The translations under genes and the position numbers were made by a program. Positions 1 to 64,000 of a DNA stretch of 64,000 nt are shown one piece after another (position 1 is the first letter of the stretch; each line of letters starts with the position of its first letter). The notes beneath the pieces are model-generated. The model made no database searches. It had not been told where the DNA came from and worked only from the letters and a program-made list of their open reading frames with translations. This stretch comes from Bacteroidota bacterium (GTDB taxonomy: Bacteria > Bacteroidota > Bacteroidia > B-17B0 > Aurantibacillaceae), in the NCBI GenBank assembly GCA_020403265.1, contig JADBXZ010000014.1:62001-126000 (forward strand), given 5' to 3'.

Positions 1-659
1 TGATTATTTTATCGATTGTGATGGCCTGTTCCATAATCCTGTATCTATTCAGATTCAATATTCAAGCCAATCAATTATCTAAACCATTAATAGCATTAGT
101 TATACTTTGGATTGTACAAAGCTTAGTTATGATTACATCTACATGCTTAAGAAATCAGATATACATTGCTTCATATAACTTAACTTATAAACGTATTGGT
201 GTATACGTATGGTTGTTTCTCGCTATTGTAGGTTTGGTTTTAATGATAATTAAAGTCCGAAAAAATAAAACAAATTGGTATTTGGTTAAAATGAATAGCT
301 TGATTTGGTTTTACGCTTTAATTATCTCATCATTAGTAAATTGGGATAAGGTAATTACAAACTATAATTTATCTTGTAAATCCTATTTCGAGGTTGACTA
401 TTATTATTTGTTTTCATTATCTAATAGTAATTTAACAGAACTCATTAATGTAACCAAAAATAAAAACTTCAAACTTTTAAACCATCGGTTATTAAATTCT
501 AACAAGTACAGACATTCTTATGAGTATCAACAATCTTATACGGAATTGATTCATGATAAAATATTTTACTACGTATTAAGTCATCGTAATACTTGGCAAA
601 GCTTAAATTATGTTCAACACAACAACGACAAAAAAATTAACCATCAATTATTAAACTAG
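1..659 (+). CDS. DUF4153/DUF4173-like integral membrane protein, C-terminal part (5' truncated by window edge)
   Basis: Frame stays open upstream of the listed start to base 1; hydrophobic helices followed by 'NLTYKRIGVYVWL...NKTNWYLVKMN', typical of this family. Confidence 0.6.
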   Translation, partial: IILSIVMACSIILYLFRFNIQANQLSKPLIALVILWIVQSLVMITSTCLRNQIYIASYNLTYKRIGVYVWLFLAIVGLVLMIIKVRKNKTNWYLVKMNSLIWFYALIISSLVNWDKVITNYNLSCKSYFEVDYYYLFSLSNSNLTELINVTKNKNFKLLNHRLLNSNKYRHSYEYQQSYTELIHDKIFYYVLSHRNTWQSLNYVQHNNDKKINHQLLN

Positions 660-661
660 TT

Positions 662-1312
662 ATGACATTAAATAAATTAACCCCAACCTTTAAACTATTC
701 CTATTCTGTGTTGCGTTGGTTTTTACTCGCATGTTAAAAACCCACCAACTTTCCTATCTATTTTTGTTTTGGAATTTGTTTCTCGCCTTTTTACCGCTTT
801 GGTTTATCAATCGTGCAAATAATTCCATCAATCAATACATTAAATGGGTTTTAGTTGGTTTGTCCTTGTTGTTTTTGCCAAATGCACCATATGTATTAAC
901 GGATTTATTCCATTTACATAAGTCAAAAGTGGTGCCAATGTGGTACGATTTAATATTGATTGTAAGCTTTGCTTTATTAAGTTTGATCTACTTTGTTCAG
1001 GCCGCTCATTTTATTTTCGGAACAATAAAACTGCATGTAAAACCCTATTTAACTGAGCCTATTAAGTTCCTGGTTTTCATGTCATGTGGCTACGGTATAT
1101 ACTTAGGAAGGTACTTGCGATTTAATAGCTGGGATTTGATAACAGATCCATTAATACTCGCTAACGGAATAATTAACTCGCTGTTTAACAATAATGCTTA
1201 CAAAGAAACCTATGCAATAACTTTTGTATTTGGTATTTTTTTATATTTATTATTTGAACTTTTCTCGGTAATGAGGAAAAATACAATAAATGAAACATTT
1301 TATAACCAATAG
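662..1312 (+). CDS. DUF1361 domain membrane protein
   Basis: 216 aa multi-TM ORF with 'LPNAPYVLTDLFHL' signature. Confidence 0.75.
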   Translation: MTLNKLTPTFKLFLFCVALVFTRMLKTHQLSYLFLFWNLFLAFLPLWFINRANNSINQYIKWVLVGLSLLFLPNAPYVLTDLFHLHKSKVVPMWYDLILIVSFALLSLIYFVQAAHFIFGTIKLHVKPYLTEPIKFLVFMSCGYGIYLGRYLRFNSWDLITDPLILANGIINSLFNNNAYKETYAITFVFGIFLYLLFELFSVMRKNTINETFYNQ

Positions 1313-1652
1313 ACTTAAAGCATTCCGGTTTGCATTTGAGGGTTTATACGCAGGCCTTAGAAATGAAACGCATTTAAAAATTCATTTAATTGCCTGCATT
1401 CTAGTTACAATTTTTGGATTTTATTTACAACTCAAACCTTTTGAATGGATTGCAATATTAAGTTCTTGTGCCTTGGTTATTTCGGCAGAGCTTTTTAACA
1501 GCGCTATTGAAGGCTTATGTAACATTGTTGAACCTAAAATCAATCCAAAGATTAAGTATATAAAAGATGTTTGTGCAGCGGCTGTTCTTGTATTATCTAT
1601 TTTAAGTTTGATTGTGGCCGGTATTATATTTATTCCATATTTAATAAACTAA
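1290..1652 (+). CDS. dgkA: Diacylglycerol/undecaprenol kinase family protein
   Basis: 'RFAFEGLYAGLRNETHLKIHL...SAELFNSAIEGLCNIVEP' motifs; overlaps the previous ORF by 23 bp. Confidence 0.85.
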   Translation: MKHFITNRLKAFRFAFEGLYAGLRNETHLKIHLIACILVTIFGFYLQLKPFEWIAILSSCALVISAELFNSAIEGLCNIVEPKINPKIKYIKDVCAAAVLVLSILSLIVAGIIFIPYLIN

Positions 1653-1687
1653 TGTGCCTAAAAAAGTTAATTTATTTTCAGCCAGGT

Positions 1688-2803
1688 TTAAGGAAATGCA
1701 AATGAACTGGTAATTGAAAAATGGTCAGTAAAGGTTTCGCTGCACCTTTCATACTTCACACAATTAAGTTTATCATTATGTAAAATATAATCTATTCGGA
1801 ATTGTGGCCATTTACCAGCGTAGGTTCGCCCCAAACCGTTACCTTTTTCAATGAATGAATCCTTTAAATCTTTAGTAAGAATACGGTAAGCGTATGAAGC
1901 GGCAGTATCATTAAAGTCACCACAAAGAATTATTTTGTAAGGACATTTTTTCATATGATCTGCGATCAACTTTGCTTGAACTGTTCGTTTCAGAAAGGCC
2001 CTTTTTAACCTCCTTAAAATAGATTTGCTATGCCCAAATTCATCTTCAGCATTTTTTTCTGAAACAACTTCCTCGAAAAATTTTGTATCTTCCTTTGAAA
2101 AACTGATTGATTGAAGATGAATATTATATACTCTAATTGTATCTTTATTTATGATCACATCACTGTAAATACACAAATTATTTAAAGCCGTTTTAAATTC
2201 AACTTTACCCTGATTTATTATTTTATATTTACTAAAAGTGGCAACACCCCAATGATCTTTTTCTCTTAGTGTTACAGTAAATTCGGCATGATGATAGTTT
2301 GTTTTTAAGAGTTTTTTAATTGTATCTATATTATTAAAATCACCTTGCTCTTCGGAGGTATAAAATTCTTGCAAACACAAAATGTCAGGATTGATCTCCG
2401 CTAATTGAGTTAAAATTTTTTGTCGGTTTTGTTTGTTTTTTTTCCAATCATATAAATCAAACAACATACTGTTGTAAGAAGTAATCTTAAATACTTTTTG
2501 CTCAGTTGATGAGGGCATTGTTATTTGAAGATACCTGTATGCTGTTGGCAAGCTCATCAACATGGCAATTAATCCAAAAATAATAGTTCGCTTAAACTGA
2601 ATTAACCAATAAATTGAAAAAATAAAGTTAATTAGAAAAATTACAGGAAATGCCAATCCAAAAAATGCCGGTATCCAAAATACCATAGGAGAAATGTATG
2701 CAGCGGCTATAGCAATAATTTGAGAAACAATTACGATGTAATGCAGCCAAAGTATTATTCTGTTAAACAAGGATAACTTCTGATCTTGTTTAACCTGAAC
2801 CAT
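1688..2803 (-). CDS. Endonuclease/exonuclease/phosphatase family membrane protein
   Basis: N-terminal TM helices, then 'NPDILCLQEFY', 'ILCGDFNDTAASYAYR', 'FRIDYILHND', 'TDHFSI'. Confidence 0.85.
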   Translation of the reverse strand: MVQVKQDQKLSLFNRIILWLHYIVIVSQIIAIAAAYISPMVFWIPAFFGLAFPVIFLINFIFSIYWLIQFKRTIIFGLIAMLMSLPTAYRYLQITMPSSTEQKVFKITSYNSMLFDLYDWKKNKQNRQKILTQLAEINPDILCLQEFYTSEEQGDFNNIDTIKKLLKTNYHHAEFTVTLREKDHWGVATFSKYKIINQGKVEFKTALNNLCIYSDVIINKDTIRVYNIHLQSISFSKEDTKFFEEVVSEKNAEDEFGHSKSILRRLKRAFLKRTVQAKLIADHMKKCPYKIILCGDFNDTAASYAYRILTKDLKDSFIEKGNGLGRTYAGKWPQFRIDYILHNDKLNCVKYERCSETFTDHFSITSSFAFP

Positions 2804-2848
2804 TTTACGCAGTTCGCTAAACCTTATATTCGAAATACCGGAGATAGT

Positions 2849-3649
2849 TTAATGTTTTGTTAACTGAATGGCTTCCTCTATGATTTGGTAATTACTGAGT
2901 ATATCTGCCTTACCATCAATAAATGCAACATCATGTTCAAAATGTGCACTTGGTAAACCATCAGCCGTAATAATTGTCCAACCGTCTTTAAGATGTTTTA
3001 TTTCTTTTCTGCCCATATTAATCATGGGTTCAATTGCTATTACCATACCTTCTTTAAGTTTAGGCCCATCTGTTTTTTTACCATAATTTGGTACTTCAGG
3101 TTCTTCGTGTAAGTTTTTACCTAGTCCATGTCCTATTAATTCTCTAACCACACCATAACCATGTTTTTCTGCATGTTGTTGAATGGCATGACTAATGTCG
3201 CCAATACGATTTCCGGTTATCATTTGCTCAATACCCTTGTATAAACTTTCTTTTGTTACATCTATTAATTTTTGTGTAGCCGGAGAAATTTCACCAACAG
3301 CAAAAGTATAAGCATGATCACCAACATATCCATTTAGTTTTACACCACAATCAATAGAAGCAATGTCACCATTTTTTAGTGGAATATTCCCAGGTATTCC
3401 GTGAACAACAGCTTCATTAATACTAAAACACAAGGTTGCCGGAAAATCAGGGACACCTCTGCCTCCTTTATAGCCTTTAAAAACAGGAATTGCACCATGA
3501 TCGCGAACAAATTCTTCCGCTAATTTATCAAGGTGAATAGGTGTTACACCCGGTTTGACCATCGGCGCCAGCATAGCCAAAGTTTTTGATACGAGTTGGG
3601 CAGCAGCTCGCATTATTTCAATCTCTTCACGGGTTTTTAAAAAAATCAT
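2849..3649 (-). CDS. map: Type I methionyl aminopeptidase
   Basis: 'SINEAVVHGIPGNIPLKNGDIASIDCGVKLNGYVGDHAYTF', 'GHGLGKNLHEEPEVPNYG', 'AIEPMIN'. Confidence 0.95.
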   Translation of the reverse strand: MIFLKTREEIEIMRAAAQLVSKTLAMLAPMVKPGVTPIHLDKLAEEFVRDHGAIPVFKGYKGGRGVPDFPATLCFSINEAVVHGIPGNIPLKNGDIASIDCGVKLNGYVGDHAYTFAVGEISPATQKLIDVTKESLYKGIEQMITGNRIGDISHAIQQHAEKHGYGVVRELIGHGLGKNLHEEPEVPNYGKKTDGPKLKEGMVIAIEPMINMGRKEIKHLKDGWTIITADGLPSAHFEHDVAFIDGKADILSNYQIIEEAIQLTKH

Positions 3650-4107
3650 TTTCTACCAAATATTTTTTTTAGGATTGAATTTCCTCCTTTATTGTAATTG
3701 TGGTGCGCTGATGGATTTTTAAACTGATGCACAAAGTCACCGCTCTCAGGATGCAGGGTTTGCCATATTTCACTCCAACCTAAAAATCCACCCACATTTC
3801 TGTCATCAATAAAAATATCAGCATTTAATTTCCTTGCTGTATTGTGATCATAAACTTCTTCAGGATAGTTCTTATTAACTGCATAAAACTCTATACCATT
3901 CTTTTTGCAATATTCAACAGCTTCAGTTAAATATGGTCCAACACGGAAAGTCCATAAAATTAATTTATGACCTTTTTGCTGAAGTGCTTTTAATGTTGCA
4001 AAAGCAAAAAGCATTTCGCGACCAATTTCAGGGTATTTATGTTCAACAATTGTACCGTCAAAATCAACTGCTATTACTTTACTATTTTCTCCGATAAAAC
4101 TTTGCAT
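3646..4107 (-). CDS. HAD-type hydrolase, BT0820-like
   Basis: 'VIAVDFDGTIVEHKYPEIG' and 'ADIFIDDRNVGG'; 4-bp overlap with map. Confidence 0.8.
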   Translation of the reverse strand: MQSFIGENSKVIAVDFDGTIVEHKYPEIGREMLFAFATLKALQQKGHKLILWTFRVGPYLTEAVEYCKKNGIEFYAVNKNYPEEVYDHNTARKLNADIFIDDRNVGGFLGWSEIWQTLHPESGDFVHQFKNPSAHHNYNKGGNSILKKIFGRK

Positions 4108-4746
4108 CTACAGGTTCTGTGCTTTTAATACATTTAAATTAGAGTCCAATTCATACAAACGAGGTTGTGCAGTGCCTATTTCAAATTGTAAAATTTGTTC
4201 CGGGGTCATTTTTTCCAAATACATGATTAAGGCTCTAAGACTATTACCATGAGCTGCAATTACAACATTCTTATTTTCCTTTAATTTTGGTGCAATTTCT
4301 TTTTCGAAATAAGGTATAACTCTTGCGGCCGTGTCCTTTAAACTTTCACCATTAGGAGGGGCGATATCATAACTTCTTCTCCAGATTTTTACCTGTTCTT
4401 CTCCAAATTTATTGACGGTTTCTGTTTTATCTAAACCTTGTAAATCACCATACATTCTCTCGTTCAAAGCTTCATTGAACAATGGTTGTATACTTGGATG
4501 GTTTGCAGATTCTAATGCAATAAGCAATGTATTTTGTGCCCGTTGTAAATTTGAGGCATATGCAAAATCAAAATGATAGCCTTCAATTTTTAATCCGGCA
4601 TGTTTCGCTTCTTCAATTCCTTTTTCTGTTAAAGGAACGTCTACCCATCCTGTAAATTTGTTTTCTAAATTCCACTGACTTTGTCCGTGACGAAAAATAA
4701 CTAACTGTGCCATAATAATAGAGCCTAAAGATACAAAATTATACAA
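4108..4746 (-). CDS. gpmA: 2,3-bisphosphoglycerate-dependent phosphoglycerate mutase
   Basis: 'VIFRHGQSQWNLENKFTGWVDVPLTEKG', 'ALNERMYGDLQGLDK', 'AAHGNSLRAL'; real start is probably the internal ATG (MAQLVIFRHG). Confidence 0.93.
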   Translation of the reverse strand: MYNFVSLGSIIMAQLVIFRHGQSQWNLENKFTGWVDVPLTEKGIEEAKHAGLKIEGYHFDFAYASNLQRAQNTLLIALESANHPSIQPLFNEALNERMYGDLQGLDKTETVNKFGEEQVKIWRRSYDIAPPNGESLKDTAARVIPYFEKEIAPKLKENKNVVIAAHGNSLRALIMYLEKMTPEQILQFEIGTAQPRLYELDSNLNVLKAQNL

Positions 4747-4760
4747 AAGAAACTTTTAAA

Positions 4761-5486
4761 TTAATTTAAACCTTTCTGTTTAAAGCCGGAAGAAAGAATT
4801 ACAATATTTAATTGACCCGGATGCAACGATTCAACTGAACTAAATAGACAATCAATATTTGAAGCATCGAACTTTAACTTTTCAATGGTGTAAGCAAAAC
4901 TAGGAATCAGTTTTTTTTCTGACACAGGTTGAAAAGGTTTGATTTGTAAAGTTTCTGCGGCATCCAATTCATATAACTTGTATTTTTTGATAATTGCAAT
5001 CAGGTCTTCAGAGTAGGTTTTATGTGTTGCATAACCAAACTTCTTCAAACCATAACACCATGCCTCATAGTTTGTTATGCCTAAATAAAATAAACCAATA
5101 TACCTGGGTCTTGATTTTATAAATCTGCTATGGTCAATATAAGAGTTTCTGTAATCTGAGTATTTTCTAAAACACTCATTTAACGAATCATCCGTTTTTC
5201 TTACAGTATCACCATTCCACTCTAGGTGACATTTAATACCAAAATGATTGTTAGATTTTTTAGCCAAATCGCTATGACCTGCATTACTTTCCAAAATGGC
5301 TTGAGCTAAAGTTATACTAGCCGGAATTTGGTAATTAATCATTTGTTCAATTGCAATACCTTTGTTTTTTGTAATGTATTGTTTAACAAGACTGTCATTT
5401 TGTGCTTGAGCAGTAAATCCAATAAATACAATTAATAAGTAGCTTTTATTAAGGATAAACGGTATTGAAAATTGCTGACGAAACAT
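4761..5486 (-). CDS. Glucosaminidase-domain (FlgJ-like) peptidoglycan hydrolase
   Basis: 'IPASITLAQAILESNAGHSDLAKKSNNHFGIKC' and 'KKFGYATHKTYSEDLIAIIKKYKLYELD'. Confidence 0.85.
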   Translation of the reverse strand: MFRQQFSIPFILNKSYLLIVFIGFTAQAQNDSLVKQYITKNKGIAIEQMINYQIPASITLAQAILESNAGHSDLAKKSNNHFGIKCHLEWNGDTVRKTDDSLNECFRKYSDYRNSYIDHSRFIKSRPRYIGLFYLGITNYEAWCYGLKKFGYATHKTYSEDLIAIIKKYKLYELDAAETLQIKPFQPVSEKKLIPSFAYTIEKLKFDASNIDCLFSSVESLHPGQLNIVILSSGFKQKGLN

Positions 5487-5566
5487 GTATATTTACAAAA
5501 ATAACCCATTCAAATGGTCATAAAGTTTTTGAAAAATTATTCTATTAACATTGCTATCTTAAAAAA

Positions 5567-7672
5567 ATGAAACAAATATTACTTTTAGGTTCACTTATAA
5601 TAAATAATTTGGTACTTGCACAAAGCGACTTCAAATTAGCCCCACCCATTACCAAAAAAGAAATGGTAATGGATACTTATTTTGAAACTTTTAAGGTAGA
5701 AGATCCATACCGATGGTTAGAGGATGACCGAAGCAGCGCTACTGAAGCCTGGGTAAAGGAACAAAACAGGTATACTGAAAAATACCTTAATCAATTTGCC
5801 AGCAGAGAAAAAATTAAAACCAGACTAAAAGAGGTCTGGAATTATAGTCGTCAAGGTGTAACCTACAAGAAAGGCAATTTGTATTTTTGCTCAAAAAATA
5901 ACGGACTTCAAAATCAAAGTGTATTGTATATTAAAAAGAGCATTTCGGATGAAGGTACTGTTTTATTAGACCCAAACACTTTATCCGCCGACGGTACGGT
6001 AGCATTAAGTGGTACCTCAGTTTCAAATGACGGAAAATTGTTGGCATATGGGATTAGTAAAGCCGGTAGCGACTGGGTGGAAATTCATTTTAAAGACATT
6101 GCAACCAAGAAAGATTTACCTGATGTAATAAAATGGGTAAAATTCAGCGGAATGAGTTGGTGCGGAAAAACCTTGTATTATAGCAGATACGACGAACCAA
6201 GCGGTAGTGCATTAACACAAAAAAATCAATTTCATAAAGTCTATGCGCACACTATCGGTACCCCTCAATCTAAAGATGTCTTTATATATGGAGATAAGGA
6301 ACATCCAAATTATAACTTCTCAGCCTCGGTAACAGAGGATGAAAAATACCTTTGCATTTATACCTCCGAATCTACAAGTGGCGAAAAATTAATGATAAAG
6401 GAATTAAATAATCCCAAGTCTAATTTCGTTCCGATTATAAATGACTTTACAAGTGATTTAAGTCTCATCGGAAATATTGGCCCTAAATTTTATTTGTTAA
6501 CCAACAGAAGTGCGCCAATGTACAGATTAGTTAGTTTTACATTAGATAAAGCTAATGAAGATGTTTGGGAAACAATAATACCACAAAGTAATAGTTTATT
6601 GGAGAGTGTAACGTTTTGTAACCAGCAATTGTTAGTGAGTTATTTAAGTAATGTAAGTTCAAAATTGTTTTCATATGATTTAACAGGTAAAAAAATCAAT
6701 GAAATTCAATTACCGGGTCTATGCAAGATTAACGGGCTTAATTCTAATCTGAAGGATAATTTTGCAACATATAGTATTTCCCAATTCATTTCACCCGACC
6801 AAGTTATGTACCTCGATGCTAAAACCATGGAATCGAAAGTATTATTTAAACCTAATTGTAATTTTAAAAGTGAAGATTACATCACTGAACAAATATTTTT
6901 TGAAAGTAAAGACGGAACTAAAATCCCAATGTTTATAACAAGAAAAAAGAATTTGCAGCTTAACGAAAATACACCTGCCTTTGTTTATGGTTATGGTGGT
7001 TTTAATATTTCTGTTACACCAGGCTTTGGAATTGATAAAACGGTGTTTTTAGAAAATAATGGCATTTATGTGGTGATTAACATGAGGGGTGGGGGAGAGT
7101 ATGGCGAGGAGTGGCATAAATCCGGCATAAAGTGCAGAAAACAAAATGTATTTGACGATTTTTGTGCAGGCATTGATTTCTTAGTTTCAAAAAAATATAC
7201 TTCTTATAATAAAGTTGCCATTCATGGCAGAAGTAATGGTGGTTTGTTAATTGGAGCCGTAATGACCCAAAGGCCGGATATTTGCAAAGTGGCTCTACCA
7301 ACTGTTGGCGTATTAGATATGTTACGCTTTCATTTATTCACTATTGGCAGGGCATGGAGTGTTGATTATGGCAACAGTGAATCAAAAGAAGAATTTAATT
7401 GCTTAATAAAATATTCTCCTTTACATAATGTGGCGCCTAATCGCTACCCGGCAACAATGGTGTTAACAGGCGACCATGATGATAGAGTGGTTCCTGCACA
7501 TTCATTCAAATTTGCTGCCACTTTACAGGAAAAAAATTTAAGTAATAATCCAATGCTAATTAGAATAGATGTTAATGCTGGCCATGGAGCCGGCAAACCA
7601 ACAGCTAAACAAATCGACGAATTTGGAGACATGTGGTCGTTCGTGTTTAATTATTTAGACATAAAATATTAA
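5567..7672 (+). CDS. Prolyl oligopeptidase family (S9A) serine peptidase, secreted
   Basis: Signal peptide; 'DPYRWLEDDRS', 'VINMRGGGEYGEEWHKSG', 'IHGRSNGGLLIGA', 'DHDDRVVPAHSFKFAATLQ'. Confidence 0.93.
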   Translation: MKQILLLGSLIINNLVLAQSDFKLAPPITKKEMVMDTYFETFKVEDPYRWLEDDRSSATEAWVKEQNRYTEKYLNQFASREKIKTRLKEVWNYSRQGVTYKKGNLYFCSKNNGLQNQSVLYIKKSISDEGTVLLDPNTLSADGTVALSGTSVSNDGKLLAYGISKAGSDWVEIHFKDIATKKDLPDVIKWVKFSGMSWCGKTLYYSRYDEPSGSALTQKNQFHKVYAHTIGTPQSKDVFIYGDKEHPNYNFSASVTEDEKYLCIYTSESTSGEKLMIKELNNPKSNFVPIINDFTSDLSLIGNIGPKFYLLTNRSAPMYRLVSFTLDKANEDVWETIIPQSNSLLESVTFCNQQLLVSYLSNVSSKLFSYDLTGKKINEIQLPGLCKINGLNSNLKDNFATYSISQFISPDQVMYLDAKTMESKVLFKPNCNFKSEDYITEQIFFESKDGTKIPMFITRKKNLQLNENTPAFVYGYGGFNISVTPGFGIDKTVFLENNGIYVVINMRGGGEYGEEWHKSGIKCRKQNVFDDFCAGIDFLVSKKYTSYNKVAIHGRSNGGLLIGAVMTQRPDICKVALPTVGVLDMLRFHLFTIGRAWSVDYGNSESKEEFNCLIKYSPLHNVAPNRYPATMVLTGDHDDRVVPAHSFKFAATLQEKNLSNNPMLIRIDVNAGHGAGKPTAKQIDEFGDMWSFVFNYLDIKY

Positions 7673-7690
7673 CTTAGTAAAAATTAATCC

Positions 7691-10027
7691 ATGAAAAAAT
7701 TAATCATCCTTATTGTTTTAATCGCTTTTAATAACACAATTGCACAAGTTCAAAAATATCACCAGGTAAAAATTACGGGTGATGGTAGCTTAACTAAAAA
7801 ACTTTTGCAATTAGGGATAACAATCGATCACAGCGAATCATCAGAAACTGAAGTCATCGCTGAAATAAGTGAGTCAGAAGTAAACAAGTTGAGAGAACAC
7901 CAAATCCAGCACCAAATTTTAATTTATGACATGGCTAAGTTTTATGAAATGCGCAATCAGGCTTCTAAATCCTTGGCGGCTGGCGTTTGTAATGCACCGC
8001 CTATAACTAAACCAACTAATTTTCATTTAGGCAGTATGGGTGGTTATTTCACCTTTGTGGAGATGCAGCAAATTTTAGATAGTATGCAACTACTTTATCC
8101 GAACCTGATTACAGTTAAGCAAGCACTATCACCTTTAAGTATCGAAGGTAGAAGCATTTGGCAAGTTAGAATTAGTGATAATCCGAACACAAATGAAAAT
8201 GAACCGGAAGTTTTGTACACCTCTTTACATCATGCCAGAGAAGCAGCCAGTTTATCACAACTGATTTTCTACATGTGGTATTTACTTGAAAATTATTCAA
8301 CCGATCCGGAAATAAAAGCGATAGTAGACAATAGTGAGTTATACTTCGTACCATGTGTTAATCCGGATGGTTATGTTTATAATCAAACAACAAATCCTAA
8401 TGGTGGTGGTATGTGGCGTAAGAACAGAAGAAATAATTTAGACGGCACATTTGGTGTAGATTTAAATCGAAATTACGGATCTAATTGGGGATACGATAAT
8501 ACGGGATCATCTCCAAATTCGAGTAGTGATACCTATCGTGGCACAGCAGGCTTTAGCGAACCTGAAACACAGGCTATTAGAAATTTTTGTAACACACATA
8601 CCTTTGTAACAGCCTTGAATGCTCATACCTATAGTAATTTATTAATCTATCCTTATGGCTATTTACCTAGTTTTTATACACCGGATAGCGCTACATTTGT
8701 GAACTGGGCAGTATTATTAACAGAAGATACTCGCTTTTTATATGGCACCGGAGATCAAACCGTTAATTATGTTACTAATGGTGACAGTGATGACTGGATG
8801 TACAGCGAACAAACAACCAAAAATAAAATTCTATCTATGACGCCGGAAGCCGGAAGTGCTTCGGATGGTTTCTGGCCAGCCTCTTCACGCATTTTAGATA
8901 TTTGTAAAACAACTTTTAGTCAAAATTTATATTTGGCAAAGCTGGCAATTGGCATGGCTGTTGGCAGAGATAATGAAGATAAATTTTTAGCTTCAAGCGG
9001 ATTTATAAATTATAATTTACAAAGGCTAAGCATCAATCCCGGGTCGTTTACAGTGTCTATTGTGCCTTTAGGTGGTAGTTTATCTTCAGTTGGCGCGCCA
9101 AAAGTATATAATTCCTTAACTTTAAACCAAACTGTAAGTGACTCCATTTCTTATTCAATTTCTTCGAGCTTAGCTCCAGGTCAGGCTTTAAAATATCTCA
9201 TTCAAGTAAACTCAGGTGCATTTTTACATCAAGATACCATTACTAAAATTGTTGGAACACCAATTACATTATTTAGTAATACCGGTGTTAATGTTGCAGG
9301 AAGCTATACCACTAGCGGCACATGGGGATTAAGCACAACAAAGTTTAAATCGCCACCGAGTAGTATCACAGATAGTCCAACTAGCAATTATTCGAGTAAC
9401 ACAAACAAAAGTATAACAACTAATTCGAACATCCCTTTAACCAATGCGGTTTATGCACACTTGCAATATTACACCCGTTTTGAAATTGAAAAAAATAACG
9501 ATAAAGCGCAAGTATTTATAAGTACAAACAATGGTTCCAGCTTTGTGCCATTATGCGGAAGATACGAAACCTCTCCTGCATCATTTGGCGGAACAAACCC
9601 TGTTTATGATGGGTTGCAAGATGGTTGGGTTAAAGAAGACATTGATCTTTCCGCTTATATAGGACAATCTATTCGTATACGTTTTTCTTTGCAGTCTAAT
9701 TTCAGTAACAATAAGGATGGCTTTTACATTGACGATATGCTTATCCGAATTATCGATAATACATTTGTGGGCGTAACTAAACAGTTTTTGGATACTGACA
9801 TTGTATTGTTTCCTAATCCAAGTAAAGATTATATCAAAATCAATAGTGAACGTGATTTAAGCTCTTCAGAAATTACAATTACCAATTCACTTGGAATGCT
9901 TTTATATAAGGTTAACCCAGAGGGAACATCTACTCAAATTGAAACACGTGAATTGAGTCCTGGTGTTTATTTTCTGCATTTAACACTTAACGGCAAAACA
10001 ATGGTTAAGAAATTTATTAAAGAATAA
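7691..10027 (+). CDS. M14-family zinc carboxypeptidase with T9SS type A sorting domain
   Basis: 'YTSLHHAREAASLSQ', 'VPCVNPDGYVYNQ', 'WRKNRRNN...GVDLNRNYGSNWG'; C-terminus 'LFPNPSKDYIKI...LSPGVYFLHLTLNGKTMVKKFIKE'. Confidence 0.92.
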   Translation: MKKLIILIVLIAFNNTIAQVQKYHQVKITGDGSLTKKLLQLGITIDHSESSETEVIAEISESEVNKLREHQIQHQILIYDMAKFYEMRNQASKSLAAGVCNAPPITKPTNFHLGSMGGYFTFVEMQQILDSMQLLYPNLITVKQALSPLSIEGRSIWQVRISDNPNTNENEPEVLYTSLHHAREAASLSQLIFYMWYLLENYSTDPEIKAIVDNSELYFVPCVNPDGYVYNQTTNPNGGGMWRKNRRNNLDGTFGVDLNRNYGSNWGYDNTGSSPNSSSDTYRGTAGFSEPETQAIRNFCNTHTFVTALNAHTYSNLLIYPYGYLPSFYTPDSATFVNWAVLLTEDTRFLYGTGDQTVNYVTNGDSDDWMYSEQTTKNKILSMTPEAGSASDGFWPASSRILDICKTTFSQNLYLAKLAIGMAVGRDNEDKFLASSGFINYNLQRLSINPGSFTVSIVPLGGSLSSVGAPKVYNSLTLNQTVSDSISYSISSSLAPGQALKYLIQVNSGAFLHQDTITKIVGTPITLFSNTGVNVAGSYTTSGTWGLSTTKFKSPPSSITDSPTSNYSSNTNKSITTNSNIPLTNAVYAHLQYYTRFEIEKNNDKAQVFISTNNGSSFVPLCGRYETSPASFGGTNPVYDGLQDGWVKEDIDLSAYIGQSIRIRFSLQSNFSNNKDGFYIDDMLIRIIDNTFVGVTKQFLDTDIVLFPNPSKDYIKINSERDLSSSEITITNSLGMLLYKVNPEGTSTQIETRELSPGVYFLHLTLNGKTMVKKFIKE

Positions 10028-10041
10028 TTTTCTTTTTTAGT

Positions 10042-11718
10042 GTGGAATTAAATAAGCAACAACCATTTATTGAGCTTCAAAAGGTTCTAACATTGTTTGA
10101 CCAAACGTCAACTGAGGCTAAAATTAGTTGGTTAGAAAAATGTTCTCAGCAAAAACTAAATTCTGTTAAGTTAATTAAAGCCTATCACGATCAATTATTG
10201 TTTTTAAGTGCATATGCCGAAAACAAACAAATTTTTAGATTGACTCAAGATGAACTGAACCGGTTGAGTGATGCATTAATTCAATTATCTGCTCAAAAAA
10301 AAGAACAACTAAGCAATTCAGGAATGCCATTTACAGAAATACAAGGCACTTATAGCTTTGTTTTAATGCAATGGCTCATTAAAAATTTCCCAAACAGTGT
10401 CAGCATTCATTCATTTGATGAAACAGGCGTTCATCCAAAGGAACTACTGAAATATCGCTTAAACGAAATGGAATTTGAGTGTATAGGCAATGATACACTT
10501 TCTAAAACCAAATGGATACAATTAGTCAGCGGTTTTAAAAAACCTAAAGATCAATTAAAGTGGCTGTTAAAGGAATTCGAAATGTTAAATATTGACACCG
10601 TTTTTAAAGAACAATTATTCGAATCACTTAAGTTATACATTCGTATAAACCCGGCAGACATAAGATTTTCCAGAAGCTATGGAACAGTTCCGATTAAGGA
10701 GCATTATTTTCATACAAAAGGACTTCTTAAAAAGTTTGATGAACAGGCTTTAATCAATCAAAAATTACCGGCGCCCCTTAAATTATCAAATGAAGAGAAA
10801 CAAGTTTATCTCGATAAGGCAAGAGTTGCACTCCTTTTACTTAACAGAGAAACAGATCCAATAACTTATGGTGAGGCAAAAGACTGCCTTGTTTACAACT
10901 TAGAGCATGGTTTAACGATTGCACTTTATTGTATCCAACCTGCATTAAGATTAAGCGTGGAATCCTATATTGGATTTATGATGTTTAAAAATGGTTACCC
11001 AATGTCTTATGGCGGAGCTTGGTTATTTGGTCAGCGATCCTTAATCGGAATCAATATCTTCGAAGCATTTAGAGGGGGCGAATCTGCTTTTGTGTTTGCG
11101 CAATTACTCAGAACTTATTCTCAGGCCTTTGGTGCCACCCAGTTTGAGGTGGAACCCTATCAGTTTGGCAAGGGAAATCCGGAAGGCATTAAATCAGGCG
11201 CTTTCTGGTTCTATTACCGCTTTGGTTTCAGACCTATTGATACTAAATTAGCACAACTTGCAGAGCAAGAAGCAAGTAAAATAACTGCGAACAAAGGCTA
11301 CCGTACGGATTATGAAACTTTAAAGTTATTTACTAAATCAAACTTACTGGTTAACTTTAAACCAACAGAAATTGACATCAAACCATTACAAATCAGCTAT
11401 TTTATCACCTCCGTTATTGCTTCACAATTTATGGGAAGTAGGGTAGAGGCACAAAAATACTGTAAAGCTACCTTACAAAAAGAGCTCGGTATCAACTTTC
11501 TAAAACTAAAAAATGAAGAAAGAATTGGATTTGCTAAATTATCTCATTTTTGTGTGTTTTGTTTGAATTTACAAAAGCTAAAACCAAATCATCGCTTGCA
11601 CTTAAAAACCCTGATTTTGAAGAAAGGAACCTCTGAGTATCAATATATTAGAGAGTACTACAAGTTTCCTTTTGACTTATACTTTACACAAGCATTGTTA
11701 GATTTTAAGGTGAAGTAA
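10042..11718 (+). CDS. Conserved hypothetical protein, possible GNAT-like fold in the C-terminal half
   Basis: GTG-start ORF of 558 aa; 'NIFEAFRGGESAFVFAQLLRTYSQAFGATQFEVEPYQFGKGNPEGIKSGAFWFYYRFGFRP'. Confidence 0.7.
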   Translation: MELNKQQPFIELQKVLTLFDQTSTEAKISWLEKCSQQKLNSVKLIKAYHDQLLFLSAYAENKQIFRLTQDELNRLSDALIQLSAQKKEQLSNSGMPFTEIQGTYSFVLMQWLIKNFPNSVSIHSFDETGVHPKELLKYRLNEMEFECIGNDTLSKTKWIQLVSGFKKPKDQLKWLLKEFEMLNIDTVFKEQLFESLKLYIRINPADIRFSRSYGTVPIKEHYFHTKGLLKKFDEQALINQKLPAPLKLSNEEKQVYLDKARVALLLLNRETDPITYGEAKDCLVYNLEHGLTIALYCIQPALRLSVESYIGFMMFKNGYPMSYGGAWLFGQRSLIGINIFEAFRGGESAFVFAQLLRTYSQAFGATQFEVEPYQFGKGNPEGIKSGAFWFYYRFGFRPIDTKLAQLAEQEASKITANKGYRTDYETLKLFTKSNLLVNFKPTEIDIKPLQISYFITSVIASQFMGSRVEAQKYCKATLQKELGINFLKLKNEERIGFAKLSHFCVFCLNLQKLKPNHRLHLKTLILKKGTSEYQYIREYYKFPFDLYFTQALLDFKVK

Positions 11719-11796
11719 TTTTTTTGCCATAATTATGGCTAATTCGTTAAAAATGTTATCTTTGCCATTCCAAAAAATTAAGATTTATTAGATTTT

Positions 11797-14001
11797 ATGA
11801 TTAACAAAAAGAACGCACAACCGGTTGAGAAAAACGAAGAAAAGGATAATATGAGTATTCTGGAGAGTATTCGTAAACGCACCGGCTTATTGGTAGGTAT
11901 TGTTGGTTTAGCACTTGTCATTTTTATCCTTCAAAGCCTTTTAGGCTCAGGAGCGAGTATTTTTGGTGGTAGCGATGAAACAACTGTTGGTAAAATTAAT
12001 GGCACAAAAATTGACCGCAATGAATTTGCTGCCAAAGTTGAAAATCAATTAAACATGATTAGGCAAAATCGTCAAACTCAAGATGTTGATGATGCGACTC
12101 GTGGTCAGGTTGTTGATTATGTTTGGAATCAATACATTAATGACTTAATAATTAAACCGCAGTATGATAAACTAGGCATTATGGTTGGCGATGATGAAAA
12201 GTACCAAAAAGTGGTAATGGAGCCAATGCCATTCATTATTCAACAAATTTCCGACCCTCAAACCGGTCAATTAAATCCAAATTTCGCCAAAGCAGATGGT
12301 TCTTTTGATCCTAATAAATGGAAACAAGCCATTCAAAGTGTTACCGGCGACCAAGAATTAGCAGTACTTCAAATGGAAGATCAGGTTGTTCAAATGCGCA
12401 TGGGTGAAAAATACATTTCTCTAATTAAAAAAGGAATGTACGTAACAAGTGCAGAGGCTAAAGCAGTAATGGCCAATAATACAACTCAGGCTAATATTTC
12501 TTATGTAATGAAACCGTATACATTGGTTTCTGATAGCGCAGTTTCTGTAACTGACTCTGACATTCAAAAATATTACAATGAGCATATTTATGAATTTTAC
12601 AACCCTGAAACAACACGCTCATTAGAATATGTTACATACAATGTTTTAGCCAGTGAAAAAGATTTAGCCGCTGTTGAAAGCGATGCCAAAAGAGCAGCTG
12701 AAGATTTTAAAACCAAATCAATAAAAGAAGACAGTGCATTTATTCAGGCTGAATCTGAAAATGGTGTTGTAACCATTCAGGATTTCACTAAAAAAACAAT
12801 GATTATACGTGACTCATCAATTTATACAGCACCTGTAGGAAGCGTATTTGGACCATACAATGAAGGTGCCTATTTTAAAATATATAAATTACAAGGGATT
12901 AAGTCCATTGCCGATAGTGCAAAAGTTCGTCACATATTAATTGGCACACAACCTGACCCAAAAACACAACAACCAACCAGAAGTATTGCTGATTGTAAGC
13001 GAATTGCTGATAGTTTAATCGGCTTAATTAAGACTAAAAAAGTAAGCTTTGATACTTTGGTTAAAACTGTTAGTGATGATCAGGGAAGCAAGACAAATGG
13101 TGGTGATTACGGCTGGTTTGATGAGAACAAACAATTTGTTGAACCATTTAAAATGGCAGGTTTAATTGGAACTAAAGGAAATATTAGTCCTGTTGAAACA
13201 CAATTTGGAGTTCACATTATTGAAGTTTTAGATGTTTCAAAAACAAGACACAATACATACAAATTAGCTCAAATTTTTAAATTAATTGCACCTAGTGATG
13301 AAACTAACCAAATGATTTTTGCGAAAGCAAGTGAATTTGCTGGCAAAAACAATACGGGCGAGTTATTTGACAAAGGTATTGAAACCGAAAAGCTAACAAA
13401 ACGTATTGCCGATAACTTAAAAGAAAGTGATCGTTCAATTGTTGGATTAGATAATGCTCGCGAAATTGTTAGGTGGGCTTACACAGCTAAAAAAGGCGAA
13501 ATCAATGTATTTTCATTAACAGACAAGCATGTGGTTGTAAAATTAGCTACCATTAACACTAAAGGTACTAAACCATTGGAAGACGTAAAAGATGAAGTAA
13601 AGGCAAAAGCTATTGTTGCTAAAAAAGCAGAGCAGTTTTTAAAAGAATTTGCAGCTGCTGGCACAAGTGTTTCGCAAATTGCAACTAAATTAAACTTAAA
13701 TGAAACAACGATGGAAGACTTTAATTTAAGTAACAGAAATATTAAAGGAGCCGGAATTGACAACGTATTATCCGGAACCATTGCAGGTTTGAAGAGTGGT
13801 ACAACAAGCAAACCAATTGCCGGCGATAATGGTGTTTTTGTCGTTCAAATCGTTTCTAAAAAACAAAATCCATCGCAAACTGATGAAACTTCTGTTAAAA
13901 GACAGTTAGAGGCCATGTACTCAAATAAGGCTGACCAAAGCTCTTTCACAGCCTTACAGGAAATGACAGACATTGAAGATCATAAAGGCAGAATCGAATA
14001 A
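11797..14001 (+). CDS. SurA/PpiD-like membrane-anchored peptidylprolyl isomerase
   Basis: 'MSILESIRKRTGLLVGIVGLALVIFILQSLL' anchor, SurA_N-like region, parvulin 'AKVRHILIGTQP...DQGSKTNGGDYGWFDENKQFVEPFK...VETQFGVHIIEV'. Confidence 0.9.
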   Translation: MINKKNAQPVEKNEEKDNMSILESIRKRTGLLVGIVGLALVIFILQSLLGSGASIFGGSDETTVGKINGTKIDRNEFAAKVENQLNMIRQNRQTQDVDDATRGQVVDYVWNQYINDLIIKPQYDKLGIMVGDDEKYQKVVMEPMPFIIQQISDPQTGQLNPNFAKADGSFDPNKWKQAIQSVTGDQELAVLQMEDQVVQMRMGEKYISLIKKGMYVTSAEAKAVMANNTTQANISYVMKPYTLVSDSAVSVTDSDIQKYYNEHIYEFYNPETTRSLEYVTYNVLASEKDLAAVESDAKRAAEDFKTKSIKEDSAFIQAESENGVVTIQDFTKKTMIIRDSSIYTAPVGSVFGPYNEGAYFKIYKLQGIKSIADSAKVRHILIGTQPDPKTQQPTRSIADCKRIADSLIGLIKTKKVSFDTLVKTVSDDQGSKTNGGDYGWFDENKQFVEPFKMAGLIGTKGNISPVETQFGVHIIEVLDVSKTRHNTYKLAQIFKLIAPSDETNQMIFAKASEFAGKNNTGELFDKGIETEKLTKRIADNLKESDRSIVGLDNAREIVRWAYTAKKGEINVFSLTDKHVVVKLATINTKGTKPLEDVKDEVKAKAIVAKKAEQFLKEFAAAGTSVSQIATKLNLNETTMEDFNLSNRNIKGAGIDNVLSGTIAGLKSGTTSKPIAGDNGVFVVQIVSKKQNPSQTDETSVKRQLEAMYSNKADQSSFTALQEMTDIEDHKGRIE

Positions 14002-14021
14002 TCTTATATCTCCAAAATTTG

Positions 14022-14055
14022 AAAGCAGTTGTAATTAAACAACTGCTTTTTTTTT
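14022..14055 (+). terminator. Rho-independent terminator after the PPIase gene
   Basis: AAGCAGTTGT-aattaa-ACAACTGCTT stem followed by a T run. Confidence 0.8.
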
Positions 14056-14064
14056 AAACTCACT

Positions 14065-14967
14065 ATGAAAAAAATCATCCTGTTTTACATATTTACAATT
14101 TCATTTTGGAGTGTTAACTTCAAATTAAATTCACAAACACAGCAAGCCACACTTTTGTACAAGGTTTCCGGAAATGGCTTAAAGCAAAACAGTTATTTAT
14201 GGGGCACTTATCACTTACTTTCGAAGCGTTTTTTAGATTTAGAAAAAAAGAAAGTCAATCAGGCATTAAAAAAATGCAAAGGCGTGGTAGTTGAAATGGT
14301 AATGGATTCAAAGTCGGGTATGAAATTAGCACCCTATTTATTTGCAAAAGATTCAGCCTTAGATGTTATTTTTTCGAAAACAGAATACGATAGTATAGCA
14401 CAGTTACTTAAAACTGAGGCCAATTTAAACTTAGCGTCATTCAATAAAATGAAACCATTTGTGGTGCATGCCACACTTTTAAAAAATTCTAAAGCCGAGT
14501 CCATTTCAGATGCAGCAAAGTATGGCAATAGTGCAATGGACATAGATTTTGTAACGTATGCTAAAACAAACAGTTTAACTGTAAATGCACTTGAAACAAT
14601 TGAAGAACAAGCAACGCTATTGTATTCCGGCAGTATTTTAACTCAAAAGAAAATGCTTTTAGCAATGCTAAGAGATTTTGAAACTGTAAAACGCATGCAG
14701 GATAGTTTATACTTTGCATACAAAAAAGAAGATGTTACAACAATTGAACGTTTGTTTAACGACCCAAGCATAGGCAATTATGAAATGGATATGGAGGCCT
14801 TATTAAAAAACCGAAATTTAAACTGGATGCAAAAATTACCAAATTTGTTTACTGAAAGGAGTCAATTTGTGGCAGTAGGGGCAGGGCACCTTTTTGGAAA
14901 GGATGGTTTGATAACCTTACTCACCAATGCAGGTTACAAAGTGGAGCCTGTTTTAACGAAGAAGTGA
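14065..14967 (+). CDS. TraB/GumN family protein
   Basis: 'LLYKVSGNGLKQNSYLWGTYHLL' and 'RSQFVAVGAGHLFGKDGLITLLTNAGYKVEPV'. Confidence 0.85.
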   Translation: MKKIILFYIFTISFWSVNFKLNSQTQQATLLYKVSGNGLKQNSYLWGTYHLLSKRFLDLEKKKVNQALKKCKGVVVEMVMDSKSGMKLAPYLFAKDSALDVIFSKTEYDSIAQLLKTEANLNLASFNKMKPFVVHATLLKNSKAESISDAAKYGNSAMDIDFVTYAKTNSLTVNALETIEEQATLLYSGSILTQKKMLLAMLRDFETVKRMQDSLYFAYKKEDVTTIERLFNDPSIGNYEMDMEALLKNRNLNWMQKLPNLFTERSQFVAVGAGHLFGKDGLITLLTNAGYKVEPVLTKK

Positions 14968-15191
14968 TTTTGTTAAAAACGAAAGTATAAATACATCAGT
15001 AAAATTTGCTAATTGAATTAGGTCTGTTGTAAATTTAATTAGAGTAATAAAAGCCCTGAGTTTGCTCAAGTAAGTGCTTTAAAATTCACCATGATTAAAG
15101 CAGGAAAATAATCGAAGGATTATTTTTCTCTTAAATTAAAAATCCGACTTCAATTTTTCAACAGTAATTAAAACTTTCTGCTTTGCCATTC

Positions 15192-16076
15192 TTAAATATG
15201 TTTTACTTCGTAATTAAAGCTCGGTAAATGTTCGATTGATTCAGCTAGATGCTTACGATGACATTGACAAATATTTGCTTCAAAACAAGTTAATGCAATG
15301 CGCTTGTGTTCCTTTAATAAATCTAAAATAATAGTTTGAGTAGGAATTGTTTTAGTTAAATTGTTTTTCCGATAAGCCGCAAATAATTTATCGTAATCAC
15401 TTTGCGTATTTAATTCTTGGCGTTGTTCGGATTGTATTCCAACATCAGGGAAGTGCATATATTGTATGCCTATACTTTCGCAGTATTTTTTAAGTAAACT
15501 TTTACTAAATCCAAATTTCATGCTTAATGGATAATTGCGAACGTCTATTAAAATTTTAACATCGTTTTTAAGAAGACGGTTTAAATATTCTTCTAACGAA
15601 ATGCCCTCATATCCAATTGTAAATAAAATAGTTTTATTACTGCTTGGGATATTGGTAATGACTTTATTTAATTCTTCTTGATTTAAAATATTTCCGGCAA
15701 TTTCGCTTTTTGTAGCCCAATATGGAAAATTAACATAAGTGTGCTTTGTAAGCGTTTTAGTGTCCATTTTGCCATACAACAACTTAATTTGTTGCACCAA
15801 TTTTCTATCAGCTTCTTTTAAGGTTTTTAAATAGTCGGTATTATCTATTTTTGAAAAAGTTTTTGTGTCTTCGGCTAACATTCCTTTAGATGCCATAGCC
15901 GTTAAATCGGCATTTGCAGAGTAGGAATAGCAGCCAAATTTATAAGGTACAAAGTCATATTCGGCCTTTTGCTGTTGCTTGGTAAATAAAAACAGTAATT
16001 TTTGAAGCCTAATTTTTTCTAATTGACCATCAAATAATTGTAATAGGGATAATATAACTTTTCGTCTGTAAAACAT
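15192..16076 (-). CDS. DUF488 domain protein with N-terminal DUF4065/YwgA-like region
   Basis: C-terminal 'LFTIGYEGISLEEYLNRLLKNDVKILIDVRNYPLSMKFGFSKSLLKKYCESIGIQYMHFPDVGI...LTCFEANICQCHRKHLAE'; N-terminal 'ILSLLQLFDGQLEKIRLQKLLFLFTKQ...YDFVPYKFGCYSYSANADL'. Confidence 0.82.
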   Translation of the reverse strand: MFYRRKVILSLLQLFDGQLEKIRLQKLLFLFTKQQQKAEYDFVPYKFGCYSYSANADLTAMASKGMLAEDTKTFSKIDNTDYLKTLKEADRKLVQQIKLLYGKMDTKTLTKHTYVNFPYWATKSEIAGNILNQEELNKVITNIPSSNKTILFTIGYEGISLEEYLNRLLKNDVKILIDVRNYPLSMKFGFSKSLLKKYCESIGIQYMHFPDVGIQSEQRQELNTQSDYDKLFAAYRKNNLTKTIPTQTIILDLLKEHKRIALTCFEANICQCHRKHLAESIEHLPSFNYEVKHI

Positions 16077-16123
16077 AAAGTGAAATAAGTGATAAATTAG
16101 AACTTACTGGAAAATTTTACTAT

Positions 16124-17164
16124 TCATTTTTTAGAATCTTTACGAACTTGTGTATTAGATTTTATGGATTTAGCCACAGCTTTTTCAAAATCACTTTCGA
16201 AATTAATTAGTTGTTTTTGATGATACTTTTCGTATTCATTTTCAGCTTTGGCAATTGCCAATTCATGACTTATTTTTCCAGCATTCTGTAAAATAGCTTG
16301 TTCGTTAAATTGCAAAAAGCCATCTAGTTTTTTTACCCAATCTTTCATATACATTACTTTACCATTTCTGGCTTGCATTTCGGCATAATCTAAGTACATG
16401 GTTACAATTCTATTTAATTCGTTTAATTCATCTTTATTAAGATAGTTTTTAGCTACTCCCACGTCAGCCTTTCTAATGGATCCTTTTGGTGCATTCTTCC
16501 ACGTTGTAAGCCCCATATTTTCTTTATCAGAATTTGCTCTAGTGTTTATTATTTCGCTAGCAGTTAATCCAGTAATAGCCCAATGTAATTTGTTTTGAAC
16601 TATTGAAAAAAAATCTTTTGTAATATTACTATTAACCGAATAATCTGCACTACATTGTGCATAGATGTCGGTTATTTTTAAATAAAAACGTCTTTCACTG
16701 CTTCGTATATCTCGTATACGCTCAAGTTGTTCCTCAAAGTAATCTTTACCAAATATGTTTTGAGGGTTTTTAAGCCGTTCATCATCCATTGTAAAGCCCT
16801 TAATAATATATTCTTTAAGCCTCTCTGTAGCCCAAATACGAAACTGCGTGGCCTGATGACTATTTACCCTATAACCAACAGAAATAACAGCATCTATATT
16901 ATAAAACTGTGTTTGATATTTTTTTCCATCATCGGCAGTATGTGCAAATTTTGCACATACTGCATTTTTGTCTAATTCATTAGTATTAAAAATATTTTTA
17001 AGATGTTTAGTAATAACAGTTCTGTCTACCCCAAATAATTCTGAAATACGAGATTGGCTTAACCAAAAATTTTCGTTTTGTACTAATACATCTATTTTCA
17101 CCTTACCATTTGGTGTGGTGTATAATATAATATCATTTGATTGAGGTAAGTTATTATCACTCAT
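16124..17164 (-). CDS. RhuM family (virulence RhuM-like) protein
   Basis: 'FWLSQSRISELFGVDRTVITKHLKNIF...AKFAHTADDGKKYQTQFYNIDAVISVGYRVNSHQATQFRIWATERLKEYIIKGFTMDDERLKN'. Confidence 0.88.
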   Translation of the reverse strand: MSDNNLPQSNDIILYTTPNGKVKIDVLVQNENFWLSQSRISELFGVDRTVITKHLKNIFNTNELDKNAVCAKFAHTADDGKKYQTQFYNIDAVISVGYRVNSHQATQFRIWATERLKEYIIKGFTMDDERLKNPQNIFGKDYFEEQLERIRDIRSSERRFYLKITDIYAQCSADYSVNSNITKDFFSIVQNKLHWAITGLTASEIINTRANSDKENMGLTTWKNAPKGSIRKADVGVAKNYLNKDELNELNRIVTMYLDYAEMQARNGKVMYMKDWVKKLDGFLQFNEQAILQNAGKISHELAIAKAENEYEKYHQKQLINFESDFEKAVAKSIKSNTQVRKDSKK

Positions 17165-17189
17165 AATTTATGTGTTCTTGTTTTATTTC

Positions 17190-17264
17190 TCACTCCTTCG
17201 TAAACAAATCCGCAGTATACTTCTCGTATAGTTCAAATAAAAATTCTTTAGCTTTTGAATTATT
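17190..17264 (-). pseudogene. 3'-end remnant of an MmeI-like methyltransferase/restriction gene
   Basis: Minus-strand frame reads ...KAKEFLFELYEKYTADLFTKE*; identical core peptide to the C-terminus of the intact gene at 17520-20438, with nucleotide differences at synonymous positions. Confidence 0.75.
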
Positions 17265-17269
17265 TTCAT

Positions 17270-17515
17270 TTATTCTATTATCTTAATTGTAGGTGCTTTA
17301 GATTTTCTGGTAATAAACCATTCATAGTTGCATGAATGGTATTTTCTTTTATCGTCACCAGCAACAAACGCTAATCGAAATTGTCCATCTTTATCAAAAC
17401 AATTTTCCTTTTTGAATTCACGAATATGAATTGATCCATTACCAAATTTAATATCTTCTTTTGTTGGATTTCTCCAATAAGAGTATGTCTCGTTAGTATT
17501 ATTGTGCTTCTTCAT
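17270..17515 (-). CDS. Small hypothetical protein (81 aa)
   Basis: ATG-initiated ORF starting 4 bp after the end of the MmeI-like gene, same strand. Confidence 0.55.
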   Translation of the reverse strand: MKKHNNTNETYSYWRNPTKEDIKFGNGSIHIREFKKENCFDKDGQFRLAFVAGDDKRKYHSCNYEWFITRKSKAPTIKIIE

Positions 17516-17519
17516 TTGC

Positions 17520-20438
17520 TTATTTTTTTACTTTCTTCACTTTTTCTTTTGTAAATAAATCCGCTGTATATTTTTCATATAGTTCAAATAAAAATTCCAT
17601 ACGATTTGCTTCACTTGTAAATGCTTGTGGTCTGTAAGCCAAATCAACTGCTTTGTCCAACTCGGAATGTGCTTTTATTAAAACTGGTGGCATTGTCAAT
17701 GGGTCGTATAAATCAGATAAGGAACTTTTTGGAAATTCTGCTCTTGCATCTAAAACCATTTGAGCCGATGTTTCAATAGCTCTAATTTGTTTTTCTGCTG
17801 GATTTTCTGGCCAAGGATAATTGTTGTAAACGATATCTTTCGAATATCTGTATCGACTTTCTAATCTTCCGCAAACCGACTTAACCCAAGCCATATGCAT
17901 TGTTGACATCAATATTCCGAAATGATAAAGATTTCCATTTGGGACTGTATGACAACTATTATTCGCAATATCTTCTTTACCAAAAAAACCCAATGGAATG
18001 TATTTACGGTTTTCTGATGTTGTGCTTGGGATTAAGATATATGTGTTGGGTTGATTTCTGTCACGAAATAAAGTTGGAGTAATAGCAAATTTTTGAGTTG
18101 AAGGTGCTACACTGTCAAGACGAAATTTCTTTACTGCTTCTACTCGTTTTAAAACTTCGGGTAATTGTTTTAGTTCACTTGGTTCTGCTCCAACAAGCCA
18201 AATACACCAACGATTTTCACCATTTAAAAATTCATACGCTGATATTAAAGGCTTGATAAATTTTTCTGCTTTGGGTTCTTTTAAAATAAATGCGTTTTTC
18301 TCTTCATCCGATAATAGCAAGTGTCCGCCATCTAAAGGCATATTACCAAAGCTCATTTTTGGGACATTGCAAATAGGATTAGAACTTTTGTTTATCAAAA
18401 TATCTTTTGCATCAACTAAATACGGATTTATATTTTTAACTTTTAACTCGTGGGCGTCGCTTTTTATATCTTCATAATTAAAAATGCTCTTGTTATAAGT
18501 GTCGTAGTTGGCGAAGCCTATTATCACACAATAGACAGCGGCATTTCCTTTGGCTTCATTGCTCCATTTAAAAGTTCTGTGAGCAAAATGAATTTTGATT
18601 TTGTATTTATTCAACATTTGCCCCCATAGAATACTAATTTGTTCTCCTTGTACAATAGAGTTAGTGCTAACAAAAGCCACTTTTGTTTTTGAACCTTGTA
18701 TATATTTTGCCGCTTTAATATACCAGGCAGTTACGTAGTCTAAAACACCAGCACCTTGTATATTATCAAATTCTTTCATAACTGAATCTCTTTGATATTG
18801 GCTCATTATTTTAGAGCCTATGAAGGGAGGGTTACCAATAATATAATCGAATTTTATTTCTTCATTTTCATTAGGTTTTTTGCCTTTATGTACTTCAAAA
18901 GTTTCTGTTTGAACATTCACTGTTTTATAATGTTCTTTAGGTTCTTCAACTAAATAAATATTAGCGTGTTTTGCAACTACGTTAATTGAATTTATCGGAT
19001 TTAATAAACTCTGCCAATCCGTTTCTAATGCATCACCATGAACTATTTTAGCTGCCTTTTTTAAAGGTAAACGCACAAAATATTGCCCAAACTCATTGCT
19101 TATTTGCATATTCATTTGGTGGTCAATTAACCACATAGCAACTTCGGCTATACGTGCAGGAAATTCTTCATATTCAATTCCACACATCATGTCAACATCC
19201 AACCAAATAATTTCACTCACATCTAAGAAACCTTGCCCAGATTTATTAAGAGATCGCAAAACTTCAAGTTCCAACAAACGTAATTCTCGATATGTAATAA
19301 CTAAGAAGTTACCACAACCACAAGCTGGGTCTAGAAATTTTAATGTGCTTAATTTTTTATGAAATTCAGGAAGTTTATTTTTATTGTCTTTTATACTTTC
19401 AAACTCTTTCCAAAGTTCATCTAAAAAAAGTGGTTTTATTAATTTTAAGATGTTTGTTTCGCTAGTGTAATGTGCACCTAGGTTTCTACGTTCCTTAGGA
19501 TTCATAACACTTTGAAACATCGAGCCAAATATGGCGGGAGAAATTTTACTCCAATCAATATAGCAACACTCTAACAAAGCTGTTCGCATTTTGCTATCGA
19601 AACTCGCCATAGGCAATATCTCTTCAAACAATTTTCCATTAACATAAGGAAACTCCGCTAACTGTTCGTCAAGATTTTTAAAGCGATTTTCTTTTGGTGT
19701 ATTTAATACTTGAAATAGTTCTTGAATTTTTGAAGCGATGTCGCTACCATCTTCATTGGTGCGTTGCTCAATAAATTCTTGAAACTGTTGCTTATTGAAA
19801 ATGGTTGTGTCCTCTGCAAACAAACAAAATAATATACGAACTAAGTAAACTTCTAATGGATGCCCTGTATAACCAATTTCTTCAAGTCTGTCGTGAAGTT
19901 TACCCATTAATTCCGCTGCTTTAATATTTGCAGGGTCTTGTTCTTTGTAAACCTTTTTTTGATAACCTAACAGGTAACTAAAATGCTGAACATTATTGAC
20001 TAGGTCGTTGAGTTTAAATTCTATAACGTCGCCCGTTCCCTCCAACACTTCGACTCCGCTCAGTGTGACATGTGGAGAATCAAGATCATACAATTTAAAC
20101 GTTTCGAAATCAGACACTAAAATATACTTAGGTAATTCGTGTTGTTTTAATCCGTGTAAGTAATCTTTCGCTTGTTGGTAGGCTTTGTCAAGGTTTTTGC
20201 CTCGACTTTTCATTTCAATTAAAATCGTTCCTTTCCAAAGCAAATCAATATAACCGTCTTTTTCGTCTAGCTTTTTTACACGATGTTCAAAGGTAGAAAC
20301 TCGTTTGCTGCTAATCCCAAATACATTAAAGAACTCAACCAAAAATGGTTTTGCGTCCGCTTCTTCATTAGAAGTGTCAGCCCATTCTTTAGAGAAGTGT
20401 AATGCTCTATCTTTTATTTCGTTCCAACTAAGTGCCAT
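17520..20438 (-). CDS. MmeI-like (Type IIL/IIG) fused restriction endonuclease-DNA methyltransferase
   Basis: N-terminal nuclease-like 'DGYIDLLWKGTILIEMKSRGKNLDKAYQQAKDYL'; SAM-binding 'FLDPACGCGNFL'; catalytic 'FDYIIGNPPFIGSKIMSQYQ'; 'RRNLGAHYTSETNILKLIKPLF'. Confidence 0.88.
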   Translation of the reverse strand: MALSWNEIKDRALHFSKEWADTSNEEADAKPFLVEFFNVFGISSKRVSTFEHRVKKLDEKDGYIDLLWKGTILIEMKSRGKNLDKAYQQAKDYLHGLKQHELPKYILVSDFETFKLYDLDSPHVTLSGVEVLEGTGDVIEFKLNDLVNNVQHFSYLLGYQKKVYKEQDPANIKAAELMGKLHDRLEEIGYTGHPLEVYLVRILFCLFAEDTTIFNKQQFQEFIEQRTNEDGSDIASKIQELFQVLNTPKENRFKNLDEQLAEFPYVNGKLFEEILPMASFDSKMRTALLECCYIDWSKISPAIFGSMFQSVMNPKERRNLGAHYTSETNILKLIKPLFLDELWKEFESIKDNKNKLPEFHKKLSTLKFLDPACGCGNFLVITYRELRLLELEVLRSLNKSGQGFLDVSEIIWLDVDMMCGIEYEEFPARIAEVAMWLIDHQMNMQISNEFGQYFVRLPLKKAAKIVHGDALETDWQSLLNPINSINVVAKHANIYLVEEPKEHYKTVNVQTETFEVHKGKKPNENEEIKFDYIIGNPPFIGSKIMSQYQRDSVMKEFDNIQGAGVLDYVTAWYIKAAKYIQGSKTKVAFVSTNSIVQGEQISILWGQMLNKYKIKIHFAHRTFKWSNEAKGNAAVYCVIIGFANYDTYNKSIFNYEDIKSDAHELKVKNINPYLVDAKDILINKSSNPICNVPKMSFGNMPLDGGHLLLSDEEKNAFILKEPKAEKFIKPLISAYEFLNGENRWCIWLVGAEPSELKQLPEVLKRVEAVKKFRLDSVAPSTQKFAITPTLFRDRNQPNTYILIPSTTSENRKYIPLGFFGKEDIANNSCHTVPNGNLYHFGILMSTMHMAWVKSVCGRLESRYRYSKDIVYNNYPWPENPAEKQIRAIETSAQMVLDARAEFPKSSLSDLYDPLTMPPVLIKAHSELDKAVDLAYRPQAFTSEANRMEFLFELYEKYTADLFTKEKVKKVKK
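20046..20070. repeat. REP-like repeat core inside the MmeI-like CDS
   Basis: CACTTCGACTCCGCTCAGTGTGACA closely matches 55363-55386 (CCCTTCGACTACGCTCAGGGTGAC); encodes HVTLSGVEV on the minus strand. Confidence 0.75.
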
Positions 20439-20993
20439 AAAAAAACTGAATAAGATATAAAATTAAAAAAGTAATGGAATTAAACGGCTATAAATCGTAG
20501 CATTTTATATTACTTTCTAACAAAAATACCACACGCCTGTGGCGCGCCTTTTGATGCATCGAGCATATGCGCAAAAGAGTACTGAAAGCACACTTAATTG
20601 TGTAGGGTAGGGATATAGCTCGTTTGATTTTTGCAATTGCGTCGGCGTCTATGGAGGGTAAAAAGCAAATGTGCTAAATTAGGAATAGCCAAAACGGGTT
20701 TTCAGAACCCGAAAAGTAGAGGATAGAAAAAAACTAAAAACTGTTTTAGTTCCATAAAATGTTTATTAGTTGTGAGCCCTAATATCTAACGAAAAGTTTA
20801 TTGTCAGACGTAAATTTGTCGATTGAAATTCAGTCCGGGCCCATTGGAGGTAACGTTTAGGGTTTTGCGCTGTGCGGGTTTAAAAGCACTTTACTGTCTA
20901 CCCGCACGAATTTAACCCAAATTATGCATTAGAAGGCGAAGCATGAGCCGAACTAATTGTATTAGTTGTGTTTATCCTGCCTGCTGCAGGTAG

Positions 20994-21029
20994 GCCTGCA
21001 ATAGGCAGGCAAGCCTGCCTATTGCAGGC
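20994..21029. repeat. Perfect palindrome, 17-bp arms and 2-nt spacer
   Basis: GCCTGCAATAGGCAGGC-AA-GCCTGCCTATTGCAGGC. Confidence 0.9.
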
Positions 21030-21059
21030 GAGCCCGATTTAGAAAATCACCCTTTGGGT

Positions 21060-21184
21060 ATACCAATGTGAAAAAATAATTATTGGCATAATTATTTTTG
21101 CTACAGTGGTTTATACCGATTAGAAAGAAGTTTGGTGCAATGAAGTAAAACGAAATTGGACCATTACTTATTTCACATCGGAAT
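21060..21184. repeat. About 125-bp MITE-like insertion inside copy A
   Basis: Absent from copy B at the homologous junction; ends ATACCAATGTGAAA... and ...TTTCACATCGGAAT form imperfect terminal inverted repeats. Confidence 0.65.
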
Positions 21185-21383
21185 TTCAGGTATTTCTGAA
21201 CAAAGGGTTGATTTTCTTACATCGTTTATTCATTTGGTTTTCCAAATGAATAAAATGGGTTTAATAAATAATTACTACAGAACCTGAACGCGCACACTAC
21301 AAGTATACACCTTTAAAATTATTGCGCGTGAACTTCCGTCACCCGCATAGCGCAAAACCCGTGTTATACGCTGGCGGACTTTT

Positions 21384-21797
21384 CTATTCAGGTCTGGACA
21401 TAAAGGTTTCTGGTGTCAAAACTTTTATGGTTGCTTTTTTATAGTCTTTTATGTTTCTGGTAATAATGGTCGTCAAGTTATATTCTATAGCACAAGAGTA
21501 TTGTATAGCGTCTTCAAAGTCATTAAAATCAGAAGCTATAGCCAAATCTATTGTCTTGCTGTCAACGGGTAATACATTTACTAACGTCTTAAATTTTGCT
21601 ATTATTTGTCTAGAATGTGTTGTCGAGTATTGTGAGCGCAATACATAGTCAATGTTAGAAAAAGAAAGCGAAGAAACATAAATTTTTATTTTTCCATTGT
21701 CTGCCTGTGAAAATAATATTTCAGCGGTTTTATTAAATGGTTTTCGACCCGATAGCAAGTCAATGCAAACGTCGGTGTCAACAAATACCTTGGTCAT
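21384..21797 (-). CDS. PIN-domain (VapC-like) toxin
   Basis: 'VFVDTDVCIDLLSGRKPFNKTAEILFSQADNGKIKIYVSSLSFSNIDYVLR...DFNDFEDAIQYSCAIEYNLTTIITRNIKDYKKA'. Confidence 0.88.
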   Translation of the reverse strand: MTKVFVDTDVCIDLLSGRKPFNKTAEILFSQADNGKIKIYVSSLSFSNIDYVLRSQYSTTHSRQIIAKFKTLVNVLPVDSKTIDLAIASDFNDFEDAIQYSCAIEYNLTTIITRNIKDYKKATIKVLTPETFMSRPE

Positions 21798-21798
21798 A

Positions 21799-22044
21799 TT
21801 ATTTAGAGTATTTGTTTAGTATGTGTTTCTTGTAGTCTTTTTTATAGTCAACGTTTTTGGGCAAATTAATTACTCCTGATAAACTTTTAACTAATGGAGT
21901 TACTTCTTGATTGTCTTTTGGGTCAATAAGTAAGCCAAGGTATGATTCTATTAGTTTTGAAAGACTGGTGTTTTTCTTTTTAGCATAGATCTTTGCTTGT
22001 TCTATTATATCACCATCTAGCTTTAAGGTTAATTTAGTGTCCAT
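21799..22044 (-). CDS. DUF6364-like antitoxin
   Basis: 'TKLTLKLDGDIIEQAKIYAKKKNTSLSKLIESYL'; directly upstream of the PIN toxin. Confidence 0.82.
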   Translation of the reverse strand: MDTKLTLKLDGDIIEQAKIYAKKKNTSLSKLIESYLGLLIDPKDNQEVTPLVKSLSGVINLPKNVDYKKDYKKHILNKYSK

Positions 22045-22258
22045 GAGTTAATTTAGTTGTACGTGCAAATATAATATAATTATACGTAAATGTCAAGTTT
22101 TGAGTTGTAAACAACTTGAGTATAACTTCTTTACACCCGCAACTCTAAATCGTCTATCCAACCAAATTGGTATGTTTAGCGATATAAAATGGCGTTTTTA
22201 CGGCTTGACTAAATCAAATATAAGATTAAAATGCAGTTTAGCAATTGGCGTTTTCTCT

Positions 22259-22750
22259 TTAATTAAATGTATTGTTAACCATGCCGCAACTATTTACCAA
22301 CCAAGCTCCATTTTCTTGTTTCATTTGCAAGGTTAATTTAAATTCGGGTTGGCCTTTGCCTTTTAAATGGATAATATTGCCTGTTTGATCTAGTGATTCT
22401 AATTCAAATCCGTTTTCAGGATAGTCCTGCGCATTCAAAATAGGATCAGCTTCCAAACCTATTTCGGGATTGTTTTTTTTAGCTTCGTTTACGAGGTTAG
22501 TTAATGCTGCTTTAAACTCCATGGTTGTTTGCGTATTCATTGCTACCCATTCTTCAACTGCAAGCGCCTTGCTCATTTGATTACAGTTAACAACATAAGC
22601 ATTTACAAAACTTAAAGCTACTTCAACTGCCTGGTTTTCGTTAATTTGTAATGCTTCTTCCTGCTTTACAACAGCATCCGGCTCTTTACTTTCGCTGCAC
22701 GCAACTACAAATAACAAACCTGCACTTAAAATGATGGTACTTAATTTCAT
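22259..22750 (-). CDS. Hypothetical lipoprotein
   Basis: Lipobox 'LLFVVACSES'; 163 aa. Confidence 0.7.
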   Translation of the reverse strand: MKLSTIILSAGLLFVVACSESKEPDAVVKQEEALQINENQAVEVALSFVNAYVVNCNQMSKALAVEEWVAMNTQTTMEFKAALTNLVNEAKKNNPEIGLEADPILNAQDYPENGFELESLDQTGNIIHLKGKGQPEFKLTLQMKQENGAWLVNSCGMVNNTFN

Positions 22751-22815
22751 ATCTAATTTAATAGCCTAAGATAGCTAAATTAATAATTTGATTAAAGAAT
22801 TGTTTAGGGTGTGTT

Positions 22816-23526
22816 TTAAAACTTTGTGGGATTGGCTTTTCTGTACAAGATGTTAAGCCACTCACATACCAAAGCCACTACCATACTGCAGTATAAATAG
22901 GCTTTGCTTAATTCAATATGAAAGGCCTCAGCCACCAAGTAAAATCCAATTAAAACTAAAAATACAAAGGCAAGGAGTTTAATACCCGGATACTTATTAA
23001 TGATGTTCACAATTGGTTTTACAAACACCAACATTAACAAACTTGAAGCTACGATCGCAATTCCCATTACCAAAATACTGTCAACCAAACCAATTGCCGT
23101 TAAAATAGTATCAACCGAAAAAACTACATTAATAATCATTATTTGTATAAGCACACTTGAAAACGTAACGGCAACTTGCTTTAGATTTTGGGTTTCGGGT
23201 TTAATGACTTTTAACTTATAAAGAAGCTCCTTAACTGTTTTATAAATCAAAAACAATCCGCCAATTAATAACATTAAATCCTTTATGCTAAGCTGTATGG
23301 CTGCAATATTTAAAAAGGGTTTTTGTAATGAAAGTATAAAATTAACAAGAAATAAAAGGAGCACCCTAAGGATGACGGACAACATAATACCTAGGTTACG
23401 GGCTTTGTCCCGTTGACCTTCATCCAATTTATCACTTAAGATGGAGACAAAAATGATATTGTCTATACCCAAAACTAACTCAATTAAAGTTAGTGTAACA
23501 CACGAATAAATAAACTCACTGTTCAC
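22816..23526 (-). CDS. TerC family integral membrane protein
   Basis: 'LTLIELVLGIDNIIFVSILSDKL...IMIINVVFSVDTILTAIGLV'; multi-TM. Confidence 0.9.
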   Translation of the reverse strand: MNSEFIYSCVTLTLIELVLGIDNIIFVSILSDKLDEGQRDKARNLGIMLSVILRVLLLFLVNFILSLQKPFLNIAAIQLSIKDLMLLIGGLFLIYKTVKELLYKLKVIKPETQNLKQVAVTFSSVLIQIMIINVVFSVDTILTAIGLVDSILVMGIAIVASSLLMLVFVKPIVNIINKYPGIKLLAFVFLVLIGFYLVAEAFHIELSKAYLYCSMVVALVCEWLNILYRKANPTKF

Positions 23527-23600
23527 AATAGAGAAACCAGTTTTAGAATAATTTGTTTATACAAAGTAGCTTTGTATTGTTAAAGAAACTTAACGAAATA

Positions 23601-23630
23601 AAAAAACCACCAAGAGTATGGTGGTTTTTT
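23601..23630. terminator. Hairpin terminator, probably bidirectional
   Basis: AAAAAACCACC-aagagtat-GGTGGTTTTTT. Confidence 0.75.
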
Positions 23631-23649
23631 AAAGTTTCAACTAAATAAA

Positions 23650-23892
23650 TTATTTAGTTTCAGTTGCTTTAGTATCAGTTGCAGCCTCAGCTTGTTCAGC
23701 TTTCTTTTTGCAGCAAGATTTACCTTCGCCCTTAGCACAAGCTTCTTTCTTTTCGCCTGCACAAGCTTTACCATCTTGTTTTTTGCAACATTCTTTTTTA
23801 CCTTTTTTGTCTTTATCGTCACCTTTAACATTGGCAACAGCTGTGCTAGATAATAATCCTGCAAATGCAGCTAATAATACTAATTTTTTCAT
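23650..23892 (-). CDS. Small exported Cys/Lys-rich protein
   Basis: Signal peptide 'MKKLVLLAAFAGLLSSTAVA' then 'ECCKKQDGKACAGEKKEACAKGEGKSCCKKK'; followed by a terminator. Confidence 0.65.
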   Translation of the reverse strand: MKKLVLLAAFAGLLSSTAVANVKGDDKDKKGKKECCKKQDGKACAGEKKEACAKGEGKSCCKKKAEQAEAATDTKATETK

Positions 23893-24018
23893 TGGTTTAA
23901 AATATTTATCAAATTTAAGAATAATGTGCTTATATAAAAGTTAAAATTCTAAAATAATGATGTAAATCACTAATTCGATTTAACCTGAGAATCACAAGTA
24001 AACTTCTTACATTTCTTA

Positions 24019-24184
24019 AACCCAAATTATGCATTAGAAGGCGAAGCATGAGCCGAACTAATTGTATTAGTTGGGTTTATCCCGATTTAGAAAATCACCC
24101 TTTGGGTTTCAGGTATTTCTGAACAAAGGGTTGATTTTCTTACATCGTTTATTCATTTGATTTTCCAAATGAATAAAATGGGTT
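24019..24184 (+). repeat. Dispersed structured repeat, copy B (uninterrupted)
   Basis: AACCCAAATT...AAAATGGGTT ends; internal hairpins AACTAAT-tgt-ATTAGTT, GAAAATCACCCTTTG/CAAAGGGTTGATTTTC and TTATTCATTTG...CAAATGAATAA. Confidence 0.85.
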
Positions 24185-24249
24185 AAATTATATTTAAATT
24201 CCTTAAATCATAAGTCTTAATAAATTAGTATATTTGATACTCGATTATT

Positions 24250-25542
24250 ATGACGTTTGACCTCTTTATTACGCTGGTTCTTATTTTTTTGAATGGTTTT
24301 TTTGTTGCTGCGGAATTCGCTTTGGTAAAAGTTAGAGCTTCACAACTAGATATTAAAGTTCAAAAAGGAAGTAGTCGTGCCAAATTAGCCAAAACGCTTA
24401 TTGAGAAATTAGATGCTTATCTATCAGCCACACAGTTAGGAATAACTTTAGCTTCATTAGCCTTAGGTGCTGTTGGTGAGGAAGTTATATCTCATTTTGC
24501 AGAAAGAGCTTTTACTAAATTCGGCTGGGTACCGAATGGTGTGGCAATACATAGCATTTCTTTGCCAATTGCTTTAACGCTATTAACCATATTACATGTA
24601 ACGCTTGGAGAACAAATTCCAAAAATGATCGGTATTAAATATAGCATGCAAACAACTTTGGCCATAGCCTGGCCAATGCGCGTATTTTACTTTGTTTTTA
24701 GTCCTTTTATTTGGTTTTTAAATAAATCATCCAATTTAGTTTTAAGATTAGTTGGCATCAAAAAAGTAGGCGAGGAGGAAGTTCATACTGAAGAGGAGTT
24801 AAGGTTAATTTTAACGGAAAGTGAAGAAGGCGGTGCCATTAAGCCTAGCGAAAATGAATTGATTCAAAATGTATTTGATTTTGACGACCGCATAGTTAAA
24901 CAAATTATGGTGCCGCAAAATAGGGTAGTGGCACTTGATGTTGAGTTAGGTAAAAATGAAATTACCAAAATGGTAATTGAAGAAGGTTTCAGCAGAATCC
25001 CGATTTATTTAGGTGATATCGACCATGTTATAGGTATTGTTCACTCAAAGGATTTATTAAAAGCCCTTATCGAAAATAAATTTAAATCACTAAAAGAAAT
25101 TATGCGACCTGCTAATTTTGTGCCGGAGAGCATGAAAATTAATGACTTATTGCGAGAATTTCAAAAAAACCATGCTCAAATGGCCATTGTTACTAATGAG
25201 TTTGGAGCAACTGCAGGTATTATTACAATGGAAGATATAATTGAAGAATTAGTTGGTGAAATACAAGATGAACATGATGAAGAAAAACCAAACGTTGAGA
25301 AGAAAAGCGACACTGAATTTATTGTGAATGCGCAAACAACCATTACCGATGTAAACGAAAGTTTACCTATAGCACTTCCTATTAACCCGCATTACGAAAC
25401 AGTAAGTGGGTATATTAATTTTATCTTCGGTCGTATTCCTGCGGTTAATGACAAGCGTTATAAAGACGGTTATGAAATTGTGATTCTTAAACGAAGCCGT
25501 CAAAGTGTAGACAGCATTAAATTTAAGGTTTCAGAAGATTAA
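24250..25542 (+). CDS. CNNM/CorC-HlyC family (hemolysin-like) CBS-domain membrane protein
   Basis: 'LVLIFLNGFFVAAEFALVKVRASQLD', CBS region 'IMVPQNRVVALD', 'EFGATAGIITMEDIIEELVGEIQDEHD'. Confidence 0.92.
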   Translation: MTFDLFITLVLIFLNGFFVAAEFALVKVRASQLDIKVQKGSSRAKLAKTLIEKLDAYLSATQLGITLASLALGAVGEEVISHFAERAFTKFGWVPNGVAIHSISLPIALTLLTILHVTLGEQIPKMIGIKYSMQTTLAIAWPMRVFYFVFSPFIWFLNKSSNLVLRLVGIKKVGEEEVHTEEELRLILTESEEGGAIKPSENELIQNVFDFDDRIVKQIMVPQNRVVALDVELGKNEITKMVIEEGFSRIPIYLGDIDHVIGIVHSKDLLKALIENKFKSLKEIMRPANFVPESMKINDLLREFQKNHAQMAIVTNEFGATAGIITMEDIIEELVGEIQDEHDEEKPNVEKKSDTEFIVNAQTTITDVNESLPIALPINPHYETVSGYINFIFGRIPAVNDKRYKDGYEIVILKRSRQSVDSIKFKVSED

Positions 25543-25547
25543 TTGAA

Positions 25548-26147
25548 ATGTTGCAATTATCGGATCAATATTGGAATAATCGCTACTTAACAAACGATTT
25601 TGGTTGGGATATTGGTGAGATTAGTACACCGCTTAAAACTTACTTTGAAAGTTTAACCAATAAAAACCTCCGAATATTAATTCCGGGTGCAGGTAATGCT
25701 TATGAGGCCGAATGGCTTATAAAGAATGGGTTCAAAAACATTTATGTTTGTGATTATGCTTCTGAGCCTTTAAAAAACTTAAAATCAAGATGTTGCGAGT
25801 TTCCAGCAAACCAATTACTTCAGGTAAATTTTTTCGAATTAATGAATTTATCTTTCGATTTAATAGTAGAGCAAACTTTTTTTTGTGCCATTGATAGAAC
25901 ACTTCGCCCAACCTATTTTAAAAAAATTGAGGAATTATTGGCGCCAAATGGTTCGTTGGTTGGTTTACTCTTTAATACTAATTTTGCTAATGAAGATGCT
26001 CAACCACCATTTGGAGGTCACAAACACGAGTATCTGACATGCATTCAGGAGACAAAGCTCATAATCCACAAACTAGAGCCTTGTTACAACTCAATTCCTC
26101 CACGTTCTAATAGAGAATTATTCATACATTTAATTAAATTAGTATGA
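25548..26147 (+). CDS. SAM-dependent methyltransferase (TPMT-like)
   Basis: 'YWNNRYLTNDFGWDIGEISTPLKTYFE...RILIPGAGNAYEAEWLIKNGFKNIYVCDYA' and 'EQTFFCAIDRTLR'. Confidence 0.85.
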   Translation: MLQLSDQYWNNRYLTNDFGWDIGEISTPLKTYFESLTNKNLRILIPGAGNAYEAEWLIKNGFKNIYVCDYASEPLKNLKSRCCEFPANQLLQVNFFELMNLSFDLIVEQTFFCAIDRTLRPTYFKKIEELLAPNGSLVGLLFNTNFANEDAQPPFGGHKHEYLTCIQETKLIIHKLEPCYNSIPPRSNRELFIHLIKLV

Positions 26148-27334
26148 ACCAGCGCGAATTGTTTTTAAGACATGTGGCTCAAACCAGCGAACTTCCATTA
26201 ATGGGCGTTGACATGAATATAGCTAATGCAAAAGGCGTTGTTTTAACAGATGTAAACGGCAAAAAATACATAGACTTAATCAGTGGTATTTCAGTAAGTA
26301 ATATTGGTCATTGTCATCCAAAGGTAGTTGATGCCATCAACCTACAATCTCAAAAATTCATGCACTTAATGGTTTATGGTGAGTTTAATCAAAGTCCGCA
26401 GGTAAACTACGCAACCACGTTATTACCTCATTTACCACCAACCTTAAATTGCATCTATTTTGCAACCGGAGGCAGTGAGAGTATTGAAGGTGCCATGAAA
26501 CTAGCTAAACGTGTTACCGGTAAAACGGATTTTGTTTCGTTTAAAAACTCTTATCACGGTTCTACACATGGGGCTTTAAGTTTAATGGGAGATGAGTATT
26601 TTAAAAACGCCTTTCGTCCTTTATTACCAAATACCAAACAATTAACTTATAATTCCATTGAAGAATTAAGCCAAATTGGACCAAATACTGCAGCTGTTGT
26701 GCTCGAATTAATTCAAGCTGAGAGTGGGGTAAAGCCTGCTAATGAGGTGTTTATTAATGAAGTTGCAAAAATTTGCAAACATCACGGGGCTTTATTAATT
26801 GTTGATGAAATACAAACCGGATTTGGCAGAACAGGTACATTGTTTGCTTTTGAACAATACGGAATTACACCTGATGTGTTATGTATTGCAAAAGGTATGG
26901 GTGGAGGTTTGCCAATAGGTGCATTTATCGCCGATAAAAAAATTATGAATTCATTAAGTCATGATCCGGTTTTAGGTCACATTAATACTTTTGGAGGCAA
27001 TGCAGTTTGCCTGGCAGCTGCGCAAGCCAATCTGGAAGTAATCCTGCAAGAGCGCTTATGGGAGTCGGCTAAAAAGATAGAGACCATTCTAACTCAACAT
27101 TTGCAACATTCAAAAATTAAGACCTTAAGTGTTAAAGGCGCTATGGCAGCTGTTGAGTTTGATAACCAAATTGTCAATTTTACGATTATTAGAAAATGTT
27201 TAGAGAGCGGCATCATTACCGATTGGTTTTTGTTTAATGACAGAGCATTAAGAATTTGCCCGCCACTTAACATTGATGAAAAAGAATTAATCGGAGCCCT
27301 TCAAAAAATTATTTCAATCCTAAACGAAGAATAG
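26144..27334 (+). CDS. Class III PLP-dependent aminotransferase (acetylornithine aminotransferase-like)
   Basis: 'FATGGSESIEGAMKLAKRVTGKTDFVSFKNSYHGSTHGALS', 'LIVDEIQTGFGRTGTLFAFEQYGITPDVLCIAKGMGGGLPIGAF'. Confidence 0.92.
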   Translation: MNQRELFLRHVAQTSELPLMGVDMNIANAKGVVLTDVNGKKYIDLISGISVSNIGHCHPKVVDAINLQSQKFMHLMVYGEFNQSPQVNYATTLLPHLPPTLNCIYFATGGSESIEGAMKLAKRVTGKTDFVSFKNSYHGSTHGALSLMGDEYFKNAFRPLLPNTKQLTYNSIEELSQIGPNTAAVVLELIQAESGVKPANEVFINEVAKICKHHGALLIVDEIQTGFGRTGTLFAFEQYGITPDVLCIAKGMGGGLPIGAFIADKKIMNSLSHDPVLGHINTFGGNAVCLAAAQANLEVILQERLWESAKKIETILTQHLQHSKIKTLSVKGAMAAVEFDNQIVNFTIIRKCLESGIITDWFLFNDRALRICPPLNIDEKELIGALQKIISILNEE

Positions 27335-27341
27335 CAAATCT

Positions 27342-28757
27342 ATTAAAGGCATTATTAAATATTTACCCATCATCTTTATAGAAGGTGCCACGGTTATGAC
27401 TGTTGAACTTTGCGGTGCAAGATTACTGTCCCCAATTTACGGAACAAGTTTATATGTTTGGAGCAGTGTAATGGCAATAACCTTAGCCGGCTTGGCAGCA
27501 GGTTATTTTCTTGGCGCTTTTTTCAGTCAAAAAAAAGACACTTCAAAGATTTTATTGAATGTATTATTTAGCGCTGGTATTTTCATTTCATTCATTCCTT
27601 TTTTGGCCTATTACATTGTACCACGTATTTCGTATTTCAATTTTAACCTGGCAGTACTATTAAGTTCCGGTATTTTGTTATTTATACCAATTGTAGCACT
27701 TGGCTGCACCTCGCCATTATTTATTAAACAGTTGGCTAGTGATACCGATGCCGGTAAATTCAGCGGTATGGTTTATGGCATCAGTACGGTTGGGGGTATT
27801 CTTTCCACCTTAATCTCCGGTTTTTATATCATCCCGGTATTTGGGTTTAATACAACCATCCTTACTTTTGGTATCATTTTAGTGCTGTCAAGTATAATCA
27901 CCTTCAAAAAAATAAATACCGGGTTGTTGTTGGTTTTTATAGTTACAAATTATTTGTCCTTTCAAATCAATCCAAAATCAAAAAGTAGTTTATTCAGAAA
28001 AGAAAGTTTAAATGGTACCATTGAGGTAACGGAAGAACGAACCGGTAATTCTGTTAGCCGTATTTTGTCTATCAATAACATTATTCAAACAGAGTATAAT
28101 TTAACCAACAAGGTTAGTAGCAGTAAATATCTAAAAATCATTGAGTCAGAAATACTGAAAGACAGCACGACGGGAAATGTGCTTATTTTAGGTTTAGGAG
28201 GTGGTGTATTATGTAATATGCTTGTTGAAAATGGTTTTAACGTAACCGGTGTAGAATTTGACGAAAGAATAATAAACTGTAGCAGAAACTATTTTAATTT
28301 AAACCCAAACGTTAAAGTGATAGAAGATGACGCTCGAAACTTTATCAATAATAACAAAGAAGTATATCAATATATTGTTTTTGATTTATTTAAATCTGAA
28401 GAATGTCCTGCACATACTGTAACCTTAGAAAGTTTTGAATTAGTTAAAAAACAATTAACTGCAAATGGTAAACTGTTTATCAATTGGCATGGTTATTATT
28501 CTGGTAAAGAAGGACTTGGAACGCTTACATTACTTAACACTTTAAGTGCCGCCGGTTTTGAAGTTAATTTAAAAAGTACAGATAAGTTACAAGCCCATAG
28601 TAATTTAGTATGGGTAGCAAAACCAAGCAAAAATGTATCAGTCATTTCTTCGCTTCCTATTAACTTTGATAATTACCAATTGCTTGAGAAACAAAACGCT
28701 TTAGCTAGTTTACAATGGCGAAAAAATTATTTGAACTATTATCAAGGAAAGAATTAG
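27342..28757 (+). CDS. Fused MFS/spermidine synthase-like membrane protein (possible non-ATG start)
   Basis: TM region 'GARLLSPIYGTSLYVWSSVMAITLAGLAAGYFLG' plus synthase-like 'VLILGLGGGVLCNMLVENGFNVTGVEFDERI'; frame is open upstream of the track's ATG (27396). Confidence 0.8.
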   Translation: MKGIIKYLPIIFIEGATVMTVELCGARLLSPIYGTSLYVWSSVMAITLAGLAAGYFLGAFFSQKKDTSKILLNVLFSAGIFISFIPFLAYYIVPRISYFNFNLAVLLSSGILLFIPIVALGCTSPLFIKQLASDTDAGKFSGMVYGISTVGGILSTLISGFYIIPVFGFNTTILTFGIILVLSSIITFKKINTGLLLVFIVTNYLSFQINPKSKSSLFRKESLNGTIEVTEERTGNSVSRILSINNIIQTEYNLTNKVSSSKYLKIIESEILKDSTTGNVLILGLGGGVLCNMLVENGFNVTGVEFDERIINCSRNYFNLNPNVKVIEDDARNFINNNKEVYQYIVFDLFKSEECPAHTVTLESFELVKKQLTANGKLFINWHGYYSGKEGLGTLTLLNTLSAAGFEVNLKSTDKLQAHSNLVWVAKPSKNVSVISSLPINFDNYQLLEKQNALASLQWRKNYLNYYQGKN

Positions 28758-30697
28758 TTGGCACCAAAGCTAACTGCTATAATCTGAATTTTACGCTCCA
28801 TGGCAGCAAATGGACTGTAAACGCTGTTTCGTTTATCCTTTAAATCATCACTTACTAAACTGGCTTCCAATTCTCCAATATCAACATCTTCAAAAATAAT
28901 TTTACCTTCGCCCGGAGTAGTATTGTTAATATATTTCTTAAACCAACCCTGCTTGTATTCGGTAAAGTAATTTCTTAAACTGCTAATACGTCTTTTAGCA
29001 AGATTAACATTATAGTCGGTACTGGCTAGGGGGCTGCAGTATCCTTTCATGGTTATTTTAACTATTTCATTCTTTAATAATACTTGCTCAAGTAGTTTGC
29101 TAAACTTTATTAAATCATTCATTCCGGCATCAACACTATCGGTAAAAAAATCTGTTAAACTTTCAAGAGCTTTTTCTTTTAATGGCTCTGTTAAACCTGC
29201 CGGATAATATTTTTCATAATCAGGCACCAATTTTTTATAATCAATATAAGTTGATTCATAATTTCTTTTAGTTTCAATGTTTTTTGTTTTTGGGTCAGGT
29301 TCATCGTTATGAAAATACAATGTGAGTGGAACCAATAGTTTTAATTGTTGTTTATTTTCCTGCAATGTATCAACAGCTTTCGGAGGCAAAGTCAATGGTT
29401 CTATATCAAATCGGTAAATATCATTACAACAGTTTAATTTATGTTCAAAAAAAGACCCAACACGGTTACTACTTAAATAAGCTCTGTTTTTTGCTTTATT
29501 AACAGAGTAGTAAATATCATTATAACTGCTGTTAATGGGGTAACCGGCATTTTCAGGTTCCAGAAATAAGCTGTCTTTATAAATAGACTTAAAGATATCA
29601 AATCCGCCAAGTCCCTTATGATAAGTACTACTAAAAAAAAGTTGATTTCGTTCGGTAATGAACCAAGGTGTAATCTCATCATCTGGTGTATTTACGTTTT
29701 TTCCAGCATTAACCGGTTCCGAAAAAGTGCCATCTGAATTTACGTAACTATACCAAATATCCAAATTGCCTTGTCCGCCTGGGCGGTTACTTGCAAAAAA
29801 CAAAACAGTTTTATTGTTTATTTTACCAAAACTGGGCTGGGTGGTATTATAGCCTTTGAGGTTAATAGGAGGAGGTAATGACGCAAGCTCTTTCCATTTG
29901 CCATTTAATTGATCAGAATAATAAATCTCGCAGGTGAACTCACTTGCATTTTTGGCTTTACAGCGTGAAACAATCATTCGCTGATAATCCTCTGTAAAAC
30001 AAGTATTAGCATTATGCAAATAGGTTGAATTAATTGATGTATCAAGTAGTGTTGGCTTTTGCCATTTGGTGTTTTTAATGTCACTTTGATATATTTTATT
30101 GAATGCAACTTCATTAGGATCTCTTTTATTTTTTATTCTTAACGAAGAAAAATAGAGTGTGCTGTCCATTTCAAAAGCAGCATATTCACTAACTTTACTA
30201 TTGATATTGGTATCAAGGTGCTCAGGCTTTGGAATTACAGGCAATTTTATAGCTTGCGGAGCCCAGTTGCATGCCTCGATTTCGATGTTGCATTTTTTCA
30301 GGTAATAATCTAAATTGAAATTATATTTCTTTTTTTTGGTTTTACTGAATTTAGTAAACTGCTTTTTTGCATCCTTATAGTTTCCCTTCTGTTTGTAAAG
30401 TTGCCCTAACCAATAATAGCACAGCGGGTACTTGTTTTTTTCATCATTGGTTAAAACTTTGGTATATAAGCGAATAGCTAAATCATTATCGAAATTTAAT
30501 CGACTTGCCTCTGCGAATTGGTATTGTAATCTTATATCGCTGCTATCATGACTATAAACACGACTATAATATTGGGCAGCTCCAAACCAATCTTTTTCGG
30601 CAAAGGCCAAATCACCATAAATTCTTAATTTTCGATCGCTTTGCGCAGAAACGAAATTGAACAAAATACAAACTAAATATGGCGTTAATTTCTTCAA
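28754..30697 (-). CDS. TPR-PD40-OmpA family protein (PorE-like)
   Basis: N-terminal TPR-like, 'LFFASNRPGGQGNLDIWYS', 'LFFSSTYHKGLGGFDIFKS', OmpA-like 'TMKGYCSPLASTDYNVNLAKRRISSLRNYF'. Confidence 0.85.
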   Translation of the reverse strand: MKKLTPYLVCILFNFVSAQSDRKLRIYGDLAFAEKDWFGAAQYYSRVYSHDSSDIRLQYQFAEASRLNFDNDLAIRLYTKVLTNDEKNKYPLCYYWLGQLYKQKGNYKDAKKQFTKFSKTKKKKYNFNLDYYLKKCNIEIEACNWAPQAIKLPVIPKPEHLDTNINSKVSEYAAFEMDSTLYFSSLRIKNKRDPNEVAFNKIYQSDIKNTKWQKPTLLDTSINSTYLHNANTCFTEDYQRMIVSRCKAKNASEFTCEIYYSDQLNGKWKELASLPPPINLKGYNTTQPSFGKINNKTVLFFASNRPGGQGNLDIWYSYVNSDGTFSEPVNAGKNVNTPDDEITPWFITERNQLFFSSTYHKGLGGFDIFKSIYKDSLFLEPENAGYPINSSYNDIYYSVNKAKNRAYLSSNRVGSFFEHKLNCCNDIYRFDIEPLTLPPKAVDTLQENKQQLKLLVPLTLYFHNDEPDPKTKNIETKRNYESTYIDYKKLVPDYEKYYPAGLTEPLKEKALESLTDFFTDSVDAGMNDLIKFSKLLEQVLLKNEIVKITMKGYCSPLASTDYNVNLAKRRISSLRNYFTEYKQGWFKKYINNTTPGEGKIIFEDVDIGELEASLVSDDLKDKRNSVYSPFAAMERKIQIIAVSFGAN

Positions 30698-30706
30698 ATA
30701 GTTAAG

Positions 30707-31708
30707 CTACATAAAAACTGGGCAAGCACGCTTTTTTGCTGTGTAGCCTCGTTTTGTTTTAATTATGTAATTAATATAAATTTCAAATGCACCTCGTCGA
30801 TTAGTTGCAGCAATGAATTTACTTGTGTTTATATCATAAGCAATACCACTTTGCATGGTTTTAAAGTGATAACCTGCTCTTAGTATAAAAGCATCTCTGG
30901 CTCTTAAACTTAAACCACCTAATACCGCTTGATTTAAATCTTTATTAAAATAATATTTTAAAGAAGCATGGGGTAAAACCTCGTAATATTTTCCCTGCGT
31001 ATTAATAAGCGCTTCAGCTATCAGATCTGTTTTTATACCAATTGGGGTTGTGTAACTAAGATAATTGCTGAACTTAAAATCTAGTTTACTTAAACGATTA
31101 CCTTGGTATGTAATTACAGGATTGGTGAGGTGATGCAGTCCTAATCCATACATGAATTTGTGTTTTGAATTAAGAATATATTGGAGTCCGGCTCCTACAT
31201 TGAAGTCGGCAAAGGTGTAATACGTGTAGTTAAATCGTTCGCCGGTAGCCAAATTTTTATTGTAATTAGCACCGTCAAACTGATTGTCAAAGGTCATTTT
31301 GGTGTAATCAAATCCAACCTGACAAATGCCAAAATTAAGCCCGGTTGACAGTAGGAGAGAACTATCCTGTTTAAGGGGAACAATGTAAGCAGCACTAAAG
31401 TAAAATTGATTGGTACCATAATTGGCATCACCCGCCTTATCGTTGTTAAAAGTAAAACCAACACCAACCATGTCTCGTTTTTCAGCGAAAGGTTTAATAC
31501 GCATTTCGCCACCCATACTAAAGGTAGAATAAGGTACGGGTACGCTGAGCCATTGGCTCCTGTAAATTGCGTTTACACGGTAATCACCATTAAAAAAGCC
31601 TGTAAATGCGGGCGATTGATTTAATAAACTACCATTAAATTGAGAAAAATGTATATCCTGAGCATTCAGAAAAGTGATGCAGCAGAGGGCCAATAAATAT
31701 TTAAGCAA
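30707..31708 (-). CDS. PorP/SprF family type IX secretion membrane protein
   Basis: 'AQDIHFSQFNGSLLNQSPAFTGFFNGDYRVNAIYRSQW'. Confidence 0.93.
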   Translation of the reverse strand: MLKYLLALCCITFLNAQDIHFSQFNGSLLNQSPAFTGFFNGDYRVNAIYRSQWLSVPVPYSTFSMGGEMRIKPFAEKRDMVGVGFTFNNDKAGDANYGTNQFYFSAAYIVPLKQDSSLLLSTGLNFGICQVGFDYTKMTFDNQFDGANYNKNLATGERFNYTYYTFADFNVGAGLQYILNSKHKFMYGLGLHHLTNPVITYQGNRLSKLDFKFSNYLSYTTPIGIKTDLIAEALINTQGKYYEVLPHASLKYYFNKDLNQAVLGGLSLRARDAFILRAGYHFKTMQSGIAYDINTSKFIAATNRRGAFEIYINYIIKTKRGYTAKKRACPVFM

Positions 31709-31779
31709 ATTTGGAATAGACTAAAAATACAAATAAAAAGAATGTTAATAACTAAAATAATTTAATTTATAAACGGTTA

Positions 31780-31808
31780 TTTGTAAATTCCAAATAATTT
31801 TATCTTTG
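31780..31808 (+). promoter_or_regulatory. Bacteroidota-type promoter (TTTG-N17-TATCTTTG)
   Basis: TTTG 31780-31783 and TATCTTTG 31801-31808, just upstream of a small lipoprotein ORF. Confidence 0.7.
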
Positions 31809-31829
31809 TGATTATTAATAAACATCATC

Positions 31830-31955
31830 ATGAAAAAAGTAATTAGTCTTTCAATTTTAGCTCTAGTAATTTCTATTTCATTAAATAGTTGTAAGAGTCA
31901 CGAAAAATGTCCTGCATATAACAAAGTGGAAACTAAGAAAGCAGAGAAACTTTAA
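31830..31955 (+). CDS. 41-aa small lipoprotein (not in the supplied track)
   Basis: ATG...TAA: MKKVISLSILALVISISLNSCKSHEKCPAYNKVETKKAEKL; lipobox-like cysteine and consensus promoter 22 bp upstream. Confidence 0.65.
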   Translation: MKKVISLSILALVISISLNSCKSHEKCPAYNKVETKKAEKL

Positions 31956-32065
31956 TTTAAAAGCGTAACAATGTTTACTATTTTAAATAACCTTTTCTAT
32001 TTAACATAATGTTAATTATGTGTTTTTGAAGGGCCGAGAAAAACAACTAATTTTACAAACCCTAC

Positions 32066-32764
32066 ATGCCTCTTAAGCCGTTAATATTACTTGTTGAAGA
32101 CGAAATTTCTTTAGCATCTACGCTAGCTTTAAACCTTGAATTGGAAGGATTTCAAATAATCCAAGCTAATACCGGTAACAAAGCAATAGACCTCTTTCAT
32201 CAAAACAAATCCAAAATCAATTTGGTGTTTCTTGATATCATGCTACCGGATGTTAATGGTTATACATTATGTAAATTGTTCAAAGAAATAAAACCAGATT
32301 TACCAATCATATTTATAACTGCAAGAAATCAAACAATTGATAAAATCGAAGGACTGAAATTAGGTGCAGACGATTACATTACAAAACCTTTTGAACTAGA
32401 AGAAGTTTTATTACGGACTAAAAATTTACTTAAACGAACTCAACCATCAGATTCAGAAATCTTTAAGTTTGGCAGTAATACCATTAATTTTGATTCATTT
32501 GAGGTAAACACATTTAATGGTGAAACTTTTAAATTAACAAAACGAGAAATTGGTTTGTTGAAAATTTTAACTAATAGAGTTAACAAAGTTCTTTCGCGGG
32601 ATGAAATTATTGAAGAGTTGTGGCATGAAAACGAAAACCCGTCAGGAAGAACAATTGATAACTACATTGTTAATTTCAGAAAAATGTTTGAAAAAAATCC
32701 TAAGGAACCGATTTACTTTCTATCTATTAGAGGTGTTGGTTATAAATTTGAGATTCCAAATTAA
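32066..32764 (+). CDS. OmpR/PhoB-type response regulator
   Basis: Receiver 'ILLVEDEISLASTLALNLE...VFLDIMLPDVNGYTLC...ADDYITKPFELEEVLLR' plus winged helix 'RTIDNYIVNFRKMFE...FLSIRGVGYKF'. Confidence 0.95.
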   Translation: MPLKPLILLVEDEISLASTLALNLELEGFQIIQANTGNKAIDLFHQNKSKINLVFLDIMLPDVNGYTLCKLFKEIKPDLPIIFITARNQTIDKIEGLKLGADDYITKPFELEEVLLRTKNLLKRTQPSDSEIFKFGSNTINFDSFEVNTFNGETFKLTKREIGLLKILTNRVNKVLSRDEIIEELWHENENPSGRTIDNYIVNFRKMFEKNPKEPIYFLSIRGVGYKFEIPN

Positions 32765-33759
32765 TCTTTATTGATTGATAAGCCTCCAAAGTCGTATTTC
32801 AATTTTACAATTCTCATGCTTTTATTGATTGGATCTCTTTCTACAAATGAATTTAACAAGCCGTTATTTTTATCTGAAACATAACTTATCTCTTTAATTA
32901 ATACATCATTTTTAAATTGCTTTTCAGTAAATAGTTCATTCAATGCATCGTATTCAAACTCAACTTTTCTTTTAAAATTAGTGTTAGCATTCCCAAAATA
33001 CTCTGCCGATATAAGTCTATTTCCCGTGTAACTAAATTTTTGCTCTTGAACAATCCAGCTAGCGGCAACATAATTCTCATATATTTTGATGATGTTACCT
33101 AAACTGTCTTTGTAAATGAAATTTTCTTTATAAGGACGTTTTTCACTATTAAAATAAACACATTTAGTTTGTTTTTGACTGTAATTAAAGAATTGCATAC
33201 TATCTGTGCTTAATAAAACCTGATTACCTAAAATGAAAAGTTGTTTATCTGTGCTATTATTGGTTTCTTTAAACCGCATTTCTTTTATCATATTCGCCTT
33301 ATCATCGTATTGAAAATATCTACTTTCATAATAGTTTAAGCCATCATGGTAACGTTTTAAAGCCAATAAATTGTTTTTATAAATGTAAGTTGTGCTGATT
33401 GTGTCATAAATGTAATCTATGTAAGTTCTAAATGAAATCTGCTTTTTTCTGCCTTTTTGGGTAACTAAAGGGATATTTCGTTCTATTGATTTGACAATGG
33501 TTGTATAGTAGTAACGCAATAAACTGCCATTGGTATCAAATTCATAGGTTTCAATTAGATTCTTGTCAACAACGGTCTCAAAATCTTTTTTATCTACAAT
33601 TTCAAATGTTATTTTTTTTATTCCCCGCTTTTTGATTACCTCACTATTAAACTGGTGCTGTTTTTCAAAAGCTGTTTTGTATGTGGGCAACAATACCTGT
33701 GATATCAAGTCGTTGGCAACAAAACAAATTAAAACTGATACTATAAATTTAATTTTCAA
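32761..33759 (-). CDS. Hypothetical secreted protein
   Basis: Signal peptide; 332 aa; no family recognised. Confidence 0.65.
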
Positions 33760-35797
33760 AATAAACGATAGCCTCTTTAACGGAACTTACCGGCAAAAAA
33801 CAATGATTGTTTTTACAAACATAAACTAATGTTTGATTGTTTACAAACCTATTCTTAAGCGCAGGTAATTCACCTTCCTTTTGGCTAACTACTAAAATCG
33901 TATAAGTTGGACAATGTTTATATAGCTCCAATAAAATTGTATTAACATTGTTACCAACAATTACTACTTCAAATTTAGGACAAGAAATTTTATGCGCCAA
34001 CATTGCCCAATTGGTATATCCAGCTGCATAATTCTTAAATCCTGATAGTCCGGAACTCAGCATTTTCAAAGCTTTTTTTATGTAATTATCATCATCAAAA
34101 TATTGTCCAAGTGCATATAGATTAACTGCCATTTGTGAATTCGCAGCTGGAATCACATTATCACTCACCTCAGTTGTTTGAACAATTAAATTATGTTCTT
34201 GAGAATAATAAAGTAAATCACTGTTCGGATTAGAAAATTTTTCTAATACATAATCTGCTAACTTTTTTGATTTTATTATATAATTTTCATCTTGACTAAT
34301 CAAATAACATTTTAATAGCGCATCAATTGTGAATGCGTAATCATCTAAAAAACCAACAATTTTGCTTGAACTATTTTTGTAAATCCGCTTAAGTAAACCC
34401 TTATCGTTCAGTAAATTATTTAAAATGAATTGCATGTTGGCTAATGCTATTGTTTTATAACTCTCGTCTCCAAAAGTTAAATACCCATCACAAAAGGCAC
34501 TGCAAGCCAAAGCATTCCATGCACAAATAGTTTTATCATCCAAGCCAGGCTTAATTCGTTTTTGTTGTTCTTTTTTTAACTTCTCAATGCATGTATTAAT
34601 TTTGTTTTCAAGTTCCTGTATTGTCAAATTGTATTTAATTAAAAGATTAGAACAGTCTTCTTTACGCATTAAAATGTACTTTTCATCTTCCCAATAACCA
34701 ACTTCATTTAACTGAAAGTAATCTATAAACAAATCAGCGTTTTCGGTTAAGTGGTATTTTATTTCGTTCAATTCCCAAACATAATACTTACCCTCCTCGC
34801 CATCGCTATCTGCATCCAGTGCACTATAAAAGTAACCGTCCCTGTACCATTCCTGTTTAATAAAATCAAGCGTTTTAATAGCGGTTTTTTTATATAGCTC
34901 ATTATTGGTTTTAACAAATGCCTGACAATACAAACTTGCCAGTTGGGCATTATCGTACAACATTTTTTCAAAATGCGGAACCTTCCAAACTAAATCTACA
35001 CTGTATCTTGCAAAACCACCGTTAATATGATCAAAAATTCCACCATTGGCCATTTTTGTAAGCGTCAGTTCAGAGTGTTGCATGATGTTTTTATCAACTT
35101 TTTCGTAACCATAATTTAATAAGTACATATAATTGTTTGGAAGTGGAAACTTTGGGGCATGATTTGGGCCTCCATTTTCATTATCAAATCTTAATTGCCA
35201 CTTTGCAATACCTGTTTCCAAAATTTCTTGAAATTGAACGCTCTCCTCCTTCTGTGATTGTGAGTTAATTAACTCAGCCTGCTTTAGTCCATTCGTTAAA
35301 TTTTGAGCATACTCTTCAACCTTTGCAGGATCATTGTTAAATAATTCAGATAAATTTTTAAGAACGTTAATCCATTGTTGCTTATTAAAATAAGTACCTC
35401 CATAAATTGGTTCGCCACTTGGAAGGGTAAAACAATTTAAAGGCCATCCCCCCTGCCCTGTCATAATTTGTACTGCTTGCATGTAAAGCATGTCTACATC
35501 AGTTCTCTCTTCCCGATCAACCTTAATATTTATGAAGTACTTGTTCATTAGCTCTGCTACAGCTTGATCTTCGAAACTCTCATGCTCCATTACGTGACAC
35601 CAATGGCAGGCACTGTAACCAACACTAACTAAAACCAGTTTGTTTTCATACTTGGCTTTTTCAAAGGCTGAATTGCCAAATGGCAACCAATTAACCGGAT
35701 TATAAGCATGTTGTAATAAGTAAGGGCTGCTTTCGTTTATAAGTTGGTTGGGAATTTTAGAATGATTTGGCATGCTTAAAGTTACCGCCTTAAACAA
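33749..35797 (-). CDS. YyaL/DUF255 thioredoxin-domain protein
   Basis: '[21 protein letters not shown]'-type start ([25 protein letters not shown]), '[28 protein letters not shown]', '[11 protein letters not shown]'. Confidence 0.95.
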
Positions 35798-35859
35798 AGA
35801 CTAAACAAATATTTATTAGTAAATTTGAGAAACTTTATAACAACGAATTTTAAAACCCT

Positions 35860-37203
35860 ATGAGGCGTATTTATTGGATTATTGGAACAGGCATTACATT
35901 AATTATTATTTTCATATTAGTTAGTAAATTAAAAGGTAATAAGCCTACAGAGGTCTATACAGAAACAGTTACAAAACGAACGATAATAGAAGTTGTTTCT
36001 GCTACGGGTAAAATTCAACCTGAAACAGAGCTAAAAATCAGTAGCGATGTGAGCGGTGAAATAACAGAAATGTATGTGAAAGAAGGTGATCAGGTTAAAA
36101 AAGGTGATTTACTTTGCAGAATTAAGCCTGATTTGTACATGAGTGCTATTGATAGAGTGAGTGCAACGGTTAATACTACCAAAGCAAATTTACAAACTGC
36201 AAAAGCACAATTAGAACAAGCGAAAGCCAATTTAGCAAGCAGCCTGGCGGCCTATAACCGAAGTGAAAAACTATTTAATCAAAATGCCATTTCGCAACAA
36301 GAGTTTGAAACAAGTAAGGCTGCATATGAAGGAGCAAAAGCAAACGTAGCCGCATTAGAAGCCGGCGTAAATGCCAGTAATTATACTATAGAAAGTTCGC
36401 AGGCATCCTTAAGAGAGGCAAATACGAATTTAGAAAAAACTTATATATACTCTCCTGTTGATGCAACTGTAAGTAAACTTTCATCTAAAAAAGGCGAAAG
36501 GGTTGTTGGTGTAAGTGGCATGACAGGTACCGAAATTCTTCGTCTTGCCAATTTAAATGAAATGGAAGTGAGTGTTGAGGTAAACGAAAACGATATCATT
36601 AAAGTGCATAATCAAGATACCGCTATTATTGAAGTGGATGCCTACATGGACAAAAAATTTAAGGGCATAGTTACAGAAATTGCGAATTCATCAAATAGTA
36701 ATGGTATTTCAGTAGATCAAGTAACCAATTTTACAGTTAAAATTAGATTACTCCGCGAATCCTATGCCTTTTTAATAAATGAAAAAAACCAAGTACCGTT
36801 TAGACCCGGAATGAGTGCAAGCGTGGATATTCAAACCAGAAGAGCCGTTAATGTGCTTTCTATTCCCATCCAAGCAGTTACAACCAGAAACAAAGACAGT
36901 TTAAAAACAAATAACGAATTTGACCGACCGGAAGTTAAAGTTAGTAATGATCAAGAAACAAAATTAAAAAGCAGTGAGGATGATTTAAAAGAGATTGTTT
37001 TTATTGTTGAGAACTCAATTATTAAGCAAACAATAGTTACAACAGGCATACAAGACAATGACTACATAGAAATTGTATCGGGACTAAAACCTTCTCAAAT
37101 TTTAGTTTGTGGGCCATACAAAGCAATCAGTAAAACTTTAAAAGATTTACAAAAAGTAAATGTTGTTAAAAAAGAGGATCTATACAAGGAGGAAGAACAG
37201 TAA
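35860..37203 (+). CDS. Efflux RND/MacA-type periplasmic adaptor subunit
   Basis: TM anchor, 'VVSATGKIQPETELKISSDVSGEITEMYVKEGDQVKKGDLLCRI', coiled coil, 'FRPGMSASVDI'. Confidence 0.88.
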   Translation: MRRIYWIIGTGITLIIIFILVSKLKGNKPTEVYTETVTKRTIIEVVSATGKIQPETELKISSDVSGEITEMYVKEGDQVKKGDLLCRIKPDLYMSAIDRVSATVNTTKANLQTAKAQLEQAKANLASSLAAYNRSEKLFNQNAISQQEFETSKAAYEGAKANVAALEAGVNASNYTIESSQASLREANTNLEKTYIYSPVDATVSKLSSKKGERVVGVSGMTGTEILRLANLNEMEVSVEVNENDIIKVHNQDTAIIEVDAYMDKKFKGIVTEIANSSNSNGISVDQVTNFTVKIRLLRESYAFLINEKNQVPFRPGMSASVDIQTRRAVNVLSIPIQAVTTRNKDSLKTNNEFDRPEVKVSNDQETKLKSSEDDLKEIVFIVENSIIKQTIVTTGIQDNDYIEIVSGLKPSQILVCGPYKAISKTLKDLQKVNVVKKEDLYKEEEQ

Positions 37204-37206
37204 TTA

Positions 37207-37872
37207 ATGGCAACTATTTTACACATTGATACTAGTTCTACTGTTTGCTCAGTTGGTTTAAGTATTGACGACCAATTAATTGACATTATTGAGGAGAATG
37301 AAGGATATTCTCACGCAGAGAAACTACATATATTTATTCAGTCGATATTATCCAATCAAAAAATAAACACTGTCGATTTAACTGCTGTAGCTGTTAATAA
37401 AGGTCCCGGATCATACACCGGACTAAGAATTGGGGTTAGCGCTGCAAAAGGAATGGCATTTGCTTTAAATATTCCTCTAATAAGCGTAAACAGCCTGCAT
37501 GCAATGTGTTATAATTTAAATAATGAAAATGCTGCATTTTTTTTACCTATGATTGATGCAAGGCGAATGGAAGTATATACTTGCTTATTAGATCATAATT
37601 TTTGCGAAATAATACATTCACATGCCAAGATAATTGACACGGAAAGTTATTTAGATTTTTTAAATTACCAACCGATAATTTGTTTGGGTGATGGTGCAGT
37701 AAAATGTCAGCCTTATTTGAGTTCTTTACCAAATATTCAATTTTTGGATAAAATTAATGCCAGTGTTCGCAATTTTTATCTAATGGCTTTTAATAAACTC
37801 AAAAATCGAGAGTTTGAGGATATTGACTATTTTGAACCTGCATATTTAAAACCGTATTATTTCAAATCTTGA
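37207..37872 (+). CDS. tsaB: tRNA threonylcarbamoyladenosine biosynthesis protein TsaB
   Basis: 'ILHIDTSSTVCSVGLS...YSHAEKLH...VAVNKGPGSYTGLRIGVSAAKGMAFALN'. Confidence 0.93.
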   Translation: MATILHIDTSSTVCSVGLSIDDQLIDIIEENEGYSHAEKLHIFIQSILSNQKINTVDLTAVAVNKGPGSYTGLRIGVSAAKGMAFALNIPLISVNSLHAMCYNLNNENAAFFLPMIDARRMEVYTCLLDHNFCEIIHSHAKIIDTESYLDFLNYQPIICLGDGAVKCQPYLSSLPNIQFLDKINASVRNFYLMAFNKLKNREFEDIDYFEPAYLKPYYFKS

Positions 37873-37997
37873 TACTTTTACACTAATTTAAGTAAATTTA
37901 AAAATACCCTTTATCTATTAAAAAAAATGTTATATCTTTAAATATTATATGTTCATCGTTGTTTAATCAATATCTGAACTCTAAATATTGTTTAAGT

Positions 37998-40322
37998 ATG
38001 AAAAAAATTTATATTACATTACTAGTTTGTTTTTCGTTTTCGTTGTCTTCTCAAGTAGGTGCGCCAAAATTCATTAATTATCAAGGCCTAGCAAGGGATG
38101 CCTCTGGAATACCCATCCAAAATCAAATTGTTGCCATAAGCTTCACACTTACTAATGGTGTATCAACACCATTTACTGATTCAAAAAACAGTACAACGAA
38201 TGCATTTGGTTTATTCAACACAACCATTGGAAGCAATGCTAATCCAATTAATGTTGATTTCTCAGCAGGTAATTACAACTTATTAGTTTCCATTAATGGT
38301 AGTAGCCTGCCTCCACAATTACTGGCAAGTGTTCCATACGCTCTAAATGCTCCTGAACCTCTGGTAACATATACGTCGGGCATTTTAACCATTGGTTCTA
38401 CCTCTATTGCCATAAGCTCTGGAACAAACTACCAAGCCGGAACCGGTATAAGTATTGTATCAGGTTCAATTATAAATACCGCACCTTCACAATCCATTAA
38501 TATTAGCGCCACAAATCCTTTAACTGTTACTTCTGCTCCCCCTATTTACAGTATTGGTTTAACACCTCAAATCTTTAATTCTATAGGAGGCGGTTCGGTT
38601 ACGTCTACTTACGGTGGAACATTTGTTATTCCAACATCAACCAGTTCTGTTTTAAGTGGTGATGCAAATGGCCCTTCTAACAATAACACGGTAACTGCCA
38701 TTCGAGGCTTGCCAATTTCAACAATCGCTCCAACCTCTGGTCAAAATTTAGTTTTTAACACCGGACAATGGACACCTTCAACACCCATTTTTTCACTTTC
38801 GGGAAATACAATCTTTCCTTCAACACTCACAAATGGACTAGGCATAGGAATCAATTCATTAAATATCGGTGGCTCCAATTATTCTGTTGCGGTTAACGGT
38901 AATCAATATTTAAATGGTTTTTTACACCACGGCGGCATGTCTTCAATGCCTTCCGTTGCAGGTACTGGTAATGGCCGAATATACTATGATAATACTACTA
39001 ATCGTTATATGGTTTCTGAAGGATTAAATACATATATTCCTTTAGTCCCTAATAATATTTGGAATAAAACAGGTTCAAGTATAGTACCAACAACAACAGT
39101 TGATAATGTTGGGATTGGAGTTCTTACGCCAGCAGCTAAACTTCATGTAAATGGACAAACACGTATTGATCAACCAAATTTGTCTGATGGTTTATTAATT
39201 AGTCATACCGGTAGTATCGGTTCCGCAGCAAGTTTTACGAGTGTTACAGGAAACGGTTTAATCGCATCAAGCTCTCACTCAACCAATTATGGTGTATTTG
39301 GTATTAATACTAATGCATCACCTGCCGGTTATGCAGGTTATTTTGATGGTGGCTTGGTTACGCGAAGTAAAGCTGGTGCATCAACTGATGCGTTTCAAGT
39401 TTGGAATAATGCATCTTCTCCTCTGTTAAACGTCAAAAACTCGGGCAATGTAGGAATTAATGCACCTAATCCTAACGCCAAATTGCACATCATTGAAAAC
39501 ACATTAAGTAATCAACAGGCAGCACTTTTTATAAATAATTATACCTTAACTTCTGCTCCTTCATTTGGCTTAAGAGCGTCTAGCGCTAACTCAAACTCAA
39601 TATCCGCAGGTGTTTATGCAGAGAGTTTAGGAGGAGGAAATGGTGTTTCCGGAATAAGTACTTCAACTACATTTACTGGAACAGCAGGCGTTTATGGTCT
39701 TGCGCAAGGAACGCACTCAACTAACGTGAGTATTCAGGCTGATGCTAATAGTGGTAGTTCAACCGGAATGTTTGTAAATAGTTTTAGCGGTCATTCAGGT
39801 ATCGCCTTGCATGTAAAACGATCAGGTACTGGCAGCGGAATTGGCGCACGCATTGAAAATATTGTAGCGGGAAATACCGCAGATGCTGTTTTTGCCTTAA
39901 CAGAAGGACCTGGTGCAGCTGTTCACGCAGTTAGTTCGGCTACAAATAATGCATCAGCCTTATCTCTTTTATTAGAAAATGGCCATATTGCAACTCAAGG
40001 CGCAGCTCCTTCAACAACTGTAATTACCCCTTTAGGAACTGGCGGCACCGTGACATTACTAACCTCCTCAACAGATGTTGCAGGAAGAATTACAATAAAC
40101 TTTGGAACGGGCGGATTTACAGCATCCACATTTGCTGGAATTATTTTTAACAAACCTTATACTTTTGCTCCAATAGTTATTTTGACACCTGCATCTTTTG
40201 CAGCGTCATCAGCAAATATTCACGTTACTTCTTCACCCGGAGGATTCAATATTACTTACAATACACCGCCAGCTGCAAGTACATTGCATAGTTTTAATTA
40301 TATAATTATTGAAACAAAATGA
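37998..40322 (+). CDS. Secreted tail-fibre-like protein (paralog 1); track start is 37959
   Basis: Signal peptide at the internal ATG 37998; 'GAPKFINYQGLARDASGIPIQNQIVAISFTLTNG'; Gly/Ser/Asn-rich repeats; C-terminal 'IIFNKPYTFAPIVILTPAS...FNYIIIETK'. Confidence 0.75.
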   Translation: MKKIYITLLVCFSFSLSSQVGAPKFINYQGLARDASGIPIQNQIVAISFTLTNGVSTPFTDSKNSTTNAFGLFNTTIGSNANPINVDFSAGNYNLLVSINGSSLPPQLLASVPYALNAPEPLVTYTSGILTIGSTSIAISSGTNYQAGTGISIVSGSIINTAPSQSINISATNPLTVTSAPPIYSIGLTPQIFNSIGGGSVTSTYGGTFVIPTSTSSVLSGDANGPSNNNTVTAIRGLPISTIAPTSGQNLVFNTGQWTPSTPIFSLSGNTIFPSTLTNGLGIGINSLNIGGSNYSVAVNGNQYLNGFLHHGGMSSMPSVAGTGNGRIYYDNTTNRYMVSEGLNTYIPLVPNNIWNKTGSSIVPTTTVDNVGIGVLTPAAKLHVNGQTRIDQPNLSDGLLISHTGSIGSAASFTSVTGNGLIASSSHSTNYGVFGINTNASPAGYAGYFDGGLVTRSKAGASTDAFQVWNNASSPLLNVKNSGNVGINAPNPNAKLHIIENTLSNQQAALFINNYTLTSAPSFGLRASSANSNSISAGVYAESLGGGNGVSGISTSTTFTGTAGVYGLAQGTHSTNVSIQADANSGSSTGMFVNSFSGHSGIALHVKRSGTGSGIGARIENIVAGNTADAVFALTEGPGAAVHAVSSATNNASALSLLLENGHIATQGAAPSTTVITPLGTGGTVTLLTSSTDVAGRITINFGTGGFTASTFAGIIFNKPYTFAPIVILTPASFAASSANIHVTSSPGGFNITYNTPPAASTLHSFNYIIIETK

Positions 40323-42901
40323 GAAAACAACTTAGTATATTATTTTCCATCTTAACAACGTTTGTTGTTACTGCACAAACACCTAAATTTATTAATTACC
40401 AAGGTATAGCGCGTGATGCTTCTGGAAATCCGATTGTGAATCAATCGGTAAGTTTAAATTTTACGATTACAAATGGAAGCTCTCCGATTTATACAGACAG
40501 TAAACTTTCAAATACAAATGCCTTTGGTTTGTTTAATACAAGCATTGGAAGTAACGGCAATCCAATTACCAGTAACTTATCAAGTGGAAATTATAGTTTA
40601 ATTGTAAGCATTAACAACGTCGTTTTAAGTCCACAGAATTTAGCTAGTGTTCCATACGCCTTACATGCCGAAACGGCCTCTTCTGCTCCTGCTCCAACCG
40701 TTAACTTTAGCGGAGGTGTTTTAAGTGTTGGTGGCAACACAACTAGTATTCCGGGTGGTTCTGTATATTCGGCGGGCACAGCTATTAGTATTTCATCAAT
40801 CGGTGTTATTTCAAATCTGTCGCCAGACCAAACGGTTACGATTACTTCATCCGGTGTAGCCACTGTTAATTCTACTTATCCAACTTTTAATGTTGGTGTT
40901 CCTAATCCAAGCTTAAATTTTTCCAATGCAACTAACATTTTAACCTTAACACAAGGAACATTTGCAACAACTGCAACGTTAACCGGTTCTGGTTCTTCAA
41001 CTATAACTATTACCGGAACTAATAATGCAGTTGTGTCACCAACCGCAGGTAGTTCGTTTTTGGTTAACGTCCCAACCCAATCATTCTCAATAGCGACCAA
41101 TACTATTACATCCAATTTAGGAGGTTCATTTGTAATACCTACACAAAGTTTGAGTTTAACCGGTAATACTTTAACGTCAGGTCCTTCATCTAACAGTGTT
41201 AATCTTTCAAGCGTAATTGGGAATGATTGGAGTTTAAATGGCAATACAGGAACGGTTTTTGGCACTAATTCGTTTGGAACAAATGACTTTAGTGCGTTAA
41301 GCATTGTTACCAACAGTTTACAAAGAATCGGCATCAATACTTCAACTATAAGCGGAGCCGGTGGCGTTGTAATTGGCGGTAATACAGCTCTTACATCATT
41401 AGGTAAAGACTTAACTTTACAGGGGCCTTTAAGTTCGACATCTGACTTAACCTATGGACACATGTCCATTCGAGGAGGGTCAAATTCACCTGCTAATCAG
41501 TCATTTTTAACTTTTTCGGGAGGCCCGTTGGCTTTAGTAAGGGGGTATTTAGGCGATAGAAACACAACGGATGATGACATTACACTTTATGCACAAAACA
41601 ATTTAAGGCTTACAGCGGGTTCAGCCACTTTAAATCCAACCATTTTCATCAATGGAACGAGTAATAACGTTGCGATTGGTGGTTTCACTGCACCTTTAGC
41701 TAAATTAGACGTACAAACAACACATACTGCCGCAGCTGTTAACGGGATTAACAATGGTGCAACATCTTCTTCCTTTGCTTATGGCGTTTATGGTGAAACA
41801 AATTCTTCTTCAGCACAAGGTGCAGCAGTTAAAGGTAATAATAGTGGTATTGGTTTAGGTGTTGCCGGTGTAAATTTAACCGGGTCTGCCAGTGCTGATG
41901 CACACGGTGTTTATGGAGAGACAAACTCCACAAATGTTACAACTTATGGTGTATTCGGCCGAAATTCAGGCACAGGAAGCGGTGTTTATGGTAGAGCAAG
42001 CAGTACTGCAGCTATTAATGCTTCCGGTGTTTACGGACAAAATATTGGCATAGGATCAGGAGTATATGGAATTAACACCGGAGGAATTCCGAATAATAAT
42101 GCACATGGTGTATTAGGTATTACTCAGAATACAGATGCTAATGCCGCCGGTGTTTTTGGTTCAAATGATAATGTCGGACCTTCTATTTTTGCTCAAAAAA
42201 ATGGAGCGGCTTCAGGCAATGCTTTGAGAGTAGAGAATCTAAATTCCGGAAATAGTGCTCCAGCGTTGAATGTTAGCTCAAACTCCACTACAGGGCCCGG
42301 CTTTGCATTATCTGTATTGCAAACCGGTAATCAGGCAAGTTTATATTCACATAAAACAGGATCCGGTACAGGTAGCGCAGGTGTATTCGAAAATTTAAGT
42401 GTAACTAATTCAGCTCCTGTGCTTCAGGTTGCTAATGGAAGTTCTGTACAAATGTCGCCGGCAATTAACGCAGCTTCCAACTCAAGTATAGCTGCAATTG
42501 GCGTTCAATTGCAAAATGCGCACCTTAAATCCATTGGTAATTTGTCTGGTATCATTACCCACACCTATTCCTTTGGAGGATTCCCAGCAGGCGGTTATTC
42601 AATCACTCCTATTAACTGTACAGATGTAAAAGGCACCATCTTAATAGCAAATACCTCCTTTACAACTACGCCAAGCGGTGCAGTTGCAGACTTTGTTGTG
42701 CCATTTAACAAATCTTATGGCACCACTCCTATTGTTGTTCTTACACAACAACACACAGGAAACGAAATAAGCAAACTTAGCGTACAATTATTATCAACCG
42801 GATCAAATGATTTTACTTTCCGATTGGTTAATTTATCTGCTACACCGCTAATCTTAGTTGGTTCTGAACAAATTAAACTTAACTATTTTGTAATTGAATA
42901 A
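40319..42901 (+). CDS. Secreted tail-fibre-like protein (paralog 2)
   Basis: 'TPKFINYQGIARDASGNPIVNQSVSLNFTITNG'; repeated GVYGxxx units; C-terminal 'VVPFNKSYGTTPIVVLTQQ...LNYFVIE'; 4-bp overlap with paralog 1. Confidence 0.78.
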   Translation: MRKQLSILFSILTTFVVTAQTPKFINYQGIARDASGNPIVNQSVSLNFTITNGSSPIYTDSKLSNTNAFGLFNTSIGSNGNPITSNLSSGNYSLIVSINNVVLSPQNLASVPYALHAETASSAPAPTVNFSGGVLSVGGNTTSIPGGSVYSAGTAISISSIGVISNLSPDQTVTITSSGVATVNSTYPTFNVGVPNPSLNFSNATNILTLTQGTFATTATLTGSGSSTITITGTNNAVVSPTAGSSFLVNVPTQSFSIATNTITSNLGGSFVIPTQSLSLTGNTLTSGPSSNSVNLSSVIGNDWSLNGNTGTVFGTNSFGTNDFSALSIVTNSLQRIGINTSTISGAGGVVIGGNTALTSLGKDLTLQGPLSSTSDLTYGHMSIRGGSNSPANQSFLTFSGGPLALVRGYLGDRNTTDDDITLYAQNNLRLTAGSATLNPTIFINGTSNNVAIGGFTAPLAKLDVQTTHTAAAVNGINNGATSSSFAYGVYGETNSSSAQGAAVKGNNSGIGLGVAGVNLTGSASADAHGVYGETNSTNVTTYGVFGRNSGTGSGVYGRASSTAAINASGVYGQNIGIGSGVYGINTGGIPNNNAHGVLGITQNTDANAAGVFGSNDNVGPSIFAQKNGAASGNALRVENLNSGNSAPALNVSSNSTTGPGFALSVLQTGNQASLYSHKTGSGTGSAGVFENLSVTNSAPVLQVANGSSVQMSPAINAASNSSIAAIGVQLQNAHLKSIGNLSGIITHTYSFGGFPAGGYSITPINCTDVKGTILIANTSFTTTPSGAVADFVVPFNKSYGTTPIVVLTQQHTGNEISKLSVQLLSTGSNDFTFRLVNLSATPLILVGSEQIKLNYFVIE

Positions 42902-43650
42902 TGAGAAATTTAATAGTAATATTTAGTTGTGTTGTTATTCGATTAAGCGGCCAAACAATTGATAATTCGGTTATCAATTCTGCCGGACAAACGCATACAA
43001 TTAATTCTAACTTTATTTATACCGACAATATTGGAGAACCATTTGTAAGTACGGAATTTGTTGGAACTTACACTTTTACACAAGGCTTTTTACAAATTTT
43101 TGATGGTCCCAAAGTTTTTGTTACCTACAATCCTGTCAGTTGTACTGATCGAAAAGATGGAAATATCAGTGTAAGTGTGTCAAATGTTTCACCAACCCAA
43201 ACAGTTAGTTATTTATGGTCGCCATCATCTATCTGTACAAACGCAACTTGCAATAATGTAGATAGTTTAAATGCCGGTACCTACTCGTTAATTATTTCCA
43301 TTAAAACACCTTCAGGAACAGGATTTCTTGAGAAATTTTACCCACAAAACGCCATCACCATAGAAGACAAAAACGGTCCATGTAGAGTAAAAATATATAA
43401 TACAATTACAGCTAATGGAGATGGAATAAATGATTTTTTAACCATTGATAATTTAGAGGAATTTCCAGACCACGAGCTATTAATATATAACCGTTGGGGC
43501 AAACTTTTAAAGTCAATTAAAAATTACAAAAATGATAATGGATGGCCTGCTAAAGGTGAAACGATAATTTCTGGAACTTATTTTTATGTTTTGGACCTTG
43601 GAAAAGGTATTAAACCAATTAAAGGCTGGGTAGAATTACTAAACAATTAA
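42901..43650 (+). CDS. Secreted protein with gliding-motility-associated (CHU_C) C-terminal domain
   Basis: 'NTITANGDGINDFLTIDNLEEFPDHELLIYNRWGKLL...GTYFYVLDLGKGIKPIKGWVELL'. Confidence 0.9.
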   Translation: MRNLIVIFSCVVIRLSGQTIDNSVINSAGQTHTINSNFIYTDNIGEPFVSTEFVGTYTFTQGFLQIFDGPKVFVTYNPVSCTDRKDGNISVSVSNVSPTQTVSYLWSPSSICTNATCNNVDSLNAGTYSLIISIKTPSGTGFLEKFYPQNAITIEDKNGPCRVKIYNTITANGDGINDFLTIDNLEEFPDHELLIYNRWGKLLKSIKNYKNDNGWPAKGETIISGTYFYVLDLGKGIKPIKGWVELLNN

Positions 43651-43676
43651 AAAAATACAGCGAGTTGAAATAAATT

Positions 43677-46028
43677 ATGGATTATAAGTATGTTATATTT
43701 ATCATTTGTTTTAGTGTAGCTACTAGGCTAGGATTAGCCCAATTGCCATTTACCGCAAACTTCTTTTGCTTGGATTCATCGCTTAGGTATGGTAACTCAC
43801 TCAAAAATTCACATAAAGGCGTTATTGTAAGGGATTTTAATAAAGATGGTTATCCAGACCTAGCTTCCGTAATAAATAAAACACCTAATGGAAAAGAAAT
43901 AATTTTTCTTACAAACAACAGCTTAACTTCTACAGTAACTCTATTTAATGAATATTTTTATCCGATTTCAAGCACGCCAACCGGTACTAACACAAATGTA
44001 AATAGTATTACTGCCGGGTTTATTAATACCGATTCGTTGGCAGATGTTTTATTCATAGATAATAATAACTTAAATGTATTTGTAAACAGCACCGCAACAA
44101 CCGGCTTTAATGTACCTATTACCGGAAGTGTTGTAAATGGATACAACTTTTTAACCAACTATGGAGGCTACGCTAAATTTATTAAAGGAATGGATTTTAA
44201 TGCAGACAGAAAAACAGATGTGGTTGTATTTACTCAAAGTAGTAGTGGCCAATTAGTTGTCATGATGTTACGAAATAACTCCACCTTAACGTCTATTAAT
44301 TTCATTTTAGATGCTACCTATACGGTTTATCCTGGAACCGATTTACTTAATGTTGTTCAAGATTGTGATCTCTCTGTTAATGATGTTAACAATGATAATA
44401 ACCCTGATGTTTTATTAATGTATCGTTCTTATGCACCTTATAACGGTTATGGATTTATTAATACCAGTACAAATTCTGGTGTTCTTAGTTTTGTTGGATT
44501 TACGCTAGCCCCTCAAGGAACCTACCCGATTACAGTTCAATATGTTAATTATAAATCAGTCGCCGTAGCTAAAGTAAATGAGTTTGATAATATTAACGAC
44601 ATCGTCTTTGGTATAAATATTCCTTTAAGTAGTTCTATTATTTCTTATTTGGAAAATTCAACCGGATCGTCTGTTAATCCAACGCAAACCTTTGCTTTGC
44701 CGGTAAATGGCGATTTTATAAAAGACCTAACACTTACAGATTTAACAGGAGATAAGAATAAAGACCTCGTTGTTTTAACATCAAATCTAACAGCCTCCAA
44801 TCGCTTACTAATATATTATTACGATCCATCAATTAACGGGTTTAATTCTAATTTTACCTCCATTGCAATGCCTGCTTCGGTCGACTCACTAATTAATGAA
44901 CTGGTAGTAATGGATTACAACAACGACACCAGATGGGATCTCATTTTAAAATCATGGTCTAAAGTCACTAACTTAAATCCAGAGTACATTTACCTCATTC
45001 CAAACTTTGGCAACAAATCGTTCCTGAATCCAACTAATTATGCCGTTTGTTCGAATACCTCAATAGTATTAACCCCTACCATTGCGTATACTGGAAACCA
45101 TAATTATGCATGGAGTCTTAATACTGCCACAAGTAACCCAGTTGGAACTAGTTTAACGCACACGTTGTTACCGCCATCAGCTACAGGTGTAAATAACTAT
45201 TCGTTTAATTTTTCATATAAATTGCCATATTCCGGATTAACCTGTAATTACAAGCCACTTTCTATTAATGTTGCGTCGCTAGCGGTCCCTTCGGTAAGTT
45301 TTTCTACTAGCTCATCGATCGTTTGTAAAGGTGATAAAGCCATTTTATCAACTACAACAAATTTTGCCTCCACGTATACAATTTTTCCGTTGAATATCAG
45401 CAATACGAGTACTATAATGGTAACGCCAACTAATCTAGTTAATTATACAGCTATTGCTACAGCTTCAAATGGATGTTTTGCAGCGAGTTCGTTACAAATA
45501 AATGTTCATCCAACCCAAACAGCAGAAATTGCTCCATTGACAAGCTATAACATCTGCTTAAACGATTCTGTTCATTTAAAAAGTAATAAGGTAGCTAACA
45601 GTTATTTATGGTTTAATGGTAACACAAATAGTAACTTTTATTTTAAACCAACTGCGCAAGGAAATTACCTCATTTCACTTGGCACAATGGATACTAATAA
45701 TTGTAAAACGGATGAAGCCATTATCCAAATAACGGTTAATGATTGTATTAACTCAGACACTCTGATAAAAACGTATAACTTAATTACGCCGAACGGCGAT
45801 GGTTTAAACGACATTTTATTTATTGAAAACATTTCAAATTATCCGGATGCAGAAGTAACCATCTTTAGCAGATGGGGTCGACAACTTTTTAACAAAAAAA
45901 ACTATAATAATGCTAACATCTCTTGGCCTGCTCCAAATGAAAATATCCCAAGTGGTACATATTATTACACTGTAACAAACAATAAGTTAATATTATTAAA
46001 AGGTTGGATAGAAATATTAAAAAACTAA
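43677..46028 (+). CDS. FG-GAP/VCBS-repeat secreted protein with CHU_C C-terminal domain
   Basis: 'VRDFNKDGYPDLASV', 'DVNNDNNPDVLLMY', 'NLITPNGDGLNDILFIENISNYPDAEVTIFSRWGRQLF...GTYYYTVTNNKLILLKGWIEIL'. Confidence 0.9.
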   Translation: MDYKYVIFIICFSVATRLGLAQLPFTANFFCLDSSLRYGNSLKNSHKGVIVRDFNKDGYPDLASVINKTPNGKEIIFLTNNSLTSTVTLFNEYFYPISSTPTGTNTNVNSITAGFINTDSLADVLFIDNNNLNVFVNSTATTGFNVPITGSVVNGYNFLTNYGGYAKFIKGMDFNADRKTDVVVFTQSSSGQLVVMMLRNNSTLTSINFILDATYTVYPGTDLLNVVQDCDLSVNDVNNDNNPDVLLMYRSYAPYNGYGFINTSTNSGVLSFVGFTLAPQGTYPITVQYVNYKSVAVAKVNEFDNINDIVFGINIPLSSSIISYLENSTGSSVNPTQTFALPVNGDFIKDLTLTDLTGDKNKDLVVLTSNLTASNRLLIYYYDPSINGFNSNFTSIAMPASVDSLINELVVMDYNNDTRWDLILKSWSKVTNLNPEYIYLIPNFGNKSFLNPTNYAVCSNTSIVLTPTIAYTGNHNYAWSLNTATSNPVGTSLTHTLLPPSATGVNNYSFNFSYKLPYSGLTCNYKPLSINVASLAVPSVSFSTSSSIVCKGDKAILSTTTNFASTYTIFPLNISNTSTIMVTPTNLVNYTAIATASNGCFAASSLQINVHPTQTAEIAPLTSYNICLNDSVHLKSNKVANSYLWFNGNTNSNFYFKPTAQGNYLISLGTMDTNNCKTDEAIIQITVNDCINSDTLIKTYNLITPNGDGLNDILFIENISNYPDAEVTIFSRWGRQLFNKKNYNNANISWPAPNENIPSGTYYYTVTNNKLILLKGWIEILKN

Positions 46029-46029
46029 A

Positions 46030-46944
46030 ATGAAAAAAATCACCCTCATCTTAATCGTCCTAGCTTCTAAACTAGTTGCACAACAAGATCCGCAGTATAA
46101 CTTGTATCAATTTAATCCATTGATTATTAACCCTGCATACGCAGGAGCAAGGGATGGTATTGTTGGTACAGCGTCTATCAGAAATCAATGGGTAGGTTTT
46201 GAAGGAGCCCCAAAAACAATCGCTGCAAGTGTACATGCGCCAGTGCTCAATAGAAATATAGGCTTAGGCTTAACACTTTGTAATGATGTGATGGGTCCAA
46301 GAAACTTAACCAGTGCCCATGCTAATTTTGCGTATATCCTTAAATTGAATAATAAATATAAATTATCTTTTGGTTTAAATACCGGGCTAAACCGATACTC
46401 GTTTAATTTTAACAAATTAACTTATAAGCAAAATGAAAACATAATTGATTTCTCTCAAGTTCAAACCTTTAATTCATTTGATGCGAATTCAGGACTTTAT
46501 TTTAGATCTAATAGTTTTTTTATTGGCTACAGTAATACCCACCTTTTCTCTAAAGAAGTGTATAATATTTCAACGGGTAATAATGGATCGGTTAGTTATA
46601 GATTGCGTACTCACCAATTCTTATCAATAGGTAAATCATTTATGTTTAGCGAGAAATTTATTTTTGCACCAACCATTTTACTAAAATCTGTTAACGGAAA
46701 TGGTTTAGCTGATGTGAATCTAAATGCTTTTCTTTTCAAAAAAGTTTGGTTTGGTGTTTTTGCAAGATTAGGATACGGACCAGGATTTTTATTTCAGTAT
46801 TACATCAACAATAATTTCAAGGTTGGCTACAGTTATGATACTGGATTAGGCAGCGCAAGAAATTTAGGTTCAAGTCACGAAATTGTGATCAGTTTTGAAG
46901 GTTCAACAAAAAAATCAAAAGTAATTAGCCCACGTTTTCTATAA
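46030..46944 (+). CDS. PorP/SprF family type IX secretion membrane protein
   Basis: 'AQQDPQYNLYQFNPLIINPAYAGARDGIVGTASIRNQWVGFEGAPKT'. Confidence 0.95.
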   Translation: MKKITLILIVLASKLVAQQDPQYNLYQFNPLIINPAYAGARDGIVGTASIRNQWVGFEGAPKTIAASVHAPVLNRNIGLGLTLCNDVMGPRNLTSAHANFAYILKLNNKYKLSFGLNTGLNRYSFNFNKLTYKQNENIIDFSQVQTFNSFDANSGLYFRSNSFFIGYSNTHLFSKEVYNISTGNNGSVSYRLRTHQFLSIGKSFMFSEKFIFAPTILLKSVNGNGLADVNLNAFLFKKVWFGVFARLGYGPGFLFQYYINNNFKVGYSYDTGLGSARNLGSSHEIVISFEGSTKKSKVISPRFL

Positions 46945-46958
46945 TCGAACACCAATTT

Positions 46959-49625
46959 ATGTTTAAAACTTATTATATAATATTCTTTTTATTAAGTTCT
47001 TGTTTAGTTTCATTTGGTCAACTTAAAAAAGGCGATAATTATGTTTCAAAAAACATGTACGTTGAGGCTATAAAATGCTATAAAAAGGCAGTTAACACAA
47101 AGAACTCAAATCTTAAACAAGAGGCATTACTAAAGCTTGCCAATGCGTATAAAACAATTAACGAATACCAAAAAGCTGAATCTAGTTTTCAACAAGCATT
47201 AGCTATTGGTACCGTAAGTAATGTTGAAGAATATTATAATTACGCGCAAGTGCTCAAAGTAAACAACAAGTATGAAGAAGCATCTGAAAATTATCAAATA
47301 TTCCTGAAAAGTAATCCCAAACACGCCAATGCAAAAAATGCATTAAAATTTTGCCGAGAGATTAAATATTATACGAGTAAACCTATTGAATACGTTATAA
47401 AAAATATTGAATCCCTGAATACCGAGCGATCAGAATTCTCACCAATTTATTTTAGTAATAGATTATATTTTGTTGCAGAAAAAACAGAATTCAATTTTGT
47501 AGACTTTTCAAATAATGATTTAAACGGTGAACCCTATTTAAATATGTTTACCGCTGAGATTAAAAACGATCAGATTAAAAAGACCAAGCAACTAAGCAAA
47601 AAAATCAATACTGATTATCATGATGGACCTGCATGTATCTCATCAGATGGCAAAACCCTCTACTTTACTCGCACTAACAATAAACTAAAAGATAAGTACG
47701 TAAATCATGCTAAAATTTATATCGCAACCGGCAGTGGATCAAAATGGACTAACATCGCCTCGTTTCAATTTAATAATGATGAATACTCTGTTGCGCACCC
47801 TAGCATCAGTTCAGACGGGAATTATCTTTTCTTTACGAGTAATATGCCGGGGGGGTTTGGGGGAAAAGACATTTATTTTTGTAAAAAAGAAGCGAATGGT
47901 TGGAGTAATCCAAAAAATTTAGGACCTGATATCAATACAACCGGCGACGAAATGTTCCCGTGTATTAAAAGTAACGGTGTACTTTACTTTTCATCTAATG
48001 GTTTGCCTGGTTTTGGTGGTTTAGATATTTATTCTGCAAAACAAAGTAATGGGGTTTGGATTGTCATCAGAAATGAAGGACTGAATTTAAATAGCAGTTA
48101 CGATGATTTTGGTATAACATTTCAAAACGATTCAGTCGGGTATTTCTCATCCAACCGCCAGGGTGGTAAAGGCAAAGATGATATCTATAAATTTGCTTTC
48201 AAAGACAAATCCATGATATTAGGTGGTGCTATTTTATTAACTGAAAATCTTAATAACCCTGCAAAAAATATACATTTAAAATTACTAGATGAAAAAGGTC
48301 AATTTTTAGACAGTACTAAAACTAACTCTAACGGCGGATTTGAATTTAAAAATTTAGAAGCTGACAAAAAATACATGATGTATGTTGATGAAACCGATCC
48401 TCTGTTTGCCGGCAAAGCCCATTATTACTATGCAGATAAGAGTGGCGTGATACAGCGTATTTCCAATAAAGGATACAACCAAAAGTTTTTATTTAAAAAC
48501 TTACCGGCTGACCCTAGTGCTTTACCTGATTTATTTGCAGAAGACGATTTAACTTTGGCGGGAAATTTATTGTATGGCGAAAATCCAAGTAAAGCTATTA
48601 AAAATACAAAAATAAAACTTGTTAATGATTATGGGGATGTGATTGAAGAAACAACTACAAATGAATTTGGGGCATTTGCTTTTAGAAATATTCCTGCTGA
48701 CCAAAATTATTTATTTACAATCGAAGAATCGGACATTACTTTACCAGAAAACACTAAAATTACATTAACAAACAAAAGTGGTAAGGTTTTAAAAACATTT
48801 TATAAAGGCAAAGATAAATTCACGTTTAAGGTTATTAGCTCAGACAAAACCATGTTATCTGAAATGGACGTAAACGATGAAGATTTAATTATGGATGTTT
48901 TTGGATATGTTTACGATCAAAACAAAAAACCTATTGCTTTTACAAAAGTTAAACTACTTGCTGAAAATGATCCTGCCGTTTATGAATTAAAAACCTCAGA
49001 AAGCGGTAAATTTAATTTCAGAAATTTAAAGGCAGACAAGAATTATATTTTTGAAGCAGACGAGACAGATCCTGCATTAAAAAACGTAACCAGGATTTTT
49101 ATTGCGGATGCTAAAGGAAAAATTTATAAAGTAATTGATAAAAACATGGATGGCAAATTTAAATTTAAAATTATGGAATCTGATAAACAACGCCTGGGTG
49201 AGTTTGTAGTTGATGATCCATGGCTAGCAGTGCTTGAATTAAAAAACAAACAAGAGAAAGAGCTTACCATCATAGAAAATATTTATTATGCCAGTGGTGA
49301 CCATAAATTAGATGATGCTGGAATAAAAATTATGGACAAAGTTATCTCTGTCATGCAAAGCAACAAACAACTTATTGTTGAATTAAGTTCGCATACCGAT
49401 AGTAAAGCAAGCGACCAGTTTAACTTAGTTCTTTCAAAGAAAAGAGCACAAACCGCTGTAGATTATCTTATTGCAAAAGGAATTGACAAGAAAAGATTAA
49501 CAGCTGTAGGTTATGGCGAAACTAAACTATTAAACAAGTGTACTAATAATGTTGAGTGTACGGATGATGAACATAAAATTAACCGCCGTACAGAGTTTAA
49601 AATTAACGAACAAAAACTACCTTAA
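46959..49625 (+). CDS. TPR-PD40-carboxypeptidase-regulatory-like-OmpA protein
   Basis: TPR N-terminus, 'LFFTSNMPGGFGGKDIYFCKK', repeated 'NEFGAFAFRNIPADQNYLFTIEESD' units, OmpA 'VELSSHTDSKASDQFNLVLSKKRAQTAVDYLIAKGI'. Confidence 0.9.
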   Translation: MFKTYYIIFFLLSSCLVSFGQLKKGDNYVSKNMYVEAIKCYKKAVNTKNSNLKQEALLKLANAYKTINEYQKAESSFQQALAIGTVSNVEEYYNYAQVLKVNNKYEEASENYQIFLKSNPKHANAKNALKFCREIKYYTSKPIEYVIKNIESLNTERSEFSPIYFSNRLYFVAEKTEFNFVDFSNNDLNGEPYLNMFTAEIKNDQIKKTKQLSKKINTDYHDGPACISSDGKTLYFTRTNNKLKDKYVNHAKIYIATGSGSKWTNIASFQFNNDEYSVAHPSISSDGNYLFFTSNMPGGFGGKDIYFCKKEANGWSNPKNLGPDINTTGDEMFPCIKSNGVLYFSSNGLPGFGGLDIYSAKQSNGVWIVIRNEGLNLNSSYDDFGITFQNDSVGYFSSNRQGGKGKDDIYKFAFKDKSMILGGAILLTENLNNPAKNIHLKLLDEKGQFLDSTKTNSNGGFEFKNLEADKKYMMYVDETDPLFAGKAHYYYADKSGVIQRISNKGYNQKFLFKNLPADPSALPDLFAEDDLTLAGNLLYGENPSKAIKNTKIKLVNDYGDVIEETTTNEFGAFAFRNIPADQNYLFTIEESDITLPENTKITLTNKSGKVLKTFYKGKDKFTFKVISSDKTMLSEMDVNDEDLIMDVFGYVYDQNKKPIAFTKVKLLAENDPAVYELKTSESGKFNFRNLKADKNYIFEADETDPALKNVTRIFIADAKGKIYKVIDKNMDGKFKFKIMESDKQRLGEFVVDDPWLAVLELKNKQEKELTIIENIYYASGDHKLDDAGIKIMDKVISVMQSNKQLIVELSSHTDSKASDQFNLVLSKKRAQTAVDYLIAKGIDKKRLTAVGYGETKLLNKCTNNVECTDDEHKINRRTEFKINEQKLP

Positions 49626-49629
49626 AACT

Positions 49630-49659
49630 TTTGATATTTAACAAAGCTTCTTACTTTTG
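49630..49659 (+). promoter_or_regulatory. Bacteroidota-type promoter (TTTG-N18-TACTTTTG)
   Basis: TTTG 49630-49633, TACTTTTG 49652-49659, upstream of the ATG at 49682. Confidence 0.65.
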
Positions 49660-49681
49660 TAAAAACTAACATACTCAAATT

Positions 49682-50266
49682 ATGAAAAAAATAATTACAC
49701 TTTTATCAATAATATTAATTGTATCATCTTGCTCAAACAAATTCAGTTTACAAAAAAGAAAATATAATAAAGGTTTTTATTTTGCATCAAATCATTCTAA
49801 AAACAACTCATCCAATACCGGAAAGTTAAACCCTCAAATATTAAACAGCAAAAGTTATAGTCAGGTTAAAATAGAGCAGCAAGAATTAGAAATCGCTTCA
49901 GAAAACAATAAAAATGTAGAATTAACTGTTATGACCAATCCTGCGTCTGCTAAAATCCAGCCTAATCTATCAGAAGTTTCAAAAAATGATCTTTCTTTAG
50001 TCTCAAACAACATAAAACATATTCAGTTAAACAAATTAATTAAGCCAATGGCCTTACCAATGGCAAAAAAGGGTGGGTCTGACACCAACTTGATTGTTCT
50101 AGTTATACTTAGTTTGTTCCCTATTATTTGTTTAATAGCTGTTTTTTTAAAAGACAGTAAAAGTATTACATTAAACTTTTGGATTGATTTACTACTACAT
50201 TTGACATTAATTGGTGCAATTATTTTTGCCTTATTGGTTGTGCTTGATATTGTAAATTTGGCCTAG
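49682..50266 (+). CDS. Lipoprotein with C-terminal YqaE/Pmp3-like hydrophobic segments
   Basis: Lipobox 'LIVSSCSNKFSLQKRKYNKGFYF'; C-terminal 'LIVLVILSLFPIICLIAVFLKD...ITLNFWIDLLLHLTLIGAIIFALLVV'. Confidence 0.65.
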   Translation: MKKIITLLSIILIVSSCSNKFSLQKRKYNKGFYFASNHSKNNSSNTGKLNPQILNSKSYSQVKIEQQELEIASENNKNVELTVMTNPASAKIQPNLSEVSKNDLSLVSNNIKHIQLNKLIKPMALPMAKKGGSDTNLIVLVILSLFPIICLIAVFLKDSKSITLNFWIDLLLHLTLIGAIIFALLVVLDIVNLA

Positions 50267-50826
50267 TTGATTTTAATCTTAGCACGAAAACCTCTTACGG
50301 CATAATAAGATTGGGCACCATTATGATAGATGAATACTCTTCCAAATTTATAATCACCAAAAATAGCTCCACCAAGTTTTCTAATTGAATCAGGCGTATG
50401 AAGCCATGTAGATGTTTTCATATCAAACGGGCCATACTTTTGCAAGTCAAAATATTCTTGCTCTGTTAGTAAAGTTACGCCCATATCTAATGCCATTTGA
50501 GTGGCGCTGCCATTTGGCTTATTTTCCTTTCTGCTGTCCAAAGCTTCCTTGTCATAACATAAGCTTCTTCTACCAACTGGAGTCTCTTTAGAACAATCTA
50601 TAAAAACAATATCGCCTTTGATAGTGCTTAACTCAACAACATCAGGATCTCCCCCACTCTCTTCTAAATGATAAATACTTAATAAGGCTTTTTTGTTTTT
50701 TGCTAAAAACGTTTCAATCTCTTTCCAATCATTAGATGGATGTCTATTTAGATTAGTTTCAAAACGATCTCTTAATTTATCAATTAATAACTTTAATTCC
50801 TTTGTGGTTGGTTTGATTTCTGACAT
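50263..50826 (-). CDS. DUF4256 domain protein
   Basis: 'LEESGGDPDVVELSTIKGDIVFIDCSKETPVGRRSLCYDKEALDSRKENKPNGSATQMALDMGVTLLTEQEYFDLQ'. Confidence 0.88.
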   Translation of the reverse strand: MSEIKPTTKELKLLIDKLRDRFETNLNRHPSNDWKEIETFLAKNKKALLSIYHLEESGGDPDVVELSTIKGDIVFIDCSKETPVGRRSLCYDKEALDSRKENKPNGSATQMALDMGVTLLTEQEYFDLQKYGPFDMKTSTWLHTPDSIRKLGGAIFGDYKFGRVFIYHNGAQSYYAVRGFRAKIKIN

Positions 50827-50830
50827 ATAA

Positions 50831-51919
50831 TTAAGACTCGTTAGGATTAGCTAAAGTTGGTACTTTAATTTTTTCTCCTTTTTTTAAACCCTCCACAACT
50901 TCGGTAACAATCGCATCACTTAGCCCTGTTTTAACAAAACGTTTTTCGTACTTATTCTCTCCAATTAGTACTTCAACAAACGTTTTATCACCTTCAAATT
51001 GCAAAACACTTTCAGAAACCGCCAAAACTTTCTCTTTCTTTGCTAAAATAATATCAGCATTTGCGCTATAACCAGCTCTTAAAAAGGTAGCATCAGTAGT
51101 TCCGGTATTTATTTTGGCTTTAATTACAAACTGCATTGCACCGGCCTCATTAATTCCTTTTGGAGAAATATATTCTAAAGTGGCATTAAATTTAATTTTA
51201 TCAATTGCACCTATAGTAAGTTCTATCGAGTTACCCATATTTATTTTACCTACTTCGCTCTCATCTAATTTACCTTCAAAAATCATTTCGCTCATATTGG
51301 CTACCGAACATATAGTTGTTCCCTCATTAAATGTGTTACTTTCAATTACCTGTCCACCTTCTTTAATCGGTACATCTAAAATCATACCTGAAATTGTAGA
51401 TTTAACAAGCGTATTACTTGATTGAAGTGAACTTTTAGCAACGCCCTCTTTAATAATTTGTAATTGATTTTTCGCAGCCTCAACTTCTTCGTTAGTAGTT
51501 TTTAATCTTAATTCATACTGTTGAAACTCTTGTTTCGAAATAACACTTTGGTCTAATAAAGACTTATTTCTATCGAATTCAATTTTCGAGTTGTCATAAT
51601 TGATTTGGGCAGCATTAAGTCTATTTTCAGCATTAGCAAGGTTAAGCATGTTTGGTATTATTTTGATTTTGGCAATCACATCGCCTTCTTTAACCTGCAT
51701 GCCAGCAACAACATAAAGCTTTTCAACGATACCACTAACCTGCGATTTAACGTTCACTTCTTTTCTAGGAACAATTGAACCAGTTGCTACTGTTTTCTTA
51801 ACAATAGTTGTATCTGTTACAATTTCTGTTTTAACAACTGTTGGTTGTTCAGATGAACAACCAATAAATACTGAAACAGTAATAAAAGTGAAAATTAGTT
51901 TGATCAAAATTTTATTCAT
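50831..51919 (-). CDS. MacA/HlyD-type periplasmic adaptor lipoprotein
   Basis: Lipobox 'VFIGCSSE', 'ATGSIVPRKEVNVKSQVSGIVEKLYVVAGMQVKEGDVIAKI', 'LRAGYSANADIIL'. Confidence 0.88.
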   Translation of the reverse strand: MNKILIKLIFTFITVSVFIGCSSEQPTVVKTEIVTDTTIVKKTVATGSIVPRKEVNVKSQVSGIVEKLYVVAGMQVKEGDVIAKIKIIPNMLNLANAENRLNAAQINYDNSKIEFDRNKSLLDQSVISKQEFQQYELRLKTTNEEVEAAKNQLQIIKEGVAKSSLQSSNTLVKSTISGMILDVPIKEGGQVIESNTFNEGTTICSVANMSEMIFEGKLDESEVGKINMGNSIELTIGAIDKIKFNATLEYISPKGINEAGAMQFVIKAKINTGTTDATFLRAGYSANADIILAKKEKVLAVSESVLQFEGDKTFVEVLIGENKYEKRFVKTGLSDAIVTEVVEGLKKGEKIKVPTLANPNES

Positions 51920-53168
51920 ATCGTAAAGCTTCTACAGGATTGATAGCAACGGCTTTTCTTGCAGGAATTAGTCCTGCAAAGGTACCACTTATTACCAAAA
52001 TTAAAAGCGAACCAATGATTACCGTTAAATCAACTGTAGGGTTCGCAAACATGCTATCTCTTGATGGAGGTAAATTTTTATTTAATAATTGTATAATCAA
52101 TAAACCTAGTCCCAAACCAGTTAATCCGGCAAGAGAAGTTAAAAAAAGTGATTCAACCATTATTTGACTGATAACACTAATTGGAGTTGCGCCAATCGCT
52201 CGTTTGACACCAATTTCTTTGGTTCGTTCTTTAACTACTATTAGCATTATATTACTTACGCCAATAACGCCTGCAATTAATGTTCCTGAACCAACAAACC
52301 AAATTAACCAATCTATACCATTAAACAAACCGTTCATTTTATTATATTGAACCTCAGTATTCCAATGTCCGACGGCTTGCTGATCAATGGGCGCAATTTT
52401 ATGTCGTTCTTTTAACACTGTAATTGCTTTTTCTTCGGCAATTGATGCAGGTATTCCTTTTTTAGCGAGCAACGAAAACCAGGTAATGTGATCGCCCATA
52501 TGAAAAGCGTTTTGGAAAGTAGTGAACGGTACACGAATTTTTCGTGCACCTTCCATATATCGTTGCCCATTACCTTGTGGCGTATTTACCCCAATTACTT
52601 TAAAATTAACCCCATTTATTTTAATAAAACTTCCTATTGGTTGCTCTGTTTTTGAATATAAAGTTTCAACCACACGCGGACCAATCACACATACTTTACG
52701 TTTTTCATCAATATCATTTTGATTAATAAATCGGCCACTTTGTAGTTTAATATTTTCAATTTTTGTAATGCTTGGATATTCACCTAAAACCTCAAAATTA
52801 CCAACTTTTAATCCCCTTATTACGTTATTAGAGTTTCCGTAATCACCAAGCTGGTTTTCCGGCGAAATAACCTCAAGCTCATCTATTTTTTTTAGTGCAA
52901 TGGCATCACCATTTTTAAACTGATAATTTCTGCCACTTTTCATACCTTTATATGGTTTACTGGTAGTTTGAGCCCAAATAAAAAAACTATTATTACCTTC
53001 GCCCGCAAATTCCTGCATTACCCCGTGCCTGAGTCCGGATCCGGCCCCAAGCATAATAACCAGCATAAAAATTCCCCAAAATACGCCAAACATAGTTAGG
53101 GCTGTTCTCAACTTGTTTTTACGAATGGTTGCAAAAATTTCCTGCCAATTATCTTTTTCAAAAATCAC
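51912..53168 (-). CDS. MacB-type ABC transporter permease
   Basis: 'NWQEIFATIRKNKLRTALTMFGVFWGIFMLVIMLG', 'VKERTKEIGVKRAIGATPISV', 'GLIPARKAVAINPVEALRYE'. Confidence 0.93.
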   Translation of the reverse strand: MIFEKDNWQEIFATIRKNKLRTALTMFGVFWGIFMLVIMLGAGSGLRHGVMQEFAGEGNNSFFIWAQTTSKPYKGMKSGRNYQFKNGDAIALKKIDELEVISPENQLGDYGNSNNVIRGLKVGNFEVLGEYPSITKIENIKLQSGRFINQNDIDEKRKVCVIGPRVVETLYSKTEQPIGSFIKINGVNFKVIGVNTPQGNGQRYMEGARKIRVPFTTFQNAFHMGDHITWFSLLAKKGIPASIAEEKAITVLKERHKIAPIDQQAVGHWNTEVQYNKMNGLFNGIDWLIWFVGSGTLIAGVIGVSNIMLIVVKERTKEIGVKRAIGATPISVISQIMVESLFLTSLAGLTGLGLGLLIIQLLNKNLPPSRDSMFANPTVDLTVIIGSLLILVISGTFAGLIPARKAVAINPVEALRYE

Positions 53169-53223
53169 CTGTCGGGGCTTAGCTGTTTAATATTTTCTTA
53201 AATTTACGTACTTTTTTAATTCA

Positions 53224-54369
53224 ATGAAAATATACTTAGATAATGCTGCAACAACTAAACTTGATGAAGAGGTTTTAAAGGCTATGATACCTGTTATGGC
53301 TGATGAATTTGGAAATCCATCATCTATACATGCTTATGGAAGAAAAGTACGTTCGTTGGTTGAAAATGCCAGAAAAACGGTTGCCAAATTGTTAAATGTA
53401 ACACCAGCTGAAATATTTTTCACCAGTGGCGGAACCGAAGCTGATAACATGGCTATTTGCCAGAGTGTTGATACCTTTGGAATAAAGCACATCATCAGTT
53501 CCAAAATAGAACATCATGCAGTAGAGCATACCATTTGCGTCCTAGAAAAACAAGGTAAAGTAAAGGTAAGTTGGGTTAATATTGACGAAATGGGTAATGT
53601 GGATTTAGCACATTTAGAAGAATTACTAAAAACGAATGAAAAATCATTAGTAAGCTTAATGCATGCCAACAACGAAATTGGTACACTTTTGCCCTTAAAC
53701 GAAGTTGGCGAACTATGTGAAAAATACAACGCCTTGTTTCACAGTGATACGGTACAAACCATGGGGCACTATACTATGGATTTAAAAAACACCAAGGTAC
53801 ATTATGTTACTTGTGCCGCTCATAAATTTCATGGTCCAAAAGGTGTTGGCTTTTTGTACATACATCATGGTCATAAAATCAGCCCGTTTATTCATGGTGG
53901 TGCCCAAGAGCGAAATATGCGAGGTGGTACTGAAAATGTGTATGGCATTGTAGGGCTTGCTAAAGCTTTGGAAATATGTTTCAATGAAATGGAAGCCCAT
54001 CAAAAACACATTTACGGATTAAAAACATACCTAAAAGCTAAGTTAGAAGAAAACATTCCAGGTATCGAATTTAATGGCGAAACAAGTTACGACAAAGCAT
54101 TATACACAGTATTAAACTGCCGTTTCCCTGCTCACCCTGATGCCGAAATGTTACTGTTTAATTTAGATATTGCAGGTATAGCTGCAAGTGGAGGAAGCGC
54201 ATGTAGCAGTGGCAGTAACCAAGGCAGCCATGTATTAAAGGGAATTGGTATAGATATGTCGAGGGCATCCGTAAGATTCAGTTTTAGCAAATACAACACA
54301 AAAGATGAATTGGATAAAGTGGTTGAAAAATTAAAACAACTATTAACAGTAAAAGAAACAATTAATTAA
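53224..54369 (+). CDS. Cysteine desulfurase (IscS/NifS family)
   Basis: 'YLDNAATTKLDEEVLKAMIPVMADEFGNPSSIHAYGRK', 'CAAHKFHGPKGVGFLYI', 'ASGGSACSSGS'. Confidence 0.95.
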   Translation: MKIYLDNAATTKLDEEVLKAMIPVMADEFGNPSSIHAYGRKVRSLVENARKTVAKLLNVTPAEIFFTSGGTEADNMAICQSVDTFGIKHIISSKIEHHAVEHTICVLEKQGKVKVSWVNIDEMGNVDLAHLEELLKTNEKSLVSLMHANNEIGTLLPLNEVGELCEKYNALFHSDTVQTMGHYTMDLKNTKVHYVTCAAHKFHGPKGVGFLYIHHGHKISPFIHGGAQERNMRGGTENVYGIVGLAKALEICFNEMEAHQKHIYGLKTYLKAKLEENIPGIEFNGETSYDKALYTVLNCRFPAHPDAEMLLFNLDIAGIAASGGSACSSGSNQGSHVLKGIGIDMSRASVRFSFSKYNTKDELDKVVEKLKQLLTVKETIN

Positions 54370-54374
54370 AAGAT

Positions 54375-54935
54375 ATGAGTGATATTAAAACAGTATTAGA
54401 CAATGCAAAGTCATTAATGGACAAAGCGATTAGCCATTTAGAATCTGAACTACAAAAAGTAAGAGCCGGCAAGGCTAACCCTGTGATGTTAGAAAACGTT
54501 CAGGTAGACTATTACGGAAGCCGAGTTCCATTGAGTAACACAGCAAGTATAAACACTCAAGATGCTAGAACATTAATCATTCAACCATGGGAAAAAAGCA
54601 TGTTAACTCCAATTGAAAAGGCCATACAGGCAGCTAATTTAGGTTTTAACCCTCAAAATGACGGGGTTATTATAAGAATTATTGTGCCACCTTTAACTGA
54701 AGAACGCCGCAAAGATTTAACCAAAACCGCTAAAGGTTTAGGTGAAGATGCTAAAATTGCTTCAAGAAATATTCGAAAAGATGCCATGGAACAAATCAAA
54801 AAATTACAAAAAGATGGCTTACCTGAAGACTTAGCTAAGGATGCTGAAACTAAAGTACAGCAATTAACAGATGGCACTGTATCTAAAATTGATAAACACG
54901 TAGAGCAAAAGGAAAAGGAAATCATGACTGTTTAA
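54375..54935 (+). CDS. frr: Ribosome recycling factor
   Basis: 'MDKAISHLESELQKVRAGKANPVMLENVQVDYYGSRVPLSNTASI...IQPWEKSML...IRIIVPPLTEERRKDLTK'. Confidence 0.97.
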   Translation: MSDIKTVLDNAKSLMDKAISHLESELQKVRAGKANPVMLENVQVDYYGSRVPLSNTASINTQDARTLIIQPWEKSMLTPIEKAIQAANLGFNPQNDGVIIRIIVPPLTEERRKDLTKTAKGLGEDAKIASRNIRKDAMEQIKKLQKDGLPEDLAKDAETKVQQLTDGTVSKIDKHVEQKEKEIMTV

Positions 54936-55294
54936 TTGAATCAAGTTTATTGATTCTTAAAGGGGTTCATAATCGATTAATTTCCGTTTTCAATTATATG
55001 AATGAAAACGATTTTAATAAAAGTTATTTACATCCACAAAATCAAAAAGAATGTGAGATGTTCTATTTTTTAGGATTGTGCAGTTGGCGTTGTTTGTATC
55101 ACTTTGAACACATTATACTAACTAAAAATCAAACCGCTTAATGTAGATTTTGAATTCTTAAATTGCATTTTGAAGTAAATAGTTTCACATCCAAATTTCA
55201 AAAATATCACATTACAATTACATGTTTTTTTTAAAAGTGCCTATAATATCCAAATAGTCAAGTTTTTTGAAGCCACTGTTTATTACAAATGAAT

Positions 55295-55428
55295 TATACC
55301 ATTTATAATTGTTAAATAGTCTATGGTCAGACTGAGCGGAGTCGAAGTCTGATATTGAAGCACCCTTCGACTACGCTCAGGGTGACTTAAATGCTTTAGA
55401 CTACTTTTAATTTATAAATGGTATTATT
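55295..55428. repeat. About 130-bp snap-back (MITE/REP-like) element
   Basis: Nested arms: ATACCATTTATAA/TTATAAATGGTAT, TAGTCTA/TAGACTA, CTGAGCGGAGTCGAAG/CTTCGACTACGCTCAG. Confidence 0.85.
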
Positions 55429-55495
55429 ATGTAAGATTTAATCTCAAAAACTAAACTACCGATAAAACAGTGGCCTAATTTGGTCTTAACAAGAT

Positions 55496-55843
55496 CTATA
55501 ATTTCTGATTCAACAAAGCAAGAGACGCTGAGGGATTCTCTACTTCTATAATCATTTGCTTGTATTTTTCATCTTTAAGATCAAGAATAATTGCTTTCTT
55601 TTTGTCAGATACATCCATAAAAATTACACCACCGTCTTGATAAAATGTACCTGCGTGTAAACCAAATGGAATATTCGTGCCAATTATTTTAGCAAAATTA
55701 AAATCCTTTATTTGTGTCTCATCCTGATATACTTTTACAATATGTTCACTAGGAATTATTATTTCACTTTTAAGTGCCCATAATTTATGCATTCCTTTTA
55801 TTTCAAAAATAAAATTTTTATCGCTTTTTGTTATACTTACCAT
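55496..55843 (-). CDS. Hypothetical protein (115 aa)
   Basis: ORF with 'IPFGLHAGTFYQDGGVIFMDVSDKKKAIILDLKDEKYKQMIIEVENP', resembling a conserved bacterial hypothetical family. Confidence 0.65.
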   Translation of the reverse strand: MVSITKSDKNFIFEIKGMHKLWALKSEIIIPSEHIVKVYQDETQIKDFNFAKIIGTNIPFGLHAGTFYQDGGVIFMDVSDKKKAIILDLKDEKYKQMIIEVENPSASLALLNQKL

Positions 55844-55919
55844 ATTCGTAAAATTAGTCCAAAAATTTAAGATATATCATACTTCACTGAATCAAAGAAA
55901 AATTATTAAACAAGTCAAC

Positions 55920-55948
55920 AAAAAACCCGCTTGAATAGCGGGTTTTTT
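55920..55948 (-). terminator. Rho-independent terminator for the T9SS protein gene
   Basis: AAAAAACCCGC-ttgaata-GCGGGTTTTTT just past the end of the minus-strand CDS. Confidence 0.85.
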
Positions 55949-55951
55949 AGT

Positions 55952-58744
55952 TTAGTTGATTATCAATTTCTTGTTCGCTGTACCTTGATTAGTTTCAAGA
56001 CTCAGGAAGTAAATACCCTTCGCTAAATTTATTTCATTTAGATTGATTAACTCGCCAGCTTTGTAGTTGATACAAGTTAAGACTTGGCCTGAAACTGAAA
56101 CTAATTTTAAAAGTCCTGAGACCGGTGATTTTATAATAAATAAACCATTGTTTGGATTAGGGTAAATTAAAACCTGACTTTCTAATGTTACTTCTGCAAT
56201 ACCTGCACAAGGAGAAACAGATTGTGTAAATGAGGCGTTATTGTTACAGCTTAAAGTGTTAGTTCCTATAAGTGTATAAGTAGTAGTTATTGTTGGACTG
56301 ACAACGATTGAAGATCCATTTTGGTTTCCTGTCCAAGTATAAGTATTAGCACCTGTTGCGGTTAACGTTGCGCTATTGCCCACACAAACTAAACTACTGT
56401 TTGATGTTACACTAATTGTAGGAAGAGAATTAACATTAACCGTAATTGTTCTGGTTCCAATACAACTATTGCTTGCAGCACCGCTTAAAGTATAAGTTGT
56501 AGTAGTGGTTGGAGAGAAAATAATCGGGTTATTGTTTGCGCCTGTATTCCAGGTATAAGTGCTGGCACCGGAACCGGTTAATGTTGAGGAAGCACCAGCG
56601 CAAATGGTTTGCGTTCCGGCAATTGTTATGGTTGGCGTTGGATTGACATTTAATGCAAAGGTGCTTGAATTGGAGCAATTTGCCGTGCTCGTTCCAATCA
56701 CTGAATAGATAGTTGTTGCAGACGGTGTAATAACAACAGAGGTTGTTGTTGCACCATTACTCCACGTATAACTATTAGCACCAGAGGCCGAATACGTTTG
56801 AACCACACCTGAACAGGCTGCTGTAGGCCCACTAATGCTAATCGTTGGATTAACATTAACTACTAAATTAACAGAATTACTTGCCACACAACTGGTACCC
56901 GATACTGCTAAAGTATAAACAGTAGAAGCAGTTGGTGTTACAACAACACTTGAAGTGCTTAAATTCATTGGTTGCCAGGTATAAGTAATAGCATTTGTAC
57001 TGACGTTAAGTGTGGAAGAATTACCTGAACAAACTGCTGCAGCTGTAGGACTAATACTTGTTGTTAAATTAATAACCGAAATGGTATCTGCGCCAATTGT
57101 ACAACCATTTCTAGCCGTAACAATGTATGTACCCGAACTTGAAGCTGTGGTAGAATTGGTAACTGCTCCACTACTCCACAATACTTGGGAGAAAGAACCA
57201 CTAATACTTAGTGAGGCTGTTGAAGAAGGACATAACAACCAATTACTTCCTTGTGCAATAGAAACTGAAGCAACAGGTTGTGGTATTGTAAAGTCGGCAT
57301 TAGTAAAAGTCAAATTATCTAAAAACCTTAAATTTACAGGAGAACCGGGATCGTTAGGAACTGTAAATATTGCATAAACACCAGCCATTTTATAGGATGT
57401 AGGCGTTGGCTGTAATACTTCATCGGCAATATGAGGATATAAAATTTGTCCGTTCAATCCGGGATTACAAGATGTGAAGTCCTTTACATTCGTCCACAAA
57501 TTTGTTGTAACATCAAACGCTCGTGAAAATAAGTTAGGCGTTTGATTGGCCTGACCTAAGGTGTAAGTTGAATTATCGGTCCAATTAAAAAATATTTTTT
57601 TACCATCAGCAGTTCTACTAATTTGCGGAAACATATCAATGGTAGTTGAGTTCGTACCTATACCAAATGTACCTCGTCCCGCATTTACATTGGCAATATC
57701 ATAAGCGTTCCAAACACCATTTAACTGAGTAATATCGAACATTCTCTTTGTTGAACCAAAAAACATCGAATAGGTATTATTACCATTGCCAATTGTTACC
57801 AACATATGAGGATTCCCATTTATATCCACCGTTAAATCATGTTCAAATGCGCAAGAGGCAACGTTAGGCGGTGTTATTAATGCACTAATACAACTAAATT
57901 GGTTCAGGTCAACTTGAATTGGCCCTACCCATGAAACACCCCCGTCTGTTGTTTTGTAAAAGTTCGGATAATAAGCGTAGTTAGTTGGGCCACCACTGGT
58001 ATGACTTAAAAAGCTCAACCAACCAAAATTACCTGTTGGATCAAATGCGATGTTATAATCTGCAATTTGATTATTACCGTTATATAAAGTGTTAAATGTT
58101 GGAGTTACAGAAAAATTTTGAGACCAGTTAATATCATTACTTCCATTCCAAACACCTTTATACGCTCTGAAACCTGAAACAACCGTTCCTGTATATACTG
58201 CATCCGCCGCCCAATAGGTGGTGGCATTTCCTTTTGTTAATGAATTTGGAATAAGTACATTTACCCCACCCGCTTGATTGTAGTTCTCTGTATTACCTGT
58301 GCCATTCAATTGTCGTACACCACTTACATGACCGTTCCAAGCAGCACTCACCGAATTAATTGTGGCTCCTAAATACCCGATATAGGCATTTGTTGGATTT
58401 GTATTTGCAGGTGGATTATAAATTAATGCATTAGGGTAACGACCCGGACTAATTAAAGACGGATTTAAATTACCAACATCAACCGTCCATGTAGTACCTG
58501 CATTTGTTGATACATCGTAGCGGAAATGCCCGGAACTTCCACCAAACAATGAAGCGTTATTGCGATGTGCAAAAACAATTGTGTTCAAATCTTTATTAAC
58601 AGCTACCGGATTTGTAGTCCATCTAATTTGAGTAAACATATTGCTTGAAGAACCAGCTGTAACAGAATTTGAACATTGTGCGTTTATTTTGCCGGCAGTT
58701 GCCAACATAACAATCGTCAATAATGGGGAGTAAATTTTATTCAT
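55952..58744 (-). CDS. Secreted protein with tandem Ig/PKD-like repeats and T9SS type A sorting domain
   Basis: Repeats such as 'PTITIAGTQTICAGASSTLTGSGASTYTWNTGANNNPIIFSPTTTTTYTLSG'; C-terminus 'LIYPNPNNGLFIIKS...LAKGIYFLSLETNQGTANKKLIIN'. Confidence 0.9.
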   Translation of the reverse strand: MNKIYSPLLTIVMLATAGKINAQCSNSVTAGSSSNMFTQIRWTTNPVAVNKDLNTIVFAHRNNASLFGGSSGHFRYDVSTNAGTTWTVDVGNLNPSLISPGRYPNALIYNPPANTNPTNAYIGYLGATINSVSAAWNGHVSGVRQLNGTGNTENYNQAGGVNVLIPNSLTKGNATTYWAADAVYTGTVVSGFRAYKGVWNGSNDINWSQNFSVTPTFNTLYNGNNQIADYNIAFDPTGNFGWLSFLSHTSGGPTNYAYYPNFYKTTDGGVSWVGPIQVDLNQFSCISALITPPNVASCAFEHDLTVDINGNPHMLVTIGNGNNTYSMFFGSTKRMFDITQLNGVWNAYDIANVNAGRGTFGIGTNSTTIDMFPQISRTADGKKIFFNWTDNSTYTLGQANQTPNLFSRAFDVTTNLWTNVKDFTSCNPGLNGQILYPHIADEVLQPTPTSYKMAGVYAIFTVPNDPGSPVNLRFLDNLTFTNADFTIPQPVASVSIAQGSNWLLCPSSTASLSISGSFSQVLWSSGAVTNSTTASSSGTYIVTARNGCTIGADTISVINLTTSISPTAAAVCSGNSSTLNVSTNAITYTWQPMNLSTSSVVVTPTASTVYTLAVSGTSCVASNSVNLVVNVNPTISISGPTAACSGVVQTYSASGANSYTWSNGATTTSVVITPSATTIYSVIGTSTANCSNSSTFALNVNPTPTITIAGTQTICAGASSTLTGSGASTYTWNTGANNNPIIFSPTTTTTYTLSGAASNSCIGTRTITVNVNSLPTISVTSNSSLVCVGNSATLTATGANTYTWTGNQNGSSIVVSPTITTTYTLIGTNTLSCNNNASFTQSVSPCAGIAEVTLESQVLIYPNPNNGLFIIKSPVSGLLKLVSVSGQVLTCINYKAGELINLNEINLAKGIYFLSLETNQGTANKKLIIN

Positions 58745-58901
58745 ATTAAAAGGGTTTGATTAGTAAAAGTAACAAAAAAAATGAATTAGGCAATACAAAA
58801 ATGCCTAGTTTTAACAACTAAAAAATACAGTTAAGATATTAAATAAGATATTAAATCAAATTCCTTGAATAACAAAAAAGAACTAATTATTGAAGTAACA
58901 A

Positions 58902-61900
58902 TTAGTCCTTGACTACCTTTAAATTTTGCGTGTTGCCATTTAAATCTACTGTAAGTAAGTATATGCCATTAGCCAGGTGACCGGTTTTAATTGCTTTACT
59001 AAGTGTACCTGCTTCTTCTTTAGATTCACTGTAAACAACCTGTTTACCGCTGGCATCATATAATTGCAGTATTAATTTGCCATTGTATTGCGCATTAATT
59101 TTAATATTCAGTTCATCTTTAAATGGATTAGGGAAAACAGCATTTAAGACTAATGATTGATTTTCTGCAATCGATACAGGCGTTGTATTAACAAGTTGAC
59201 CATTCGAACTAATGACGCTACTTAGTAACCCCGCACCATTTTCAGCACGAACATTAAAAAAATACATGGTGTTGTTGGTTAAAACCAATGAATAGGCTGT
59301 AACAGATGTTGCAGCAAAATTCTGCGTCCATCCTTTAACGTCAGTCAATCCGGGCGCAGTTCCTATGCTGTACCAATACATTCCAATGGCAGAATTGGTA
59401 TCTGATGAAGCTCCCCAATTGGCCCTTAAACTGTCCGATGTGTTTACAGTTGCAATATCTGCTCCCGGACCATCATTTACAAAAGGAATACTCATCGGTG
59501 GTGTCCAATCAACATCAATATCCTGATAATAAATAGCTGACAAATTACCTGCAAAATCCTGGCAAATAGATTTTACTTTTCCGGCATTTTGAGCAGGTGA
59601 TGGATTACGGAATCTTAAATCGTTGGTTGATGCAGAACCAACACTTACACTTACAGTTGAATTTCTTGAACGATAGACTTTTAATTCATCTACACTCATT
59701 TTACAATTACCGCTTCTAAAACTAATTGAATTACCATTCGCAAATGGCGCTGTATCCGTCCAGGTTAATACAGCATTGTTGTTAACATAAACTGAAATTT
59801 TTCCGGTAATTCGGTCAAAAATAGTTTTATAATCATACCAGGTGTTTGGCGCAACAGTTAAGCTGGCGCTGGCTACCGGCGCTGTAAAGGTGTTTGCAAC
59901 AACTTTATACAATTCAACTAAACTTTGATCAACTCTAAACCAAACGAAATAAGAATTCCCACGATTACTTTGAGAAGGGTTATCACAGGCAAAATGGAAT
60001 CCTCCTCTTCTATTAGTTCCAGTTCCTTCAAATTTTGTAACAAAATGATATAAATACCGGTTACTCAAGCTTTGTGTTAGTGATGCATAAATATTTGTAT
60101 TACCGGCTGTTCCGCTGATTTCATCAGTTTGAACTAGAGCATTCCCTTGGATTGACCATGTGCCGACTGATTGGGTCCACTCCGGATGAATGGCTGCATC
60201 AAAATTATCAGCAAAGAATCCGTTAGTATTATTTGCCCTCCACTCCGTTCCATTATAATCAATTACCTGATAATACCCTTTTTCAATGCCACTACCACCT
60301 AAATTATCAGTGTCGGTAATGGAAGAAGTAAATGAAGCCGTTACCCAGGCACTGGTTGGATTAACAACTGTTGTTGGTGCAATGTTATCTGTAGGTGTTG
60401 GTGTAACTGTACCATTCATTGTATAATTAGCTGCCCAACCGGCTGAAGTTGTAGCGCAATCACTTCTAAACTCAACTAACACAGAATCGTTTACTGACAC
60501 TAAAGGACCCGGACTAACGGTTCCGGTATATTTACCTACTAAAGGCGAATTAACACTTCCACCATTGTAAATGATTAAATAATCGTAATTATTTTCGAGG
60601 TTAAAAGAAGTAAAACTAAGTGTAATATTAGTTGTACCTGGTTTGGTAAATAACCAAAATTTACGTTCATCATTACCATAATTAGCACTGGCACCGCCAG
60701 AATCGAAAAAAGCACCGGTGCTACTTGTATAAGTGGCGGTAATTGAGTAAGTGTTATTGATGATTTTATAATAACGTTCCCAATTCCAATTAGGGCCCGG
60801 ATCGGTATGTGTTTGACTTGGGTACATTTGATGACCCTTGACTTTAACACAACTACCTTGCAAACACTGTGGGGTTGTTCCGGTGCAACCCGGACCAAAA
60901 TAAGTTCTTAATTTGTTAATACCATTGTCATTACAAATATCTCTGGTTAAAATACCTGAGGAATTATACATTGCAGTAGTAAACCAAGAAATATTATTAA
61001 TAAAACCTTCATGTTCTAATCCAACCGTGTATGGATTTTCACTACCAACATGCCATGCCTTATTAGATTCTAAAACCATTTGAGTAACCTGGCCATCTGA
61101 ACTTCTAAGCACATAGTGCGCAGAGGCATTAGCAGAACAATTTTTAAACCAACTAATGCAACCTGCATATGAACCTTGAACGAAGTGAATTGTTACAGCT
61201 GAAATCGGCGTACCACTTCTGCTACTCCAATTACAAGAGGTTGGATCCCATATAGCGGGTGGATAATCCGGAGCGGCTGCTGTTGAAACACTATTATTTA
61301 ATTTGAATGAGGTTCCATTTCCATTGATTTCATTTTCAGAAATAGTTACAAAGGACGAACTTAATACTGAATAATTATCTCCGAAAAGAGCCGGTAAATC
61401 AAGGGAATAATTTGGTAAATGATAGGCTTCTTGACATTCCTTGTTATTTAAAAACCAGTACAGTTGATAAAGATGTGAACTTAAGGCAAAATTTTGCTGT
61501 AACTCCTGCTCTATTGGTAATTCACTTAATTCTATAAAAATTGGTAAATATGCAGATAAGTCTGCACCATAAATTAATTTTTGGTTTTGTAAGTGACTAA
61601 AAGCCTTGGCATAAGCCAATATTGAAACTTCAGGATTTGAAATCATATCCTCTACTCTAAAGCCGCTCAATTGAGACACTTTAATTAAATTGTTTCGGAA
61701 ATAGTTTTTACCATCCTCAATTAAACCCATTACTGTTTTTGCCTGTGGTATACCAATACAACTTGGTTCAAGATCGTTCGTTAAATGTGTAAACCTGGTT
61801 TGGGTAAATGCAATAGCTTCCAATACGCCCTTTGGGATTGAAGGATTGAGCACATAGGCCTTTTTAAATGAAGCTGCATAAGGATTTGGGCAAACCAAAT

Positions 61901-61958
61901 CAGTTGCACGGATAATAAAAAATTGGATTGTAAATAAAAAAAGTAAACTTTTTTTCAT
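58902..61958 (-). CDS. N-acetylmuramoyl-L-alanine amidase with CUB-like, LamG-like and FN3-like regions and T9SS sorting domain
   Basis: 'ISAVTIHFVQGSYAGCISWFKNCSANASAHYVLRSSDGQVTQMVLESNKAWHVGSENPYTVGLEHEG'; 'LVGKYTGTVSPGPLVSVNDSVLVEFRSD'; C-terminus 'VFPNPFKDELNIKI...LANGIYLLTVDLNGNTQNLKVVKD'. Confidence 0.88.
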   Translation of the reverse strand: MKKSLLFLFTIQFFIIRATDLVCPNPYAASFKKAYVLNPSIPKGVLEAIAFTQTRFTHLTNDLEPSCIGIPQAKTVMGLIEDGKNYFRNNLIKVSQLSGFRVEDMISNPEVSILAYAKAFSHLQNQKLIYGADLSAYLPIFIELSELPIEQELQQNFALSSHLYQLYWFLNNKECQEAYHLPNYSLDLPALFGDNYSVLSSSFVTISENEINGNGTSFKLNNSVSTAAAPDYPPAIWDPTSCNWSSRSGTPISAVTIHFVQGSYAGCISWFKNCSANASAHYVLRSSDGQVTQMVLESNKAWHVGSENPYTVGLEHEGFINNISWFTTAMYNSSGILTRDICNDNGINKLRTYFGPGCTGTTPQCLQGSCVKVKGHQMYPSQTHTDPGPNWNWERYYKIINNTYSITATYTSSTGAFFDSGGASANYGNDERKFWLFTKPGTTNITLSFTSFNLENNYDYLIIYNGGSVNSPLVGKYTGTVSPGPLVSVNDSVLVEFRSDCATTSAGWAANYTMNGTVTPTPTDNIAPTTVVNPTSAWVTASFTSSITDTDNLGGSGIEKGYYQVIDYNGTEWRANNTNGFFADNFDAAIHPEWTQSVGTWSIQGNALVQTDEISGTAGNTNIYASLTQSLSNRYLYHFVTKFEGTGTNRRGGFHFACDNPSQSNRGNSYFVWFRVDQSLVELYKVVANTFTAPVASASLTVAPNTWYDYKTIFDRITGKISVYVNNNAVLTWTDTAPFANGNSISFRSGNCKMSVDELKVYRSRNSTVSVSVGSASTNDLRFRNPSPAQNAGKVKSICQDFAGNLSAIYYQDIDVDWTPPMSIPFVNDGPGADIATVNTSDSLRANWGASSDTNSAIGMYWYSIGTAPGLTDVKGWTQNFAATSVTAYSLVLTNNTMYFFNVRAENGAGLLSSVISSNGQLVNTTPVSIAENQSLVLNAVFPNPFKDELNIKINAQYNGKLILQLYDASGKQVVYSESKEEAGTLSKAIKTGHLANGIYLLTVDLNGNTQNLKVVKD

Positions 61959-62217
61959 AATTGGTTTTTTATGGATGTTGAAGATAATTATTTTCAGAAT
62001 AAATTAGATGCCAAATGCAATAAATGCATTGATTACAGGCGAATTTAACACCTAAAAGGGTTTAAAAAAAGATAATCCCAACCTTATAGATACCTAAAAA
62101 TTATACAAGTATCGTTAAATACAGTTCAACGTTGATTTTCTACAATTCAAATACTATTAACTTCTTAAAGCAAACTCAGCAGGTTAGTTTTACAAAAAAT
62201 TTAACCAATTATATATC

Positions 62218-64000
62218 ATGAGAGTATTTATTTTTATTGTCAGTTTTTTTCAACTGATTTTGTTATCAGCACAAAACGTTACCCAAACCATTAGAGGTCA
62301 AATTACGGATGAGGCCTCTAAATCAAGCTTGCCTGGCGCAACTATTATGCTTTTAAACGACAGTTTACCATTAGGTGCCATTACTGACCTAAATGGTGAA
62401 TTCACATTATCAAAAGTTCCATTAGGTCGTCAAACTATAAAGGTAACATACATGGGATATGAACAACAAATCATTCCGAACATAATTGTTACAGCCGGTA
62501 AGGAAGTAATTATTAATGTAACGTTAGTAGAAAAAGTTAATAATATAGATGAGGTAGAAGTTGTTTACGACAGAAGCAAGGATAAAACAGTTACGAATAA
62601 TGATATGACCACTGTCAGTGCCAGATCATTTAACATTGAAGATACTAAAAAATATGCGGGCGCACTGGGCGACCCAAGCCGTATGGCCGCTAATTTTGCC
62701 GGTGTAGTAGCAGGGAATGATAGCAGAAATGATATAGTTGTAAGAGGTAATTCTCCGAACGGTATGTTATGGCAATTAGAAGGGCTAAACATATATAATC
62801 CGAATCATTTTGGCTCGTTTAATAGTACCGGAGGTCCGGTTAGTATGCTAAATAACAATACCTTGGATAAATCAGATTTTCTTACTTCGGCCTTTCCTGC
62901 TCAATACGGCAATGCTACTGCAGGTGTGTTTGATTTGAGACTAAGGGATGGAAATAATCAAAAACACGAGTTTCTGGCGCAAATGGGCTTCAATGGCATT
63001 GAAGTTGGTGCTGAAGGTCCATTTTCTAAAAAATCAAAAGCATCTTATTTAATCAATTATCGCTACTCTACATTAGGGTTATTTCAAGCTATGGGCATCA
63101 ACTTTGGAACAGGCAATGCCACTCCAAATTATCAGGATATTAATTTTAAAATTAGCATACCTACAAAAAAGAACAATGGGAAATTCATGCTGTTTGGAAT
63201 TGGTGGCAATAGTACAATTGATTTATTGGGCACTCAGGTTGATACTAATTCTGTTGACTTTTATGGTGACCCAAAACAAAATGCATATCCAAGATTTAAA
63301 ATGGGCACAATTGGTGCAAGCTATCAACAAAACATAGGCGCAAAAACATTTTTAAAATTTACATTAGGCGCCACAGCTCAACAACAAAATTACACCACTG
63401 ATTCTATTGTATATAATGGTGTTAATGATTTGCTTATACCTTCATCTGAAGCAAAATTTTTTAATGCAAAATATAGTGGAATTTTCAATTTAACGCATAA
63501 GTTTAATTCAAGAAATACTTTAACCATTGGTGGCAATACTGACTATATAATGTTCGATTATTTTAATAAAATTATTTATGGCGGCGTTACAGACTATGTT
63601 TATGTTGACTCGAAAAATAATACAATGCTCTCTCAAGTTTATTCTCAATTTAAGCATCGATTTAACACTAAACTTAGTGCAAACCTTGGCGTTCATTTCC
63701 AACACTTATCACTTAATAATACAATGGCTGTAGAACCAAGAGCAGGATTAAAATGGAGTTTAAACTCCAAATCATCCATTAATGCCGGATATGGCATACA
63801 TAACCAAACACAAACAATATACAATTATTTTTTGCAAACAAAAACTGACCAAGGCATTACCTATTCAAATAAAAACATGGGATTTACACAAAGTCAGCAT
63901 TTTGTAATTGGATATGAAAACAATCTTACTGAAAATACCAGAGTAAAATTAGAATCATATTATCAATTACTCAACAATATTCCTGTTAACTCCTTCTCAT
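62218..64000 (+). CDS. TonB-dependent receptor with carboxypeptidase-regulatory-like N-terminus (3' truncated)
   Basis: My translation: MRVFIFIVSFFQLILLSAQNVTQTIRGQITDEASKSSLPGATIMLLND...LGAITDLNGEFTLSKVPLGRQTIKVTYMGYE...NDIVVRGNSPNGMLWQLEGLNIYNPNHFG; open to the window end, so absent from the track. Confidence 0.9.
   Translation, partial: MRVFIFIVSFFQLILLSAQNVTQTIRGQITDEASKSSLPGATIMLLNDSLPLGAITDLNGEFTLSKVPLGRQTIKVTYMGYEQQIIPNIIVTAGKEVIINVTLVEKVNNIDEVEVVYDRSKDKTVTNNDMTTVSARSFNIEDTKKYAGALGDPSRMAANFAGVVAGNDSRNDIVVRGNSPNGMLWQLEGLNIYNPNHFGSFNSTGGPVSMLNNNTLDKSDFLTSAFPAQYGNATAGVFDLRLRDGNNQKHEFLAQMGFNGIEVGAEGPFSKKSKASYLINYRYSTLGLFQAMGINFGTGNATPNYQDINFKISIPTKKNNGKFMLFGIGGNSTIDLLGTQVDTNSVDFYGDPKQNAYPRFKMGTIGASYQQNIGAKTFLKFTLGATAQQQNYTTDSIVYNGVNDLLIPSSEAKFFNAKYSGIFNLTHKFNSRNTLTIGGNTDYIMFDYFNKIIYGGVTDYVYVDSKNNTMLSQVYSQFKHRFNTKLSANLGVHFQHLSLNNTMAVEPRAGLKWSLNSKSSINAGYGIHNQTQTIYNYFLQTKTDQGITYSNKNMGFTQSQHFVIGYENNLTENTRVKLESYYQLLNNIPVNSFS

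Follow-up and report, generated by a model that had tools for sequence, protein, structure and literature searches.

How do tail-fibre-like proteins that carry no T9SS signal reach the surface of the many Bacteroidota in which they occur, and how are they kept there? This question is raised by a module at positions 37998-49625 of the window, a 64,000-nucleotide stretch of DNA from a draft Bacteroidota genome (4.25 Mb, 138 contigs) in which the T9SS translocon SprA is also encoded. According to our preferred reading, to which we assign a probability of about 0.6, a small protein with a domain named TQGF is delivered by the T9SS and serves as an adaptor for a trimeric adhesive fibre, which it docks and perhaps takes along in export; in this module, the fibre would be held by PorP and a PorE-like protein.

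The six-gene module and its conservation

Six ORFs on the forward strand are open across this interval, with overlaps or gaps that never exceed 26 bp. The first gene (37998..40322, + strand, ATG start; a TTG at 37959 is a possible alternative) encodes FibA, a tail-fibre-like protein of 774 aa. It overlaps by 4 bp (40319-40322) with the gene for FibB, an 860-aa fibre (40319..42901, +). Gene 3 (42901..43650, +), which shares 1 bp (42901) with the FibB gene, encodes the proposed adaptor, a small type B T9SS substrate of 249 aa. Gene 4 (43677..46028, +) follows after 26 bp and encodes a second type B T9SS substrate of 783 aa. The last two genes encode a PorP/SprF outer-membrane barrel (gene 5, 46030..46944, +; 1-bp gap) and a PorE-like periplasmic protein (gene 6, 46959..49625, +; 14-bp gap). 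The six same-strand genes and their small overlaps agree with the preliminary description of this DNA.

Judged from the sequence, the module is probably co-transcribed. A promoter scan returned 65 matches compared with 59.7 in shuffled sequence, i.e., background level, and terminator-like sites numbered 17 where 7.9 were expected. As the latter were scattered inside genes and the promoters were at the shuffled level, transcript boundaries could not be called. A downstream lipoprotein gene (49682-50266) was excluded from the module because its position varies among relatives. HlyD-type membrane fusion proteins flank the module, at 35860-37203 (+) and 50831-51919 (-).

Relatives of the fibres are present in most species of the genus. 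Within the genus, no fewer than 22 further species have the order of one to three fibre genes, a small CHU_C gene, an optional second CHU_C gene, a PorP gene and a PD40-OmpA gene; one species of another family has it too. This recurrence within the genus indicates that the six-gene arrangement is more than chance. The window genome shares a tsaB-like gene upstream of the module with its closest relative, whereas in many other relatives a conserved 864-aa gene of no relation to it is the flanking gene; the module thus holds together while the genes around it change. The gene order is thus kept in varied genomic settings, and a dedicated appendage or adhesin, as suggested in the preliminary description, is the best reading of this conserved module. 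The window genome and most of its relatives are drafts, many of them MAGs, and many loci are therefore cut by contig ends.

Outside the genus, named MAGs that have the form with a type B protein, PorP and PorE include a Vicingaceae bacterium (L138) and Flavobacteriales bacterium BRH_c54 (L154). Two loci from another family (L080 and L083) have a fibre, a TQGF protein with a type B CTD and a PorP, with no PorE gene; the fibre in L080 has a collagen stalk. This form looks intermediate, or else like a switch to type B that took place independently. In L074, L075, L076 and many other loci of the genus, the PorE-like gene is followed by a gene for a protein of ~390 aa that, as read from its sequence, looks like a sugar-nucleotidyltransferase; no such gene follows the PorE-like gene in the window.

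Fibre base domains and their TQGF partners

Both fibres are composed of a signal peptide, a base domain (FibN, ~100 residues; 38055..38354 in FibA and 40376..40687 in FibB, both +), a Ser/Thr/Asn/Gly-rich stalk, which in FibB contains GVYG-type repeats, and a tip. The two sequences are those of paralogues, with 61% identity in the first 100 residues and 17-34% past residue 300. Neither contains a T9SS sorting domain of type A or B. Pfam had no family for either fibre, and PDB sequence searches, run with each fibre and with the FibN profile, yielded nothing or noise. Related FibN proteins at other loci have Peptidase_S74 or collagen segments, both known from other proteins to form trimers; from these stalks, we infer that FibA and FibB may trimerise. 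Adhesion is their presumed function.

The fibres resemble tail fibres by sequence impression, and this, together with the Peptidase_S74 domains of their relatives, would fit a remnant of a phage, tailocin or contractile injection system. Such an origin is extremely improbable: there is no phage gene nearby, both fibres have signal peptides, and the genes are conserved beside housekeeping genes in two settings. A PHROG search of the fibres gave nothing above noise, and 50,697 phage records contained no relatives of them; on these searches, a phage or tailocin origin was rejected.

The FibA base domain is homologous to the N-terminal domain of the Bdellovibrio MAT fibres. All of the FibN domains that were scanned (49/49) matched Bdello_MAT_N (NCBIfam NF053851) with E<=0.01, the best at 1.4e-12. 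These E-values establish homology, but FibN of FibB scores 35.2 bits against a curated cut-off of 60; the window FibN is therefore a homologue of the MAT domain and not a curated member of that family. An AlphaFold2 model of FibN from FibB (pLDDT 87.5) has an Ig-like beta-sandwich fold. A fold search with FibN returned generic Ig-like matches alone (best E 0.02, TM about 0.5) and identified no function, and the absence of a clear solved homologue agrees with a statement in the MAT paper (PMC10769870).

Between the window genome and its closest relative, the base of FibA is 65% identical, whereas the C-terminal part is only 23-26% identical. The FibA tip is closer to its counterpart in a more distant species (55% identity), where the bases match at 35-42%. 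In these identity profiles, the fibre tips diverge or appear to swap while the bases and the anchor are conserved; tip exchange has also been described for MAT fibres (PMC10769870). The genus contains a second class of FibN fibres (L050, L051, L052 and L053), which are solitary between conserved genes on the opposite strand and have no TQGF or CTD neighbour.

The adaptor consists of the TQGF domain (~50 aa; 42952..43095, +; motif VINSAG..TDNIGEPF..TQGFLQ), a SprB-like segment and a C-terminal type B sorting domain (43387..43638, +), the latter recognised in domain searches as CHU_C (5e-23) and as TIGR04131 of NCBIfam. No Pfam family matched the TQGF domain, and its structural model is of low to moderate confidence (pLDDT about 55-70). 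A fold search with the adaptor model yielded weak matches alone and identified no function; the match of interest was 8glk, a T9SS substrate CTD, with an E-value of 0.58. In the window genome, one TQGF protein and two FibN proteins were found, all of them in the operon at 37998-49625.

A sample of 198 genomes from the phylum was searched for both domains. With a narrow profile built from the module's own versions of TQGF, 11 of 12 matches lay beside a FibN. With a broader profile, 34 of 35 matches lay at most 2.5 kb from a FibN, with about 0.1 (0.11) expected by chance; this profile was trained on fibre neighbours, and the whole-genome search would expose equally scoring members elsewhere while possibly missing weaker ones. 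The lone match in this sample without a nearby FibN (L086, G144:C8:73518) is in a 751-aa protein.

At 42 of 48 loci selected by FibN alone (L089-L136), a same-strand neighbour carries a T9SS CTD, with a median gap of 10 bp; at the other six, no CTD neighbour was detected. In a wider set of 57 loci, nine of which were selected through TQGF matches, the NCBIfam models TIGR04183 (type A) and TIGR04131 (type B) matched 47 and 5 of the neighbours, respectively, where a few may match both. Sorting domains were present in none of the 60 fibres of this set and in 16 of its 417 other ORFs. A named set of 78 loci, found by a FibN peptide pattern, contained 54 TQGF proteins; all 54 have a sorting domain, and 52 directly adjoin a fibre. 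Their carriers include Reichenbachiella faecimaris, Mesonia profundi, Flavihumibacter, Edaphocola flava, Lacibacter luteus and Niastella caeni. Among the blocks of this set with full context, 57 of 75 have a TQGF/CTD neighbour, and about a quarter have no visible partner.

The pairing of TQGF with the fibres is established statistically. TQGF is joined to a type A or a type B sorting domain depending on the lineage, which indicates that the fibre-specific half of the protein is separable from the secretion half. The preliminary description regarded the coupling to fibres as unusual; across the phylum, on the contrary, proteins with TQGF and a CTD occur beside MAT-like fibres, mostly with a type A CTD and usually with no PorP. 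FibN does not strictly need such a partner, given the partnerless blocks and the Bdellovibrio MAT fibres, which have no T9SS. No fusion of TQGF and FibN in one protein was present among 239 FibN and 133 TQGF ORFs (overlapping loci counted repeatedly). A mirror-tree comparison gave a correlation of rho 0.41; in the within-genome control of matched against swapped pairs (14/21, p = 0.19), this signal was inseparable from species relatedness, and it was therefore not used as support. A literature search, with incomplete coverage and few subscription papers, found no description of a coupling between fibres and the T9SS; the phylum-wide pair of fibre and adaptor appears undescribed so far.

Proposed anchoring and export, and alternative readings

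The gene 5 product matches PorP/SprF with an E-value of 6.5e-62 (NCBIfam TIGR03519) and is one of 15 PorP/SprF paralogues in the window genome. Gene 6 encodes TPR, a PD40 propeller, three CarboxypepD_reg repeats and an OmpA peptidoglycan-binding domain, in the order published for PorE. Against the PorE model NF052230, it scores 411 bits (E=7e-123), which is below the cut-off of 600 bits, and its match to the CHU_0125 model is also sub-threshold. Signal peptides are present in the inspected orthologues of gene 6, in which no lipobox is evident; LSSC in the window protein is a possible one. Gene 4, whose counterpart is optional in related modules, contains FG-GAP repeats, a PKD-like segment and a C-terminal CHU_C domain (45765-46013, +; 8e-20; TIGR04131). 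These domains and their order match a module of PorE, PorP and type B substrate, in line with the preliminary description, which had named the PorP/SprF and OmpA-type proteins as partners of the CHU_C proteins.

Published work shows that PorP/SprF takes over type B substrates from the translocon and keeps them bound, and that PorE attaches both to PorP and to peptidoglycan; it also indicates that the substrates encoded in operons containing a PorE gene are static and do not glide (PMC9143113, PMC12618676). Together with the lack of cysteines in the C-tail of the module's PorP, this published behaviour makes it most likely that the gene 3 protein is seated on PorP on the outer face of the cell, with gene 6 linking it to the wall.

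The same cysteines bear on a gliding role, in which PorP would transport the fibres on the gliding track in the way that SprF transports SprB. PorP/SprF and CHU_C proteins are typical of gliding adhesins, and in addition to SprA the genome has, as read from its sequence, a gldK-N-like cluster and a GldJ-like protein. However, the C-tail cysteines of SprF are required for movement on the track (PMC12635249) and form bonds with GldK, whereas the window PorP (P0005) has none in its last 60 residues, and the 24 module PorPs inspected in a first set have none in their last 30. The adjacent PorE-like gene is a mark of static type B proteins (PMC12618676, PMC9143113). On these two grounds, we rejected the reading as a gliding adhesin, which we regard as very improbable; the link to gliding drawn in the preliminary description is thus unlikely to hold for this PorP. 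A second pair of OmpA-like and PorP/SprF genes in the window (28754-31708, -) has no adjoining fibre, and its PorP ends in RACPVFM, with one cysteine.

In the mechanism that we propose, FibA and FibB would be trimeric adhesins, brought into the periplasm by their signal peptides and devoid of a T9SS signal. The TQGF domain of gene 3 would bind the fibre base FibN, and the type B domain would take gene 3 through the T9SS translocon to PorP, the fibre docking either ahead of this export or after it. PorP would then hold the sorting domain of gene 3 on the outer face of the cell and would itself be tied to peptidoglycan by the PorE-like protein, so that the fibre would be fixed and not moved. The gene 4 product would be a second surface protein sharing this anchor. 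In most other Bacteroidota, a TQGF protein with a type A domain would bring the fibre to the surface via the PorV route. We infer both the direct binding of TQGF to FibN and the export route of the fibre. From the pairing statistics, gene 3 is likely the fibre socket; co-export would be an appealing explanation, given that the fibres have no other apparent way across the outer membrane.

The fibres and the CHU_C proteins could instead be independent cargoes. PorP and the PorE-like protein would then anchor the CHU_C proteins alone, and the fibres would surface by an unrelated route, the genes being joined by a shared condition such as surface attachment. The missing sorting domain on the fibres fits this possibility, as do other loci of the window genome in which PorP and an OmpA protein occur with or without a CHU_C protein and never with a fibre; Bdellovibrio MAT fibres, moreover, function without a T9SS (PMC10769870). 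We nevertheless consider it unlikely, since co-regulation alone does not predict a 50-aa domain nearly confined to the neighbours of fibres (34/35), with type A or type B sorting domains and in many families. Of the upstream proteins that the preliminary description paired with their own PorP, the type B proteins, above all gene 3, are the expected PorP substrates; the fibres, having no T9SS sorting domain, are not themselves expected to be.

Less probable still is that the TQGF protein is not a permanent anchor but is secreted to help the fibre assemble, as a trimerisation chaperone, or to cap its tip or base, with the T9SS doing no more than delivering it to the surface on which the fibre stands. 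The statistics of the TQGF-FibN pairing also fit this role. Phage fibres commonly need helper proteins, which also speaks for it, and secretion normally entails the removal of a type A sorting domain, so that partners of type A could be released. However, several related fibres bring their own S74 chaperone, and the type B domain of gene 3 remains bound to PorP (PMC9143113), with the PorE-like wall anchor encoded next to it; a transient helper would need neither.

The adaptor reading may extend to a form of two-partner type IX secretion, which we put forward tentatively and hold at somewhat less than even odds. Here, the trimeric fibre without a CTD would be the passenger of the TQGF protein, which would provide the sorting signal and then the surface socket; a swap between type A and type B would alter the anchoring and leave the contact between fibre and socket unchanged. 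The pairing predicts that T9SS mutants lose their fibres even though the fibres have no T9SS signal. Should co-export be true, the substrate range of the T9SS would exceed what counts of sorting domains suggest. The fibre-adaptor pair is open to direct, simple genetic tests.

Comparison with known systems

The fibres share with the MAT (mosaic adhesive trimer) fibres of Bdellovibrio bacteriovorus a signal peptide, a beta-rich, homologous base of ~100-130 aa, a long stalk, C-terminal tips that appear exchangeable and a tail-fibre look. Unlike MAT fibres, those of the window are below the MAT_N cut-off (35 vs 60 bits), have no S74 domain and are linked to a T9SS substrate. The surface partner of the MAT fibres, or what their base binds, was reported as not yet identified (PMC10769870). 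The module raises the question of the binding partner of MAT-type base domains, for which TQGF, a domain not in Pfam, is one concrete candidate.

As in SprB-SprF of Flavobacterium johnsoniae, a gene for a protein with a type B CTD has an SprF-like gene directly downstream. In contrast, SprB has its own CTD and SprF a twin-cysteine C-tail, whereas the window fibres have no CTD and the window PorP no such cysteines.

The static type B anchoring modules PorE-PorP-PG1035 of Porphyromonas gingivalis and Fjoh_3952-3951-3950 of F. johnsoniae likewise have a type B substrate, a PorP/SprF and a PorE-like TPR-PD40-CRD-OmpA protein in a row, and the window PorP, as in these modules, has no gliding cysteines. 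The window module differs from them in that one or more fibres without a CTD precede the substrate, and in that the substrate carries TQGF. The PorE-like protein differs from PorE in its three regulatory-like repeats, its score below the cut-off and the apparent lack of a conserved lipobox. By gene order and domains, the anchor half of the module, with its type B substrate, PorP and PorE-like protein, matches a module type already described; what is new is the coupling to the fibres.
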